Part shown: piece by piece, positions 1 to 64,000 of the stretch
Numbering within the stretch: the stretch's first letter is position 1
Layout: each line of letters starts with the position of its first letter
From: a virus
IMG/VR virus record: IMGVR_UViG_3300001460_000016
Location: 1-64,000 of that record
DNA: 64,000 nt
Direction: 5' to 3' (one strand)
The notes under the pieces: model-generated
The model's input: the letters and a program-made list of their open reading frames with translations, nothing else
Databases searched by the model: none
Told to the model about the DNA's origin: nothing
Translations under genes and position numbers: made by a program

Positions 1-1444
1 ACATATTTCTGTCCACGAAGAAGATAAATCGTATCTTGTTGAACAGTATCGATAAAGTATTTGTTTCCACCCGCGTTGGCGACAGTTACAGCATAAGTTT
101 TGGCAAGAACCTGTTCACCCGTAGGACCAGTTGTCCCAGTAACACCAGCGGATCCAGCAGCACCAGTATTACCAGTAACACCACCAGATCCAGATGCAGC
201 ACTTGCTTGATGGGTTCCATCGGGGAAGGTGATTCCACCTGCGTCAAGAGAGATACCAGTTCCAGCATGAACATATGTTGCTGCTTCCAGTTTAGCCTGA
301 CTTACTATTCCCGCACTGGTTATATTTGCTCGTGTGGTGTTACCAGTAATAAAACTTATGTTGTTATTACTATTAATAGCCATTCCGTCATTATTACCAA
401 ACGATAAGTCAACAAACTTATTTGACCGTACATCACCACCAGCAGTAATTCCACCATCACTAGAGATACCAGCGACATGAACTATGGCGGTTGAATCGAT
501 ACCTAGAGTAGATCCAGCGAGTGTTAGTCCTGCTCCAGCAGTTATTGTAGATCCAGATGCGGCACTTACTTGATGGGTTCCATCGGGGAAGGTGATTCCA
601 CCTGCGTCAAGAGAGATACCAGTTCCAGCGTGAACATATGTTGATGCTTTGACATATGTTCCTGCTTTAACAAAACCATTGTTTGCGTTAAATCCACTAG
701 TAGTAATTGTTGCGTTGACTTGACTGTTGCCGTTGGTCACTCTCCATGTGAAGTTACCATCACTAAACCCATATTTAGAGTTTGCATTGCCTGAACTCTG
801 AACCATAGCACCATAATTAATAAAATTACCACCAGCAGTAATTCCACCATCACTAGAGATACCAGCAACATGAACAATGGCGGTTGGATCAATACCTAGA
901 GTAGATCCAGAAAGTGTCATACCTGCGCCAGCAGAGACTCCACCACCACCACCAGATCCAGCAGGGCCCTGTGCGCCCGTTTTACCTTGTTTCCCTGCAA
1001 GTTCTACCCATTGATTAGAATCACCATCATCAATGTAAACGGAGAAAACTCCAGCAGTAGAATCAAACCATAAGTCACCAGCAGAAGCACCAGCAGGAGC
1101 GCCACCAGTGAAGGACAAATCTACGGCACCAGTATTACCAGTGACACCTTGAGGACCGGTATCACCGATGGGCCCAGTTACACCTCCACCTGCACCAGAA
1201 CTAAATATTTCCCAATCACTATTACCAGTACCACCACTAAGAGAATAATACTTTAAATCATTCTCAACAAAAACCAACATACCTTGTTCGCGGCGATCGG
1301 CAGGAATTGCATCTCTGTCCGCAGTTGATCCAACATTACGCAAACCACCCAAACCAAAAGTTGGGTTCGTCACGGGGAAAGTATCCGCCGAATCTGTCGG
1401 TGAAATAAATCCACCTAATGGTACTCCTCCAGTTATACTTGCCA

Positions 1445-1445
<1 letters not shown>
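1..1445 (-). CDS. Collagen-like phage fibre protein, 3' end outside window
   Basis: Open reading frame that starts with ATG at 1445 and stays open to the left edge (about 481 codons visible), so the C-terminus is missing. It is probably a distal tail-fibre or receptor-binding protein. After an N-terminal region of about 80 residues come short Gly-X-Y runs (GPIGDTGPQGVTGNTG), then two alternating repeat modules: one built around TLGIDxTAIVHVAGISSDGG and one around AGGITFPDGTHQ. Each occurs twice and is also nearly identical in DNA. A further Gly-X-Y stretch is followed by the motif KYFIDTVQQDTIYLLRGQKY at the edge. The start lies just beyond the stop of the preceding collagen-like fibre gene, so the two form one transcription unit with the adaptor-like gene at 3403-3852. 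The product is a confident structural fibre; the receptor is unknown. Confidence 0.8.
187..286. repeat. Fibre-gene repeat module B, copy 1
   Basis: A 100-bp segment matching 550-649 with four mismatches by eye. It encodes the AGGITFPDGTHQ module and the TYVHAGTGISLD segment of the truncated fibre gene. It is in frame, so recombination between copies would change fibre length without breaking the gene. Confidence 0.85.
435..540. repeat. Fibre-gene repeat module A, copy 1
   Basis: A segment of about 106 bp that closely matches 828-933. It encodes the AGAGxTLxGSTLGID / VHVAGISSDGGITAGG module of the truncated fibre. The copies are most divergent at the outer end, near 520-540. Confidence 0.8.
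550..649. repeat. Fibre-gene repeat module B, copy 2
   Basis: Second copy of the 100-bp module at 187-286, offset by 363 bp (121 codons), which keeps the frame. Confidence 0.85.
828..933. repeat. Fibre-gene repeat module A, copy 2
   Basis: Second copy of the module at 435-540, offset by 393 bp (131 codons). Modules A and B alternate along the gene, so the A-B pair is duplicated with unrelated sequence between the units. Confidence 0.8.
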
Positions 1446-3402
<1,957 letters not shown>

Positions 3403-3406
<4 letters not shown>

Positions 3407-3852
3407 CTAGTTACCTCGGGTTCAACTTCAAATCTACCTTGAAGTATTCTGGTTACGGTACTGTCTGACAGGTTTGTCAATTCCAAATCATAAAAATGTC
3501 TACCAGATGGTATGTTTTGCATGGTAACATGATCAACTGATAAGAATATACCACCCGTTGTTCCTATTACACCAGCGGTACTAGAGTTCAATTCTATTCC
3601 ACCGATACCTGCAACACCACCAGTTCCCGTAAAATAACCAGTAGAACCACCACCGACAACACCCTTGTTACTGTCTCCGGTACTACCAGTTACAGAGAGA
3701 AGGATATTCTCGGTGGTGTAAGATTTTCTGACCTGCATAGAAGCAGAATATGTGTTTAAATCTACTACAACTTCAGATGAATTGTAGAATGTCACATGAA
3801 ACTTAAACGTACTTCCACGGTCTACTGTTATATTGTATTCGCCTGCGGGCAT
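3403..3852 (-). CDS. Fibre-associated structural protein, paralogue of the 38681-39184 gene
   Basis: A 149-residue protein of unknown function. The N-terminal part ([19 protein letters not shown], then [15 protein letters not shown]) resembles the beta-sandwich start of baseplate upper-protein-like modules. The C-terminal part ends with a strand pair and [10 protein letters not shown]. Both ends align by eye with the 167-residue gene at 38681-39184, while the Gly-rich centre differs. It is the first gene after a CTAAATA late promoter (3868-3874) and overlaps the 653-residue fibre gene by four bases. I infer that it attaches or nucleates the fibres encoded downstream. Late structural expression is well supported; the adaptor role is a hypothesis. 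Confidence 0.65.
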
Positions 3853-3867
3853 AGTTTTCTCCTAACG

Positions 3868-3874
3868 TATTTAG
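3868..3874 (-). promoter_or_regulatory. Late promoter, CTAAATA type
   Basis: Minus strand reads CCTAAATACG, 16 bases upstream of the ATG at 3852, with a GGAG ribosome binding site between. This is a variant of the T4 late promoter TATAAATA. It separates the glycan operon from the fibre operon. Confidence 0.65.
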
Positions 3875-3914
3875 GAAGATTTATTTGTCTGCATACTATA
3901 CATTTACACTCAAA

Positions 3915-5171
3915 TCACTTTTTCTTTTTCTTATAAGACTTCTTTTTGGTTTCTTTTTTCTGTGCAAACCCATATTTTTCTTGCATATCTTGTGCGTTCT
4001 TCTTAGATTCTGTAATTTGTTGATTTCTTTGTTTAATGGCGTTAATATACATATCTCTATTATTAGAAATTCGTTCCACTTGTTCCTTTGGAACTTTACC
4101 ACCAGATAAAAGTTTATTACAAGCGTCTAAACCCTCTTCTAACTGTCCTGCATAAAATGCAGTAGAACCAAGTTCATCAAGAACCATCCAATCATAGATG
4201 TCAGAAGCAAGGAATAGAATATCCTGTTCTGGAAAACCTATCTTTGCAGCTTGAGCTGCGTAGATATAGGCAAGTCGAGGGTGACCGTTGAGTCTAAATA
4301 CCCTCGAAATTTGATGAAGTGGTTCTGCACGCCAAGGTCTATTCTCCCATGCAGCAAGAAAAGCAGCTTGTGTATTTTCCCACGATTCTTCTAAAAGTCC
4401 AGAACATATTGCTACTCTATAAAGTGAATAGAATACCTCTTCGTCCCATCCGCCCATCTTTGCTCTCTTTTCATACCACTCTTTGGATAGAGCATATTCC
4501 TGAGAATCAAAATAACTCTGAGCAAGATAGAAATGGTAACGATCATTTGTAGGATCATATACATCAGAATCAGGATTCAACAAAGCATCTTTAAGAGTCT
4601 CTGCATCTCGTAGATATTTCTCCTTAGCACTTATGCCTACATTGCGGCCGCCTTCGGTTCGAGCATGTACAAAATACTCTCCCGGAATCTGAGCCATTTG
4701 TTTTTCTTCTCTACCTTCACAATGGGCATATTCGTGAAGAACACCAACATAAAACCATTTATCTTCAGTTCTGAAGATTTGATTTCTCCACCAAGTAAAC
4801 TCTGGTCCTCTACCAATTCGGAGAGAGTATGAACTAAATCGAGTTTTCTCAATAAAGGTCAAGAGTGACTTGATATCACCTTCTAATGAATCATCCGCGT
4901 CGATGACCCACGCATAATCGGCCTTACCGTCACAGTTACGAAGTGCCTGTGTTCTCGACTTACCAAATCCCTGCCAAGGAATCTCATGAACCTCGCCGGG
5001 AATTCCCTTCTCATCAAAGAACTCTTTGATTATTTCTTTAGTCTTATCACTCGAACCGGTATCAGAAATATCATATCGATCAATGTGAGGTGCCATCGAT
5101 TCTAGACATCTCTTGATGCAGTGTTCTTCATCTTTCACGATCATACAAAGTGTAATTGTTGGGCGCGGCAT
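3915..5171 (-). CDS. Family 2 glycosyltransferase with TPR-like C-terminal region
   Basis: A 418-residue cytoplasmic glycosyltransferase. The N-terminal GT-A domain begins ITLCMIVKDEEHCIKRCLES, has the nucleotide-binding DTGSSDKT segment and carries a metal-binding motif in AWVIDADDSLEGD. Residues from about 200 to 370 look like helical TPR repeats (YHFYLAQSYFDSQEYALSKEWYEKRA and similar). The last 40 residues are very lysine-rich. Such GT2-TPR proteins transfer sugars onto glycans or proteins. It overlaps the preceding 2-epimerase gene by 31 bases and is the last gene of the glycan operon. Donor and acceptor cannot be read from sequence. The lysine-rich tail may bind nucleic acid or anionic surfaces, which is speculative. 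Confidence 0.8.
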   Translation of the reverse strand: MPRPTITLCMIVKDEEHCIKRCLESMAPHIDRYDISDTGSSDKTKEIIKEFFDEKGIPGEVHEIPWQGFGKSRTQALRNCDGKADYAWVIDADDSLEGDIKSLLTFIEKTRFSSYSLRIGRGPEFTWWRNQIFRTEDKWFYVGVLHEYAHCEGREEKQMAQIPGEYFVHARTEGGRNVGISAKEKYLRDAETLKDALLNPDSDVYDPTNDRYHFYLAQSYFDSQEYALSKEWYEKRAKMGGWDEEVFYSLYRVAICSGLLEESWENTQAAFLAAWENRPWRAEPLHQISRVFRLNGHPRLAYIYAAQAAKIGFPEQDILFLASDIYDWMVLDELGSTAFYAGQLEEGLDACNKLLSGGKVPKEQVERISNNRDMYINAIKQRNQQITESKKNAQDMQEKYGFAQKKETKKKSYKKKKK

Positions 5172-6121
5172 AATATCTCCATAATTTTAATTGCTGACTT
5201 ACCATCACCAAAAGGGCAAGGCTTGTCTAGTATGTAGGTGTTTTTAATTGAGTTTACCATTGAGGGAAGGTCTTTTGGAGTTAAACAAAGAACACCATGA
5301 TGTTCTAACACCTCTGGTCGTTCCGTTGTCTCTCGACATATAATAATTTTCTTGTTGAAGAACGATCCTTCTTCCTGTAGTCCACCACTATCCGTAATCA
5401 GGAACTTACAGTTTGCAATCCGTTTCACCATCTCATCATGGGGTAATGGATCGATCACATTTACATTCTTCAGTTTATCTACGGCATTCATAACAACAGG
5501 ATTGGGATGTCGAATCACTGTGACGTTTTCGTCTAGACTGTCGAGTTCTCTCATCCAGTCGTCGATGATGTGGTGGTTCTCTCGACGATGAATGGTCACA
5601 AGAACCTCGTCACCATAAGATGATTCAACATCGACTAGGTTATCCAGAACGGTATTTCCCACGACATGAATCTCACCACCGACAGAATCACGAAGCAAAT
5701 GAGTCTTTGCAATCTTAGTAGGACAGAGATGAATGTCTGTGATGCGTGAAGTCATCTGACGATATCCCTCTTCTGGGTAAGGGTGATTGAGATTATAAGT
5801 TCGTAGTCCTGCTTCCAGATGAATAACGGGAACCTTGTGGTTGAAGGCAGTTAGAGCAACAGCAAAACTAGTTACAGTATCCCCCATCGACAAAACCGCA
5901 GTAACATCTTTGAAGTTAATATTATTCATGACAGAAGAGATGATTGAGTCGAGACGATTCACCCCCTCAGTGATCTTCAACTTATCATGAAACCAACCAC
6001 CAGAAATATCTGCGTGTTGTCCAGTAAACAACACTCGGTAGGGAACTTTACCCTCGAAGGCTTTGATCAGGGGTTTAATTTTTATCCACTCGGGACGAGT
6101 GCCATAACATAGTAAGATCAT
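5141..6121 (-). CDS. UDP-N-acetylglucosamine 2-epimerase (WecB-like)
   Basis: A 326-residue enzyme of the non-hydrolysing 2-epimerase family, expected to interconvert UDP-GlcNAc and UDP-ManNAc in the cytoplasm. Motifs seen are GTRPEWIKIKPLI at the start, the VIHLEAGLRT segment, EGYRQMTSRITDIHLCPT, VTIHRRENH and the C-terminal DSGGLQEEG loop that contacts the nucleotide. Bacterial homologues are usually about 370 residues, so this is a compact version. It overlaps the epimerase/dehydratase upstream by four bases (ATGA) and the GT2-TPR gene downstream. Its product would feed the glycosyltransferases of the same operon. Family assignment is secure; the exact substrate is inferred. Confidence 0.85.
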   Translation of the reverse strand: MILLCYGTRPEWIKIKPLIKAFEGKVPYRVLFTGQHADISGGWFHDKLKITEGVNRLDSIISSVMNNINFKDVTAVLSMGDTVTSFAVALTAFNHKVPVIHLEAGLRTYNLNHPYPEEGYRQMTSRITDIHLCPTKIAKTHLLRDSVGGEIHVVGNTVLDNLVDVESSYGDEVLVTIHRRENHHIIDDWMRELDSLDENVTVIRHPNPVVMNAVDKLKNVNVIDPLPHDEMVKRIANCKFLITDSGGLQEEGSFFNKKIIICRETTERPEVLEHHGVLCLTPKDLPSMVNSIKNTYILDKPCPFGDGKSAIKIMEILCRAQQLHFV

Positions 6122-7074
6122 TGATTTGTGAATAACCTATTATTGTATGAAATAATTTCGTAAGCTTCTATTAGTTCTTTTATACCCACATGTAAATCAA
6201 CAGATGGTTTCCATCCAAGAGATTCTATTTTATCATTACTTACGATATAATTTCTCTTATCTGGGTCGTTGTCAATCTCAGATTCTTGAATAGAAAAGTT
6301 TGGAATGTATTTTTTTATAGTCTCACATAATTCCATCTTTGAAAGATTGGCACTACTGAGTCCTACATTGAATGATTCGCCTTTCATTTTATCATAATGT
6401 TCAATAGCAAAAATCATTGCACCAACTACGTCTTTGACATGAATGAAGTTTCTCTTGAAGGAACTTTCGAAAAGAACAATGTATTTATCTGTACACGCTT
6501 TGTATGTAAAATCATTTACAAGTAAGTCGAGTCTCATTCGTTCGGAAATTCCAAACACCGTTGCAAGTCGAAGACAAACTGCACCTGATGTTTCCTTAAG
6601 ATAGTTTTCTGCATTTACTTTAGTTGTACCGTAAAGACTTAAAGGGGCGAGTGGAGTTTCTTCGTTACAGTGAACAAGTTCTCCATCTTTCATTTCCCCG
6701 ATCCCATAACCAGAATTGGTAGTTGGGAAAATAATTTTCTTATTATTACCAACAATATCCGCTATGTGTTTCACTGCGTCTTCATTAACTTGAACCGCGG
6801 CTCTCTCGTCCTTCTTACAAGCAGGCATTCCTACGATACAAGCAAGAGGAATAATAATGTCATGTTCTTTAATGAGAGGATCAATTAAATCATAATCTCT
6901 AACATCTCCTTTTACAAATTTAAACTTGGGATTGAAACAATGTGTAGTTAGTGTTGTTTGTCTATACATTAGATTATCAACTACTGTAACATCATATCCC
7001 ATATCCAATAATACTGGAACAAGAGTTGTCCCAATATATCCAGCACCACCCGTAATCAAAACACGATCATTCAT
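6118..7074 (-). CDS. NAD-dependent nucleotide-sugar epimerase/dehydratase (extended SDR)
   Basis: A 318-residue extended short-chain dehydrogenase. The Rossmann fingerprint is GGAGYIG near residue 9. A catalytic Tyr-Lys pair lies in SLYGTTK, with TTNSGYG before it. The cofactor-site acid is probably in VVDNLMYRQ. The C-terminal half (FNVGLSSANLSKMELCETI, LGWKPSVDL) is typical of enzymes that act on UDP-, GDP- or dTDP-sugars. It overlaps both neighbours by four bases. It probably epimerises or dehydrates an activated sugar used by this operon; the substrate cannot be decided from sequence. It is a different branch from the second SDR at 9003-9917. Confidence 0.82.
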   Translation of the reverse strand: MNDRVLITGGAGYIGTTLVPVLLDMGYDVTVVDNLMYRQTTLTTHCFNPKFKFVKGDVRDYDLIDPLIKEHDIIIPLACIVGMPACKKDERAAVQVNEDAVKHIADIVGNNKKIIFPTTNSGYGIGEMKDGELVHCNEETPLAPLSLYGTTKVNAENYLKETSGAVCLRLATVFGISERMRLDLLVNDFTYKACTDKYIVLFESSFKRNFIHVKDVVGAMIFAIEHYDKMKGESFNVGLSSANLSKMELCETIKKYIPNFSIQESEIDNDPDKRNYIVSNDKIESLGWKPSVDLHVGIKELIEAYEIISYNNRLFTNQ

Positions 7075-7280
7075 TTATCACAAACCTTTCCATATGAAAT
7101 TTTATTCCATATTCTTTCGTAAAAAAAGTAAACAAAAAAACCACTAACATTCATAAACACTGCGTTCCATATATGTTTGTCGGTCATAGCCAAATACAAA
7201 ATTATAAAACTATTAAGTGTAGCAAACAATCTCCACAATATAGTTTTTAGAATTGTTCGTAACTTAGTCTCTTCGTACAT
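7071..7280 (-). CDS. Small DUF2061-type membrane protein
   Basis: A 69-residue inner-membrane protein. I chose ATG at 7280, which has AGGAA six bases upstream, rather than a TTG one codon earlier. The sequence has the DUF2061 pattern: KTILWRLFATLNSFIILYLA forms the first membrane segment, AVFMNVSGFFVYFFYERIW the second, followed by ISYGK. Bacterial DUF2061 proteins often lie near nucleotide or sulfur-assimilation genes and have no established function. Here it sits within the sugar-activation genes, overlapping the adenylyltransferase by 17 bases, so it may help position or transport a glycan intermediate. That role is inference. Confidence 0.78.
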   Translation of the reverse strand: MYEETKLRTILKTILWRLFATLNSFIILYLAMTDKHIWNAVFMNVSGFFVYFFYERIWNKISYGKVCDK

Positions 7281-7671
7281 CAAGTATTCCTGTTGTAGAG
7301 TAGTTTGCTATTCTATCAAAGAAAAGAATTTCTCCAGAGTACTCTTTCCCCACAATGGGGAGTTTCCTATAATCACCACCTATTACTCTATACACGGGAC
7401 ACATTTCTTTCAATAAAGAAATCAATTCTTCGTTACTACCAAATGAAACTACCCCATTTACATATTTGATCGAACGAACAAGTTCCATCCTATCATCTAA
7501 TGTATTTATTGGACGAGAATTACCTTTTAATTCTTTAATTCTCTCGTCTGTATCCAATCCCACTACGACTCTTCCGCCGAGACTACTTGCATATTTGAAC
7601 ATCTCAATATGACCGCGATGTAAAATATCAAAACATCCATTTACCCAAATTATAGAATAGTTTTCAACCAA
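7264..7671 (-). CDS. Heptose-1-phosphate adenylyltransferase-like nucleotidyltransferase (HldE C-domain)
   Basis: A 135-residue cytidylyltransferase-superfamily enzyme matching the C-terminal domain of HldE/RfaE. It has the nucleotide-binding NGCFDILHRGHIEMF motif at residues about 11-25, GLDTDERIKELKG, then GGDYRKLPIVGKEY and the terminal YSTTGIL signature. It would join an adenylyl (or other nucleotidyl) group to a sugar 1-phosphate. The start appears to be TTG at 7671 with GGGAG upstream; no better in-frame start exists. The matching kinase domain is a separate gene 59 bases upstream, so the pair reproduces a split HldE. Heptose is the family substrate; the actual sugar is inferred. Confidence 0.83.
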   Translation of the reverse strand: MVENYSIIWVNGCFDILHRGHIEMFKYASSLGGRVVVGLDTDERIKELKGNSRPINTLDDRMELVRSIKYVNGVVSFGSNEELISLLKEMCPVYRVIGGDYRKLPIVGKEYSGEILFFDRIANYSTTGILDVRRD

Positions 7672-7730
7672 TTTGACTATCTCCCGATTCTACTCTATAA
7701 CTATCTTCATCAAAGTGGGTGGTAGAAACT

Positions 7731-8489
7731 TCATAAATGATCACCTACCTTATTTACTCCTCTGTGTTGGACCACAATTGAAGCATATTCATTACCCCGT
7801 TGGATAGACTTACTTACATCTTTTGTTTTTAGATACTCTGAAATAAAACCCGTCAAAAAAGTATCACCTGCACCAGCTAGATCTTTTACTTCGACTGACT
7901 CTACCGGATATGATTTCCCATCATATAGGCAACCCTTTTCACTCAAAGTAACAATTAGTTTGGTATCAAAAGAAAAGTTACACTTGTCTAACATGTGTTT
8001 TGTTTTTTCATACTCATACTCATTTATTTTTATAAAGTTTACATCTCGACACCAATCACCTAGTTTCTTTTTAGTATCCATTATCACTAGTGGATGTTGA
8101 CATGATATCCATTTAATGTCACTTTCAGTTAAAAACCCATGATCATAATCTGAAATTATGATCGCATCGTATTTTTTAAAATCAATATTTTTTTGAATAT
8201 CTTTTATCCTTTCCACTCTTCTTCCATGAGAGTCTACTCGGATAATGCAGTGATTAGTTCTGTGTTCTACATATCTTGTTTTTGTTATCTCTTCTTCATT
8301 GGTCACAAGATCGCACTGATCTCCAATCGAAAGAAGATTGTCATACACATTCCTACACATTCCACCATTAGAAGTTTGATATAGAGACTCAAATACGGGA
8401 ACTGGTCCTTCGGGTGCAAGTCTTTCACACTTACCGTAGATGTAAATATCAACACAAGAATCACCAATAATTAATATTCTTGGGTTCAC
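7731..8489 (-). CDS. PfkB/HldE-type sugar kinase
   Basis: A 252-residue ribokinase-family enzyme like the N-terminal kinase domain of HldE. It shows GDSCVDIYIYG at the start, RLAPEGPVPVFE (the HldE RL-PE-PVPV signature), SDYDHG in the middle and the catalytic DLAGAGDTFLTGF anion-hole motif near residue 207. HldE kinase domains are usually just over 300 residues, so this one is shortened. The likely start is GTG at 8489, in a GTGA overlap with the previous stop; TTG at 8492 is the alternative. With the adjacent adenylyltransferase it would convert a sugar 7-phosphate through the 1,7-bisphosphate stage, but no GmhA isomerase or GmhB phosphatase was seen in this window. Confidence 0.82.
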   Translation of the reverse strand: MNPRILIIGDSCVDIYIYGKCERLAPEGPVPVFESLYQTSNGGMCRNVYDNLLSIGDQCDLVTNEEEITKTRYVEHRTNHCIIRVDSHGRRVERIKDIQKNIDFKKYDAIIISDYDHGFLTESDIKWISCQHPLVIMDTKKKLGDWCRDVNFIKINEYEYEKTKHMLDKCNFSFDTKLIVTLSEKGCLYDGKSYPVESVEVKDLAGAGDTFLTGFISEYLKTKDVSKSIQRGNEYASIVVQHRGVNKVGDHL

Positions 8490-8881
8490 CAACTAATCTC
8501 CCAATCTTTAAATTCACTAGCAAGACAGTCAATTTTATAATCTTGTCTTCCGCCTACCTTTTCCTGTATTTTATTTTTAGCCGTGTTACGAATTCCGTTT
8601 AATCCGTGAGTCAGACTCAAGTCTGCTCCTTCTTTTCCATTCCTGCAATCGGATTCATTGTGCCATATGTGAAGATTCATCTGAGACAAAACAACAATAT
8701 CTCGAATCATGTTCGCGTCGGGTTTATGTTCCTCTAACAATAAATCAATATCATGAAGAATAAGTTGAATTTCTTCAGAATAATTTTCTTTGTGTTCTGG
8801 AATAAACACTTCTTTCAATTGAGTAATACTCAACCGATCTATTAATTCTGATAGGGTGGGTAAATATTTTCTGTCTTTCAT
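8486..8881 (-). CDS. Conserved protein of unknown function in glycan operon
   Basis: A 131-residue soluble protein that I do not recognise with certainty. The start is ATG at 8881 (MKDRKYLPTLSELIDRLSI); a TTG five codons earlier is less likely because GGAG is spaced correctly for the ATG. The protein is helical, with conserved-looking motifs LSELIDRLSITQLK, LHIWHNESDCRNG and DYKIDCLASEFKDWE. Similar small helical proteins with a TL-EL-DRLSI start and an IWH-E motif occur beside polysaccharide genes, which is a recollection and not a search result. It is coupled by ATGA to the 44-residue membrane protein upstream and by a seven-base overlap to the kinase downstream, so a role in the same pathway is likely. 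Confidence 0.7.
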   Translation of the reverse strand: MKDRKYLPTLSELIDRLSITQLKEVFIPEHKENYSEEIQLILHDIDLLLEEHKPDANMIRDIVVLSQMNLHIWHNESDCRNGKEGADLSLTHGLNGIRNTAKNKIQEKVGGRQDYKIDCLASEFKDWEISW

Positions 8882-9012
8882 TTCCAAAATCTCCAAAAGT
8901 AAATTTCACGTTTTTTCGCATACCAGTCTAATCTAGGAGTGATCTTATGTAAGAGATAATTATACACTCTTTGTGCAAATAAACCTAATAAAAAACCTGC
9001 GATTATTTCCAT
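8878..9012 (-). CDS. Small membrane protein, 44 residues
   Basis: A short gene. The reading frame starts with ATG at 9012 inside the last codons of the epimerase gene and ends with TGA at 8878-8880, which overlaps the ATG of the next gene as ATGA. The product begins MEIIAGFLLGLFAQRVYNYL, one probable transmembrane helix, followed by a basic aromatic tail (YAKKREIYFWRFWK). It exactly fills the only apparent gap between the two flanking genes and overlaps both, as all other neighbours in this operon do. That is strong evidence for a real gene. It is likely an inner-membrane anchor for a glycan-assembly enzyme, which is inference. Confidence 0.72.
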   Translation of the reverse strand: MEIIAGFLLGLFAQRVYNYLLHKITPRLDWYAKKREIYFWRFWK

Positions 9013-9917
9013 TTTTCAATCTCTCTTATATAATAATCTACGCAACTCTGAATCCCATCCTTTAGATTTGTTTTAATAAACTGTACACCTTTTAGATAAG
9101 TCAGTACCTTTTTAGTATCAATTTTCTTTTCTTTGACACCAACATATTTATACAAATCGTGTTCAATTAAGTCGGAGTTATAATCAAAAGCGTCACATAC
9201 AAGAGTAGCAAATTCATTTATTGAATTATCTTCACCTGAACCCAAGTTAAATATCTGATTATCATAACCAAGAAGATTAATAATTGCATCAATAGCATCG
9301 TCAATATAAATTAGTTCTCTTCTCTGTTCTCCATTTCCCCATACTATAAACTTCTCATCTTTGTGTTTTGCATTATAACAATTTCGAACAAAATCAAAAA
9401 TGAAATGATTATCATCCAATTCAAAGTCTGGACCATACAGTGTAGAAGGAATAAAATATAACCACTTTAAATTGTGTTGTTTCTCTATTGACTGAAGACC
9501 ATTAAGCAACATACGTTTTGTCATGGCATATGTGTATAGACTTTCCTCTGGTTCTCCTAGAAGATAGTTGTCTTCTTTCATATGAATATCAGGTGAGTAT
9601 GAACAACTTGTTCCCATACAGATAATCTTTGATTGTGGTTGACATGTTTGCCAATATTTTAAAATATTGGTATTGATTGTTTGATTTTCCAACCATTGAG
9701 TGGCAGGATTTTTTAAACAATAATCTCCTGCTTTTGTCACAGCAGCCAAATGAAAAATATAATCAAATTTAATATCATTAAAACACCGCAAATTATCAAC
9801 ACTACTTAAATTAGCATGTTGTGTATTTGAAATTGATACATCCCATCCCAATTCTTTTAATTTTCGAACCAGATGAGTTCCTAGAAATCCTGTTGCACCT
9901 GTTACTAATACTTTCAA
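9003..9917 (-). CDS. NAD(P)-dependent nucleotide-sugar reductase/epimerase (GDP-fucose-synthase-like SDR)
   Basis: A 304-residue extended short-chain dehydrogenase. It has the GATGFLG cofactor motif at residues 7-13, the HLAAVTKAG segment, the serine of GTSCSYSP and the YAMTK catalytic pair. YGPDFELDDNHFIFDFVRN and WGNGEQRRELIYIDD resemble the substrate-binding and hinge regions of GDP-4-keto-6-deoxymannose epimerase-reductases. It therefore probably acts on a 4-keto-6-deoxy sugar nucleotide, although a related NDP-sugar cannot be excluded. It overlaps the C-methyltransferase upstream by four bases and the 44-residue membrane protein downstream by ten. No GDP-mannose dehydratase was found in the window, so its substrate may come from the host. 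Confidence 0.82.
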   Translation of the reverse strand: MKVLVTGATGFLGTHLVRKLKELGWDVSISNTQHANLSSVDNLRCFNDIKFDYIFHLAAVTKAGDYCLKNPATQWLENQTINTNILKYWQTCQPQSKIICMGTSCSYSPDIHMKEDNYLLGEPEESLYTYAMTKRMLLNGLQSIEKQHNLKWLYFIPSTLYGPDFELDDNHFIFDFVRNCYNAKHKDEKFIVWGNGEQRRELIYIDDAIDAIINLLGYDNQIFNLGSGEDNSINEFATLVCDAFDYNSDLIEHDLYKYVGVKEKKIDTKKVLTYLKGVQFIKTNLKDGIQSCVDYYIREIEKWK

Positions 9918-11140
9918 TTGATTACCACCTCTCTTGACACTACTTCAATTTCTGGAAATGGAATGATAAAACTAACTCCCTCTTCTATAATGTCTTGATT
10001 TTTCTTTATAATTTCGTCTGCAAAATTATGAGAAAGTAAAAGATAATAATCGGGGAGGTCGGTCTTGTCTTCTTTGTAAATTGGAATATGAGATTTTGGG
10101 AGATAGTTTCCAATTTTCATTTCGTTAATTTCAACGGACTTGTCTACAAGTGTTTTATCAATGTCAAAGTAATTTAGTAGAGTGTTGCCTTTTGCTGGCG
10201 CACCATAGACGTAAATTGTCTTTCCTTGTTCTTTCAGATCTACTAGAAAATCTTTCAGTTTCTCTTTACTACTTTCTACTTCCTGTGCAAAAGAGACAAA
10301 TGTATCAGTCGTGTATTTCTCATCTTTTCGTGCAAGTTCAATAAACCTATCAGTCTTTTTGTTTAGTGAACTATCTGAGTGACAAATCTTTGCGATGATT
10401 GAACCGCTATGAATGCCTGAATAATATCCGTCAAAGATTTCGAGTCCATAAGGCTTTAGAAGATTTGATAAACTCTTGATGGTATAATAACAAAGATGTT
10501 CGTGATAAATGGTATCGAAGTTCTTACCTTCAATCATTGCTCCTGCGTACATAAACTGAACAATCAATACACCGTCATCTCTTAGACTTTTCTTGATACC
10601 TCGAATTACACTGTGTAGTTCTTCTAGATGAAAGAAGACACCCGATGCGTTATAGAGTTTGACAGTCTTTTCGCCTAACTGACTATCTACAGTATCTTCA
10701 TCGAAGAATTCTGTAAGAGTGGGGACACCATTTTTTCTTGCAATGTTCGACACTCTAATCGCAGATTCTATGTTAAGAACATTATCACAACCGAGTTTCT
10801 GGTATTGTTTCAACTGCGAGCCATCATTTCCACCAATATCAACAATCAAATCGTCTTGTTGAATATCAAACTGTTCTGTGTTTTCTTTTGCTACTTCGTA
10901 AAAGTGATTGATAAGAGTATCAGTCATACCAGACAAGTATTGGTGGTCCTGAAACATAGTTTCCTTGGGAACGGTGTGGTCTAACTGAAGCAGTTCGCAA
11001 TCTAAACAAGTGCAAAGACGAAGGGGGTAAAACTTTTCCTTTCCCAAGTTTTCTTTGCTCAAGAAATCATTGCACCACGGCTGTTCGCCTAGGTCTAGAA
11101 TCAACTTTAAATTTGTACTGTTACATCCTCTACACTTCAC
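9914..11140 (-). CDS. SAM-dependent sugar C-methyltransferase (NovU/TylC3-like)
   Basis: A 408-residue three-domain methyltransferase. The N-terminus carries a zinc-binding pattern (CRGC at residues 3-6 and CTCLDC near 43-48). A class I SAM-binding domain follows with VDIGGNDGSQL and EHLCYYT. The C-terminal domain has YVYGAPAKGNTLLNYF, typical of the C-methyltransferase family that methylates C-3 or C-5 of 4-keto-6-deoxy sugar nucleotides. It overlaps neighbours by four bases on both sides. With the adjacent SDR it would build a branched or C-methylated deoxysugar. The three-domain architecture makes the family call firm; position and sugar are inferred. Confidence 0.85.
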   Translation of the reverse strand: MKCRGCNSTNLKLILDLGEQPWCNDFLSKENLGKEKFYPLRLCTCLDCELLQLDHTVPKETMFQDHQYLSGMTDTLINHFYEVAKENTEQFDIQQDDLIVDIGGNDGSQLKQYQKLGCDNVLNIESAIRVSNIARKNGVPTLTEFFDEDTVDSQLGEKTVKLYNASGVFFHLEELHSVIRGIKKSLRDDGVLIVQFMYAGAMIEGKNFDTIYHEHLCYYTIKSLSNLLKPYGLEIFDGYYSGIHSGSIIAKICHSDSSLNKKTDRFIELARKDEKYTTDTFVSFAQEVESSKEKLKDFLVDLKEQGKTIYVYGAPAKGNTLLNYFDIDKTLVDKSVEINEMKIGNYLPKSHIPIYKEDKTDLPDYYLLLSHNFADEIIKKNQDIIEEGVSFIIPFPEIEVVSREVVIN

Positions 11141-11892
11141 AAATATTCTCCTCTTTGAGTAACATCAATATCATATTTTTCAAACAAAGGCTTGAGTTCA
11201 TTTGGATATTCTTTTGTATTCCAAAGACCCTTCACCAGTGCAGTTGCGATGTGGGGGAATACCGAGGAATCATAGTGATACATTCCTCTTTTTGCTTCTT
11301 CTCTGAACACATATAATCCTTCAAGACCCAACTTCAAACAAACATCATTAGCATTCCATTCGAATGAGTTTTGCCAATCTGTATTTGCTATGTGTAAATT
11401 AGGGCCTTCTTGGTGGATTAATTCCAAGTCTCTTGTTTTCCAAAGACTGGCACTCTGACTGTAATAATAAGGAAGTCTTTTATCTGTAACAAACAAATCA
11501 TCACGGTCTTTGTAAGGCACAAGTGGAGTTTCAACAACTGAACCTTTAAAAAGTTTTATAAAGGAAATCCCATCCCTCTCCATAATGTCTTTGTAATTTT
11601 CAATTAATTCCTCTTTAACATTATCATATAGAAGATAGTCTTCGGAAATGTAAATGCAGTAATCTTCCTTTACCTCTTTTATTCCTGTTAAAAATTGTTC
11701 TCTGTACAGTTTATCTTTATCGTATTTAACGACATTGAAATCAGATGGAACCGAGTTGTTGGTTTCATCCGTAAACAGATACTTTTTTTCAAACAGTTGT
11801 GGAGATGTAAACTTTTTCAGTTTCCCAAAAAACATATCCCACACATCAGAGTTTTTGAAAACAGTATTTACAACTAGTGCTAAATTATCCAT
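11137..11892 (-). CDS. Putative GT-A glycosyltransferase
   Basis: A 251-residue protein with features of a GT-A glycosyltransferase but no match I can name. It begins NLALVVNTVFKNSDVWDMFF, has a central strand followed by an acidic motif in YCIYISEDYLLYD, which sits where a DXD metal site would be, and later shows SQSASLWKTRDLELI and an NDVCLKLGL segment. There is no signal peptide or membrane segment. It lies between a GT4 glycosyltransferase and a C-methyltransferase, overlapping each by 4-8 bases. The glycosyltransferase call rests on fold-like pattern and neighbours. Catalytic activity is not proved by the visible residues. Confidence 0.6.
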   Translation of the reverse strand: MDNLALVVNTVFKNSDVWDMFFGKLKKFTSPQLFEKKYLFTDETNNSVPSDFNVVKYDKDKLYREQFLTGIKEVKEDYCIYISEDYLLYDNVKEELIENYKDIMERDGISFIKLFKGSVVETPLVPYKDRDDLFVTDKRLPYYYSQSASLWKTRDLELIHQEGPNLHIANTDWQNSFEWNANDVCLKLGLEGLYVFREEAKRGMYHYDSSVFPHIATALVKGLWNTKEYPNELKPLFEKYDIDVTQRGEYL

Positions 11893-13111
11893 TCGTCACT
11901 TCCTCTATTAATGATTGCCATTTTTGCAAGACCTTTTCTTTGTCGTTAAACTCTTTTACATACTTATCGGCATTAATGCCCATATCAACTTTAGACTCAT
12001 AAACTTTAATCAAAGCCTCACCAAGTCCCACTGAATCATATGTGTCTACGAGATATCCGCTCTCCCCGTCCTTAATGACATCAGCAGAAACACACCTGTC
12101 AAATGAAACCAAAGGAGTTTTGTTGGATAGACACTCTACGCTCATCATAGGGCCTGCGTCTTCGATTGTGGTCTGAAGTCCGACATTAACAGAACGATAA
12201 ACATAGGACAAGTGTTCTCTTGTGGGAACATACCCTATCGGCATCCACCGAAACGGTTGAGTTTGCGAGAATGGAACTGAGGGGGCAGGGCCTGCACTCA
12301 AGACAACAACATCATCGGTGTCGTATCCTTTTTCTTTCATTTGTTTATATAAATGATTGAATGCTTCGTCTGCATACTTTCTTCCCTTTCTCGGGCCATC
12401 TGGATTTGTGGTTCCCCATAGAATTACAAACTTATCCTTTACCTCTTCTGGATAACCCAATGCAATCCGTGCCTCTTCTCTGCTTCCTTCGAAGACAGGA
12501 ATATCAAATGGAATTGGTATACATTCACATCTTTTGTCTTTGAATAATGAACTTTCCTTGAACAGTTTTAGACTGTAGTTGCTAACAGGCGCGCCTATAA
12601 TTGGAATATCATTCCAGGCTTCTTTTTTTCTTTGTAGGAACTGAAAGGATTTATCCTTATCGTCGGACGAAGGTGTGAAATCTTCACTCATATTTTTGTT
12701 TGAAATCATATGACCATTCGGAGCCAACTGCGGACAAGCACCACAGGAAGACTTAAATTTATCACAACCAAAGACATAACAACACCCACCAGTAAAGTGG
12801 TCATTCACCATACCAACAAAAACAATAGGACATTTATGTTTATCATAAATCGCCTTGACTGTTTCTGGATACAACAGACTATCATACAATATCACCACAT
12901 CAGCAGAATCAAAAGAATCCTCTACTCCAACCTGACTTCCCTCTACGGATATTGGATAGTATGAAGTATCTGGATTTTCTCTCCCCCGCCCAAGTCCAAG
13001 TATATGATGGGAATCATATGGAAGGTCACGCATCGCATTGAAAATAATCCAATTCCCAGAATCGTGAGAATTGTACATATCAACACCTGCAATGTGAACT
13101 ATTTTCTTCAT
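11885..13111 (-). CDS. GT4-like glycosyltransferase (GT-B fold)
   Basis: A 408-residue glycosyltransferase. The N-terminal domain contains a cysteine cluster typical of a GT4 subgroup (DHFTGGCCYVFGCDKF then CGACPQL, residues about 105-130). The C-terminal nucleotide-binding domain starts at FVILWGTTNPDGPRKG and carries the SVNVGLQTTIEDAGPMMSVE region, with the acidic/GPM segment in place of the usual EPFG motif. It probably adds a sugar from an NDP donor to a growing glycan on the inner face of the membrane. It overlaps the methyltransferase upstream by four bases and the putative GT-A gene downstream by eight. Family call is good; specificity is unknown. Confidence 0.82.
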   Translation of the reverse strand: MKKIVHIAGVDMYNSHDSGNWIIFNAMRDLPYDSHHILGLGRGRENPDTSYYPISVEGSQVGVEDSFDSADVVILYDSLLYPETVKAIYDKHKCPIVFVGMVNDHFTGGCCYVFGCDKFKSSCGACPQLAPNGHMISNKNMSEDFTPSSDDKDKSFQFLQRKKEAWNDIPIIGAPVSNYSLKLFKESSLFKDKRCECIPIPFDIPVFEGSREEARIALGYPEEVKDKFVILWGTTNPDGPRKGRKYADEAFNHLYKQMKEKGYDTDDVVVLSAGPAPSVPFSQTQPFRWMPIGYVPTREHLSYVYRSVNVGLQTTIEDAGPMMSVECLSNKTPLVSFDRCVSADVIKDGESGYLVDTYDSVGLGEALIKVYESKVDMGINADKYVKEFNDKEKVLQKWQSLIEEVTNG

Positions 13112-13821
13112 TTATTTATATTATCCTTAAAAAAATTATAATCGACAGGATTCAAAAAAGATTTCCAGTTTTTCTTTAAATCTGCGAAGGTCAAATTATC
13201 AATATCTAATCCCGACTCTGGTGCTTCGTTTTGTTCAAATTCATCTCTCTTCTTGTCTAGAATCACACTACAACAAGAAGTTACCACCGAGAACGATGTT
13301 AGTTCTGGGTAATTGCTTCGTGTATAAGTTAATGCTTTCCACGCATCTCCATTCTGTCCCACAATAGGCGTGTGGTTGGTCTGTTCCCTGAAGGAATAAT
13401 TATTCTTGTTGATGCTACTATAGAAATTTTCAAAATCGGCGGGAAGAACACACTGAACAATTTCATTTCTCGGTGCAGTATCGTGCAACACAATACTACC
13501 TCCTGGCTTTAGTATTTTTAATGACTCCTTTATTTCCGCAACAACAATGTCTGAAATATGGCAACCATCAATAAAAATAACATCATACTTGTTTTTATAT
13601 TCTCTTTTGTTTAGTGCAAAAAACACCATCGAAGGCATCCTGTGCGTAATACTAGGACACCCTCCATATGGGTCAACTCCGTGTTTTTTGTTTTTGGCAT
13701 TTACCTTTTGAAAGGTTGAACCTTCATCAACACCAATTTCTAAATAATCAATCGGATTCAATTTAGAAATAATATCAATTGGGTCTTCTGAATATAGATT
13801 TGTTAGTTTACCATCATACAT
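13108..13821 (-). CDS. Class I SAM-dependent methyltransferase (Methyltransf_24-like)
   Basis: A 237-residue methyltransferase. Motif I is YLEIGVDEGSTF near residues 27-38, an acidic strand end appears in GVDPYGG, the catalytic-loop-like FIDGCH lies near residue 83 and LKPGGSIVLHD is motif post-I/II. This pattern matches the family that O-methylates sugars or small hydroxyl substrates in glycan clusters. The C-terminal extension (DLKKNWKSFLNPVDYNFFKDN) is not recognised. It overlaps the aminotransferase upstream by eight bases and the GT4 gene downstream by four. O-methylation of the phage-directed glycan is the likely role. Confidence 0.8.
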   Translation of the reverse strand: MYDGKLTNLYSEDPIDIISKLNPIDYLEIGVDEGSTFQKVNAKNKKHGVDPYGGCPSITHRMPSMVFFALNKREYKNKYDVIFIDGCHISDIVVAEIKESLKILKPGGSIVLHDTAPRNEIVQCVLPADFENFYSSINKNNYSFREQTNHTPIVGQNGDAWKALTYTRSNYPELTSFSVVTSCCSVILDKKRDEFEQNEAPESGLDIDNLTFADLKKNWKSFLNPVDYNFFKDNINK

Positions 13822-14419
13822 TTTTATTAAATACCGTAAACTCTCTCAAGTCTCGGTAACCTCCTTCTTCAATAAGATCTGGTACGTTCTCTGGGTAGTT
13901 CTGCATCAGTGCAAGACCATGTGACGCCTGTTGTGGAGTCATATACATGTTCCATCCGAGCATCGTAATATCATCTTCCTTGTATGGTACTGCGTGTCGT
14001 CCTTCGTATCGTGCAACACGAAGCCAGTCAACAATATCTTTGTTGTCTGTCAGTACCATACCACCCTTACCAATCGGAAGATGTTTTTTGATATGAAAAG
14101 ACAGACACATGTTTGTGCCTTCGATATACATGTTAGAAGTAAGTCGTTTGGCGGAATCATAAATTGGATATGGTTTGAGTTGGTATATACCTTCCCATTC
14201 ATCGTTAGTAAACTTCACTGTACCACCCGAATGAATGATGGACTGGGGTACTGAGAGATAAGTCTTTGCAGGTATCTCAACCTCCCCAACACCAAAATAC
14301 TTACAACAAAGAAACAGAGCATCGGTGCAGGACGTAACCGCAACGGCATACGGCGCACCTGTATAATCAGCGACTGTCTCTTCAAACATATCTACAATTT
14401 TAAAAGGGTTATGTTTCAC
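13814..14419 (-). CDS. Short DegT/DnrJ-family sugar aminotransferase-like protein
   Basis: A 201-residue PLP-dependent DegT/DnrJ/EryC1/StrS-type protein, little more than half the usual length of about 370. The retained core includes TSCTDALFLCC (substrate/PLP phosphate loop), EIPAKTYLSVPQSI, the PLP-nitrogen aspartate in PIYDSAKRL, and the Schiff-base lysine region SFHIKKHLPIGKGGM. After about residue 150 the normal small C-terminal domain is missing and the gene stops at VFNKNV. The next frame is an unrelated methyltransferase, so this looks like a natural short form and not a frameshift. It overlaps the formyltransferase-like gene by four bases. It would aminate a keto sugar if active; reduced size leaves activity uncertain. 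Confidence 0.78.
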   Translation of the reverse strand: MKHNPFKIVDMFEETVADYTGAPYAVAVTSCTDALFLCCKYFGVGEVEIPAKTYLSVPQSIIHSGGTVKFTNDEWEGIYQLKPYPIYDSAKRLTSNMYIEGTNMCLSFHIKKHLPIGKGGMVLTDNKDIVDWLRVARYEGRHAVPYKEDDITMLGWNMYMTPQQASHGLALMQNYPENVPDLIEEGGYRDLREFTVFNKNV

Positions 14420-15249
14420 AGAAATTTCTTTCTCAATAAAGTAAAATCAACATCATCACTAACAACATCAAGGAGTCCAGACCCACACACAACCGTTGGG
14501 ATTCCTTTTTCAATTTTCCAGAACTTACCAGCGTTTTTGTGTGGGTCTAATATATTTAGGGGAGCAGATACACTCGATTCTTTTATGTGAATCAATTTAC
14601 CATCATACCATGTTGTTGCACCATCATAAGGATATCCATTAGCACATATTTTTCTATGAATATTTTCTGCTGAGTCTGTCCAGTCTATTCTCAAATCTTC
14701 TTCATTTTTCCAAACAGAAAAAGAACTCTTACTAAAATCTACATCAATTGGTTGCTCTCCATTGACTAAGATTTCCTCAATCAAAGACACATACATCTCG
14801 GCAATAAAATCAAATGCTTTTTTTATCTTTATGGGGTGAGTGATAGCCTTTTTACATCTACCAAAAACAGTTCCATAGTCGGGTCCGTGACCTTCGATGG
14901 GTCTAAATGCACTAACACCTATGTAATCTGCACCGTCTATTAATGCAGATACGGTTGGACAAAACCCTCTTCTCTCTGGAAGATATGAGTCATGTAAAAC
15001 AATATATTTTTCTAAGTCTCCCCTGATAAGATACTGCCAACCCACCATGAATACTTTGTCTACGGTTTTTTCTACATCATCTTTCCTATTGTAGAACTTT
15101 ATACCATCTGAATTACAGAACTTTTGAATTTCTTCGTATATATTTTTTTCTTTATTATCATACGAAACAACAAACTCAGGAGTAACACTTAGACTCTCCA
15201 GAAGTTTTAGTCCTTTATATCCAACCAACATCAATCCAAATTTCACCAT
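14416..15249 (-). CDS. Sugar N-formyltransferase-like protein
   Basis: A 277-residue member of the formyltransferase fold family (methionyl-tRNA and sugar N-formyltransferases). The signature region VLHDSYLPERRGFCPTVSALIDG corresponds to the H-SLLP-YRG loop, and the HGPDYGTVF segment follows. The C-terminal part (AENIHRKICANGYPYDGATTWYDGKL) fits the OB-like accessory domain. The usual catalytic triad is Asn-His-Asp; a His is visible in LHDS and an Asp in HGPDYG, but the Asn is not obvious. Placement beside an aminotransferase suggests N-formylation of an amino sugar using formyl-tetrahydrofolate. A housekeeping tRNA role is unlikely for a phage operon. Confidence 0.75.
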   Translation of the reverse strand: MVKFGLMLVGYKGLKLLESLSVTPEFVVSYDNKEKNIYEEIQKFCNSDGIKFYNRKDDVEKTVDKVFMVGWQYLIRGDLEKYIVLHDSYLPERRGFCPTVSALIDGADYIGVSAFRPIEGHGPDYGTVFGRCKKAITHPIKIKKAFDFIAEMYVSLIEEILVNGEQPIDVDFSKSSFSVWKNEEDLRIDWTDSAENIHRKICANGYPYDGATTWYDGKLIHIKESSVSAPLNILDPHKNAGKFWKIEKGIPTVVCGSGLLDVVSDDVDFTLLRKKFL

Positions 15250-16019
15250 GACTCATTTCTCACAAGATAACTGGACATGTCCCACATGCCCCTTTGTTTA
15301 ACTCCAGCCCAAGCAGACAAATATCCCCTGTCAATTCCCAATTCAAGATCGGGATTTAGAGCAGAACCCAAGTCAAGATATGTGTTGTTTGGTGCAATTG
15401 CATGCAGTTTATGAATGCAAATATTTCCAAGACTACTTGCACAAAACAAAAACAATTTACCTTCTGGTTTAGTCTCTCGGGTATATTCAACTATCTCTTC
15501 TATCTTATCATCATTGTTTATGATACAGTTTGATCCGACTCTAAAATCTTTTATGACATTCTTGAATTTATCTAACTTCGAATTTTCGTTACACATAATA
15601 ACAATTTCATACTCATCAAATGTGGGTAAAACCTTTTCACGAAAATCATAATAGTTAGAGTTAATAAACAAATTGGCAAAAGTTATATTCTCAATATCAG
15701 AACCACTGTTATCAATCATCCAATCCCTTGGACTGTATCCGACTATTCCCGCATCAGAATTTGTGGTTATACCTATGTGATAAGCTTCGGACTTGTACCG
15801 AAAGGCATCCCACAACTTATCATGATGAAACTTATGAGTTTCCGAATTAAATTCTTTTTGATCTTCTGGGTTTAGATACCCATGAGAAGTAGGACTTAGA
15901 GAATAAGATTTATTCTCAAGAATCCAAAGTTCACCATCTGCCCATCTACTAAATGCGAAAGGTTCATGTAGTTGTAACTTTGCTAGATACTTATAAAATT
16001 CTTGTTTAAAATCTTTCAT
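15243..16019 (-). CDS. Putative glycosyltransferase, possibly GT-D/DUF1792-like
   Basis: A 258-residue protein of uncertain family. It begins with helices and the motif FAFSRWADGELWILE, which resembles the R-x-GDGE motif of DUF1792 (GT-D) glycosyltransferases. The centre has a Rossmann-like strand in EIVIMCNENSKLDK and the C-terminal third has KLFLFCASSLGNICIHKL then NTYLDLGSALNP, close to the layout of that family where a nucleotide-binding Gly-rich loop and an aspartate follow. No signal peptide or membrane segment. It overlaps neighbours by 4-7 bases inside the operon. I regard transfer of a sugar onto a glycan as likely, but the family link is only by eye. Confidence 0.58.
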   Translation of the reverse strand: MKDFKQEFYKYLAKLQLHEPFAFSRWADGELWILENKSYSLSPTSHGYLNPEDQKEFNSETHKFHHDKLWDAFRYKSEAYHIGITTNSDAGIVGYSPRDWMIDNSGSDIENITFANLFINSNYYDFREKVLPTFDEYEIVIMCNENSKLDKFKNVIKDFRVGSNCIINNDDKIEEIVEYTRETKPEGKLFLFCASSLGNICIHKLHAIAPNNTYLDLGSALNPDLELGIDRGYLSAWAGVKQRGMWDMSSYLVRNESW

Positions 16020-16774
16020 TCTGCTTCCAACATTTTGAAACCATCATCAACAGCCCTAGCAAGACAAATGCCCATCAACTGACCAGCTCTATATGGTTTA
16101 CCATTTGGCCCTTGGAAGGTAGTCATTGAGATCCCTTCTTCACTGTGACCATATTCAGAACCTTTCGTACTACCCCACATAGAAAGATCATCCTTTGGGT
16201 GAGGAGGAACATAGGTTGCAAAGTCCGTATACTTCTGAATCATATGAGAGAAATGAATGTCTTCACCTACAATTGGCGGAATATCAACATGAGGCAGTTC
16301 TCTCCACAGAACACTTAGAAGTTCTCTTGGGAAGAACCAAGAGTGACCAACAATATCTACCTTTGCAGTTTCTTCGTTTGGATCACACCATCCAACCCTT
16401 CTGAGTTTTTGCCATGAGTAGTGTTTGTCACCAAACAAAACACCGACAGTTCCGAGAAGACCGGGAGTCTTTTCCATAGTGTCCAGACAATTTTGTATCC
16501 AGTTTTCACCGGGAATAGTATCGTCATCTAGGACGCAAATATAATCAGCCTTTGAGTTAAGAGCGTAAGCAAATCTAGACCAGACTCCAAGATTGTAATT
16601 ACAATCTGCAAAGATCAGTTGTTTCTTTATTTCATCTGGAACTTCTTGTTCACTATTGTTTCGCCAAGCATAGATCCCAGACACATCAACACTCTGGTTG
16701 TTTACGGCTTCTATCTGTTCTGGTAGCCAACGTGTTCTTCTATAACAATTTAAAAATACATCAATCGTCACCAT
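16016..16774 (-). CDS. GT2-like glycosyltransferase
   Basis: A 252-residue GT-A glycosyltransferase. It has an N-terminal donor-binding strand (TIDVFLNCYRRTRWLPEQIEAV), then DYICVLDDDTIPGENWIQN with a triple-Asp metal site near residue 80, and a C-terminal acceptor region with VGEDIHFSHMIQKY in place of the usual ED catalytic motif. It ends in a helical tail. It overlaps the GT32-like gene upstream by 14 bases and the next gene by four. It transfers a sugar from an NDP donor in the cytoplasm; donor and acceptor are unknown. Confidence 0.82.
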   Translation of the reverse strand: MVTIDVFLNCYRRTRWLPEQIEAVNNQSVDVSGIYAWRNNSEQEVPDEIKKQLIFADCNYNLGVWSRFAYALNSKADYICVLDDDTIPGENWIQNCLDTMEKTPGLLGTVGVLFGDKHYSWQKLRRVGWCDPNEETAKVDIVGHSWFFPRELLSVLWRELPHVDIPPIVGEDIHFSHMIQKYTDFATYVPPHPKDDLSMWGSTKGSEYGHSEEGISMTTFQGPNGKPYRAGQLMGICLARAVDDGFKMLEAE

Positions 16775-17411
16775 ATGTCATTCCCATCTTACCTTGCATA
16801 GTCTCGGTACTACCCCAATACTGTTCGGAATAGATCTTATCATTACCCTTATATTCTACACCAGTATAATGTTTTGGCAAGAAGTAATGTGAGGGATAAA
16901 TTTTTATCTTATCATAACCAGTTTTCTTAGTCATTTCTGTAAGAAATACAGGTCCAACAGTTTTCCATGCGGTAAGATTTGGTAACTTGGAAAGTTCTTC
17001 CGGATTCATCTCACGGATTCTCCAAACCATGTCATCCAACAACTTGTTGTTCTTCGAACATGCAAGGTATCCATTGCACATCAACCCCTCGCGGACTTCT
17101 TCGTTTTCCCAACAACAGAATGCTTCATTCTCTACGAAGAAATCATCGAGTGGATTTACACAGATAGAATCAGCATCAATGAAAAACCCACCGTAGTTAT
17201 AAAGCAGTTCATACCGAAGTATGTCTGCCTTACCGGCGAGTTCATTCATAGCATCAAACTGTGCTTGGTTTCTTAGTTTCGGCATGTTCTCTTCAGACCA
17301 AAACCGATAGTCCCAAGTTGGGTTCTTTTCTTTCCAAGTCTCCATCATTTCGACGGGACGTTTAGACTGATCACCCACCCATATCTGGTGGATAATTTTT
17401 GGAATACTCAT
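16761..17411 (-). CDS. GT32-like glycosyltransferase (DXD sugar-binding region)
   Basis: A 216-residue glycosyltransferase of the Gly_transf_sug/OCH1 type. It begins PKIIHQIWVGDQSKRP, followed by the W-x-F-W segment YRFWSEENM. The AGKADILRYELLYNYGGFFIDADSICVNPL region carries the conserved A-D-R-Y, GG and D-A-D metal-binding motif. Members add mannose, glucose or galactose to glycans. It is the first gene of the glycan operon, 24 bases after the regA stop, with only a weak ribosome binding site (GAAAG) and no clear own promoter, so it probably depends on read-through from regA. Confidence 0.85.
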   Translation of the reverse strand: MSIPKIIHQIWVGDQSKRPVEMMETWKEKNPTWDYRFWSEENMPKLRNQAQFDAMNELAGKADILRYELLYNYGGFFIDADSICVNPLDDFFVENEAFCCWENEEVREGLMCNGYLACSKNNKLLDDMVWRIREMNPEELSKLPNLTAWKTVGPVFLTEMTKKTGYDKIKIYPSHYFLPKHYTGVEYKGNDKIYSEQYWGSTETMQGKMGMTYGDD

Positions 17412-17435
17412 AATATAAATCTTTCACTAGTTGTA

Positions 17436-17843
17436 TTATTTACGTTTACCGATATGGTATTTAGGTATTAATTCCCACTCACTTTTCTCACGATGAGGAA
17501 TTATCTTAATATGATTGATTGGAACTTTGTCTTCAGCTTTGGAAGGATCTACTATTTTTAATAGATCCCATTCTGCAAGAAGACTTGCAATCATATTTCT
17601 TCTTGAAACATCACTTTCGGAAAGATTACTTGGTAGACCGTCTAGAGCAAACAACTCTTTAAAGTGTACGATATAATACTTTCCCTTCTTGTGTAAAATA
17701 TGACAAGACTGCCATAGTTTATTTTCTGTCCTAGAAGATACGCCTATTCTTGTTAAGGTTTCTCTCACTTTGAGAAAGTCATCCTTTTCACTGAGCGTAA
17801 CTTCTAACAAATCTTCTACGCCTATATCAATATATTCTTCCAT
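17436..17843 (-). CDS. regA: RegA translational repressor
   Basis: A 135-residue RNA-binding repressor, the T4 RegA homologue that blocks translation of early phage mRNAs at their start sites. The conserved core is DDFLKVRETLTRIGV, LWQSCHILHKKGKYYIVHFKELFALDG and the C-terminal WELIPKYHIGK. Compared with T4 RegA (122 residues) it has an N-terminal extension of about 12 residues. The start at 17843 has AAGGTG upstream. It follows gp62 as in T4, where regA lies just after genes 45-44-62, and a CTAAATA motif lies 36 bases upstream. Identity is firm. Confidence 0.92.
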   Translation of the reverse strand: MEEYIDIGVEDLLEVTLSEKDDFLKVRETLTRIGVSSRTENKLWQSCHILHKKGKYYIVHFKELFALDGLPSNLSESDVSRRNMIASLLAEWDLLKIVDPSKAEDKVPINHIKIIPHREKSEWELIPKYHIGKRK

Positions 17844-17878
17844 GTCATAACACCTTTTTTATTAAACAAAAGACGTTA

Positions 17879-17885
17879 TATTTAG
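17879..17885 (-). promoter_or_regulatory. Possible late promoter, CTAAATA type, upstream of regA
   Basis: Minus strand reads CCTAAATATAACG in the 56-base gap between gp62 and regA. It matches the CTAAATA late motif used elsewhere in the window. Late expression of regA and perhaps of the glycan operon behind it would follow. No sigma-70 promoter is seen here. Confidence 0.5.
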
Positions 17886-17899
17886 GATTTTACTCGTTT

Positions 17900-18277
17900 T
17901 CAACCCCCGTATTGATACAAGGAACGGATGTCTTCAATCTGATTTGGGGTAAGAACCCTAAGCACCTCGGTGGCTCTCTGATTAGAGTAGTTATAATGGT
18001 CCTTAATCAACTGCAAATCGTCTTCTTCTTGTGACTTAATCCACTTACTGAATCGTTTTCTTGGACGAAGAGACAGTCGGAGATAGTCGAACTGCATCTT
18101 CTTGTCTAATTGATTGTATCGGTTCACCTGATTCGCATATAAAATTGTATCGGGAAAGTAAGAAAGTGATCTGTTGATCACGAATGGGACATACGATTTT
18201 TCCTGAAGATCATCTTCTAGAAGAGGCGTTTTGTCGTGGTTGATTGCATTTAGGACTTCGGATAGGTTCATTTTCAT
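17900..18277 (-). CDS. 62: Clamp-loader small subunit gp62
   Basis: A 125-residue homologue of T4 gp62, which with four gp44 subunits forms the clamp loader that opens the gp45 ring and places it on primer-template DNA. Diagnostic stretches are SYVPFVINRSLSYFPDTILY, LDKKMQFDYLRLSLRPRKRF and SKWIKSQEEDDL. T4 gp62 is 187 residues, so this version lacks part of the C-terminal domain, as in many marine relatives. It overlaps the gene at 18274 by four bases and precedes regA. Identity is firm on sequence and order. Confidence 0.9.
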   Translation of the reverse strand: MKMNLSEVLNAINHDKTPLLEDDLQEKSYVPFVINRSLSYFPDTILYANQVNRYNQLDKKMQFDYLRLSLRPRKRFSKWIKSQEEDDLQLIKDHYNYSNQRATEVLRVLTPNQIEDIRSLYQYGG

Positions 18278-19407
18278 CGGATAATATCAATCGAATCTAG
18301 GTTGTCGGACTTCCAGACTTCCATCTCATGTCGTATTCTACCATCTGCATTTAGATTGTCAAATCTTTTCTGGGCCTTCTTCTTCCACCAATTGATTGCA
18401 TTTTCTAGTTCATAGTTGTCGTAGTTTGGTTTCTTAATCAGTGCGTCAGTTTTACCATTTACATAATCAACTACATTCTCAAAACCATAGTTTGAAAAGT
18501 ATTGCAGTTTCTGTGTATTGAGGTCAATTGCCTTCTTGATGAAGTCGTTGAAGTCCGCCAGATCCGTCGTACGTCCCTGTGAACGAAGACTGGCCTTAAT
18601 GATTGCAATCATCTTGGTCTGTGTCTTTAGTTTACGACTGGACGCATCTTTTTTGATCAGGTGTTCTCCGCCATTGCGATTGATGAACCACTCGTTCAAT
18701 TCAGCATACCATTTGTCAGCCATAGTAAGAAGAAACTTACTGTCAGTAAGTCCCACATTTCTCAAGTAAGGTTTCATTCCATCATACTGACTACACCCCT
18801 TAATATTACCATATAAAGAAGTAGTTTCAAAGGCACAAATTTCTACTCCATACTTCTTGTTTAGATACCGTCGTGTAAAATGCGAACAACAAATCATAGT
18901 AAGCAGTTTACCTCCGAGGTAATTAAAACCAAAGGGTTGGACAGGAACAATATGAAACCCCATGATGAAATTACGATTCAACGCAGTAAGATCAGGTAAG
19001 TTACCTAACATTTTATTACGAGGCGCACTATTAATCGTGGGAGAACCGAGACGGACAAACCCGGCAATCGTGTTGGTGTTTGTCTCCTTGATCAAAAACC
19101 GAACATTCTTGCCGGGGTTGTCGTCTGCGGGAAACGATGAAACCTGACAGAAAAGATTATCGTAAACTTCTTTAGAAGTTTCTGTTACGGCAAAATTCAT
19201 ATCCATGGGGTTCATCGTAAAGTCGTTAAAGAACTCATTCTCAACGGGAAAGAGAGAAGGAGTGACCCCCTCCAGTCTCTCCTTCTTTCGATCCCGAAAG
19301 TAACCGTCAATGCGATCAAAGTTTTCGTAATAATCACGAACCCTTGACATAGCATAATTAGTGTCACTTTGATTGAGAATCAATTCAGCCAATCTTGGTT
19401 TCTCCAT
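18274..19407 (-). CDS. Conserved phage protein, possibly DUF4338-like
   Basis: A 377-residue protein of unknown function. I place the start at ATG 19407; a GTG at 19425 would add six residues, and neither has a good ribosome binding site. The central region (FIMGFHIVPVQPFGFNYLGGKLLTMICCS, residues roughly 145-175, and FETTSLYGNIKGCSQYDGM) resembles the DUF4338 domain found in the Druantia protein DruA and in phage proteins. The C-terminal half is basic and helical. It lies between the co-chaperonin-like gene and gp62 in the replication block. The DUF4338 link is by eye and needs a profile search. Confidence 0.6.
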   Translation of the reverse strand: MEKPRLAELILNQSDTNYAMSRVRDYYENFDRIDGYFRDRKKERLEGVTPSLFPVENEFFNDFTMNPMDMNFAVTETSKEVYDNLFCQVSSFPADDNPGKNVRFLIKETNTNTIAGFVRLGSPTINSAPRNKMLGNLPDLTALNRNFIMGFHIVPVQPFGFNYLGGKLLTMICCSHFTRRYLNKKYGVEICAFETTSLYGNIKGCSQYDGMKPYLRNVGLTDSKFLLTMADKWYAELNEWFINRNGGEHLIKKDASSRKLKTQTKMIAIIKASLRSQGRTTDLADFNDFIKKAIDLNTQKLQYFSNYGFENVVDYVNGKTDALIKKPNYDNYELENAINWWKKKAQKRFDNLNADGRIRHEMEVWKSDNLDSIDIIR

Positions 19408-19678
19408 CCAAGACTGCAACGACACTTGATTGACTCATCATAACAAAATCTCCAAAGAACTGAAAATCTTTTCGATTCTCATAAGCGACTCTTTGTCCTT
19501 CACAAAAATCTGGAATCAGTTCTTTTCCATTCTCCATTATAACAGGTTTTCCTATACTGGCAACAAGTCCTGTACCATATAGACCATTATTTTTCTCTTC
19601 ATAGATAATCGGACCTTCAGCTTGTCGGGTTCCTTCTACCTTGATGGCAACTTTGCCTCTTGTTGGATAAAATTTCAT
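19385..19678 (-). CDS. GroES-like co-chaperonin (gp31 analogue candidate)
   Basis: A 97-residue protein with the chaperonin-10 layout. PTRGKVAIKVEG is the first strand pair. GTRQAEGPIIYEE (residues about 16-28) fits the mobile loop that binds GroEL, where the hydrophobic IIY stands in place of GroES IVL. GTGLVASIGKP and the FCEGQRVAYE segment match the beta-barrel core, and SSVVAVLDGE is the last strand. In T4, gp31 replaces GroES so that GroEL can fold capsid protein gp23. This gene is not next to gp23 but within the clamp-loader block, overlapping its upstream neighbour by four bases. The fold call is good; the gp31-like role is inferred. Confidence 0.75.
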   Translation of the reverse strand: MKFYPTRGKVAIKVEGTRQAEGPIIYEEKNNGLYGTGLVASIGKPVIMENGKELIPDFCEGQRVAYENRKDFQFFGDFVMMSQSSVVAVLDGETKIG

Positions 19679-19896
19679 TGGAAAAATACCTCAATGCAAA
19701 TAACATTTTTGTCGTTAATCATTATCATACTTCCGTCTTCTCTTTCTATCTTTGTAAACTGACCTTGTTTAATATTTTCGGTTAATATATCTGTGAATGT
19801 TCTCTTTTCTCCACCAGAAAAATGAATAATCTGTGTGCAAAGTTTAGAGTTATAAGAGAGTGTTGACTTCGTATTAGTTTTCATACCATTGATCAT
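19675..19896 (-). CDS. Small conserved protein of unknown function
   Basis: A 73-residue protein. The start is taken as ATG at 19896, in an ATGA overlap with the gp44 stop and with GGAG about 11 bases upstream; a GTG 12 bases earlier is possible. The C-terminal two thirds (IIHFSGGEKRTFTDILTENI, GQFTKIEREDGSMIMINDKN) looks like a small beta-barrel, perhaps RNA- or DNA-binding. No catalytic motif is seen. It is coupled to the GroES-like gene by four bases. I do not recognise a named family. Confidence 0.7.
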   Translation of the reverse strand: MINGMKTNTKSTLSYNSKLCTQIIHFSGGEKRTFTDILTENIKQGQFTKIEREDGSMIMINDKNVICIEVFFQ

Positions 19897-20831
19897 TTGA
19901 ATTCGCACTCCATCATAATTTCAATAAGACATGCTGTAAGATTGATCTCCGCGTCGGCTACGAATGCAGCCTTGTACTGATACTCGGCGATCACAAGAAT
20001 TGCCTGCGGAATACTGTGCGATGTAAGATTATCATAGAGAGAATCATACAACTTACGAAAGATTTGCACTGGGTCATTGTCTAGATTCTCAACGACCCAC
20101 TTTCTGACATTGGTGAAGTCCTTACTCTTCATAGACTCCATCAGATTCTTGATATTTACTTCACCGATCTGGGTTAGAATACCCTCGTCGATTTGACCCG
20201 AAACAGAATACCGTTGAAGTTCATTTAGAATTCTACGGAAGTCTGGGAAGTGCTTGATAACCAGTTCACCAAGGGCCTTTTCTTTGAACGGAACTTCTTC
20301 GTCCTTTAGGATGTTACTACACCTATCGAAGAATTGTTTACCAAGTTTTGGTTTGTCAACTGACTCAATCTTAAATTCGATGTTAGTACATCGTGAGTGA
20401 ATAGGTTCAATGATTCTATTCTTGTAGTTACAAGTCAAGACAAACCTACAGTTCTTGGAAAACTCTTCGATGAAACCACGAAGTGCCGGTTGAGTAGACT
20501 GGGCATTCGAGTAATCAAACTCGTCCAGAATCACCACCTTCTTCTGGTCACTGAATGAAACTGTGCTTGCGAAGTTTCGAATCTTAGTTCGGAGTGTGTC
20601 GATGTTTCCATCTTCCGAACAGTTGATTAGAATATTTTCACAACCAAGTTCATTACACAAGGCACGGGCAACGGTAGTCTTACCGCACCCAGCCTTGCCG
20701 GAGAGAAGTAGGTTCTGCATCTCTCCTGAATTTACAATGTCCTGAAATGTACTCTTGATAGAGACAGGAAGAACACACTCTTCAATTGTTCTGGGACGAT
20801 ACTTCTCGACCCACAAATGTTCTCGATTCAC
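19893..20831 (-). CDS. 44: Clamp-loader ATPase gp44
   Basis: A 312-residue AAA+ ATPase, the large subunit of the T4-type clamp loader. The N-terminal EKYRPRTIEECVLP is the RFC-box-like entry motif. Walker A is SGKAGCGKTT near residues 45-54, Walker B is VVILDEFD near 100, sensor 1 lies in FVLTCNYKNRI and the SRC arginine-finger motif is in IHSRCTNIEF. The C-terminal collar is helical (FPDFRRILNELQRYS). The best start is GTG at 20831, seven bases after GAGG; TTG at 20837 overlaps the gp45 stop. It acts with gp62 and gp45 at the replication fork. Confidence 0.94.
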   Translation of the reverse strand: MNREHLWVEKYRPRTIEECVLPVSIKSTFQDIVNSGEMQNLLLSGKAGCGKTTVARALCNELGCENILINCSEDGNIDTLRTKIRNFASTVSFSDQKKVVILDEFDYSNAQSTQPALRGFIEEFSKNCRFVLTCNYKNRIIEPIHSRCTNIEFKIESVDKPKLGKQFFDRCSNILKDEEVPFKEKALGELVIKHFPDFRRILNELQRYSVSGQIDEGILTQIGEVNIKNLMESMKSKDFTNVRKWVVENLDNDPVQIFRKLYDSLYDNLTSHSIPQAILVIAEYQYKAAFVADAEINLTACLIEIMMECEFK

Positions 20832-20833
20832 GT

Positions 20834-21511
20834 TCAACCCTCATACTTAGAAGTGTTATCTAATGCGATCCAGTATGTTACATCAATATTTTTGTTTGTC
20901 AACTGACTTACAAACTTATCTGTGATGTCAACATCGTAATCACCGGCGATCATCTTCATGTTCTCGGTTTTGTAGTTGAAGGTGAATCGCCCACCGGGAT
21001 TATCACCCAGTGTAACACTGTAAGTATTACAACTCGAATCCTTAAGATCCAGAGCAACGAGTTCAATCTCAGATTCATCTTCCGAAGATCGAACGGCAAG
21101 ATCGGGAAGTCCAAGAACAGAAGCTGCCTTAAGAACCTGAGAAAGATCCTTGTTATAAAGAACAAAGGAAACTACTGGATCTGGCATCTGCACATCCTTG
21201 TCCACACTGGAGATCAGTGATGACTCGGCGTACCGGTACTTAGTCTTTGACTTTCCATTCTCTTCCGAGATAATTACATGATCATCCCGAAACTCAAACA
21301 CGGGTTTATCGTAAAGAGAAACCGTTCCAAGGAACTTGTTGAGATCCCAGATCGAAACCTGAGTGTCAAACGTCTCCTCGATACTCGTCTTCGACATGAT
21401 GTTCTTCATTGGCGAAAGAGTTTTGATTGTAGAACCAGCTTCGATCTTGATGTTACAATTGATCGTTGAATAGTTCTTCAGTATTTCCAATGTTTCTCTT
21501 GATAATTTCAT
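20834..21511 (-). CDS. 45: Sliding clamp gp45
   Basis: A 225-residue DNA polymerase processivity clamp, close to the T4 length of 228. It starts MKLSRETLEILKNYSTINCNI like T4 gp45, continues with FDTQVSIWDLNKFLGTVSL, and near the end has NPGGRFTFNYKTENMKMIAGDY. I chose ATG at 21511, which matches the T4 N-terminus; longer frames would overlap the upstream gene and lack homology. Besides replication, in T4 the clamp activates late transcription through gp55 and gp33, and gp55 is also encoded in this window. Followed directly by gp44, as in T4. Confidence 0.94.
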   Translation of the reverse strand: MKLSRETLEILKNYSTINCNIKIEAGSTIKTLSPMKNIMSKTSIEETFDTQVSIWDLNKFLGTVSLYDKPVFEFRDDHVIISEENGKSKTKYRYAESSLISSVDKDVQMPDPVVSFVLYNKDLSQVLKAASVLGLPDLAVRSSEDESEIELVALDLKDSSCNTYSVTLGDNPGGRFTFNYKTENMKMIAGDYDVDITDKFVSQLTNKNIDVTYWIALDNTSKYEG

Positions 21512-21515
21512 AATA

Positions 21516-22214
21516 TCAACTTTCACTGCTGTCATTAGTGTCTCCATTTGTTTTGACAGGATCATATGCAGGTGGAATTTCGATTCCTCGGGCAGTAAGA
21601 ACAACTTCTGTTAAATGTTTTCTCTTCATACCTTCGGGTAACTTATCGATTTCCTCTTGCGTTTCTTCAGAGAAGGGTTTGTAATCTCCAAACCCGGGCA
21701 TTCTAACTGGGCAAGAAACCCACGGATAATCCAATTTGGTGTAAGCACCACTATTGTCTGGATCATTTAAGAACGCTCTTGGTTTATCACCGCATCCACA
21801 TGCAGTGCAGAAGTACGCACCTTCTCTGTTATTACTTGCACTTCTATATGGACATGCTACCATTTCATCATCACCATGGCAAGAGAGAACTCGTAACTTA
21901 ATTAACTTCTCATCAGCCTTACCTTGAGTAACTCTAGAAGCAACAGACTTGCCGAAGTTCTTCACCTTATTAATCATAGATGGAGATTCGGGTGTTGCAA
22001 TTTCTTTTGGTGTTGATTCTCTTTCAGTATCCAAAGTAGTTTGAGTATTTGCACGATTTCGCCTATCCACAGATAACTGCGGAATAGACGGAAAAGTAGG
22101 TTGATTTAAACTGGGATCAGGTTCTATTTTTTTTTCCTGAACTTTTTTCAAATTAGCAGAAGCTCTGGCCGAATCTGGACTAGAACTTTTATTTTTACCG
22201 CATCCACATCCCAT
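21516..22214 (-). CDS. Cysteine-motif protein of unknown function
   Basis: A 232-residue protein beginning MGCGCGKNK (ATG at 22214). Residues 10 to about 110 are low-complexity and probably disordered. The C-terminal half has a likely zinc-binding set: LRVLSCHGDD, then CPYRSASNN, then YFCTACGCGDKPRAFL, then YPWVSCPVRMPGF. This looks like a small treble-clef or ribbon-type metal site and recurs in phages by my recollection, but I know no function. It sits between a 60-residue basic protein and gp45 in the replication block, suggesting a role in DNA or RNA metabolism. Confidence 0.72.
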   Translation of the reverse strand: MGCGCGKNKSSSPDSARASANLKKVQEKKIEPDPSLNQPTFPSIPQLSVDRRNRANTQTTLDTERESTPKEIATPESPSMINKVKNFGKSVASRVTQGKADEKLIKLRVLSCHGDDEMVACPYRSASNNREGAYFCTACGCGDKPRAFLNDPDNSGAYTKLDYPWVSCPVRMPGFGDYKPFSEETQEEIDKLPEGMKRKHLTEVVLTARGIEIPPAYDPVKTNGDTNDSSES

Positions 22215-22215
22215 A

Positions 22216-22398
22216 TCACCACTCCTCTTCGAATTGAGAGTCCCATTTATCTTCAATATCATCTTCTGAAAGATTCTTAAGATCTTTAAGGGACTGTTTT
22301 TCGTTGTGTCGTTTACTCTTTTTTTTATTCTTTTTGATAGACCGCGAACCTATATCACGGGTATCATCGTACTCTTCGTAATAGTATTGTTTTTTCAT
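22216..22398 (-). CDS. Small charged protein of unknown function
   Basis: A 60-residue protein. The start is ATG at 22398, one base after the RNase H stop, with AGGAA upstream; a longer frame to 22482 lies inside the RNase H gene and is not credible. Acidic-aromatic N-terminus (KKQYYYEEYDD), then a strongly basic centre (IKKNKKKSKRHNEK) and an acidic tail ending in EEEW. Probably disordered and nucleic-acid-binding. No named family recognised. Confidence 0.6.
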   Translation of the reverse strand: MKKQYYYEEYDDTRDIGSRSIKKNKKKSKRHNEKQSLKDLKNLSEDDIEDKWDSQFEEEW

Positions 22399-22399
22399 C

Positions 22400-23236
22400 T
22401 CAGAATTCCTGTATATCTCCCATGAGATTTTTGAGTTTGTGTTCGATAAAGTAATTAAATACTTTAGACTTAGAACCGACAATAGGACTATCCCACTCTT
22501 GCACTACCAGATTTACAATATCGTCTGGAATTTTATCTAGGTTGATAAGTATATCATTCCTATTCCAATTGTCAGTGCAAGCAACGGGTTCAAGATTTTC
22601 CATTAAGGAATTAATTTTCTTTTCGCCACATGGCTTTTGTCGTTTATCTTCACAGACAAATACATCGTCTTCAGATAAAACATTCGGAATACCATCACTG
22701 GCATCCCCCTTGATAATGTGATAAATTAAAAACTTCTCAGGGTCATCACATTCGATCATGTTCTTTTGAACAGGTGAATACTGGTGAACATTCGGAAACT
22801 TCTGCAACTGTTTGAAGTCTTTGTCACCAGAAACAATCATGATAGGTTCCTTGTCGTGAAACTTTCGAGTCAGAACGGCGATGATATCATCAGCCTCTGT
22901 TCGAGGAATCCTCATGTTCTTATATGGAAAAGTATCTCGAATTTCATTCCGAACCTTGGTCAATGTATCATATACTGAAGACCAATCAACGTCGGACTTA
23001 TTCTGATTCTTCTTCCTGTTCGCCTTGTAAAGAGGAAAGTGATCCTTACGCCAACAGTTACTAGAATCTTCACAGATTACTAGTTCGCCGAACTTAGAGG
23101 AAAACTTATTCTTAAAATTTCGATAGGCATTGAGAGTCATGTGGCGAACAAGAGACTCATCAATTCCGTTTGTACTGCCCTTTGTCTGGGCAAAGATACT
23201 AGAAAGTATCACTTGACTGTTATCAATTAAAATCAT
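22400..23236 (-). CDS. rnh: RNase H / 5'-3' exonuclease of the T4 Rnh family
   Basis: A 278-residue flap-endonuclease-family nuclease that removes RNA primers from Okazaki fragments. Metal-binding motifs in order are MILIDNSQVILSS, ICEDSSNCWRKDHFPLYKANR (bridge region), EADDIIA, SGDKDFKQL and GDASDGIPN of the helix-hairpin-helix part. T4 Rnh is 305 residues, so length fits. It overlaps the upstream gene by four bases (ATGA). It works with gp32 and gp45 in T4. Identity is firm. Confidence 0.9.
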   Translation of the reverse strand: MILIDNSQVILSSIFAQTKGSTNGIDESLVRHMTLNAYRNFKNKFSSKFGELVICEDSSNCWRKDHFPLYKANRKKNQNKSDVDWSSVYDTLTKVRNEIRDTFPYKNMRIPRTEADDIIAVLTRKFHDKEPIMIVSGDKDFKQLQKFPNVHQYSPVQKNMIECDDPEKFLIYHIIKGDASDGIPNVLSEDDVFVCEDKRQKPCGEKKINSLMENLEPVACTDNWNRNDILINLDKIPDDIVNLVVQEWDSPIVGSKSKVFNYFIEHKLKNLMGDIQEF

Positions 23237-24363
23237 TTGAACGCCTGTAGAATCACAACATTACTATTTAGTCGTGGACTTGGAACAGATTCCTTATTTT
23301 TAAGATTTTTATATGCGTTAGTGATTGATCTAATTCCACTGGAACTAGCAACCTTTACGATGGATTTATCCTTACCTACCCTCTTACAGACAGACTTTTC
23401 ATTGTCTACACCCACAATGGTTGTACCCTTAATAGAAAGTCCATCAACCATTCTAGTTTTTTCATAGATGGAGAACTGATCTGTTTTGGTGTTGTAAGTA
23501 ATAACTTTGATTGCACCGATAATCTGTTTTGGATCAACAGACTGTACCTTACCATCTTCGGTTTGAATCATATATTTAACATTTCTGACAAGACTGGCCT
23601 TAGTCTGTAACTTCTTACGACGAGGTTTACGAGTCTTCTTGAGAACCGTAGAATACTCTTCACAAGTGGTAACAATGTTCTTAACAAAGTCTCGATATTT
23701 CTTCAACTGTGGGCGAGAAAGAAAACTCCATCCTTCCATCAGTTGTTTATCTTCCTTATTGTAGACCATATTTAGTTCTTCAAGAAGTGATGTAAATTCA
23801 AGAGAAATCATTCCCGATTGAATCGACTTAACTTCATTATCCTTTAACCACTTTACAACATCCAACTGTGGTTTTTTCTTTGCAAGGATTTCATCCAGAC
23901 TGGTATCAAGTATAATATTAATATCACCAGAGTATTCGATCACCTGTTCCTTCATTCTGTCCTGAACAGAAATCTTAGGTTTCTCGACAACTTCGGTATT
24001 GACTTTCTTTGACCTAGAACCCAACGTGATCATTTCTCTAATATGAACCTTGGTCTTCTCTATGAGAATTTCTGGAAGAGGAACTTGGTTACTCAACATT
24101 CTACAGTTGTGACCAAACAGAAAAGTTCGATAATCAACACGGCTGACTTTACTGATGTCTTCCTTGTCATAATTATTTTCTTTCATCCACTCAAGGCACC
24201 AGTTCTTGTAATGCTTAAGATTGGACATAGCATTATACCAAGCATAAGATCGCAGGAGAAAGCTATCAATATCCAGATCCCCCAATTCATCCCAACTCGG
24301 TTCCTCACCATAGTGAATTTTTTCAATAGTGGCGCCACGTTTAATTTTTCTTTTAGTTTTCAT
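23233..24363 (-). CDS. Conserved protein of unknown function in replication block
   Basis: A 376-residue protein I cannot name. The first 80 residues are rich in aromatic residues (FLLRSYAWYNAMSNLKHYKNWCLEWM). The centre is helical with a lysine-rich stretch (TRKPRRKKLQ). The C-terminal third is beta-rich (VRNVKYMIQTEDGK, AIKVITYNTKTDQFSIYEKT). No catalytic motif, membrane segment or signal peptide. It lies one base from the preceding gene and overlaps RNase H by four. Its position among gp46, gp47 and RNase H suggests a part in recombination or replication, and T4-like marine phages often have an unannotated protein of this type here. Confidence 0.72.
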   Translation of the reverse strand: MKTKRKIKRGATIEKIHYGEEPSWDELGDLDIDSFLLRSYAWYNAMSNLKHYKNWCLEWMKENNYDKEDISKVSRVDYRTFLFGHNCRMLSNQVPLPEILIEKTKVHIREMITLGSRSKKVNTEVVEKPKISVQDRMKEQVIEYSGDINIILDTSLDEILAKKKPQLDVVKWLKDNEVKSIQSGMISLEFTSLLEELNMVYNKEDKQLMEGWSFLSRPQLKKYRDFVKNIVTTCEEYSTVLKKTRKPRRKKLQTKASLVRNVKYMIQTEDGKVQSVDPKQIIGAIKVITYNTKTDQFSIYEKTRMVDGLSIKGTTIVGVDNEKSVCKRVGKDKSIVKVASSSGIRSITNAYKNLKNKESVPSPRLNSNVVILQAFK

Positions 24364-24364
24364 T

Positions 24365-25141
24365 TCAAATCCACTCGGAGTAAACTTCTTCTCGAATTCC
24401 TTCTTGTAGGGGGAACTTATAAAATATCTTCTTCAATCGAATTTCATCTTTCAGAAGAGAGTTCTTTCTCTCGGATTGGGTTAAATCAGTAACTTTCATG
24501 TCATCAGTATACCTTACTTCTTCGTGGATGGCAAGTGTGTAATGAGAATCATTTTTCCAAGAGATGAATTCCTCGTAAGGAAAGTTTATTCTCTCACCAA
24601 TTTCCTTCCATGGCAAGTCCATAACATCAGAAAATTTATAAAATCTTATTTCTCTGTATTCTAATTTATCTTTTGGTTTATGTTTAACGTAACCCTCAAC
24701 GGCAATAACTTTGGCATTTTCGGAGGTGTGCAATTTCTGCCAACAGAATTCTATACCCCGTTGAGACTTCTCACTAATAAAAGATCTGGCTTTAGATGTG
24801 TTCAACTGAACAACAGTTCTAGCCTGATTGTCTTCTGCACAGAGAAGATAATCAAACCCATCTTCGTGATTCTCCACGAAGAGATAGGGAAAGTCAGGAG
24901 CATTTCGATGGACGTTGAATATCATCTTACCATCTTGGTAAACAGTACCAATGGTATAAATGTATTTCGTTTTCTTATTTCTAAATCTAAATTCTACTGG
25001 AGTCACTACCACAGTATATTTACCCGAAGGTGATTTATACTTTTTAACCCTATTGGATAAAGGTTTGGCAATTTTAAAATGATCCATAATTTTTTTCCGG
25101 TGCTGAGAATACCAATCTTCCCGAACATTGTTTATGGTCAT
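24365..25141 (-). CDS. Conserved protein of unknown function downstream of gp46
   Basis: A 258-residue soluble protein with no recognised domain. It has a beta-rich N-terminal half (GKYTVVVTPVEFRFRNKKTKYIYTIG), a middle region with HEDGFDYLLCAEDNQARTVVQLN and an acidic helical C-terminus. The start at 25141 has AGAGGAA seven bases upstream. It follows gp46 with a 12-base gap. A link with the gp46-gp47 complex is possible by position only. Confidence 0.7.
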   Translation of the reverse strand: MTINNVREDWYSQHRKKIMDHFKIAKPLSNRVKKYKSPSGKYTVVVTPVEFRFRNKKTKYIYTIGTVYQDGKMIFNVHRNAPDFPYLFVENHEDGFDYLLCAEDNQARTVVQLNTSKARSFISEKSQRGIEFCWQKLHTSENAKVIAVEGYVKHKPKDKLEYREIRFYKFSDVMDLPWKEIGERINFPYEEFISWKNDSHYTLAIHEEVRYTDDMKVTDLTQSERKNSLLKDEIRLKKIFYKFPLQEGIREEVYSEWI

Positions 25142-25153
25142 CGGATTCCTCTT

Positions 25154-26875
25154 TTAAGTTCGAATGATTCGACTGAAATTGTTCTTCTTCTCAAAGGTGA
25201 TCGTATGTTCAAACTTGTCTGACAGTTGATCTGTTCTATGAGAAATGATGAATACATTTACTTTCTTACCCAGATTATATAGCAGTTTCATAAACTCATC
25301 TGTACCCATACTGTCCAAAGATGAATCAAAAACTTCATCTAAAATAAGGAGATTAGTATTTGCACTATTTTTTAGTCGTGCAACTTCTCTCCAAGATAGA
25401 AGCAAAGCTAAATCGATTCTCATCTTTTCACCTTCACTAAAACTCATGTAACTGAATTCGTCGCGGTGTCTAGACTTAATTGTTTCGTTGAAGTTTTCAT
25501 CCAAATGAAATTGTGCAAAGAAGTCCATCGATCCAAGATACTTATTAATCAACCTATTCATGATAGGCAAATAATACTTAATGATCTTTGACTTAATTCC
25601 ACTGTCTTTTAACAACCCAGATACAATCCCGTAGTCGTGCATCTGAGATGTGTTAGACTCCTTCACCGAATCTAAATCAGCAAGTTCCTTTACTAATTCT
25701 TTGAGTCTTTCGTTCTCTTGCGTGTCGTCTGTATCCTTGGACTTTATACTGTTAATTCTTTTGTTTGCAGTTTCAATACGATCCTTCTTGATAGAAAGTT
25801 CTGTATTTAACTCGGAAAATTGTTTTTCCTTTTCTGCAATGTCAGATAATATTAAAGTAATACAATTGAGTTCGTCAGTTAGAGTTTCTAGTTTCAAATT
25901 AATTTGCGATAATCCTTCGTTATATTCGACTATCTTTTTCTTTTTATTATCAATCATTTCATGACGATGGTCGTCTTGGATATTCTGATGACATGTTGGG
26001 CAATTTGTATTGTCCACATAAAACTCTATATTACTTTCCGTCGTCTTGATATTTTTATCAATGTTATCTTTTAGTTTATTGATCTTATTCAAAGAGGAAG
26101 ACAACGAATCTTGATTGGTTATTTGTTCTTTCAATTCATTAATTTGTGACTGAATTGAACTCATAGAAGTAGTTACTTCTTGAGCTTCACCAATTATCGT
26201 CTTGATGTCTTCTTGAATTTCATTAATCGACTCTTGACTCTTATCCTGTAATTTTTTGATATGCTTGTTCTGTATGTCGATTTTTTCTTTCGCAATACTA
26301 ATTTCATATCCCAATTCTCTTTCTTCTTCTTTTAATGTTAGTACTCTCGTCTTTAGGATTCCATTCATGAGAGAGAATACATTAATATCAAGAATGTCTT
26401 CAATGACACTTCTTCTGTCAGCGGCCGTCAACTGCATGAAAGGTACAAAAGAAGAACTACCAAGAATCACCACCTGAGTAAATGACTTATAGTTCATCTT
26501 GAGAATCTGTTCTTCAAGCATTCGCTGATAATCTTTTGACGTTGCAGACTGATCAATTAACTTACCATCTTTAAATATCTCAAAGATTTTTGGCTTTAGT
26601 CCTCGTTTAATTTTATATTCGTCGTTACCAATGCTAAATTCAACTTCGGTCATACAATCTTTTTGGTTGACACTGTTAGTTAGTTGAGGAATATTAATCT
26701 TTCTGAATGGTTTACCAAACAAAGCAAACGTAATAGAATCCAATAACGCAAATGACTTTCCGTGTCCGTTATTTCCAGACACCAAAACAAAGTTATGTTT
26801 GTTCAAATCAATTTCAGTATCAGTATTACCGAAAGACCCGAAGTTTCGGAACCTAACGGTTTTAAAATTTATCAT
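25154..26875 (-). CDS. 46: Recombination exonuclease subunit gp46 (Rad50-like)
   Basis: A 573-residue SMC/Rad50-type ATPase that with gp47 resects double-strand ends and degrades host DNA. Walker A is SGNNGHGKS at residues about 33-41. A long coiled coil holds the zinc-hook motif CPTC near residue 290. The ABC signature is MSFSEGEKMRIDLALLLSW and Walker B LLILDEVFDSSLD, followed by ISHR as the switch histidine. I chose ATG at 26875 (MINFKTVRFRNFGSFGN), in an ATGA overlap with the upstream gene; the longer frame adds ten unlikely residues. Length matches T4 gp46 (560). Confidence 0.94.
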   Translation of the reverse strand: MINFKTVRFRNFGSFGNTDTEIDLNKHNFVLVSGNNGHGKSFALLDSITFALFGKPFRKINIPQLTNSVNQKDCMTEVEFSIGNDEYKIKRGLKPKIFEIFKDGKLIDQSATSKDYQRMLEEQILKMNYKSFTQVVILGSSSFVPFMQLTAADRRSVIEDILDINVFSLMNGILKTRVLTLKEEERELGYEISIAKEKIDIQNKHIKKLQDKSQESINEIQEDIKTIIGEAQEVTTSMSSIQSQINELKEQITNQDSLSSSLNKINKLKDNIDKNIKTTESNIEFYVDNTNCPTCHQNIQDDHRHEMIDNKKKKIVEYNEGLSQINLKLETLTDELNCITLILSDIAEKEKQFSELNTELSIKKDRIETANKRINSIKSKDTDDTQENERLKELVKELADLDSVKESNTSQMHDYGIVSGLLKDSGIKSKIIKYYLPIMNRLINKYLGSMDFFAQFHLDENFNETIKSRHRDEFSYMSFSEGEKMRIDLALLLSWREVARLKNSANTNLLILDEVFDSSLDSMGTDEFMKLLYNLGKKVNVFIISHRTDQLSDKFEHTITFEKKNNFSRIIRT

Positions 26876-27438
26876 ACTGGAATCTCCTCCACGATCGACC
26901 ACCAATCTGGTACAAGTCGATTAGTCCATTTAGCAAATCCATTTTTTTCACCCATGTAATACTTACGATAAGCTTGAGGTGCATCTCCATTCACTTTGTA
27001 CTCATCAGGCATCGCCTGTGCAAACTCGGTGATATGAAACCCATAAAGAGTCTTAGGATAATTACGAATAAACCAATTAATCAAACCTTCGGTTTTATGT
27101 TCTCGTCCATATCGGTGTGTATATTCTCGGCACAAATGCAGTGCATGAGAAGACAACCAACAGTAATTACCAAGAGATTTTCTAGTCCAAATTGTACACG
27201 GGTGATTAAGCATAACCGACTTAAATAATTTCATTTCAGAGTTAGCTAGATCAGTTTCATGACTCCATCGCTTGATGCGACGACCATTCTTACTGTAAGA
27301 AATATACTCATGACCATCCATGTAACGATGTACAGTCGAAAGCATTTGAGCTGACTCGACAATCATTTTCACAACGTGCTTATCACACATCATTTCTGCT
27401 GAGATTTTAGGATCTTTGTCCAATACAAAGATATTCAT
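26872..27438 (-). CDS. Conserved protein between gp47 and gp46, unknown function
   Basis: A 188-residue protein inserted between the two nuclease subunits and overlapping each by four bases. It starts MNIFVLDKDPKISAEMMCDKH and contains VVKMIVESAQMLSTVHRYMDG, a SHETDLANSEMKLFKSVMLNHPCTIW-type region split by HPC, LCREYTHRYGREHKTEGLI and AMPDEYKVNGD. The many conserved His, Cys, Asp and Trp residues suggest an enzyme, but no family of known activity is recognised. I recall similar proteins in marine T4-like phages. Coupled translation with gp46 and gp47 suggests a shared task in DNA end processing or host DNA breakdown. Confidence 0.75.
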   Translation of the reverse strand: MNIFVLDKDPKISAEMMCDKHVVKMIVESAQMLSTVHRYMDGHEYISYSKNGRRIKRWSHETDLANSEMKLFKSVMLNHPCTIWTRKSLGNYCWLSSHALHLCREYTHRYGREHKTEGLINWFIRNYPKTLYGFHITEFAQAMPDEYKVNGDAPQAYRKYYMGEKNGFAKWTNRLVPDWWSIVEEIPV

Positions 27439-28487
27439 AACGAAAGACTTTCCATATAGAGTTCACGCATTAAAGTTTTAATTCTTGACCTTTGATCATT
27501 TGGAACATTAGTCATTGTATCTACTTCATCATTTATAATTGAAACGGTGTCCTTGGATATGTCCAAGGAATCTTCTTCGGTGTGATCTACACCCATATCC
27601 TCAATGACTGTTAGATTTGCAACCTTCACATCATACAGTTTGTCCAAGAACTTGTCAAACATATACGGATTATTTTTCTCAAAAACATACACCTTGACAT
27701 ATGAGTTTTCATACTTAGAATAATCGCGTTCCAACATATCCCCGTCTTCTTCGTATGTAATGGCGTGGAAGACGTTCACGGGGTTCTCAACGAACCTCAG
27801 ATCTCTTGTCTCAGTGTCCAGTACATGGAAACCTTTCTTGACGTTTAGATCGTTAAAGGTTAACTGATACTGGGTTCCAAGATAATGTACATTGTTCTTA
27901 CTATGTTTAATATGAAAGTGTCCAGAGAGAACCATTTCACATCGACTGAACAATTTATCATCCATACCACCATCATACTGCACTCCACGCAGAACCTCAT
28001 ACCCATCAAGTTCAAAATGACCAGCCATAATTGGACAGGTCGAGTTCTTGATGAAGTCAATACACTGATCTGTGTTGTTCTTGTTTATCCACGGAACCAT
28101 TCCAATACAAAGTCCACCGAACTCCAGTTCGACTGGATCTTCATACAAATGAAAGTTATCAGTATCAGAAAACAACTCACGAATTGAATTGATTCTGTTT
28201 GTGTTTCGATAGTATGTGTCGTGGTTTCCGAGAATACAGTGTACTTGTATTCCGTACTCGTTAATCTTGTCGATAAATCGAGTGCGTACCTGCGAAAGAG
28301 TGTTAAAGTTCACAAACTTTCTACGATCAAGGAAGTCTCCAAGATGCAGAACCGTTGTGATGTTGTTCTCTTTACAGTACGGAAAAAACTGTTCTTCAAA
28401 AAACTTGAATGACTGATCCAAAAACAACTGTGAATCATTTCTTGCACCAAAGTGCGTATCATTTATTATAGCAAGCTTCAATTTCAA
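27435..28487 (-). CDS. 47: Recombination endonuclease subunit gp47 (Mre11-like)
   Basis: A 350-residue calcineurin-like phosphoesterase that forms the nuclease partner of gp46. Metal-binding motifs in order are INDTHFGAR, HLGDFLDRR, LGNHDTYYR, MAGHFEL and LSGHFHIKH, all intact. The C-terminal part (SRIKTLMRELYMESLSL) would contact gp46. It overlaps gp55 by four bases at its start and the 188-residue gene at its end. T4 gp47 is 339 residues. Identity is firm. Confidence 0.94.
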   Translation of the reverse strand: MKLKLAIINDTHFGARNDSQLFLDQSFKFFEEQFFPYCKENNITTVLHLGDFLDRRKFVNFNTLSQVRTRFIDKINEYGIQVHCILGNHDTYYRNTNRINSIRELFSDTDNFHLYEDPVELEFGGLCIGMVPWINKNNTDQCIDFIKNSTCPIMAGHFELDGYEVLRGVQYDGGMDDKLFSRCEMVLSGHFHIKHSKNNVHYLGTQYQLTFNDLNVKKGFHVLDTETRDLRFVENPVNVFHAITYEEDGDMLERDYSKYENSYVKVYVFEKNNPYMFDKFLDKLYDVKVANLTVIEDMGVDHTEEDSLDISKDTVSIINDEVDTMTNVPNDQRSRIKTLMRELYMESLSL

Positions 28488-29056
28488 TCCTCAAAAAGTT
28501 TTCCTAATGTTCCACCGTCGGTGGTATCTTCAGTTTTCTTTTTCTTCTTTTTTGGTTTGTATTTGTTTAAATCGTTATCTGAGAGTTTAAAATATTCAGC
28601 ATAAGGATTCTTTGAACTAGGATCCACTAATTCGTTATCGTTGGCCCACTTAGTGAATTTGTTCTCATGGTCTAACTTTTCCATCATCATATACTTAACG
28701 TATATTTGTTTCTTTTCTTTTTCTATTCTTCGTATAAAGGCATAGTATATCATTTGCGTGAAATACGAGAATGGATTCTTAGATTTTTCTGGGTTGAAGT
28801 TGTGAGCATACATCAAACAGTTTTCGATTGCATCTCCAATCATCTCATCCCTGAACGGGTAATTCATAAAATTTGGTTTATATGAAAGACGTTCAGAAAT
28901 TTTCATGAAACACTCGCCCATGTAATGAGTTGCGGGAGGTTTCGGATCACCCAGTTCTTCTGCTTGGTTTATATCGTTTTTCCACTTTACCATCTCTTGA
29001 AAGAAAGCTTCATTATCTATGTAATGATCTCCCTTTGTTGTTTTTCTTTTAGCCAT
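28484..29056 (-). CDS. 55: Late-transcription sigma factor gp55
   Basis: A 190-residue sigma-70-family factor that directs host RNA polymerase to the late promoters. Region 2-like core is visible in FRDEMIGDAIENCLMYAHNFNPEKSKNPFSYFTQ split across residues about 68-100, then IYYAFIRRIEKEKKQ. The last residues (TLGKLFED) resemble the short hydrophobic sliding-clamp-binding tail of T4 gp55. A lysine-rich linker precedes it. The gene has a consensus sigma-70 promoter and a good ribosome binding site (AGGGGAA), so it can be transcribed by unmodified host polymerase. The region recognising -35 elements is absent, as in T4. Confidence 0.92.
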   Translation of the reverse strand: MAKRKTTKGDHYIDNEAFFQEMVKWKNDINQAEELGDPKPPATHYMGECFMKISERLSYKPNFMNYPFRDEMIGDAIENCLMYAHNFNPEKSKNPFSYFTQMIYYAFIRRIEKEKKQIYVKYMMMEKLDHENKFTKWANDNELVDPSSKNPYAEYFKLSDNDLNKYKPKKKKKKTEDTTDGGTLGKLFED

Positions 29057-29083
29057 AATGTTGTTCCCTTGAATTCATATGTA

Positions 29084-29112
29084 ATTATACATCATAAAAC
29101 GAGTATTGTCAA
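29084..29112 (-). promoter_or_regulatory. Sigma-70 promoter of gp55
   Basis: Minus strand carries TTGACA (29107-29112), a 17-base spacer and TATAAT (29084-29089): an exact consensus promoter. Transcription would start near 29077, leaving a leader of about 20 bases with a clear ribosome binding site before the ATG at 29056. It lies in the longest intergenic gap of the window (29057-29212). Confidence 0.88.
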
Positions 29113-29212
29113 CCTTATAAGATATTTTTTAGATTTTCTACTTGACAGATTTTTAATCCGGGTTACACTATGTGTGCTAAGAAAGAAAGGGGTAGCTAGG
29201 CCTATAGAGGAC

Positions 29213-29842
29213 TCAGTTAGTGTAGTCGTCAGCATCCCCTGACCAGTCCGACCAATCGTTACCCCAATCGGGTTCTTCTTTAGAACGGTCGGTTTTTTCT
29301 TCTTCATCAAAATCAAAATCGTCAAGTGGAATTTCATCTTCGAGACCCATCTCATCGAAGAATCCTTCTTGCATCATTTTTTCGAACATTTTCTTAGACA
29401 TAGCGAAGTTCATCATGATCATTTCCTCCTCAGACGTAGGAGGTTTTGTTTTATCTTTTGTACTGTCAGCACTCATATCAATACCCAATTGTTTATAGAG
29501 GTCTTCTAAAATACTATTTGGATCTATTGGATCTATACCAAGAGATGCAATCTCATCCTCTTTTAACTTTTTTGATTCGTATTGATCTATAATTTTTTGA
29601 TTTGGTTCTATGGTAGTGACTACAAAATCAGATGGAATATCACAGGTAATTTCTTCACTGTTGTTCATCCAGTCCCTAAGTATCCACATTTCTTTTTTAA
29701 TCTCACCAGTAATGGGGTCGTGCATTGTTGTCAATTTCATTTGCATAGGTCGATCTAGGACAATCTTTTTTGCACCAACTTGATTTACAATACTGATTAA
29801 TTCTTCACCTGAACGAAGTTTTAGTATTTTGTATTCAACCAT
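29213..29842 (-). CDS. Conserved protein with small beta-barrel-like N-terminus, unknown function
   Basis: A 209-residue protein found between uvsW and gp55. The first 95 residues (YKILKLRSGEELISIVNQVG, IVLDRPMQMKL, ITCDIPSDFVVTTIEPNQK) look like a small beta-barrel of Sm-like type. The rest is acidic and probably disordered, with FFDEMGLEDEIPLDDFDFDEEE and a tail rich in Asp and Trp. Marine T4-like phages commonly carry such a protein beside uvsW/gp55 by my recollection; function is not established. The acidic tail could mimic nucleic acid or bind polymerase, which is speculative. Confidence 0.7.
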   Translation of the reverse strand: MVEYKILKLRSGEELISIVNQVGAKKIVLDRPMQMKLTTMHDPITGEIKKEMWILRDWMNNSEEITCDIPSDFVVTTIEPNQKIIDQYESKKLKEDEIASLGIDPIDPNSILEDLYKQLGIDMSADSTKDKTKPPTSEEEMIMMNFAMSKKMFEKMMQEGFFDEMGLEDEIPLDDFDFDEEEKTDRSKEEPDWGNDWSDWSGDADDYTN

Positions 29843-29854
29843 TGGATTCTCCTC

Positions 29855-31339
29855 CTATAGTTTTATCTTAATCGTCTTAAAAATAAATTCTTCTATCTTA
29901 TATAGTTTGATTCGCTCGAAGAAATGACGAAGAGTATGATTCATTTTCTTTTTCCACTGAAGATTATCTCCGATATCAAATAGTTTGGCAATTGACTTAC
30001 TCTCATGCTTTCGTAATTGTCTTCCGATAGATTGAAGAATTCGAATCCGAGACTTGGACGGAGATGCGAAAATAATGTTATGAAGGTTCTTAATATTGAT
30101 ACCAGTTGAGAATGTTCCATAAGAAGCCACGATGACCGCATCCTTTTGTTTCTCGGCGAGGCCACGGACACGTTCACGGTCGTCTGTCTGGACGCCACCA
30201 TGAATCAGAAACACTTTCTTATGTTGGTTCTCTAATTTAATTTTCTCATACAGTTGTTTTCCGTGATTCTCCACAAACTGAAAAAGTACTAATGTGTTAC
30301 CTTTTGTCTTTCCAGCCAAAGTAGAAATAAATTTGTTTCTCTTGTTATTTGTAATGATCCATTTCATTTCTTCTGGATATTTTAAAGTCTTGACTAACTT
30401 CTTGTCTTCGTCACTATAGTCAAGGAGGATGCAATCAATTTCTAATTTAGATAGAATGTCCTTCTCCATTAGTTCTTTCGTGGTAGTAACATCCTTCACT
30501 GGACCAAACAGTCCTTCAATAACTAACTTATGAGTAAGAGCCCCATCGAGTGTACCTGTAGTTCCAATTCTATATTTGGCGTTCTTTAGTTTCGACATGA
30601 TAGAAGTCAACGACTTGGCTTTGAACAAGTGACATTCATCACCAAAGGCAATTTCAAAGTCTTCGAAGTATTTTGCCGGTAATTTGTACAAACTCTGCCA
30701 TGTGGAAATAACGATCTTTTTATCGGTGTTTTTATCTTGTCCTGCATAAATCTTATGACAGTTCTCTTCTACATTCCACCCGTTCATCTTGGAGTAATCC
30801 TCGAAGTCTGAATACATTTGAGAAACCAAACCAGTAGTAGGTACGATGATCAAAGTCTTCTTGTTCGTTTTTTCTATTAGATGACGAAGAAGACCGTAGA
30901 TGATCAGACTCTTTCCTGATCCAGTAGGAGATAACAACAAACATCTTTCATGTTTAATTGCATGAGAAATGGCTCGTATCTGATGATCATGTGGTATGAT
31001 TAGTTTACCACCCGCAGATATTTTTAAGGTATCTGTTAGGTATCGTTTGACTAAATCATCACTGACTTTATTATGTGGTGTATCAAAAGTTACCTGATAA
31101 GTGTAACCTCTTTCTTTGGCGAAAGTAGTTACATAGTCGAGTAACCCAGAGTGAATCTCTTGGGAGAACATGTTGTAGAGTTTTATAGTACCATCCCATA
31201 CCTTATTGCGGTAGGCAGGCATAAATTTATGGCCGGGTACTTTGAAAGTAAAGAAGTCAGAGAGTTCTTTGGCGAAACTTCGTTCACAACGAACTCTAAT
31301 GTTTACTTCATCAATCTTTTCAATAACTAAGTCACTCAT
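29855..31339 (-). CDS. uvsW: DNA/RNA helicase UvsW
   Basis: A 494-residue superfamily 2 helicase that in T4 unwinds R-loops and branched DNA and shifts replication from origins to recombination. It has an N-terminal DNA-binding domain (residues 1-100), the Q-motif-like IPHDHQIRAI, Walker A SPTGSGKS at 137-144, motif Ia VPTTGLVSQM, motif II as DECH, motif III TGTLDG, and motifs V-VI TFSTGINIKNL and QSIGRQLRKH. Length and order match T4 UvsW (about 500). A CTAAATA motif lies directly before the start. Confidence 0.93.
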   Translation of the reverse strand: MSDLVIEKIDEVNIRVRCERSFAKELSDFFTFKVPGHKFMPAYRNKVWDGTIKLYNMFSQEIHSGLLDYVTTFAKERGYTYQVTFDTPHNKVSDDLVKRYLTDTLKISAGGKLIIPHDHQIRAISHAIKHERCLLLSPTGSGKSLIIYGLLRHLIEKTNKKTLIIVPTTGLVSQMYSDFEDYSKMNGWNVEENCHKIYAGQDKNTDKKIVISTWQSLYKLPAKYFEDFEIAFGDECHLFKAKSLTSIMSKLKNAKYRIGTTGTLDGALTHKLVIEGLFGPVKDVTTTKELMEKDILSKLEIDCILLDYSDEDKKLVKTLKYPEEMKWIITNNKRNKFISTLAGKTKGNTLVLFQFVENHGKQLYEKIKLENQHKKVFLIHGGVQTDDRERVRGLAEKQKDAVIVASYGTFSTGINIKNLHNIIFASPSKSRIRILQSIGRQLRKHESKSIAKLFDIGDNLQWKKKMNHTLRHFFERIKLYKIEEFIFKTIKIKL

Positions 31340-31342
31340 TCT

Positions 31343-31417
31343 CTATTTAGGAGAGAGGTGAAACCATGCCATTATAAGTAAGTAAAAAATTGATGAAATG
31401 TAAAACAGTATCATCAT
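31343..31417 (-). CDS. Possible small membrane peptide between uvsY and uvsW
   Basis: A 24-codon frame from ATG at 31417 to TAG at 31343-31345, three bases before the uvsW start. The product (MMILFYISSIFYLLIMAW, then FHLSPK) would be a single membrane helix. The ribosome binding site is weak (AGAA), so this may be chance. T4 also has tiny genes (uvsY.-1, uvsY.-2) between uvsW and uvsY, but no similarity is claimed. Confidence 0.35.
   Translation of the reverse strand: MMILFYISSIFYLLIMAWFHLSPK
31344..31350 (-). promoter_or_regulatory. CTAAATA motif directly before uvsW, doubtful promoter
   Basis: Minus strand reads TCCTAAATAGAGA, five bases from the uvsW ATG. The sequence matches the late motif, but a start site would fall at or inside the coding region, giving a leaderless message. 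The match may be chance. Confidence 0.3.
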
Positions 31418-31452
31418 TAATTCTGAAGCAATAAAGTCTAGTATCTTTTCTA

Positions 31453-31887
31453 TTAAGAACCTGATACAAACTTTCTCCACTCGATTGCGTTGCGAATTTC
31501 CCAATTTCTCTGACTGATTTCTTTAATTATAGATTCAAGATAGAATACTTTTTCTTCTTGATATGTTATCTTCTGTTTCATCAGAATCATATCGTTATCA
31601 GAATCAAGGTACATGTCGATATCTGACTTCAGAATCTTAAGATTAAAAGGTTCCCACCCCTTTTCTTCAAGATCCTCTTCGGATATCTTACCTGTATAGT
31701 ATTCCCACTTTGATCTTCGTAGGGAAGCAAAGTCAAAACCCATCTTCTTTAGATTGAATCGTTCTTCTTGGAGAAAGTTGAGATACTTATTATGGAGTTG
31801 TGGAATCTTAAGAGACTCCAGATCCAACTGAGTATCATCGACTTTCATATCTCGTTCGGTATGTCGTTTTAAATCTTCAAAGTTCAT
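31453..31887 (-). CDS. uvsY: Recombination mediator UvsY
   Basis: A 144-residue homologue of T4 UvsY (137 residues), which loads the UvsX recombinase onto gp32-coated single-stranded DNA. Matching regions are MNFEDLKRHTERDMKVDDTQ, the LHNKYLNFLQEERFNLKKM helix and WEYYTGKIS (T4 DYYSGRG), and the C-terminal helix ending in EWRKFVSG. The start is ATG at 31887; the frame extends six codons to a GTG, but those codons overlap the promoter -10 box. Transcription from that promoter would begin at or one base before the ATG, giving a leaderless message. No strong ribosome binding site is visible. Confidence 0.88.
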   Translation of the reverse strand: MNFEDLKRHTERDMKVDDTQLDLESLKIPQLHNKYLNFLQEERFNLKKMGFDFASLRRSKWEYYTGKISEEDLEEKGWEPFNLKILKSDIDMYLDSDNDMILMKQKITYQEEKVFYLESIIKEISQRNWEIRNAIEWRKFVSGS

Positions 31888-31893
31888 ACTGTA

Positions 31894-31922
31894 ATTATAC
31901 ACCACATAGGCAAGTAAGTCAA
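31894..31922 (-). promoter_or_regulatory. Sigma-70 promoter of uvsY
   Basis: Minus strand carries TTGACT (31917-31922), a 17-base spacer and TATAAT (31894-31899). The -10 region and flanks (GTATAATTACA) are the same as at the gp55 promoter. The -35 box overlaps the stop codon of the upstream structural gene. Predicted start site about 31887. Confidence 0.85.
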
Positions 31923-32512
31923 TACACTGTTACCTCATAATCTCGGTATTGTAGAGTGAGGCTACAAGTTACTGGAGAAGCTTCGCCGTCGGAAGCATTT
32001 AGGTCAAGTTCTCCTAGACTGCTTGGGTAGAGATCTTTAAATGTTATGGAAGCCTGTGGTAAAGATTTACTGTTCAGTAAGACTAATGTACCATCGACTT
32101 GGTAATCTGAAGGATCACCGGGTTTAGACAGACCACTGAAAGGATCTTCTGAGTTATATACTCCACTACTTGCAATTTCTGATCTATTTCTTGGTTGTAC
32201 TTTTTCATCATGGATAGTAAAAAATCTCATCCAGTTGTATATCTCCATCCAGTTGCCCATATCTTCATTTACTAAGAATGATAGAGTAAGCGGATCGTAA
32301 TTTAATTTGGGATCAGCAAAGTGAAGAGTAGGGTGTTTACTTAAGACTGGGGTATCTATTACACTAATAGATGGAACAGACGCACTCTGACAGAAATATA
32401 CAACTTCTGGTGCCTTTGTCATCACGAACCTAAATGAAGTTGTCTGTAATAGATTTTCGTTGTCTGGTTGTCGGTCAAGTGCATACTTAACATACTGGTT
32501 ATAACTTGGCAT
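31919..32512 (-). CDS. Tail-tube-fold protein, gp54-like tube initiator candidate
   Basis: A 197-residue structural protein with the tail-tube fold pattern. FRFVMTKAPEVVYFCQSASVP matches the first strands, KLNYDPLTLSFLVNEDMGNW matches the T4 gp54/gp19 strand pair (T4 gp54 has ELDPLVLSFRMD), and SITFKDLYPSSLGELDL then VTCSLTLQYRDYEV is the last sheet. T4 gp54 is longer (320 residues), so this is a reduced homologue or a separate tube-like baseplate component. It has its own TATAAATA late promoter and follows the gp23 terminator, in the place where T4 has gp24. Tail-tube superfamily is likely; the gp54 role is tentative. Confidence 0.65.
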   Translation of the reverse strand: MPSYNQYVKYALDRQPDNENLLQTTSFRFVMTKAPEVVYFCQSASVPSISVIDTPVLSKHPTLHFADPKLNYDPLTLSFLVNEDMGNWMEIYNWMRFFTIHDEKVQPRNRSEIASSGVYNSEDPFSGLSKPGDPSDYQVDGTLVLLNSKSLPQASITFKDLYPSSLGELDLNASDGEASPVTCSLTLQYRDYEVTVY

Positions 32513-32527
32513 AGTGTTTCTCCAATA

Positions 32528-32535
32528 TATTTATA
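32528..32535 (-). promoter_or_regulatory. Late promoter TATAAATA of the gp54-like gene
   Basis: Exact T4 late promoter octamer on the minus strand, 16 bases before the ATG at 32512, with GGAG between. It abuts the T-tract of the gp23 terminator. Confidence 0.85.
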
Positions 32536-32536
32536 T

Positions 32537-32573
32537 ACAAAAAGAAACAGGGGAGACCGAAGTCTCCCCTGTT
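32537..32573 (-). terminator. Strong intrinsic terminator after gp23
   Basis: A perfect 12-bp stem (AACAGGGGAGAC / GTCTCCCCTGTT) closed by the stable TTCG tetraloop on the minus strand and followed by TCTTTTTG. Hairpin at 32546-32573. It ends the capsid operon directly upstream of the next late promoter. Confidence 0.93.
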
Positions 32574-32609
32574 CCTAGTGTCGGATCAAGTCCGAGTTTT
32601 AGTTATCTA

Positions 32610-34055
32610 TCACTGAGTTGCACCACTACCAGAGTTGATACCGTGAAGGTTATCAATTCTGAAGATACGGTAGTACTGGTTGAGGCGAGCACCGAGGTTC
32701 TCACCGTCGGCACCACCGGCCGTACCGGGAACGAATGGGTTAGAGACAAGACCGTAACGGGTCTTGAATCCGATCTTGGGCTGGAAGGTATTCTCACCAA
32801 CCGCACGAACCATCTGTAGTGGAACGTATGGGCAGTAGAAGAGTCCGGCGTCATACTGACTGGAACCCTTATAACCTACGACGCAGTAGTTGAAGTCGGC
32901 GTATGGGTCAATGTAGACCTTTAGGCGACCGTTGAGTGTACCGACAAAGGTGTTGCCTGTGTCGTCAACTTGGAGACTTCCGCCACCCATTGGGGTTGAC
33001 TGAAGTGATCCACTGAGTGCGAGTGCAGCAGCGACATCTGAAGAACAGATGACGATGTTACCCTTACCGCGTCGAGTTTGTCGTGCGACAAGGTTGGCTT
33101 CACGTTCGATTTGGAAGAGCAGACCACGGAAGCGTTCTGCGGACCATCGACCGTCTGAGTCGGAGAGGATATTGTAGACACCACCGATACCGCCGGCGAC
33201 ACCGAAGGATACTCCAGCAGCGGCCTTACCGTGGAGGTCAAGTTGCTGACAACCAAGTTTGGAAACCTTGAGAATGGTACGAACAACTTCTCGGTTGATT
33301 TCCGCGAGGATTTCAGTTGAGAGGATGTTAGCGAGTTCGGTCTCGGCATCAAGTCCGTGAACAGCACGGAGGTCTTGAGCGAGTTCAGTTGAGTATTCGG
33401 CCTTGAGGGCACGAGTCTTCGCCTGAACTGCGGTTCTCTCGATGGAGAATGCCATTTGCTGGAATGCACTGGCACCAGATCCGTCGAGTGCTTCAGCATT
33501 CGGAGTGGTGAGTCCACCGCTAACGAACCCGGTGATTGGATCACCCTGTGATGCTCCGGGCGCTGTTCCATCCAAGAAGACACTATCACTTGAGAGTGCT
33601 GGATCACCAGTTGTTAAACCACCAGCGTTTGTGGCGTAACCTGTACGAGCTTCGTCGAAGAGTGCTTCGTCACCACGAGCATCAGCTGCGGAAACGTAGT
33701 TGCTCTTCATTGCAAAGATAAGTCCGGTAGGACCAGTCATTGGCTGGACACCGCAGATATCATAAGCAATTAGGTTTGGCATGGAACGACGAACCAGTGA
33801 GATAAGCACTGGGTCGAAGGACTGAACATTCCCTTGACTGTGTGCGTTGTTACCAATACCATTAACCATACCAAGCTGCATACCGCTGTTTGGAACGGCT
33901 TCAGAGAGGTACTGTTCTTGGTTCTCAAGAAGAACGGCTGTGACATTCTTCTTGTATGAATCGGTAATTGTTGGCAGTTCTGGATGTTCCAGAATTGGTT
34001 GCCATTTTGATTTTACTTGCTCAGCGAGCGAAGCAGTTTGATCGTAGTTAGACAT
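32610..34055 (-). CDS. 23: Major capsid protein gp23
   Basis: A 481-residue HK97-fold major capsid protein, the main head subunit (T4: 521 residues). Characteristic sequences are LVRRSMPNLIAYDICGVQPMTGPTG, GDEALFDEARTGYATNAGG near the N-terminal third and FAMK-like GLIFAMKSNYV. The N-terminal 52 residues should be removed by the gp21 protease: YLSE followed by AVPNSG fits the L-x-E cleavage motif. The ribosome binding site AAAGGAGA is strong. It is transcribed with gp22 from the CTAAATA promoter at 35249-35255 and ends in a strong terminator. No gp24 vertex gene follows, so gp23 may also form the vertices. Confidence 0.96.
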   Translation of the reverse strand: MSNYDQTASLAEQVKSKWQPILEHPELPTITDSYKKNVTAVLLENQEQYLSEAVPNSGMQLGMVNGIGNNAHSQGNVQSFDPVLISLVRRSMPNLIAYDICGVQPMTGPTGLIFAMKSNYVSAADARGDEALFDEARTGYATNAGGLTTGDPALSSDSVFLDGTAPGASQGDPITGFVSGGLTTPNAEALDGSGASAFQQMAFSIERTAVQAKTRALKAEYSTELAQDLRAVHGLDAETELANILSTEILAEINREVVRTILKVSKLGCQQLDLHGKAAAGVSFGVAGGIGGVYNILSDSDGRWSAERFRGLLFQIEREANLVARQTRRGKGNIVICSSDVAAALALSGSLQSTPMGGGSLQVDDTGNTFVGTLNGRLKVYIDPYADFNYCVVGYKGSSQYDAGLFYCPYVPLQMVRAVGENTFQPKIGFKTRYGLVSNPFVPGTAGGADGENLGARLNQYYRIFRIDNLHGINSGSGATQ

Positions 34056-34078
34056 CTAAAATCTCCTTTTGATTTAGA

Positions 34079-35215
34079 TTATTTTCTTGTTTGACGTGAA
34101 ATTGCTTGGGCGTAGTAACTCATTGGACCAGTTGTTTCCTGAATGGAAGTTGGTTCCTCTGAATCTGATTCTTCTGTGATAAAGGTAACTTCATCCGAAG
34201 CGTTTGACTTGGTGAAGTAACCTTCTTTAAGAACTGCGAGTTTATCTGCGAATTGTTCGGCGTTATCAAAGTCAATGCCTTCTGCGAGTGAACGAAGTTT
34301 TTCGACATCAGTGTCTACTAGATCTTCGGTCATTTCGGTAAAGACACCTTCGACGTGAAGGCCTTCCATTTCGTTTCTCATTTCCATGTTTCGTTCAATC
34401 TCTTCGTTGAGTTTGGCGGTGAGGTCTTCGAGTTCCTCGGCCATACCTTCAACGACATCGAATTTCTCTTCAGGAATATCAATGTAGTGATTGGCGAATA
34501 CACCGCGAAGATCTTCCATGAATGACTCAGCGACTTCAGCACGAATGCCTCGTTCGACTGCGAGTTCATTATCCTTCATCCAGTTCTCAACGACATATCC
34601 TAGATAGTCATCAAGTTCTTTAGTAAGGTTTTCTTCAATCTCTGCGGCTGTTTCCATAAGTCGTTCGTTGTAGTTCTCTTCGAGAGCTTCAGCGTATGTT
34701 CCTAATGAATCATTAATAGCAGCTTCGAAGATTACAGTTGCCTTCTCCTTGAAGTCTTCTGTTAGTTCTTCGCCTGCGAAAAGAGCATCCATGTGTTCTT
34801 TCATATGAGGCTTCTCGATTTTGGGAGAAGCAGCAGATGATTTAGCACTGATTGATTTCTTGTTTGTTTTATCTTTGCCCTCAGTTCCGGCCTCAGTACC
34901 AATGACTGGACCCTTACCTGTGGCATCGAATGCGGACTTACCGGTGGCGTCTTTCTCGACAGCGGCGCCTTTTTCTCCGGCCATTGATGGTTTCTTAGGC
35001 TTCATTTCGGGTGACTCCTCTTCTAAGTTGTCTTGATCCTCTTCGTCCTCGTCGAATTCCTCATAATCATTATCTTCGAGAGTGATAAATTCATCATTCT
35101 CGTCTTCTTCGATCGCAAGGCCTTCGACCAGTTCCGAAGCTTCGTCTTCTTTACGGTGTTTCTCGGCAAGAATGTTTCTTGCTGCCTCGATTGGGCTTAG
35201 GCTATCTGAACTCAT
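34079..35215 (-). CDS. 22: Prohead scaffold core protein gp22
   Basis: A 378-residue acidic scaffold protein that fills the prohead and is later degraded. Residues 1-130 are acidic or low-complexity (ELVEGLAIEEDENDE, EEFDEDEEDQDN), and the rest is almost continuous charged helix (FKEKATVIFEAAINDSLGTY, RLMETAAEIEENLTKELDDYL). T4 gp22 is 269 residues, so this one has a longer acidic N-terminus. Its position between gp21 and gp23 supports identity. Expression comes from the promoter at 35249-35255. Confidence 0.9.
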   Translation of the reverse strand: MSSDSLSPIEAARNILAEKHRKEDEASELVEGLAIEEDENDEFITLEDNDYEEFDEDEEDQDNLEEESPEMKPKKPSMAGEKGAAVEKDATGKSAFDATGKGPVIGTEAGTEGKDKTNKKSISAKSSAASPKIEKPHMKEHMDALFAGEELTEDFKEKATVIFEAAINDSLGTYAEALEENYNERLMETAAEIEENLTKELDDYLGYVVENWMKDNELAVERGIRAEVAESFMEDLRGVFANHYIDIPEEKFDVVEGMAEELEDLTAKLNEEIERNMEMRNEMEGLHVEGVFTEMTEDLVDTDVEKLRSLAEGIDFDNAEQFADKLAVLKEGYFTKSNASDEVTFITEESDSEEPTSIQETTGPMSYYAQAISRQTRK

Positions 35216-35248
35216 TTAAGGACTCCTTTTGTTACCTTACAGTAGTAG

Positions 35249-35255
35249 TATTTAG
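35249..35255 (-). promoter_or_regulatory. Late promoter, CTAAATA type, of gp22-gp23
   Basis: Minus strand reads TGATTTTACTAAATAC, 34 bases before the gp22 ATG. The 15-base block TGATTTTACTAAATA is repeated exactly upstream of gp18, the other very abundant virion protein. Confidence 0.78.
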
Positions 35256-35260
35256 TAAAA

Positions 35261-35905
35261 TCATAATTTTGAAAGGAAATCTCGGAACATAATAAGTTTC
35301 TGTTCTTCGAGATTCTTTCGTTCAGCTTTGGTTATTGTTTTTCTATAGGTTTCGATTTCTCGTTCTTTGAGCATACCGTTATTCCATACCCATTCCTTAC
35401 CTTCCATGATACCGTTTACAAAGGCATCAGGGGCAGATGGATCTGCAACAACGTCAACTGCGGTTAACATGAAGTCTTCCTTAACCATCTTGACTCCATT
35501 TTTCTCTTCAAGTGTTCCCATACCTCTTGTGGATACGCCAAGTTTTACCCCATCATCGATGAGACTCTTGACGATTTTTCCATAGGGTGTGTCGAGAATT
35601 TTTGCTTTACCCATTACGTTGTCACCGTCGAAAGTCATTTCAACGATATTGTGACATACACGTTCGAGGTTTAGTGATGGTCCGTCTGGGTGTCCCAGTT
35701 CTCCCATTGCTCTACTCTTTTGAACGTATTCTTTGTTGTAACGGTCAGCTTCGTTGAAGAGAATTTTTCTCTCATACATTCTACCGTTACGGTTTACTTT
35801 CTCTGACTGCATAAAGATACCTTCGATGAAATAATTCTTCTTTCCATCTTCGGTGGCTTCAGTGAGACATTGAATGTCATCGGTTTGTTCTGTTATTAGA
35901 AGCAT
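35261..35905 (-). CDS. 21: Prohead protease gp21
   Basis: A 214-residue serine protease that cleaves scaffold and capsid proteins during head maturation, herpesvirus-protease-like fold. Catalytic His is in MGELGHPDGP (about H72) and catalytic Ser in KLGVSTRGMG (about S125). The N-terminus (KNYFIEGIFMQSEKVNRNGRMYE) and VVADPSAPDAFVNGIMEG also match the family. T4 gp21 is 212 residues. It lies between the core protein and gp22, as in T4. Confidence 0.95.
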   Translation of the reverse strand: MLLITEQTDDIQCLTEATEDGKKNYFIEGIFMQSEKVNRNGRMYERKILFNEADRYNKEYVQKSRAMGELGHPDGPSLNLERVCHNIVEMTFDGDNVMGKAKILDTPYGKIVKSLIDDGVKLGVSTRGMGTLEEKNGVKMVKEDFMLTAVDVVADPSAPDAFVNGIMEGKEWVWNNGMLKEREIETYRKTITKAERKNLEEQKLIMFRDFLSKL

Positions 35906-35928
35906 AGTTCTTCTTTCTTGATGTTATG

Positions 35929-36342
35929 TCAGCGGGACTTCATCTTGTTAGCGATTGTTTTTCTTCGGTTCTTAAGATAACTGTCTGATGAATCTACATC
36001 ACCGTCGTTGTCAACATCTTTGTCTTCTTTGCCAACTGCATCTAGACCTTCTTTAACTTTCTTTTTTGTCTTTACTTCCTCGTCTTCGTCTTCGTCCTCT
36101 TCCTCGTCTTCTTCTTCGTCTTTGTCTGCAAAGGACTGACCGGTTTCATCGGTCTCAAGTTCCTTTTCAAGATCTTCTTCTTTATCTTTCTTTTTCTCAT
36201 CGAGAATAGCAGAAGCAATTTCTTCTCTTGCAATCTCAAGTCGATCGGCAAGTTTACTCATGAGAGTATCCTCGATAGCTTGCTTTACTTCTGATGGGTT
36301 TTCTTCGATTAACCCTTCAATAATTTTGTTAACGTGTGACAT
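35929..36342 (-). CDS. Prohead core protein (gp67-like) with dockerin-like calcium loop
   Basis: A 137-residue acidic protein at the position of T4 genes 67-68. Residues 1-48 are an amphipathic helix ([20 protein letters not shown]); residues 72-90 are almost pure Asp/Glu; the C-terminus has the EF-hand or dockerin-type loop [12 protein letters not shown] (about 109-120) followed by SYLKNRR. The Asp residues at loop positions 1, 3, 5, 9 and 12 are all present, so calcium binding is plausible. The protein probably helps form the scaffold core and is cut by gp21. It has its own TATAAATA promoter. Confidence 0.82.
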
Positions 36343-36367
36343 TTTAAGTCTCCTTAGAGTTCTTGTA

Positions 36368-36375
36368 TATTTATA
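36368..36375 (-). promoter_or_regulatory. Late promoter TATAAATA of the core-protein operon
   Basis: Exact late octamer on the minus strand, 26 bases before the ATG at 36342, with AAGGAG near the start. It drives core protein, gp21 and probably gp22. Confidence 0.85.
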
Positions 36376-36386
36376 AAAACGTGTTT

Positions 36387-37754
36387 TTATCCAGCAGATG
36401 GTGGATATAATGTACCGCCGAAGTCTGTTTGGTAATCTTCTGGTAATCCTCCATCAGATTCTTGTCCACAAGAAGAAGATGTTCTTGTTTGACAATCAGT
36501 AGCAGGTGAATATTTGGGCCCGCCGAATGGAAGTCCTATAGGTACGGGTGTTGGTATGTTATATTTACCACCAAATCCTTCGTCTCGCAATTCTATTTTA
36601 CTCCAAGAATAAGTTATGCGTGGAACTTTAATACACTCGGAAAAATGTGTACCTTGTGGGCATGTTAAAATACCATAACACGCATATTGATAATAGGTTG
36701 TGCTTCCACTTTGACATCCGTTTGTGGTAGTCTCCGGTAAAAGATCTTCCAACGGTTCGCAAATAAATCCTTCTCCATAACCACATCCAAGTAAACATGG
36801 TATTCCACCGTATGAAATTGAAGAAGCTTGGTCTTGCGGACATGAATCAAATGCTCCGGGAACCTCGGGATCCTCTGATGTAATATTTTCAGTATGTTGT
36901 AGTCCAGAACCTAAATTTCCGGGAATGAACGAACTTGTTTCAAAATCTAGGAAAGCTGTTGTACCATCACTTGCTGTAAATTTCATTCGTCCATCATCTT
37001 CAAGTCCGTCACTTGGTGACCAACATGCTCTTACAGTTTTAGTTTCACATGTTTTAAATTCCACACTAGGTTCTCTTCTAGGTATTGAACATGGACAGTA
37101 ACAATATTCATTTGGATTGTAATCATTATCACAATCACAATCACATGTCGGACAAGTACAACCATTAAATCCTGCACACGAATCTGGAAGTTGAGATTCT
37201 GGCGGAGCACATTGCCTTACAATAAAACCTGACTTATATGAAGTAATTTCTATGCAGTGTTCTACATTTCCGCAAAAGCAACACTCTTCACTACAAGAAT
37301 CTCCAAGCCGACCATAACGAGTTATGTTTGACGGACAAGTATCTTCTTCTTCTTCTTGTTCACCCTCATCTTCAAATCCCGGTATTGGAATAACAGGAGG
37401 TCTAGGAATTGGTGGTAGGGGAGGTGGGATAATTGGCGGCGGAAGAAAAATGGGAGTTCTTACCGGAGGTGAATTAATAGTAATAGGACCGGAATCAATG
37501 TCACATAAATCCTGACCACAACATTGGTCTATACCTCTACCATCTAAACATGGAGTACACGGTTCTGGCATAAAATATTTACTATTATAGTCATCATAGA
37601 AGTAATGGTTTTTCTTATCTCTAATAGTTAAATCTAAAACTATTTCATCTCTTCTACGAGAAAGACTTAACGAATTTCCGCCCGTTAGAAGAACACTTTC
37701 AGTTGGTTTTATAATCTTTATATAACCAGTTATTTTTTGATTACTACCTTCCAT
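36387..37754 (-). CDS. Cysteine- and proline-rich protein of unknown function in head operon
   Basis: A 455-residue protein with about 33 cysteines by my count, very unusual for a phage of this type. Residues 1-60 are a hydrophobic or charged N-terminus without an obvious signal peptide (ILDL-like strands, [11 protein letters not shown]). Then come CTPC, a DQCCGQDLC group, a proline run (about 25 residues, over half Pro), an acidic [11 protein letters not shown] stretch, and a cysteine-dense region with [10 protein letters not shown] and [14 protein letters not shown]. Later cysteines are spaced 4-12 residues apart and resemble disulfide-rich extracellular repeats. It lies between the 305-residue gene and the core protein and has a late context. 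It may be a disulfide-bonded head fibre or decoration; that is inference. Confidence 0.75.
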
Positions 37755-37759
37755 AATTA

Positions 37760-38677
37760 TTATCCAATACTTATCGGGTTGGTTTGACCGGTTATATCAC
37801 ATGGATCAGCAAAAATTGTTACGTTTATTCTACCCTTTGGTAATTCAAACATTGATTCGTCTATTTCATATCTTTTATTGGTTTCTAAGTAAGAAGTTTG
37901 TTGTTCAATATATCTAGAAAGAATAAGAGAATTCATTTTAGGAATTTGAACAAACCAACCCCCATCATTGACAATTGCACTATAGTCCATTGTGTTTAGT
38001 CCATGTCGTATTTCTAGATAATATCTAGATCCAGATAACCACCACTGACCCTTATATCCAAATCTGGCGATATTTAAACCTTCATCGTTTCGCTGATCTG
38101 GTACAATTAAAGGTTGAAATATTGTGGCAGATGGACAAGAACCAGAATTATCCATACCTCTCGACCAGTGAACATCAATTATTGCATCATATGTTGGATT
38201 GAAGTCTGTAGTTTGTGTAAGAGAAAACGATATAGCAGAAACTACTTGGACATTATTACCAGTTCCACTGGCAGAATATTTTTTTGTTCCAAAATCTGTA
38301 TTAAGAATATTAGTACCATTAATATAATCACCGTTCGGATCTCTATTTAAAAATTGATCATCATGTAAAACTGGTGATCTAAATTGATTAAAGAATTTTT
38401 GTTTCCCTACAGGTGTGTTGCATTCCTGAATGGGAATTTGTAATCCGCTGAGGTCAATAGAGAAAAAAGGTCTTCTAGATGGATCTTGTTTAAATCCAGA
38501 AAGACATTGATTGGTTCCCATACCAACACTAATAGCTCCACTGGGAACTGCTGGATTTGATGTTTCCGGTAAAAATTCATCATCAATTTTATTTACAGAA
38601 ACTCTGTACAAATTGATAAAACTACCACCAAAATTTGCTACTTTAAATCCAGTGGTGCTTAGTACCCTCAGTGGCAT
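37760..38677 (-). CDS. Structural protein of unknown function in head operon
   Basis: A 305-residue beta-rich protein with no recognised family. It begins PLRVLSTTGFKVANFGGSFI and shows SIDLSGLQIPIQECNTP, DVHWSRGMDN, a YKGQWWLSGSRYYLEIRHGL segment and a C-terminal strand in RINVTIFADPCD. No membrane segment or signal. A strong GGAGG precedes the ATG. It sits between the fibre-adaptor paralogue and the Cys-rich gene, four to six bases from each, so the three are one unit. A capsid or neck surface role is plausible by position. Confidence 0.68.
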   Translation of the reverse strand: MPLRVLSTTGFKVANFGGSFINLYRVSVNKIDDEFLPETSNPAVPSGAISVGMGTNQCLSGFKQDPSRRPFFSIDLSGLQIPIQECNTPVGKQKFFNQFRSPVLHDDQFLNRDPNGDYINGTNILNTDFGTKKYSASGTGNNVQVVSAISFSLTQTTDFNPTYDAIIDVHWSRGMDNSGSCPSATIFQPLIVPDQRNDEGLNIARFGYKGQWWLSGSRYYLEIRHGLNTMDYSAIVNDGGWFVQIPKMNSLILSRYIEQQTSYLETNKRYEIDESMFELPKGRINVTIFADPCDITGQTNPISIG

Positions 38678-38680
38678 AAA

Positions 38681-39184
38681 TTAACCTCCGAAATTTGGAT
38701 CTGTTATGGTGGGAGATATAATGAATTTACCGGATATTAGTTTTTCTGCGAGAGCATCACCCGTGGTTCCACTTGATATTCCTCGATCATCGTATAGAAA
38801 AAGATCAAACATTGATGATCCAGATGCAAGTTGTGTGGATATTTCTTTAGAAAAAGATAGTGAAATTTGACCGGTTACTCCACTACTAGTGGCACCTTCT
38901 CCTGTATCACTATAGACGTACTCACCGTTTAAAGAAATATGTCCGGCGGTGGCACCCTTATTTGGTGATATAGATCCTGTTACACCATATGTGTTTGTAG
39001 TTGAAAATCGTAACTTTAGTGTATCATTGTTAGTATCGAGTTCGTATCTTTGTCCTCTAACATCCATCCTTGCCCAATAACCATAACTAAGATCAATAGG
39101 AACACCTGAATCATCATAATAGTTTATGTTGAGGACAAAGTTGGTTCCCTGTTCGTGTGAAATGTCGTAATTTGCTGAAGCCAT
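38681..39184 (-). CDS. Structural protein, paralogue of the fibre-adaptor gene at 3403-3852
   Basis: A 167-residue protein. Its N-terminus (YDISHEQGTNFVLNINYYDD, then DLSYGYWARMDVRGQRY) and C-terminus (SMFDLFLYDD, then LISGKFIISPTIT) align by eye with the 149-residue gene at 3403-3852, which precedes collagen-like fibres. The centre has Gly/Ser-rich strands. The fold resembles N-terminal modules of baseplate upper proteins. It lies three bases after the portal gene, an odd place for a fibre part, so it may anchor the two unknown proteins encoded after it. Role inferred. Confidence 0.68.
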   Translation of the reverse strand: MASANYDISHEQGTNFVLNINYYDDSGVPIDLSYGYWARMDVRGQRYELDTNNDTLKLRFSTTNTYGVTGSISPNKGATAGHISLNGEYVYSDTGEGATSSGVTGQISLSFSKEISTQLASGSSMFDLFLYDDRGISSGTTGDALAEKLISGKFIISPTITDPNFGG

Positions 39185-39187
39185 TTA

Positions 39188-40750
39188 CTACTCCTGATTG
39201 TCTTGATCTGCATTAATATCTATGTCGCCACTTTTCTCTTCTGCTCGAATTTGTGTTTCCATATCTTTAATTTCTTCTTCGGTCTGACGAAGAACATTCT
39301 TGCGAACAAAATCTCTTGAATAGTAAGTACCAATAAACTCTTCCATTTGTTGTAGGATCTCAAGTCGTTCTTTCATCATTTCAGCATTTTTCAATTCTGT
39401 GAAGTAAGAATCACGGATATAATCGAAACGAATATCCTGTTCTAGAGCCCTCCACTCTTCTTCTCGCATAATACCCTTGAGAATAACTTGAGTCTTAAGA
39501 AGATTAATAAACAGTTGAGAGAAAGCAGAACGTAACTTGTCTACGAATTTGGAGAACTTAAGTTCATCTCTTGTGATCTCTGATGCTCTGCCCATATTAA
39601 AACCACTGTCCGGTTCAAGTCGAGTAACAGGAACATTGAGGGCTCTGTAGAGTTTCTTCTTGAAGTATTCTACATCTTCCATCTCGCCTAGATTCTGACC
39701 ACCGTCCAATGTACTTATCTCGGTTCCTCTACCACCTTCTCGTCGAGGCAACCAGAAGTCTTCAAGCATTGTCATGTGCTTCTTGTCATCTTTGAGTTCA
39801 CCTGTAGACGCATCATAAACTAATTTGTTTCTATACTTGTTCATAATCTCTCGAAGATACTGTTCTGCTTTGGTCTTCGGTAATGAACCAACGTCAATAT
39901 AAAAGATTCTTCGTTCGGGAGCTCTAGAGATACGGTAGATTACTACAGCATCTTCGATCATCCTAAGTTGGTTGAGTGGTTTGATTGCCTTCTGAAGATA
40001 ACCAGTTACTCGTTTGTTTTCGAAGTCATACATTCCAGATGGAACATAACATATTGCTTCCTTTGCAATCTTAATACCATCAATACCTTGGTTATTTACC
40101 ACAGACATACCGCCGCCACCGTAACGATCCATGTATGCTTTATCATAATAAATGTAAAAGTCCTCGACTTTAGTTACGATAGGAACCTGCGTCGATGGGT
40201 CTTTTACCTTATCAATTTTCTTAATCTTTTTAATCTTTACCGCATCAACTGCACGAAGTTCCTTGATACCCTTTTTGGTAGCAGCAGGATCTACGATGAT
40301 GTGATAATACAATCGACCATCGATATACCATCGCCTGAAGATTTCATAACCCTTGTTTGCAAAATTCAGTAACCGAAGAACCGTATTAAACTCTTCGGTC
40401 ACTTTATCCTTGATTGTATCTGTTAGATTAGACTGATCAAGTCTAAGTTTTACGGCGGGATAATCCAACTCATAAACGATAGCTTCGTTTAGAATATCTT
40501 CCATTGCCATTTCAATTTCAGCATGAGCTGTCATTGAACGATACTTAATTATCATCTCAGCATCATTACGAACTGCACCATCTAGATCTAGATACTGTCC
40601 GTAATGTCCACCGCCACCAACAACAGTAGACCCATCATCGACCTCTGGTGGGACAAATGATGGGTTTACTAGTGTACCATCGGGTTGGATGATGGAACTA
40701 TCTAAATCTTTATTGTTTTTCCCGAATGAGAAACCAAATAGGTTCGGCAT
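39188..40750 (-). CDS. 20: Portal protein gp20
   Basis: A 520-residue portal protein that forms the dodecameric DNA entry ring and starts prohead assembly (T4: 524 residues). Family motifs include YRSMTAHAEIEMAMEDILNEAIV, the FEIFRRWYIDGRLYYHIIVD region starting at NKGYEIFRRW, ISRAPERRIFYIDVGSLPK, MNKYRNKLVYD, and DFWLPRREGGRGTEISTLDGG followed by YRALNVPVTRL. Identity is firm and the order after gp19 is that of T4. Confidence 0.96.
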   Translation of the reverse strand: MPNLFGFSFGKNNKDLDSSIIQPDGTLVNPSFVPPEVDDGSTVVGGGGHYGQYLDLDGAVRNDAEMIIKYRSMTAHAEIEMAMEDILNEAIVYELDYPAVKLRLDQSNLTDTIKDKVTEEFNTVLRLLNFANKGYEIFRRWYIDGRLYYHIIVDPAATKKGIKELRAVDAVKIKKIKKIDKVKDPSTQVPIVTKVEDFYIYYDKAYMDRYGGGGMSVVNNQGIDGIKIAKEAICYVPSGMYDFENKRVTGYLQKAIKPLNQLRMIEDAVVIYRISRAPERRIFYIDVGSLPKTKAEQYLREIMNKYRNKLVYDASTGELKDDKKHMTMLEDFWLPRREGGRGTEISTLDGGQNLGEMEDVEYFKKKLYRALNVPVTRLEPDSGFNMGRASEITRDELKFSKFVDKLRSAFSQLFINLLKTQVILKGIMREEEWRALEQDIRFDYIRDSYFTELKNAEMMKERLEILQQMEEFIGTYYSRDFVRKNVLRQTEEEIKDMETQIRAEEKSGDIDINADQDNQE

Positions 40751-40775
40751 ATCACTTCCTTCATGTTAAAATATA

Positions 40776-41363
40776 TCAAAGACCGGCGTTGTTGACATCA
40801 ATGTTGGGACCATCAGTAAACGGTTGATGTGTCCAGTACTGGTACTGCCAAGTAACGGAGAACTCTGATAAGGCACCTTCTGCATCATTGGAGAGATCGA
40901 TTGCACTGATGTCTGATGGCCAACAGTCTTGGAGTACCCAAGGTTGTCCGATGATTTCTCCTGCCATATTCAGTTGACGAATTTCAACAATACCAAACAG
41001 TGTGCTTGGATCTTGTTGACCTACGTTTGAAGCAAACCCCTTCATGGAGTTTGCCCATTGTTCAAAGAATCCACGAATCTGCATCTCTTGATCGTTATAA
41101 ACGGTCATTGTCCATGGTTCGAATGTTCTCTCACCAATTGTCTTGAATCGGGTTCCACGGAATGGAACTTCGATTGGTGCAATAGTAGAGGCTGGGATTT
41201 GACCAGCTCTCACAAGAACAGAAAGGTTCTGTCCGTTGTCACCGAACGGCAGGGCAGGAACATTAATTCCTGAAGCCGTTCTGTTAACGGTGATTTGGAA
41301 GAGATTACTTCTTACACCACCCTTAAGAACTTGTTTAATCTGATCGACTTTTAATGAGGGCAT
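40776..41363 (-). CDS. 19: Tail tube protein gp19
   Basis: A 195-residue tail-tube subunit (T4: 163), which stacks in hexameric rings inside the sheath. It has NLFQITVNRTAS near the N-terminus, RAGQIPASTIAPIEVPFRG, FEPWTMTVYNDQEMQIRGFFEQW and the last sheet in SEFSVTWQYQYWTHQ. It has its own TATAAATA late promoter, so it can be made in excess over the genes around it. It follows the sheath gene, as in T4. Confidence 0.94.
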   Translation of the reverse strand: MPSLKVDQIKQVLKGGVRSNLFQITVNRTASGINVPALPFGDNGQNLSVLVRAGQIPASTIAPIEVPFRGTRFKTIGERTFEPWTMTVYNDQEMQIRGFFEQWANSMKGFASNVGQQDPSTLFGIVEIRQLNMAGEIIGQPWVLQDCWPSDISAIDLSNDAEGALSEFSVTWQYQYWTHQPFTDGPNIDVNNAGL

Positions 41364-41389
41364 TTGGGACTCCTAGTTTCTTTCTACTC

Positions 41390-41397
41390 TATTTATA
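41390..41397 (-). promoter_or_regulatory. Late promoter TATAAATA of gp19
   Basis: Exact late octamer on the minus strand, 27 bases before the gp19 ATG, in the 48-base gap after the sheath gene. A GGAGT ribosome binding site follows. Confidence 0.85.
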
Positions 41398-41411
41398 CGA
41401 GATTTTTAAAA

Positions 41412-43241
41412 TCAAGCACCAATTTCTTCAAAGTCTACACCAGTTGGGGTAGCGATAAAGCTCAGAGTAATAAAGTTGATGGAACGAGCTGGTTTGATGT
41501 AGATGTCTGCAACAAATTCGTTTCTATCAATCACGACTGGTGTGTTGTTTGATTCGTCACAAACAACCTTGAAGTCAAAGATACCTCTTCTTGCTTGAAC
41601 GTCTCTGAGGAATGGTTCGACCAAGTTACGGAAGGACGCTCTTGTAAACTCATCGTTGAATTCAAAGAGTGAGAACTTCGCAGCAGTGGCGATTGATTTC
41701 TCAAGAACATTGAACAGACGACGAACATTGATTCGGTCGAATGCACTTGGTTTCGCAAGCATGGTCTTATCACCAAAGAGGACTACACCTTCTGATTCGA
41801 AGGCAACGACTGGGTTTACTCCCTTGACGTAGAGAGCATCGCGGTCAACCTTGTTGGGACTGTATGCAAGTTTAATTACGTTTCTTAGTCTACCACGGTT
41901 AAAACCGGCAGGGGAGAACCAAGGTTCTGAATCCTGATCAGATGCAACCATGAGACCGGCGATGTCACCGTTTAGTGGGACATATCGGTATACATCGTTG
42001 TATGGATCGTAAACTAGTTTCCATCCACTGTCCATGACAGCGAAGGAAGACTTAGTTGTGACGGCAGCTGCATCGGCGAGAATCGCAGTTGCTTGTCCAG
42101 AACTCTTCTCAACAACCGCATCGGAATCTGGTGATAGAGTTACGATACAATCCTTTCGGTTTTCTGCAATAGCAACGAGACTGTTCTTTAGTGCGGTATC
42201 AGCTGGGCCGGAGATAAGGAAGGATACGTCTCTTTCTTCTGCGTTATTGAAGATAGCGTCGTACTGAAGAGTAATTTCACTCGTAACACCGATCTCACCA
42301 CCAGTGGCAGTACCACCTGCGAACTGTTTACCGTTACGGAGTTCACGACTGGCCGTTGCACCGGCTGCGGCACCGGTGGCCGGATCGAAGAACGCACCGA
42401 ACGAATTACCGGAGTTACCATTGTAAACTTCGCCAATTGTTTGGTTTAGACCAGTTGGTGTAGTTTGTTCAACTGCCTTTGTAACTACGATATATTCCGA
42501 AAGATTGTTGATTCGGTTGCGATAGTAGTTCGTGGATCCGTCTGGAAGTTTGGCGTCTGTTGCTTTAGAAACAGCTTCATAAATTTCTAGTGGAGTATTC
42601 TTTGTTCCAGTAAGTTTACCGTCGGCATCAAAGACCAGAACGTGAATTTCGTCATTGAAACCGGTTGCAATTCCAGTGGCGTTCTGTGCAGCCTGTGATG
42701 TGTCTGGTGTTTCTCGGAAGTAAGATGCCCATGTTCCGGTAGCTCCCACAATACCCCATCCTGCAAATGTACCACCGTCCGCACCACCGGTTGCTGTTGC
42801 GGCACTATCCCAAACGGCAACACCGATTGAGTTACCGAGTTTACCGGGATATCTTGCAACGAATGTTCCGGAATTATAGTCTGAACTTTGTATAGCACCA
42901 GTTGTCGATGCAAGTTTATCTGTGAGTGGGAAACATCCAGATACACCAGATGAAACACCATGACCGGCATTTAGTGATCCAGCTGGTTCTGCACGAACGA
43001 CTTGGAGGTTACTTCCGTAACGAAGGAAACTCGCGGCGGTCCACCAGTGTGCAGCGTTTGCATCATTTGGTTCGCCGTAGAGTTCTCTCAGTTCGTTCTC
43101 AGAAGAAACAGTGGCCACTTCATTTGCAGGCCCCCATGAGAATAATCCAACGAAACCTGCTGGTGTCGTGGCAATAGTAGGGACGATTGTGGTCAGATCT
43201 AATTCTTTTACTTGTACGCCGGGACTTACTTGAAAGGCCAT
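41412..43241 (-). CDS. 18: Tail sheath protein gp18
   Basis: A 609-residue contractile sheath subunit (T4: 659). N-terminal VSPGVQVKELDLTTIVPTIA and GFVGLFSWGPANEVATVSSE are standard. The C-terminal conserved domain has VFRRLFNVLEKSIATAAKFSLFEFND starting at NVRRLF, PFLRDVQARRGIFDF and the final DIYIKPARSINFITLSFIA. The central part (residues 80-330) is the variable domain. A CTAAATA promoter precedes it, in the gap after gp17. Confidence 0.95.
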   Translation of the reverse strand: MAFQVSPGVQVKELDLTTIVPTIATTPAGFVGLFSWGPANEVATVSSENELRELYGEPNDANAAHWWTAASFLRYGSNLQVVRAEPAGSLNAGHGVSSGVSGCFPLTDKLASTTGAIQSSDYNSGTFVARYPGKLGNSIGVAVWDSAATATGGADGGTFAGWGIVGATGTWASYFRETPDTSQAAQNATGIATGFNDEIHVLVFDADGKLTGTKNTPLEIYEAVSKATDAKLPDGSTNYYRNRINNLSEYIVVTKAVEQTTPTGLNQTIGEVYNGNSGNSFGAFFDPATGAAAGATASRELRNGKQFAGGTATGGEIGVTSEITLQYDAIFNNAEERDVSFLISGPADTALKNSLVAIAENRKDCIVTLSPDSDAVVEKSSGQATAILADAAAVTTKSSFAVMDSGWKLVYDPYNDVYRYVPLNGDIAGLMVASDQDSEPWFSPAGFNRGRLRNVIKLAYSPNKVDRDALYVKGVNPVVAFESEGVVLFGDKTMLAKPSAFDRINVRRLFNVLEKSIATAAKFSLFEFNDEFTRASFRNLVEPFLRDVQARRGIFDFKVVCDESNNTPVVIDRNEFVADIYIKPARSINFITLSFIATPTGVDFEEIGA

Positions 43242-43280
43242 TGTGCTCTCCTTTGTGAGAATATCTCAATATAGTCATGA

Positions 43281-43287
43281 TATTTAG
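43281..43287 (-). promoter_or_regulatory. Late promoter, CTAAATA type, of gp18
   Basis: Minus strand reads TGATTTTACTAAATATC, 40 bases before the gp18 ATG. It shares the 15-base block TGATTTTACTAAATA with the gp22 promoter. Confidence 0.78.
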
Positions 43288-43300
43288 TAAAATCAGTTTT

Positions 43301-45355
<2,055 letters not shown>

Positions 45356-45359
<4 letters not shown>

Positions 45360-46261
45360 ACAGTTTCTCCTCCTCCATCTATCACATCACCAGTTCCAGA
45401 TCCAACCGGGTTATTAAACTGGTATTCCGTTTGTGTAAACGTATAAGGTGGTATGGCAGATGGATCCGTTTGAGAACCATCAATAAAGATTCCAGTACCA
45501 CCTGATATTCCAATATCAATTCTTGCCACCGCTCCAGTTGCTCCGCAGAGTCCTGCGACCTGTCCTGAAGTCAATCCATCCCCGAGATCAAACAAAGTAG
45601 ACTTTGTGTATATAATTGTTTTGTCTCTTCTGACTGGTCCATAAAGATAACTCTTTACATTAAATGTTAATGTCCAGTTCAGTAATCTTCTAGTTTCCAT
45701 TTCGCCGAGAAAATCATAATCTAGGTTTACGCCTTCTAGAACAATAGGCAAGTCAATCTTGGTATTGATGTCCGATGTTCCGCCCGCCGTCTGAAAAGTT
45801 ACGTTAAATTCTGGAGTGAAGTATGGAACAATCTGTTCTACAATCTGTAATCCATCTTCAAACGTAGACGCATAAACACCGAGTTCAAATCCCATGTTAT
45901 ATGGTACTTCGGCATACTGATATGATAATTGTCCTTGCGTATTTTCAATATCCTTTACCCGGCGGCGGTGAATAGTATTCCTCTTTCGACTCGCATCATA
46001 ATTCAAAGATGTCATATTAAAAGACATTCTAGGTAGAGTCATCTGAACATGAGCGTTTGGATACTCGTCGTCATTCAAACGACTATCTTCTTTGAGTCGT
46101 TGAATATATTTTTCCCTTGCAGCATAAGCGAGTGGGACTTGAATACTTACTCGTTCAGTACCATCGGCGTTTAACTTCTGTACCTTGATATTATCGAACA
46201 ACGTACCGAAAGCTACAACGGTATTTCTTATCGTCTCATGGTAGAAATGTGATTTAAACAT
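45356..46261 (-). CDS. 15: Tail sheath stabiliser and completion protein gp15
   Basis: A 301-residue protein that caps the tail tube and sheath for head joining (T4: 272). It matches T4 in FKSHFYHETIRNTVVAFGTLF, QVPLAYAAREKYIQRL, LPRMSFNMTSLNYDASRKRN, LQIVEQIVPYFTPEFNVTFQ and RRLLNWTLTFNVKSYLYGP. The C-terminal extension is Gly/Pro-rich. The start overlaps the gp14 stop by one base (TGATG). Confidence 0.93.
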
Positions 46262-46914
46262 CAGTAGTCACCCTCCGAAAATGGATCATTCTCCGAGAAG
46301 TCCAGAATAGAATCACCCTCAGTCTTGATGTTGGAGTTTGTACCATATCCATCCTGTGGGATAATATCTCCAGAGGCACCAGTGACGCCATCAATCGCAT
46401 CTTCTAGACCATCGATTGCAGACCAACCTGTATCCAGTTTTTCGTGTGAGTAACGGAAGAGTTCGCAGGATAATCTGTATGTGTAGAGTTTGCCTAACTG
46501 GTAGAATGGATTTTCGTGTTCTACAAATTTAATCTCAAAAATATATCGGGACATTGGGAAGTAAATCAAATCACCTTCCTGTGGGTGAATTTGCGTAGAA
46601 CCAGAACCAACAAAGTTGTCGCGGAAAACTCTTTTTGCAACCACAAGATCTACGGTATCTTGAATTTCAAAACCGAATTGTGTAATCTGATCTCCACCAC
46701 CGAACCCATCGATGGAATCGATATACATTTCCATTTGCATACCATCCGAGAAGATAGAGGCATTGTCTTCGCCAAAGATGGTGTCTTCTCTAACGAGTGT
46801 TCGTGGAAGGTATACCATATCTCGACCATACATTCGAATGGTTTCGACGGTGAGATCTTCTAGAACACTTGAAGAAGTGTGTGGTTTTTTATTGAAGAAC
46901 GGATTAGTTCCCAT
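46261..46914 (-). CDS. 14: Neck protein gp14
   Basis: A 217-residue neck protein (T4: 256) that joins the packaged head to the tail together with gp13. Diagnostic regions are TVETIRMYGRDMVYLPR, DTIFGEDNAS, QFGFEIQDTVDLVVAKRVF and GDLIYFPMSRYIFEIKFVEH. It lies three bases after gp13. The order 13-14-15 is that of T4. Confidence 0.92.
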   Translation of the reverse strand: MGTNPFFNKKPHTSSSVLEDLTVETIRMYGRDMVYLPRTLVREDTIFGEDNASIFSDGMQMEMYIDSIDGFGGGDQITQFGFEIQDTVDLVVAKRVFRDNFVGSGSTQIHPQEGDLIYFPMSRYIFEIKFVEHENPFYQLGKLYTYRLSCELFRYSHEKLDTGWSAIDGLEDAIDGVTGASGDIIPQDGYGTNSNIKTEGDSILDFSENDPFSEGDY

Positions 46915-46917
46915 TTA

Positions 46918-47667
46918 TCATCCCGTCATAAAATCTGGTGGAAGTTCAAACTTGAGAGACATCTCATCTTCGAGTCTTCGAATTTCTTCTTGTGCATCCT
47001 GAAACATCTGTTGTCCGTTGAATTGCACGCCACCGGGCAACTGCATTCCCTCAAACTTCGAAAGATTAGAACCCCACTGTCTTTTGATGAGGGCAGCGGA
47101 ATATTCTTTCAAGAAACGATCATTGTAAAGTTCTTTGTAAGTCTCACCATCAACGGCAACATAACACTCAAACATGAGATAGTCACCTACCGTGACCTCT
47201 TCCGACCAGTCCATGTCGAGATATAATTTATTAGTTACTCGATTAAAACGAATCTTCTTTTCTGGTGTTAGGTAGTCTGAGATCATTTGCATGTGTCTCA
47301 TTGCTTGATCATAATATTGAATTGTACCACCGTTACGAAGACCATAGAAGTCATTGAATGCCATTTGGTATTTGACACCCATAAAGTTCCCTGCGGCTCC
47401 ACTTCCGAATTGAAAAGCACGAACAACGGAAACCACACTCGGATCTACCAGATCCATGTTCAAATAACCATTAGTTATATCATCTGCAACAATTTGATGT
47501 TTGAGATATCGAGTTTCCACTCCATCGAAGTGGTACTCCGTGAAGTGTTCGATAGCATCATCAATTCGATCTTCTACTTGTTGATCATCTACATTAATTT
47601 CAACGACTGGATAACCTAGCTTTCGCAAGCAGTATTCTTTGAGTTCTTCTCTTGATGTTACGCTCAT
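46918..47667 (-). CDS. 13: Neck protein gp13
   Basis: A 249-residue neck protein (T4: 309) needed to seal filled heads. It matches relatives in ELKEYCLRKLGYPVVEINVDD, EDRIDDAIEHFTEYHFDG and a C-terminal helix with RRLEDEMSLKFELPPDF. The ATG at 47667 has GGAGG seven bases upstream, but part of that site is in the stem of the hairpin at 47677-47700, so translation may be controlled. First gene of the neck operon after the PAAR gene. Confidence 0.93.
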   Translation of the reverse strand: MSVTSREELKEYCLRKLGYPVVEINVDDQQVEDRIDDAIEHFTEYHFDGVETRYLKHQIVADDITNGYLNMDLVDPSVVSVVRAFQFGSGAAGNFMGVKYQMAFNDFYGLRNGGTIQYYDQAMRHMQMISDYLTPEKKIRFNRVTNKLYLDMDWSEEVTVGDYLMFECYVAVDGETYKELYNDRFLKEYSAALIKRQWGSNLSKFEGMQLPGGVQFNGQQMFQDAQEEIRRLEDEMSLKFELPPDFMTG

Positions 47668-47676
47668 CCATGCACC

Positions 47677-47700
47677 TCCGTTATACTATGTATAAACGGA
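47677..47700 (-). promoter_or_regulatory. Hairpin overlapping the gp13 ribosome binding site
   Basis: Minus strand reads TCCGTTTATAC, then ATA, then GTATAACGGA: ten base pairs with one bulged base and a three-base loop. The last three stem bases (GGA) are the first three of the GGAGG site of gp13. No T-tract follows, so it is not a normal terminator. Confidence 0.65.
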
Positions 47701-47703
47701 AGA

Positions 47704-47985
47704 CTAACCCGTTTGGACATTGAAAGAAGATTCTATTATACTATGACCACACAGAGCTTGACTACCTTGTTTGAGAATAGGACTTCCGTTTGCAAGAACT
47801 CTTGGATTTCCTGTTCCGATGAAGGTAGAAGTAATGGTACTTTGACCATGTTGGTGTGGGGTCAAGAAAGAATTACCTTCAGTAGCAATTGATTGACCGT
47901 TCACAAAAACATTGGTAGATCCGGGTTTTGGACCCACCTTTGCTTCTGAATTTGTACCGTCTCCTATTCTTGCGACTCCCGGCAT
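47704..47985 (-). CDS. PAAR-domain baseplate spike tip protein (gp5.4-like)
   Basis: A 93-residue PAAR protein that forms the sharp metal-bound cone at the tip of the central spike. It starts PGVARIGDGTNSEAKVGP, has the TPHQHG and LCGH segments that supply His and Cys ligands, and a repeated short-strand pattern (VFVNGQSIATEG, VLANGSPILKQG). In T4 the equivalent gene 5.4 lies upstream of gene 6; here it lies between a fibre gene and gp13. No effector domain is attached. Confidence 0.88.
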   Translation of the reverse strand: MPGVARIGDGTNSEAKVGPKPGSTNVFVNGQSIATEGNSFLTPHQHGQSTITSTFIGTGNPRVLANGSPILKQGSQALCGHSIIESSFNVQTG

Positions 47986-47988
47986 AGA

Positions 47989-50532
47989 TTATGGTCCCGT
48001 ATAGACTGGATATCCACCATCACCGGAACAGCCGAATGTTCCTGTGTAGTAGACCAAGTGATTCTTCTGTGATCCGGAAACAGTACCGAACCACTTCTTG
48101 TGAAGATCTTCCTGTGCATTGACAAAGATTGAGATCGAAGCATCAATACCACTAATAGGAGTAGTTGGTGGCGATCCGACAGAGGCCTGGGAGCTCGATC
48201 CGAACAAGTAACTGTACTGATAACCACCACCAAGTCCTGTCGCAGTCACTCCTGATGTACAACCATCGAACGTAGCACCTGATCTTCCGAGTGGGACATT
48301 CAAACCAAACCCATAGTAGAATGTATGTCCACCCGTTCCGTATATTTGAATATAACCTTCAGATGTATTGCCTATAATTCCCTCTGTAGTTAAACCTTGA
48401 GGGTTTACACCGCCCACACCCTGAGCGGTGGGTTGTCCACTACCAAATCCGGGCGATCCATCACTACCATATGTACCACCGTGGTGAGGAGGTGGTAGGA
48501 ATTCTGGACATGTTCCATCTGGACATGGAGCTGATTCGAATGTATATCCAAGTGAACCGGAACTATATGTTGCTCCGAACATTGCATAGAACCAAGAAGG
48601 TCCGTCAAGTCCGCCGGTGAAGTTACCCGTATATCCAAATGACGATGCGTCACTGGGGTTGGCTAGTAAATTAACCGAACCATCCCAGTATACGGCACAT
48701 GTTGCACCAATTTGTTGTTCTGCTTGTGGGTTAGACAATGGTCGTAACGAATCTAATTGTGAAGAAGAACTAGCAATAGAAATTGCAATTCTTGGAGCAG
48801 ATGCCTGTTCAGCATTCTGAGCTCTAACTGTGATTGCACCATCAGTGTCAACTGACGTATCTAACGGATGAAGTCCCTTATGACCAACAAAGAAAAGATC
48901 AGAACCACTAGATCCAAATCTACCTTCTGCTGAAGCACCAGAAAGTCCCTGTGTGTACCACAGGTACGGGGGAAGACCAGTTGGAATAGTTTCCATATCT
49001 TGCGTGAGTGATGCAATTCCTAGGTAAGCAGAAGGTGTAAACGGAGATCCAACCCCAGTGCTTTCTCCCTCGGGGGCTAGTTCAAATCCATTCAGTCCAA
49101 ACATATCAGAAGAACCTTGACTGGTACTAGCATTGGTATGTGTAATAATAATATCATCACCCAATAATCCCTGATCGGTTATACCAACGTCTTTCAGTGG
49201 ATCTATCACCGAACCAACACTGAACCAAGCAGCAGGAATAATTTCACTAGCAAGATAATACCAACCGGGAGATAGAGTAAATCCTGATCCTAATCCCAAT
49301 TCACCATTTGACTCGGGGTAAAGTGCAACTGGTCCAGTTCTGCCCGGAGTTACCTCTCTAACATAATCACCAGTCCATGATCCATATGAAATACCATCAA
49401 CATCAAAATTCGAATCAGTCACCGAGATAGCAACTCCGCCTGAGTTTAATGCAGATCCCTGTGGTCTGAATAAGTATGCACATGTTGATCCATCAACGAA
49501 TCCATCAAAGTTTGTGGATTCACTGGATGGAGTTCCCACTGGAAAACTCTGCATTGGAATCATACCAAACCAACCGTAGGTTCCCCTTCTCTTCGAAAGG
49601 TTACCCGCAGTTGCGGTTGCCCCTCCAGTATAACCAGAAATGTACATGAGATACTTATCTACTGTGCAATAATTAGCAACATAGATTGGTTGAAGTTTTG
49701 TTGTTGGGAAATACTTCATACGGTTCCAGTAGAATCCGGGAGGTCCGTCTAGTGTTTCTCCAGTACAAGAACCAGTTGTGAAGTAATTGGATTCAAATGG
49801 TCTTGTAGATTCTAAGAAGTTTAGTACTTTTATACCAGCTGTCAACCCGTCGTCATAACCCTGTGTATATCCATCCATCTGTAGGGCAACTGAGTATAAT
49901 CCCTTGGCACCCTCCTGAGAGACGCCGGGCCCTGTGTGAACCTCTGAGAGATAATAGTTAGTTGACCAACGAGGATATAAGTCTCTAGCGAGATTATCTT
50001 GAGAAATACCAATACCGAAAATTAAGTCTCCGGTTCCTGCTTCAAATCCACCAATTTGACCGGGATGCGATCTCGAAAGACTGGTAATGTCAGACCATTC
50101 TGTATCTCGATCAGTGTTTGAGGCTTTGATTAGTGCATAACCAACATTTCCGCCGGTTGGAACTCCTTCACCCGCTGGACCTGAAGCTCCTGTATGACCA
50201 GTTGATCCTGCTGGACCTACCGCTCCGGTTGTTCCAGTTGGACCCATAACATAACCAGCACTTATACCTAGACCACTATCAAGAGTAAGAACGAGATATC
50301 CATCTATTAGAGCTGCACCGGCAACAGCATCTCCGGTAGGACCGACTGCGGATCCGGCATCAAATATACTACCGTCGATTAATGTAATAATTAAATTATC
50401 ACCAGAAAGACCAGCAGCTGAAACACCCTGTCCAGAGACAGAGTTTAGTTGTGCAATAATATCATTGGTCTTCGTGAACCAACCATAAAAGGTTTCGGTG
50501 ATCCCTAAGTTAGATAGTGTGTATCCGGGCAT
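47989..50532 (-). CDS. Collagen-like tail fibre or baseplate fibre protein
   Basis: An 847-residue structural protein. The N-terminal 95 residues (LGITETFYGWFTKTNDIIAQ, LSGDNLIITLIDGS) are an attachment region seen in marine phage fibres. A collagen-like Gly-X-Y run follows (MGPTGTTGAVGPAGSTGHTG, residues about 95-120). The rest is Gly/Ser/Tyr-rich and aromatic, with repeated DGPxxFY/W motifs (DGPPGFYWNRM, DGPSWFYAMFG), suggesting a carbohydrate-facing beta structure. It overlaps the coiled-coil gene by one base and is followed by the PAAR gene. It replaces the T4 region of genes 9-12 and wac. Confidence 0.8.
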   Translation of the reverse strand: MPGYTLSNLGITETFYGWFTKTNDIIAQLNSVSGQGVSAAGLSGDNLIITLIDGSIFDAGSAVGPTGDAVAGAALIDGYLVLTLDSGLGISAGYVMGPTGTTGAVGPAGSTGHTGASGPAGEGVPTGGNVGYALIKASNTDRDTEWSDITSLSRSHPGQIGGFEAGTGDLIFGIGISQDNLARDLYPRWSTNYYLSEVHTGPGVSQEGAKGLYSVALQMDGYTQGYDDGLTAGIKVLNFLESTRPFESNYFTTGSCTGETLDGPPGFYWNRMKYFPTTKLQPIYVANYCTVDKYLMYISGYTGGATATAGNLSKRRGTYGWFGMIPMQSFPVGTPSSESTNFDGFVDGSTCAYLFRPQGSALNSGGVAISVTDSNFDVDGISYGSWTGDYVREVTPGRTGPVALYPESNGELGLGSGFTLSPGWYYLASEIIPAAWFSVGSVIDPLKDVGITDQGLLGDDIIITHTNASTSQGSSDMFGLNGFELAPEGESTGVGSPFTPSAYLGIASLTQDMETIPTGLPPYLWYTQGLSGASAEGRFGSSGSDLFFVGHKGLHPLDTSVDTDGAITVRAQNAEQASAPRIAISIASSSSQLDSLRPLSNPQAEQQIGATCAVYWDGSVNLLANPSDASSFGYTGNFTGGLDGPSWFYAMFGATYSSGSLGYTFESAPCPDGTCPEFLPPPHHGGTYGSDGSPGFGSGQPTAQGVGGVNPQGLTTEGIIGNTSEGYIQIYGTGGHTFYYGFGLNVPLGRSGATFDGCTSGVTATGLGGGYQYSYLFGSSSQASVGSPPTTPISGIDASISIFVNAQEDLHKKWFGTVSGSQKNHLVYYTGTFGCSGDGGYPVYTGP

Positions 50533-50756
50533 TAATTATTTCCTCTAGTCAGTAATGTCTGTAACATGGATTTGATTTCACTCATTTCATGTTGCAAAGA
50601 ATTTTGTTGCTCTTGTAGTTTTGTAATCTGATCTTTATCTTCACTTTTTTGCTTGTAAGCAAGAAGCGCTTCTTTATTTTGAGAAAGAACTGCGCCAGAT
50701 TTTAGATCTCTGACCAAATCTTTTCTACCTTCAATATTTAGGAATCCTGAACTCAT
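50532..50756 (-). CDS. Small coiled-coil virion-associated protein, GRKDLVRD type
   Basis: A 74-residue protein. The first 30 residues carry NIEGRKDLVRDLKSGAVLSQ, a motif shared by many small proteins in marine T4-like phages by my recollection. The rest is a heptad coiled coil (ITKLQEQQNSLQHEMSEIKS). It overlaps the giant baseplate gene by four bases (ATGA) and the fibre gene by one, so it may trimerise and link the two. Function unproved. Confidence 0.7.
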   Translation of the reverse strand: MSSGFLNIEGRKDLVRDLKSGAVLSQNKEALLAYKQKSEDKDQITKLQEQQNSLQHEMSEIKSMLQTLLTRGNN

Positions 50757-53700
50757 GCGAGGGCAATCGTCCTTAAGTCTTTAACTCTTGGAACAACCGC
50801 AGTATTTAGTGGAGCTCCGTCGGCGTACATACAAACCTTGATTGTAAATTTACCCATTGCTTCCGTTAGGTCTGTGGGTAAGTTATACTCTACTTCTCTA
50901 AATCCATCAAATGTTCCTGTTGTTGATGCAGTCAACTGAACGTATGGTTCATTCTCGAACGGTGCATCTTCGCCCGCTGGTTGTTGTTTCAGAAACACCT
51001 GTATATCAGTGTTTTGTGGTTTATACTCGTTCAAGATTACTCTGATATTCTTAGACTCAAACCCGTCCGCGAGGTTTACCTGTCGTGAGATATAACGAGC
51101 TCTTGGAACTGATCCAGTTGAAACTGGTTTTGCCTGTGGATCTAGTTCACCATTGTTGTTGGACCCACCCGGCGTTAAGTCCTTGGCACCTTCAATAATG
51201 TTCTCAACTGATATAAGACTTATCTGATCCAGATCAAATACCGGCGACACATGATCATCTGTTCCAGAAATCGTAGCGTTTAGAATCAATGTTTCGTTCG
51301 TGTCAGATGCGTTAAGATTAATCTTACGAGAACTATCGAACGAGAATGATTCGTTCGTCGTTACTGCAAATTCTGTACTCGTTGCTGAGACATTTGATGG
51401 ATTGTTTGGTGTAAATCTCATCTTAATATCGAAACGACTTTCAGGCCAGTTTGTAACTTCAGCGTTCAAGTTACCCGTGTCGAGTTTAATTTCATCTGTG
51501 TAACCGCCAGAACCTTTTTCTTCCTTCAGGGTAAGAACATTCAAACCACCGGAAGTAAACTTACACTTACTTACCTGCATCATGAGATCCGCAGTCGTAT
51601 CTGCTTCCCACTTACCAGCATTTTCAGATCGGAAAAGTGATCCGAGATTTGGTTGTTCTGTAACAGGAATCTCGGTTCCAATCTGCTTGTCACCCATGAC
51701 TGCAATGTATGTGGAGTATTCGTCACTGTTTGTCTTGAGCGATACAGCATGTTCACCGGGTAGTAGATATACTGGCGAAGAGAATGTGAATGTAGTGGCA
51801 GAACCAACACTCGCAACATCTGGACTTTCAGTAATGTTTACTTCAGATGCGTTCTTAACCACTTCCGCAAACGGGTACACTATAGAAGAACTTGGGTATC
51901 CATTTGAAGTTGGTCGAAGTTGAAGAGTAACTGGTAGTGTGCTTGATTTACTCTTGAAGTAAATGCTTACCTTATCAACATAAACACCGTTAGGGTATTC
52001 TGATGGTGATACGAAGAATGTCTGTGATACTGGATTAGTTGGTGAACTTTCATTCACGAAGAGATCCGTGTCCGTATCAGTTATGATTCTTTCCTCATTT
52101 ACACTCTTGCGAATTAGATTTGGTTTACGAGTTGTGATTGTAATATCTTCTCTCGTATCAACTAATCCCTCTACAGGATATATCATTTCCGCACTTGTGT
52201 TCGCGGCAGAAACAACATTAGTTGCACTATCCGTGAGTCGGAATAGTTTCTCACCAACTCGGAATTGTCCAGTTGGAATGTTGAATGTCAAACTAACACT
52301 AGAAGGAATCGAACCGGTAGAATCTGTAATTAAATCAGCTTCGGTTAATCTGTAAGTATTACTACCACTTATGAATGTGCAGTGTTCGTCTACATTCGCT
52401 CCATCGAAGAATGCGTGAACCTTTGTATTTGGTCGAAGATTTGTAGCAGTGATTGCAATACTTTTCGATCTAACGAAAGGTACTACACTGAGATCTACGA
52501 ACATACTTCCAATTTCTTTTACGATTCTTTCTGGAACCATTCGAGTTTCAATTCCAGTGCGAAGTTGCCTACTGGAGGTAACATCAGTTGTTCTTGAAAT
52601 TCCCTTTGCATTCTTATTCAGAATTGTATCGGACATTGACTCGGAACCAACCCAGTTCGTCTTCCAATCATTCCACTGAGTTCCAAATGCTTTTGATCCA
52701 AGAACCTTCCACGCATCGTTTTCGCCTTCTATATTCACAAGAACATCTGGGTTCTGTGTGTCATCGTACCAGTTGTCTGATGGCGGAGTCAATTTAGCTC
52801 GACCTAACCAGTTTGTAACGGTAAACGGATTGAGATTTACTGTTGATGTGGACAATGGTTGAGTATTGAGTGATTCACTGGTAAATGGTAACATAACCAG
52901 ATTATCTGATGTCTTATGAAGACTGTTAAGTGTCTTCACATTAAAATCAACACTGCGTGAAGTAAATGGTGATCTTAGTTCTTGGTTCTCAAAGTCCATT
53001 GCAACATTATAATCTTCGTTCTTTACATCACCGATATTGTGACCAGAGAATTGATCAACAATGATACCGTTCTTGAATCTATCATTGCCATTTTCATCTT
53101 TGATAAACAGGGATTCTGTTTGTCTTTCGAGAAGAGAAAGTGTACTGTAGTATTCAATCTGTTGAATTCTTCGTTCAAGTCTACCAATATCTCGCATGGT
53201 AAATCTCTTGTTCTCGATGAATTTGGAGATTACATCTGTTGATTTGTATGTGTAGGCAGGAATATAGAACTTATAAAGTTCCATTGCATCGACAACCTTA
53301 TCTGGGGTTGTGGGTTCTAGTGCGGGAACACCTTGAATTACCTTGAATTCTTTGTCTCTTGTAAGAACGAGTTTATCGATTCTTGGAAGGAAGTAAGAAT
53401 ATGAGATATTAAACGACTGTCCACTTGCAGGTAAGAACACTGCATCGAAACTAGTTCCATTAAACGTCGGACGGAAATCAATAACCTTATTTAGATTAAT
53501 CACTTCGCCACTATCGGGTGATGTGTATTCTGGAATGTCATCGAATGTGAATTTAATTTCACCGGAAGCAGGAGAGTCGTTGATGTATGATTCGGAAACG
53601 AATGGTCCAATACCACTATGTTCGAAATACCTATACACTACACTAATAGGACCGGCGAGGTTTGCCTTTTTATCTTTAACATCCGCAACAGTTCCAGCTG

Positions 53701-56700
53701 ATTCTAAACCATTATTTGAGATGTACAATCTACCATTCTGGTAAAGATTATCTCGTTGTCCGTTGTCCAGTGAGAATAAGTTAAATACATCGGCGGTTGC
53801 TGAAATACCTCCATCGAAGGCAGAAACGAATGAGTAGATATCATTATTCGATAATTCGAAGTATTTCAATCCAGTGGCTGATGTTTTAATATCACCTGTT
53901 GCGAGTGTGGTTGAAACTTCTTTTAGTTTCTTGAATCTAATTGGACTTGTGGTAATACTTTCACCCGGATTTACATCCAACATGGCAATAAGATCAAACT
54001 TGGTAGTATCTGGATATGTCCCAGTACCACCGCCAGTGTTCTTGGTTACAGTTAATTTGCCTAGGTCACCGAAATCTGTGTTGTTGGTTCTAAGTGTAAA
54101 GGCATCTGAGAACAGATCCATAATCTTACCATTATTATCTACCATGATATAGTTGTTTAGATCAGTTCCATCTACTACACCACCAGAAACTCCACCTCCT
54201 ACGAATCGAATATTAGAATTTCCGGAAGAAGCCTCGGCAGATAGATCACTAGGATTATCAAAGGTTATTGGGAATGACTTGATTACTCTGTAGTCAAGAG
54301 AATTAATTGTCTTGACCACATCTCCTACTGGAACTGGGAAAACTAACTTGTTCTGATCAGGATTGAATACCTTACCAATATAAGTTGGATGAACATCAAA
54401 CAGTTTACCGCCGGCGGATTGAACTAATCCAGCTCTGTTTGTTTGTTTTGCGAATCCATAAAAAGCTGAGTTCATTTCATTTAGGAAGAACTTAACACCG
54501 GATCTCTTGTTGCCCATATTCACATCAAAGAGTGAAACTTGTTGAGCGTCATTTGATTGTTCTTGAATTTGCCTAATTCTTGCTGTACCAATAGTAACTG
54601 GAACCTGCGTTGTAGTATATTGATCCATAGAAGAACCAGCAGTACCAAGGAATCCATTGAAGTATGCACCGTTTAGTCCATAAGAATTCTGAACGGTCGT
54701 GACTTTACCTGTTGGACTTGGAACAAATCCAGTTACACCAGATGATACCGAGAGAGTTCCTTCTAAAATTGGTTTTGCATTTGCACCAACCTCGAAAGAA
54801 GCACCATTAGTTGAATCTAACTCAATGAGAAGTGTTGTGTCTTGAACGTCAGCAGAATTTCCTGAGTTCCTTGCCGTGAAATTTACCACCGTACCAGTTG
54901 CGTATTTGGTTGGTTGTGATCCCGGAACATTCTGAGTAACTTTCTCACCGACCGAATAGAATCGACCGGGAACAAAATTACTCTTGGACTGTAGAAGTTG
55001 AGTTCCTGTTTCACCTTCAGTATATGAACCAAAACCATTGAAATTAGCAGTTGTAATATTATAAGGTCCAGCCACATCAACGATATTACTAAAGTTTTCT
55101 GAAACGTCACTATTTGAATTTATACCATTTCCACCATATCCAACGAAAGCCATATCACATGATGTATCTCTAAGACCATATATATAACCAAGATCGCGTT
55201 GGAATCCTTGGAAACCTGTGCAGATTTCTAATAGGAGTCTGTTTTGACTATTATCCCAACTGATTACGTTACCCTTATTGATTATGTTTGGGTCACCAAT
55301 ATAATTATTATAATCAATTCTCGAATTGTCCCAGTCATTATATGTAAACTGAACGACTAGTTGTCCGTGCTTATACGAAGTAGAAACAGTTCCACTGTCA
55401 ATCAATCCCGACGCAGTTTGATTGTCAACCGCAGCTGATCCGGCATTGAAGTCTGCATCAACTTTACCTTCGTCCTGAAGTACATTTAGATATCCATCAC
55501 CAACAATACCGGGATCGTCTGATTCGAATCTGATCTCTTGTACTGACATGTCAGCAGTAAAACCTGGCCTCAATCCATAATGGAATTGGTAATCTACGGT
55601 TGCTCCACTTGAAGGAGCAGAAGTGGAAACTAAGTCTATAAGACCATTAAATCCAACGGTACAACCAGCTCCGAAACAACCATCACATGTATTACCAAAT
55701 GCGTAGTTAGGAAGAACTCCGGGATAGGAAAGACTACTAAAACCACAAGATGCTGCAAAGTTTACACCTGATACCTGTTCGGCATAAAGAATAGGACCAT
55801 TTACAGTTAGTACCCAACCAACAACTTCAGCTATTGCTTCTGACAAATTATTTGGATCAGTGTAAGCATATCCACCACCAGAAGCACCGAGTGTAAAACC
55901 TCCGGCCGCCGGACTTCCGGTTGCTCCATATTGGAATTGTCTCACTACATCACCAATTGCAAAGTTAGATGCAGAGTTGTAACCATTCTGACCAGTAACA
56001 TAAGCATCCGCAACTGGAAATGCGTATATATTTTTATTAATGATGGAGTTGATACTAGACCCATATGAAACTGGACTGCAACTTTGAGTTGAACCACTAA
56101 TTCCAGCCCAACCCTGTTGAATAACACCACCGGATTTCTCAAACCCTCCGGTCCCTGCTGATTGTAGAATCATCGAACTGCCAGATCTAAAGGTAACAGA
56201 CTCCGCTGGAACCCATCGTCTAGCAACACCACCAGCTCTAACGTAAGCATTTGGTCCGTTTCCTGCACCAAGATCGCCGTCAATATTACCCATAAAAACC
56301 TGTCGAACAAACGAACAAGTAGCACCGGGAGTTCCTATTTGACCTTTAAAGGAAGCATACTCATTTAAATTGGGTGCAATTCCTCGACCTATATTGTAGT
56401 TTACACCACTTCTATAATTCTGCCGAAAAGTTATTTTTTGTAGAAAACGGTCTGCACTTGCACCGGGAGAATTTGCACCGGAACTAACATAACCACCTTG
56501 ATTGTCAATTGCAGTCGGCAGATAATATGCGGATGATGCGGATCCCACAATTAAAGACGTATCTGATGATTCCATAGTAGCGGAAGCAAAATTATCGATA
56601 ACAAGAGCACTATCGAATGAACCGTCATGTTCTGTGGCAAACAAAGGAGCCCAATATCTAATGGTAGCTGTTCCTGCTTCATTGGCCCTATATGGAATGT

Positions 56701-58360
56701 TGACTTGAATGAACTTACCTTTAAGATCTACTTTGGGTAAATTGTTATATTCAAAGGGGCCATCTGTTCCTAATATAGAAACACCAGAATCGAATGGGTA
56801 ACTGTCAAATCTATTTCCAGAATATTTGATTGCTACATCATTGACGGGGAGTGCATCTGTCTCTGCAACGATAAAATTGCCTAAATTAGCATTTAGATTA
56901 GCACCAATTAAAGACTCGTCTGTTCTTGCTCTGTCCGAAGAGATATTTGTTTTAGATTGTGTTTCAAATTCATAACCAAAAACATAAGCCTTACCGGGAT
57001 TTATGGATACGGCCAACTTAGATGCAGTACCACCTTGTTCTGTACTGTAAATACCTGTCGAATCTGGCAAGAACGATATTGCGCTTACAGTTCCGGTAGC
57101 TGGATCTGGACTTCCATTGTTGGTCATGCTGATACCAGTTGCAAATCTCCCAGAATCCATGTCTACGATTAATCTCTGTGCGGTAGAACCGATGAAGTTT
57201 GTTCGATCTAATACATTGAGAACCTCAGCAGTAACACCATTATTGCTAACATTATCTCCAATACCAAAAGTTGCCGCGGCCGAACTTAGGGTAACATCTA
57301 CTTGATACTTGTCAATTCTAAGATTGTTTAGAATAGTAGCATTGAATGGTGTAACGGTATAGTTACCAGATTCGTCGAATGTTCTTCTTGCAAGTGTCTT
57401 TTCTAATTCAGCATATTGTGTCTTGCTATATCGTTTAGTAATCTTACCGTTTTCAACTCGAAGGACATCTACGAAGTCTTCGTCAATAAATTCAGACGGA
57501 GTATTCGTGGTAATGTTCAGAACCTTGGAACTGAAAACAGGATCTACTTGATACCGATCGGCACCGGGTGCAGAGTAGTTATAAGAACCCTTGGCAGGAT
57601 CGACAAGAGTAGGATCGTCGATGTTGTCAATAATCTTCTTGTTAATTTGAAGACCGACTCGGTTGGTTGGGAATTGATAAAGACGAACGCCCGCTGATGC
57701 ACCTGCCGCAGTTCCTTCTTCACCAGAAGATGGACTTTCAATTTGATTGGCTGTCGATAATCTAAAAGGTAAATTAGTTTGTGGGTTGATGTAAACGAAG
57801 AAACCGTCAACGTAGAACACACCAGTATCGATGGAACATGCCAGTGCATCGCCTGTTGGTGCAACTAAATCGGATGTTGTTGATTTTACTGCAAAGTTTA
57901 TATTCTGAGTTTCACTGTAAATTTGATCACCCAGACCGAATGAATCAGCAGCAGTTCCACCACCACTTAAATATTGAAGAAACACAACGGGGAAAGTATC
58001 TACACCAGTAGAGAGAGGAGCTTCTGTTGAAATTACTCTCGCTCGTAGATTTGATTTATCACCTGTACCAGTTAAGAAGTCACCGGCAATAAGAGCTCTG
58101 TTTGCTTCACTTAAACCTGTGGTGCGAACATAACCTACGTTCTTTTCTGTCAGACCAGAACCGAGAACCGGAGTTCCGTTCTTAAAGACATGATCTCCAA
58201 AACGCTCAATCTGTGTTTGAAGGGCGGTTTGGAGTTGAGTGAGTTCTCTTGCTTGAACGGCGAATCCTGGCTTGAAAAGAATCTTAAGATAATTCTTTGT
58301 CTTGTCAAAATCGTCGTAGTATGGATCTCCCGATGTTAATTCAGGGTCATATGAAGGCAT
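50753..58360 (-). CDS. Giant DUF4815-type baseplate wedge structural protein
   Basis: A 2535-residue virion protein, the largest gene of the window. The N-terminus (DPYYDDFDKTKNYLKILF, then PGFAVQARELTQLQTALQTQ) and the later RLERRIQQIEYYSTLSLLER and RFKNGIIVDQFSGHNIGD (about residues 1710-1760) are typical of the DUF4815 family of marine T4-like phages. Between them, from about residue 650 to 1150, lies a Gly/Ser-rich fibre-like insertion with some cysteines (CDGCFGAGC). The C-terminal 800 residues are many beta-sandwich repeats (VTLQLRPTSNGYPSSSI). Its place after gp8 corresponds to T4 gp9-gp10, so it likely links baseplate wedge and fibres. No frameshift is seen. Confidence 0.82.
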   Translation of the reverse strand: MPSYDPELTSGDPYYDDFDKTKNYLKILFKPGFAVQARELTQLQTALQTQIERFGDHVFKNGTPVLGSGLTEKNVGYVRTTGLSEANRALIAGDFLTGTGDKSNLRARVISTEAPLSTGVDTFPVVFLQYLSGGGTAADSFGLGDQIYSETQNINFAVKSTTSDLVAPTGDALACSIDTGVFYVDGFFVYINPQTNLPFRLSTANQIESPSSGEEGTAAGASAGVRLYQFPTNRVGLQINKKIIDNIDDPTLVDPAKGSYNYSAPGADRYQVDPVFSSKVLNITTNTPSEFIDEDFVDVLRVENGKITKRYSKTQYAELEKTLARRTFDESGNYTVTPFNATILNNLRIDKYQVDVTLSSAAATFGIGDNVSNNGVTAEVLNVLDRTNFIGSTAQRLIVDMDSGRFATGISMTNNGSPDPATGTVSAISFLPDSTGIYSTEQGGTASKLAVSINPGKAYVFGYEFETQSKTNISSDRARTDESLIGANLNANLGNFIVAETDALPVNDVAIKYSGNRFDSYPFDSGVSILGTDGPFEYNNLPKVDLKGKFIQVNIPYRANEAGTATIRYWAPLFATEHDGSFDSALVIDNFASATMESSDTSLIVGSASSAYYLPTAIDNQGGYVSSGANSPGASADRFLQKITFRQNYRSGVNYNIGRGIAPNLNEYASFKGQIGTPGATCSFVRQVFMGNIDGDLGAGNGPNAYVRAGGVARRWVPAESVTFRSGSSMILQSAGTGGFEKSGGVIQQGWAGISGSTQSCSPVSYGSSINSIINKNIYAFPVADAYVTGQNGYNSASNFAIGDVVRQFQYGATGSPAAGGFTLGASGGGYAYTDPNNLSEAIAEVVGWVLTVNGPILYAEQVSGVNFAASCGFSSLSYPGVLPNYAFGNTCDGCFGAGCTVGFNGLIDLVSTSAPSSGATVDYQFHYGLRPGFTADMSVQEIRFESDDPGIVGDGYLNVLQDEGKVDADFNAGSAAVDNQTASGLIDSGTVSTSYKHGQLVVQFTYNDWDNSRIDYNNYIGDPNIINKGNVISWDNSQNRLLLEICTGFQGFQRDLGYIYGLRDTSCDMAFVGYGGNGINSNSDVSENFSNIVDVAGPYNITTANFNGFGSYTEGETGTQLLQSKSNFVPGRFYSVGEKVTQNVPGSQPTKYATGTVVNFTARNSGNSADVQDTTLLIELDSTNGASFEVGANAKPILEGTLSVSSGVTGFVPSPTGKVTTVQNSYGLNGAYFNGFLGTAGSSMDQYTTTQVPVTIGTARIRQIQEQSNDAQQVSLFDVNMGNKRSGVKFFLNEMNSAFYGFAKQTNRAGLVQSAGGKLFDVHPTYIGKVFNPDQNKLVFPVPVGDVVKTINSLDYRVIKSFPITFDNPSDLSAEASSGNSNIRFVGGGVSGGVVDGTDLNNYIMVDNNGKIMDLFSDAFTLRTNNTDFGDLGKLTVTKNTGGGTGTYPDTTKFDLIAMLDVNPGESITTSPIRFKKLKEVSTTLATGDIKTSATGLKYFELSNNDIYSFVSAFDGGISATADVFNLFSLDNGQRDNLYQNGRLYISNNGLESAGTVADVKDKKANLAGPISVVYRYFEHSGIGPFVSESYINDSPASGEIKFTFDDIPEYTSPDSGEVINLNKVIDFRPTFNGTSFDAVFLPASGQSFNISYSYFLPRIDKLVLTRDKEFKVIQGVPALEPTTPDKVVDAMELYKFYIPAYTYKSTDVISKFIENKRFTMRDIGRLERRIQQIEYYSTLSLLERQTESLFIKDENGNDRFKNGIIVDQFSGHNIGDVKNEDYNVAMDFENQELRSPFTSRSVDFNVKTLNSLHKTSDNLVMLPFTSESLNTQPLSTSTVNLNPFTVTNWLGRAKLTPPSDNWYDDTQNPDVLVNIEGENDAWKVLGSKAFGTQWNDWKTNWVGSESMSDTILNKNAKGISRTTDVTSSRQLRTGIETRMVPERIVKEIGSMFVDLSVVPFVRSKSIAITATNLRPNTKVHAFFDGANVDEHCTFISGSNTYRLTEADLITDSTGSIPSSVSLTFNIPTGQFRVGEKLFRLTDSATNVVSAANTSAEMIYPVEGLVDTREDITITTRKPNLIRKSVNEERIITDTDTDLFVNESSPTNPVSQTFFVSPSEYPNGVYVDKVSIYFKSKSSTLPVTLQLRPTSNGYPSSSIVYPFAEVVKNASEVNITESPDVASVGSATTFTFSSPVYLLPGEHAVSLKTNSDEYSTYIAVMGDKQIGTEIPVTEQPNLGSLFRSENAGKWEADTTADLMMQVSKCKFTSGGLNVLTLKEEKGSGGYTDEIKLDTGNLNAEVTNWPESRFDIKMRFTPNNPSNVSATSTEFAVTTNESFSFDSSRKINLNASDTNETLILNATISGTDDHVSPVFDLDQISLISVENIIEGAKDLTPGGSNNNGELDPQAKPVSTGSVPRARYISRQVNLADGFESKNIRVILNEYKPQNTDIQVFLKQQPAGEDAPFENEPYVQLTASTTGTFDGFREVEYNLPTDLTEAMGKFTIKVCMYADGAPLNTAVVPRVKDLRTIALA

Positions 58361-58374
58361 GTTTCTATTACTCC

Positions 58375-60843
58375 CTAAAAGTCAATTACGACTTTGATTT
58401 CTTCGTCTTGATCTGGATTTCTTTGCACTGGTCTTACGTTCTCTATGTATAACACTTGTCCGGTATTTCTGAGGAATTCCGGTATAGTTGTTCCTAGAAC
58501 TTCACCAGTAAAACCATTCAGTGAAATTACATTTCCTGCTGTCAGTGAACCAATTGTAGATGTTAGGAACATGTCTACGGTACTTCCGGCCGGTCCTGAA
58601 GTTGTTCCTGTTGCATAACCAAAACTTACTAGTGTAGAACTAAACTGGTTTGCGTTTGCGTTAACGGATAAGTCAAGAAGACTTGCACTAAGTTGGAATT
58701 GCGGACTAGTAAAGAACGACTGTACCTTAGTTGTAAGTCTATGTGACTCATCAATATTTACTGGTTGACTTTCAGTTTTGGTAATAGTTCCTACTGGAGA
58801 ATTGCTTAGTTGAACTGTGCCATCTTCTAATAGTGATCGGAAACCAAATACCTTTTCGCCATCTAGTTGAGTTCCGAGTGCAACGCGAGGAGCAATAAAC
58901 GAACCAACTTTATTCGTGAGTGTCATAGTTCCTCGTTCACCATCTGCATCAGCAACGAATCGAGTTACTTTGGCAGTAGAACCGGAGTCCATACCGTACA
59001 CAATAGATCCGATTGGGAATGATTCATTGACGAATGTCTTACTATGTGTTACGGAATCTACAAAACCACCGAAACTATTTCCGTCTCCGCCAAATGTGTA
59101 ACCGGTTCCTGTTGTTTCTCCATAGAAAATTCTACCGGAGGTAACGGAACTTGGTCGTTCATCTGGAATTACACAAGCTCTAAATGACCCGTTATCTACA
59201 GACACGGTTAGTTTACCGGCGGTATCTGGAATCCAATTAGTCACTGTTCCTCTTGCCTGTGTTGTGCTGTATTCACCTTGATGAATCTTTTGTCCAACAA
59301 CAAATGCGTCTACTGGGTGAGTCATTCCCGGTGTTCCCACTGTATGGAAATCTATAACAGCAGTATTATTTTCGTTTCGTATTCTTACATCGGTAAAGTT
59401 CGGTGTTGCAGTTCCCGCAACGAATCCAGCAGTAACTCCCGCAGTCCATCCTGCAAGTTGTGGGTTCTTAATGATTGAGAATTTTCTAAAATCATTAAGA
59501 ACATCAAACGCTCCACCTTCCGAACCCTTCAACAGTGTTCGAATCATTACTTTGTTTGCACCTAATTCGTATGGGGCATTGGAACCATGTCCACCTAGTG
59601 GCGAACCAACTGCGGAAGCTTGGAATCCAATTCCAGCAGCAGTGGAACCTGATGGAGTCAACATCTGAATTGAGGGATCAGTAATACCGGATCCGGGATC
59701 AAGAACTCGAATGTCAGTTATTACCTTCGTAGTGTCTACAATACCATCGGTATCTCTAGGTATACTAACATCAGTAGAGAAAGAAATTCCCTGAAACACT
59801 GGATAGACAACAGCGTTCTGTTCAGATGTATTCCCAGTTCCACTTGCAACATAGATGTAAGGTACAATATTAAAATACGCCGGGGTACTGGAACTTGGTA
59901 CAAACGATGGGGTATTTTCAAACCTTGTAGTGAAAACATCTCCACCAGATGTTCCGAGAATTTTCTTATAGAAACCTATTTTAGTATAGGAAGTTGGATT
60001 ATTCGGTACATTATCTGTTCCCATATCAAGATCAGTTAGTGCCCAGTCTGTATACTGTCCGGCGGCATATGAATTGTTTACTGTCCATTTGCAAGCATCT
60101 ACGTCTCCGAGTGGAGTAGGGAATACTGATGTGTTATCCAAACCATAAACTGAATGCTTTATGTAGAATGTTCCATCAGAACTATTTCCCTTCCTCATTA
60201 TTTCTGATCCGGACCAGTAACTTCCAGAACGATCTAGTTTAACTCCGAATACTCCACCATTCGAGGCATTTTCCTGAACCTCTCGTTGAAGGTATTCGAT
60301 TGTTCCAATCTTGGTAGTGGAACCTGCAACCGAAACGGGAATATAATCGTCGGTGACAAAATCTAAATCTTCTTCTTTGAGTTGATACATGAACTGCCAA
60401 GAATAACCATCGGCACCGGGAGTTTGATAATCTGGATAAGTATGTGTTGGTTGAACTGTAGACGCAGTAGAACCTGCATTATTATCAAGACACTTATAGA
60501 CTCGATACTGTGGTGTCATTACATAGAACGGTTTTGATTCGTATGTCGCAGATCGAAAGATCTCATTCGTATCTGAGAATTGAGAATATGTTACTCCAGA
60601 TGTCCAGTCGTATCTTTTTGCTACGAGTCTCGCATCTTTACTTGTAATTTTCTTTGCAGCGATAGCAGAAGACCAAGAACTAAATTGGTTACTAGACGTA
60701 TCCATAGAAGTTGGTGGTGTGTTTTCGTTTGGCCATGTTTCTGGCCGAGAAATCATCAGAAAGAAAGAATCCGAGTCACTTGAAAAGTCATCAAGAAACG
60801 ATTCTGCTGCTGATACATTGAAAGAAAATTGCAAGTTGGACAT
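58375..60843 (-). CDS. 8: Baseplate wedge protein gp8, enlarged
   Basis: An 822-residue protein whose ends match T4 gp8 (334 residues). The start has FLMISRPETWPNENTPPTSM and ITSKDARLVAKRYDWTSGV like the T4 RSEPW and PRRDW regions, then YRVYKCLDNN and ADGYSWQFMYQL. The final residues (GQVLYIENVRPVQRNPDQDE, then EIKVVIDF) match the T4 YMENRPPI...EEINILF terminus. About 450 residues of beta-rich sequence are inserted in the middle. It has its own TATAAATA promoter. gp8 dimers bridge gp7 and gp10 in the T4 wedge. Confidence 0.88.
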   Translation of the reverse strand: MSNLQFSFNVSAAESFLDDFSSDSDSFFLMISRPETWPNENTPPTSMDTSSNQFSSWSSAIAAKKITSKDARLVAKRYDWTSGVTYSQFSDTNEIFRSATYESKPFYVMTPQYRVYKCLDNNAGSTASTVQPTHTYPDYQTPGADGYSWQFMYQLKEEDLDFVTDDYIPVSVAGSTTKIGTIEYLQREVQENASNGGVFGVKLDRSGSYWSGSEIMRKGNSSDGTFYIKHSVYGLDNTSVFPTPLGDVDACKWTVNNSYAAGQYTDWALTDLDMGTDNVPNNPTSYTKIGFYKKILGTSGGDVFTTRFENTPSFVPSSSTPAYFNIVPYIYVASGTGNTSEQNAVVYPVFQGISFSTDVSIPRDTDGIVDTTKVITDIRVLDPGSGITDPSIQMLTPSGSTAAGIGFQASAVGSPLGGHGSNAPYELGANKVMIRTLLKGSEGGAFDVLNDFRKFSIIKNPQLAGWTAGVTAGFVAGTATPNFTDVRIRNENNTAVIDFHTVGTPGMTHPVDAFVVGQKIHQGEYSTTQARGTVTNWIPDTAGKLTVSVDNGSFRACVIPDERPSSVTSGRIFYGETTGTGYTFGGDGNSFGGFVDSVTHSKTFVNESFPIGSIVYGMDSGSTAKVTRFVADADGERGTMTLTNKVGSFIAPRVALGTQLDGEKVFGFRSLLEDGTVQLSNSPVGTITKTESQPVNIDESHRLTTKVQSFFTSPQFQLSASLLDLSVNANANQFSSTLVSFGYATGTTSGPAGSTVDMFLTSTIGSLTAGNVISLNGFTGEVLGTTIPEFLRNTGQVLYIENVRPVQRNPDQDEEIKVVIDF

Positions 60844-60859
60844 TTATTATTCCTTAGTT

Positions 60860-60867
60860 TATTTATA
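60860..60867 (-). promoter_or_regulatory. Late promoter TATAAATA of gp8
   Basis: Exact late octamer on the minus strand, 17 bases before the gp8 ATG, directly after the stop of the gp7-like gene. It would drive gp8 and the genes of the fibre block behind it. Confidence 0.85.
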
Positions 60868-62661
60868 CTACAAGTCTTGCCCGTAATTGTTCGGTACGTC
60901 TATAGAACCCTGTGTTCCCTGAGAACTATAACTGGATCCGGCCACGGGAGGTGAGGTTAATATGTATGGACCTAATATAAAGTCCTGCAATCTAATTGCA
61001 CCCCATGTCACACCATTACCATATGTTGACCTAACTCCTCCATGCCATGTGTTTGGATGTGGGTGAACAATCCACCAATCTATGTTGTTGGATGGCCATC
61101 CCGGCATGGTAGATCCGGTATACTCTCCGTCATCGAATTGACCAAAAAATTCTTGCGTAGCACCAATTCCACCAAACCTGCGAAAGTTTTGACTACTCCA
61201 CCCAGAAGAAATTCCAGCACCCAAATCAGAGGCCGCGGTTCTTGTGTTTCCTTGTATATCATATGAATTTGCCGTGTCATAACCATATGGAAAATAATCA
61301 ATAAGAAAACCATCTAGAATTGCACTACCCGCTAGATTATCTACAACCACTCCTCGCAAATCAAAATTCGAAGGCAACACACCAGTTGATGCTAATGATG
61401 ATGTACATGTGACTCCATTTGAATTATTACCTGCAAGAGCGATAGTATATGGAAAATAATTTGCAAATTGAGGCATCTCATCACGCAGTAGTCCAAACCC
61501 ACCAACATCTGCTGTTGCACTTTCCTTTCGGTATACAAAATAATCACCCAGTACAAGTTTACCACTTGGGTGTGCAAATTCTTTTAAGGTGTCTTTGTAT
61601 TCACTTAAATTTGCTTCTGTTCTTACCACATATGAATGAATCTGATATCGATAGTTATCTTGTAACTTTTCGGTAGAAGAAACCTTACCATCATTGTTGG
61701 TCCAGTATCCCGGTCTAGTTACTTTTGAATTTTTAATTACTGACAACCCACTTACACCTGTACCAGTTTTTGAATCTACTGTTACTGTGTATGCTACAGG
61801 AATTTCAACATAATTTAAACCGGGATCATCAATCCGAATGGATCTAATTGTTCCGGTTTTTGTTACTGACTCTACAGAAGCTTTGGCTCCTTTTCCAGAT
61901 AATCCAGAAGACGTTTTAATAATCACAAGATCATCAGGTTGGTAATTTAATCCGCCGTTAGAGAATGTTATTCCAGATATCATACTCAATAGAGCAGAAG
62001 AAAATTGAATTGGTTGATCAGGTCTAGAAACAACTTTTCCGGGATATGGTGTTGTTCCAATCACCGAGGTCAGTTCCAATTCTAGAATCGGAGTACCATC
62101 TTTCTTAAACTGATTTAAATCTACAATAGTAGCAGAACCTTGCTCGACTGAATTTGAATCAACAAACAGAACTCTCGTATTTCTAAGTGTTCTACTTCTT
62201 TCAGGATCTCCATCAATACATCTTACGATAGTTGGTTGAATCCATCGACCACCGGAAGCATTAAGTATATCAGTTGAAGGAATGTAAACTTCAGAATATA
62301 CATCAAACAAAGCTCTCAGTAAAAACCTAATGGATGATTCTGTACCCTTTGCTAGATAAAAAGATCGAACTCGTTTTAAGACCGATCTCATATCCAGAGT
62401 ATCTCCCTTTACGGAAGTGTAATTGTCTGGAAAACCTTTGAATACTTCACTCTTGAAATACTTCACGAAGTCATCAGTAGTCTGATCGATGTCAACCGTA
62501 CCAAGTAAACTCATTGGTGCGAAGTAAGAATTGTCCTGTGATTCTAACCACTTATAATATTCTTCGACAAACGTAACAAACAGAGGGTGGTCCTGAACAA
62601 CAAAGTCAGGAAGATTCTCTGAGACTACATCTGAAATTTTATTTCGTGGGTATCTTGGCAT
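60868..62661 (-). CDS. 7: Baseplate wedge protein, gp7-like
   Basis: A 597-residue protein, shorter than T4 gp7 (1032). The shared part is the gp7 C-terminal half: PLFVTFVEEYYKWLESQDN and VRSFYLAKGTESSIRFLLRALF correspond to T4 FCEAYIQYLSDGYG and FYSTKGIEASYKFLFKVLYN, and IHSYVVRTEANLSEY with FAHPSGKLVLGDYF corresponds to RSYYVMKIKSNL and FVHPVGFGFIA. The last 200 residues (GWSSQNFRRFGGIG and on) are a Gly/Ser/Trp-rich region not known from T4. Gene order gp6-this-gp8 agrees with T4. Confidence 0.78.
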   Translation of the reverse strand: MPRYPRNKISDVVSENLPDFVVQDHPLFVTFVEEYYKWLESQDNSYFAPMSLLGTVDIDQTTDDFVKYFKSEVFKGFPDNYTSVKGDTLDMRSVLKRVRSFYLAKGTESSIRFLLRALFDVYSEVYIPSTDILNASGGRWIQPTIVRCIDGDPERSRTLRNTRVLFVDSNSVEQGSATIVDLNQFKKDGTPILELELTSVIGTTPYPGKVVSRPDQPIQFSSALLSMISGITFSNGGLNYQPDDLVIIKTSSGLSGKGAKASVESVTKTGTIRSIRIDDPGLNYVEIPVAYTVTVDSKTGTGVSGLSVIKNSKVTRPGYWTNNDGKVSSTEKLQDNYRYQIHSYVVRTEANLSEYKDTLKEFAHPSGKLVLGDYFVYRKESATADVGGFGLLRDEMPQFANYFPYTIALAGNNSNGVTCTSSLASTGVLPSNFDLRGVVVDNLAGSAILDGFLIDYFPYGYDTANSYDIQGNTRTAASDLGAGISSGWSSQNFRRFGGIGATQEFFGQFDDGEYTGSTMPGWPSNNIDWWIVHPHPNTWHGGVRSTYGNGVTWGAIRLQDFILGPYILTSPPVAGSSYSSQGTQGSIDVPNNYGQDL

Positions 62662-62669
62662 TTATTTTC

Positions 62670-64000
62670 TCAGGCAGGAGTATCGTTTGATAGACCCATG
62701 TTTATGGTAACTGAAGTTGTATCCGTTTCGTCAATAACAAGAATTTGATTTCTATTTACTTCTACATCGTTGTTTGTCGATGAAGCGTATACTCGAATAA
62801 AAGAATCGTTTGGAATACTCTGTACGTTTAGTTGTTTAATATCTATTTTACCAGTTGTATAATTTATAGTGCCGATATTAGTATCAGAAATTATTCTCTT
62901 ACCGGAAACGTCCAGTGTGTAAAGTTGAAGCGTACCCTTTGTATCATCTTGAATGTATGTGTTAACACCATTCACAACAAAGGCATTACTTTCAATACTA
63001 GATTTTCCTGTTACTTGTAAAACACCACCGGGAAATGTCACTGTATAATCTTTCGGCGTGCCGAAGAAATCTGTAGGATCAATTCTTTTTTCTATATCAA
63101 TTGTTAAATTGACAGAAACTATAGACGGATTGACGGCAATAATATTTTTAATTATAGTAGAACCTCGGAAATTTTCACCAAAGTCTTCTAACTGATTATC
63201 TGTATAGTCTTGTACTGATTGTCTGACTAATGATTTCACGGCAAGTGAAGAAAGTTCTGTGTATGCGTTATTGATTAACACATCAATAGTAGGCCTTACA
63301 TAACTATAATCGGCATCAACAAACTCAGGAATAATTCCCACGATGTTTTTTGTTTTAATGATGTTTGTGATAATATCATTCTTTTCCACATCAGAAAGTC
63401 CCACAGAGTTCTTGGTATTACCTACAACGAAAACTTTTCCATACTGTGGTGGGTCTGCATCTTCACCACCGTAAACTAAAACTGACTTTAACTGTTGAAA
63501 TCGTTTTAATATTTCAGTTCTATAATCTTCGGAGGTTACCAATCTATTCTGTGATTGAAAAGATCTCGGACCAATCTTCTTGGAGAAAGAAGACTGTTCT
63601 CTTTCACCACCACCTGTAGCTACATTTGACACTATCACTTCGAATGTTCCATTGTCACCACTGTGGGAGAACACTCTTGATCCTACCGCATCTCCGCCGC
63701 CGATACCGTTTGCGCTTTGACCTTTTGATCTAAGGTATTGAATAGAAATGATGTTTCCATCATCCGGCCTCTTTCCAATTACATTATCACCAAATTCTAT
63801 TTCGTAATATCGGTTCAATCCGATTTGAAGGAAATATGTTTCTGTGGTGTCACTGACATTTAAGATAGTGTCAGACTTAAACCACTCGTTGCTTGTTGTA
63901 CTGTCTTCTGTTTGAGAATCCTTAACAAACACTTTGAGGAATCGATTGTCAACACTCAATTCTGGAATCACATATCCACTCTCGTTTAATGAATCATAAA
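62670..64000 (-). CDS. 6: Baseplate wedge protein gp6, 5' end outside window
   Basis: About 442 residues of gp6 are visible; the frame stays open to the right edge (codons before GTG 63971 are also open), so that GTG is not the true start. T4 gp6 is 660 residues. Family features include RYYEIEFGDNVIGKRPDDG, FSKKIGPRSFQSQNRLVTSEDY and DADPPQYGKVFV, then FVDADYSYVRPTIDVLINN (gpJ-like baseplate domain). The C-terminal 120 residues are beta-rich. gp6 forms the inner ring that holds the baseplate wedges together. Confidence 0.9.
   Translation of the reverse strand, partial: YDSLNESGYVIPELSVDNRFLKVFVKDSQTEDSTTSNEWFKSDTILNVSDTTETYFLQIGLNRYYEIEFGDNVIGKRPDDGNIISIQYLRSKGQSANGIGGGDAVGSRVFSHSGDNGTFEVIVSNVATGGGEREQSSFSKKIGPRSFQSQNRLVTSEDYRTEILKRFQQLKSVLVYGGEDADPPQYGKVFVVGNTKNSVGLSDVEKNDIITNIIKTKNIVGIIPEFVDADYSYVRPTIDVLINNAYTELSSLAVKSLVRQSVQDYTDNQLEDFGENFRGSTIIKNIIAVNPSIVSVNLTIDIEKRIDPTDFFGTPKDYTVTFPGGVLQVTGKSSIESNAFVVNGVNTYIQDDTKGTLQLYTLDVSGKRIISDTNIGTINYTTGKIDIKQLNVQSIPNDSFIRVYASSTNNDVEVNRNQILVIDETDTTSVTINMGLSNDTPA

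Follow-up and report, generated by a model that had tools for sequence, protein, structure and literature searches.

The window analysed here, a stretch of 64,000 nucleotides that forms part of a 77-kb virus record (IMGVR_UViG_3300001460_000016), carries on its minus strand genes in a T4-type order: terminase, sheath, tube and portal, then three genes referred to as A, B and C, followed by a small core-type gene, the protease, the scaffold and the major capsid gene (Table 1). Together with the portal, the tube and the sheath, the neighbours identified via PHROGs are the protease gp21 (E = 4e-81), the scaffold protein gp22 (5e-76) and the major head protein (7e-148). A preliminary description of this DNA had placed three genes between portal and prohead core, and the corresponding reading frames were indeed found there, tightly packed on the minus strand, with only 3–5 nt between portal and A, A and B, and B and C. 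Homologues of A, B and C keep the reading frame, with dN/dS values of 0.10–0.24 in comparisons with two relatives (L001 and L003); the conserved frame and the purifying selection indicate that all three are real genes. T4 late-promoter-like sites (TATAAATA) are present before the tube gene and between C and the core gene, both as pattern matches without a chance expectation; with this arrangement, A, B and C would come last on the tube–portal transcript.

Table 1. Features of the portal–core interval and of the collagen-like tail fibre module, in window coordinates.
Feature	Position	Strand	Evidence and remarks
Collagen-like tail fibre, 4-nt overlap with the A paralogue	1445..3406	-	PHROG tail fibre 1e-27; Pfam Collagen 6.5e-16
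A paralogue, 149 aa, directly before the collagen-like tail fibre	3403..3852	-	phrog_1084 8e-24; phrog_3304 'L-shaped tail fiber protein assembly' 1.6e-8
Small acidic gene of prohead-core type (68-like from its position)	35929..36342	-	Downstream border; position before gp21, composition, identity recovery
TATAAATA, T4 late-promoter-like, between C and the core gene	36368..36375	-	Pattern match only
Gene C, 455 aa, Cys/Pro-rich orphan, proposed variable fibre end	36387..37754	-	Homologues 30–91% identical
C residues 140–229, densest Cys region, 16 Cys	37068..37337	-	Cys counts
C residues 86–139, Pro/Glu-rich linker	37338..37499	-	Mean identity 0.22, no Cys
C residues 1–85, conserved N-terminal domain, proposed anchor	37500..37754	-	Mean identity about 0.5 to five distant homologues
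Gene B, 305 aa, orphan, proposed shaft/middle piece	37760..38677	-	Homologues 29–87% identical, same place
Gene A, 167 aa, fibre adaptor-type protein (phrog_1084 family)	38681..39184	-	phrog_1084 E 9e-12
gp20 portal	39188..40750	-	Cassette's upstream border; PHROG portal 5e-200

On profile evidence, A is a homologue of phrog_1084, a family usually encoded beside fibre genes; profile–profile comparison with known phrog_1084 proteins gave a probability of 98.1% (E = 6e-14). The members found in the isolated phages S-CRM01, P-HM2, HTVC008M and P-SSM2 are all located in fibre regions: they precede a collagen-repeat gene in S-CRM01, a YadA-domain gene in P-HM2 and a 3-kb gene in HTVC008M, and the P-SSM2 protein is annotated 'L-shaped tail fiber protein assembly'. 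Adjacency to a fibre gene is seen for the A paralogue of the window and for the family members of S-CRM01, P-HM2 and contig L099 (see below), whereas A itself adjoins the orphans B and C. A also differs from the proteins of the four isolates in that these, although homologous to A and mostly encoded ahead of a fibre gene, lie in tail-fibre modules and not between portal and core genes, and in length, A being longer (165–174 aa). In three other contigs (L035, L036 and L037), phrog_1084-type proteins near 9001–9460 adjoin, as judged by eye, glycosyltransferase-like and dUTPase-like genes, so that the family is not always beside an obvious fibre gene. The contig scan that used A as query returned no relatives. 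The protein would serve as an adaptor rather than as an assembly helper.

The most unusual composition is that of C. The preliminary description had counted about 33 Cys in this protein of 455 residues; the number is exactly 33 (7.3%), along with 49 Pro (10.8%), while the other listed proteins of the window have at most 3.6% Cys. Complete homologues of C carry 32–55 Cys, and no residue type is better conserved than Cys (0.76). CxxC pairs number three in the C of the window, none in L017, 0–3 in six homologues and seven in L029, and His is scarce in the homologues (1–6). Inspection by eye revealed no hydrophobic signal-like stretch at the N-terminus, in line with the signal peptide having been described as absent. 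In comparison with the same five distant homologues, conservation of residues 1–85 is roughly double that of the remainder of C, for which mean identity is 0.21–0.32; the Pro/Glu-rich linker that follows this N-terminal domain is replaced by Gly runs in the alignment of L017 and L024. The AlphaFold model of C is poor (pLDDT 42), residues about 230–288 being better, and that of B is weak (mean pLDDT 44) and beta-rich; the earlier characterization of B as beta-rich thus agrees with a low-confidence model only. Ribosome-binding sites upstream of C, considered as a clue to copy number, differ between relatives and were set aside. The C of L024 (L024:7468-8334) looks mosaic, its start resembling L023 and its later part being nearly identical to L017, which suggests recombination inside the gene. 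The other Cys-rich protein near structural genes (L073; 329 aa, 13 Cys) is encoded in the baseplate region of the same record, just outside the window (G000:C1:64929-65918), and a 248-aa ORF at 21516-22262 of the window has 8.1% Pro and a MGCGCGKNKSS stretch near its start.

B found no match, and C no known family, in PHROGs, Pfam, PDB profiles or isolated phages. Searches with tblastn of A, B, C and the divergent C of L029 against 50,697 phage records returned nothing, as did tblastn of C against plasmids and a Pfam search with A, B and C from the window; among the homologues of B and C, PHROGs gave single weak matches only. A PDB profile search with A, B and C gave no relevant chain, the solved proteins of phage Milano (see below) included, and Foldseek with the AlphaFold models of B and C gave no significant match. 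Neither Hoc/Soc nor fibritin (wac) was matched by the A, B or C of the window in PHROGs or Pfam.

Viral contigs yielded relatives of C with identities between 91% and about 30%; the relatives compared are contig fragments, and near-identical contigs were merged by eye before loci were counted. A, B and C occupy the same place in the same order in 9/9 distinct loci that reach C, which is complete in the window, L001, L003, L022, L017, L023, L029 and L061, and truncated in L024; the three genes do travel together, a point that the preliminary description had left for profile searches to settle. A further contig (L027) extends no further than the first part of B, which is divergent or frameshifted in it. 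In a portal scan, full-length portals fell in two groups, of 72–99% and of at most 55% identity to that of the window, and in the first group A was present in every contig continuing far enough past the portal. This clade is one of uncultured T4-like phages, and its likeness to marine phages makes it apparently marine.

The cassette stands out from its surroundings by its divergence. In blocks of 150 bases, DNA identity to L022 is 88–98% over tube and portal, 43–79% over A, B and C, and 82–90% in the core gene right after; the corresponding values for L003 are 86–96%, 52–83% and 83–88%. For the L022 pair, dN is 0.007 in the portal, 0.14 in A, 0.50 in B, 0.41 in C and 0.08 in the core gene. As dS is raised too, from 0.4 in the portal to 1.1–2.3 in the cassette, the pattern suggests an exchange of alleles and not just positive selection. 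In comparison with G005, the lowest identities are those of C (69%) and B (76%), other compared genes being 80–99% identical, and in comparison with G002 they fall to 31% for C and 34% for B, against at least 54% for the others; relative to the closest relative, G001, A (92%), B (86%) and C (87%) are inside the range of other genes. Judged from these identities, A, B and C form a hypervariable island between conserved head genes. A second variable region of the window (7731-15249, mainly 9914-13821) contains sugar/nucleotide-type genes, several of them unmatched in the otherwise collinear G001.

The interval between portal and protease genes was also inspected in other T4-like phages. In the isolates S-SM1, S-RS29, P-HM2, ACG-2014f and S-CRM01 it contains one or two small ORFs. 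Among contigs of other lineages, with portals about 50–54% identical (a small, non-random sample, some possibly near duplicates), seven (L082, L084-L087, L089 and L109) encode near the portal stop a collagen-like protein with 24–57 GXY triplets, followed, in contigs long enough to show it, by core and protease genes; in L084, an Mtd_N protein comes next. These fibre-type proteins share the gap with A, B and C but are unrelated to them in sequence, a collagen triple helix taking the place of the Cys-rich domain, and an A homologue is found only in L099 (E = 3.7e-7), where the protein after it has 30 Cys and a collagen stretch of 10 triplets. By its sequence, L099 is an intermediate combining adaptor, cysteine richness and fibre repeat. 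The C-terminal part of this 30-Cys protein (L099:8160-9957), inside whose gene the contig ends, resembles by eye a nucleotidyltransferase motif. A different insertion, starting with an ADP-ribosyltransferase-like gene, occupies the gap in L097, L100, L102 and L111; the one tested, directly after the portal in L097 (L097:2201-3175), is Alt-like. In T4, Alt is a packaged head protein. With such varied contents, the gap is an insertion site that often, but not always, holds fibre genes. A 2010 comparison of 26 T4-like genomes reported hot spots near gp5, gp46-gp25, gp16-gp17 and psbA, and gp20-gp21 is not listed among them (PMC3037559).

Considered together, the fibre-associated family of A, the constant order of A, B and C, the local hypervariability, the conserved Cys residues, the fibre genes in the gap of other lineages and a C protein with a conserved N-terminus and a variable remainder make it likely, in our judgement, that A, B and C are a late operon encoding the structural parts of a fibre or spike at the virion surface. 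Fibres and receptor-binding proteins usually combine a conserved anchor with a distal part that varies. Counted against such a fibre are the orphan status and poor structure models of B and C, the phrog_1084-type genes of L035-L037, which have no obvious fibre neighbour, the Alt-like ADP-ribosyltransferase that sometimes takes the gap, and the comparison with G001, in which the cassette is no more divergent than several other genes. If the three products are part of the virion, A would join the fibre to the particle, as an adaptor or assembly piece, B would be its middle piece, and C would be anchored via the conserved domain formed by its first 85 or so residues, with the variable domain displayed beyond a flexible Pro- or Gly-rich linker; the disulfides of C would form after lysis, on release from the reducing cytoplasm. 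The fibre would decorate the neck/portal vertex or the head, and there contact the host or protect the particle; as a guess, we would rank the neck or portal vertex first, then the head surface, then the tail.

The nearest functional parallel, by analogy and not homology, may be the neck fibre of the Anabaena myophage A-1(L), the product of three genes, in which a trimeric adaptor sits on the neck and bears a bead chain and a distal protein (PMC10966104). In A-1(L), likewise a contractile-tailed phage, three adjacent genes (gp82-gp81-gp80) supply the adaptor, a repeated middle protein and the distal protein, roles like those proposed here for A, B and C; unlike A, B and C, the A-1(L) operon lies far from the head genes and is not Cys-rich. 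Common descent of the two was rejected: with gp80-gp82 picked from the record by position and length, hhalign probability was below 1% in the four pairings run.

Of the other readings, the one that survives best, itself unlikely, is that the head or collar is clad in B and C and held firm by disulfide cross-links, for robustness and not for host contact. The high Cys content and the head-operon position speak for such a coat, and there is a precedent in the Agrobacterium phage Milano, a myophage whose particle is stabilised by disulfide networks, with disulfide-joined collar, decoration and linking proteins (PMC10491603). Milano also qualifies the earlier statement that disulfide-rich proteins are rare in cytoplasmically assembled phages (PMC10491603); C would be a similar case, its place in the virion being predicted where that of the Milano proteins is established. 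However, no sequence match links the two phages, and the Cys enrichment of Milano is spread over many structural proteins, whereas here the portal has one Cys and the capsid protein five. A capsid-wide decoration should moreover track the slowly evolving capsid, and B and C diverge most; A is fibre-associated, and PDB profiles gave no match.

Less probable still is that the products are enclosed in the head together with the core and cut by gp21, in the manner of the T4 internal proteins or Alt. The cassette lies beside core and protease genes, and the ADP-ribosyltransferase-like genes that open the gap in four contigs of other lineages would suit this reading; yet the [LI]xE pattern, which is of the gp21 type and may not be that of this gp21, is absent from the first 60 residues of A and present there in only 1/8 C proteins, though in 6/9 B proteins near residue 36–40, so that B may yet be trimmed. 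The richness in Cys, the flexible Pro/Gly linkers and the conservation of the Cys would also better fit an oxidising exterior. A zinc-rich protein that assists the assembly of portal or core, as a factor or chaperone, and is not itself part of the mature virion is very improbable, even though the genes lie between those of portal and core and Cys can bind metal, because the few CxxC pairs (counts only) and the scarce His form no consistent zinc-site pattern and because a protein serving the conserved portal and core would not be expected to diverge more than anything else in the head region. Thus, of the possibilities raised in the preliminary description, the head or neck surface structure is best supported in the form of a fibre, to which the family of A, the divergence and the collagen-like proteins in the gap have been added, and the zinc factor is disfavoured.

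The proposed surface fibre is probably a so far undescribed part of the phage particle. More tentatively, and with somewhat less than even confidence, the portal–protease gap of aquatic T4-like phages could be a general, unrecognised locus for head or neck fibres, which in one clade would hold a new fibre class, made of a phrog_1084-type adaptor, an orphan beta-rich middle protein and a disulfide-rich protein of hypervariable sequence containing as many as 55 Cys, exchanged between phages as a cassette. If so, this uncultured T4-like clade would have, besides its tail fibres, a second, fast-evolving surface organelle, encoded at a spot usually regarded as a conserved head operon; it would represent a disulfide-stabilised type of fibre for structural study, and a host-range or protection module that could be scored from environmental sequence.
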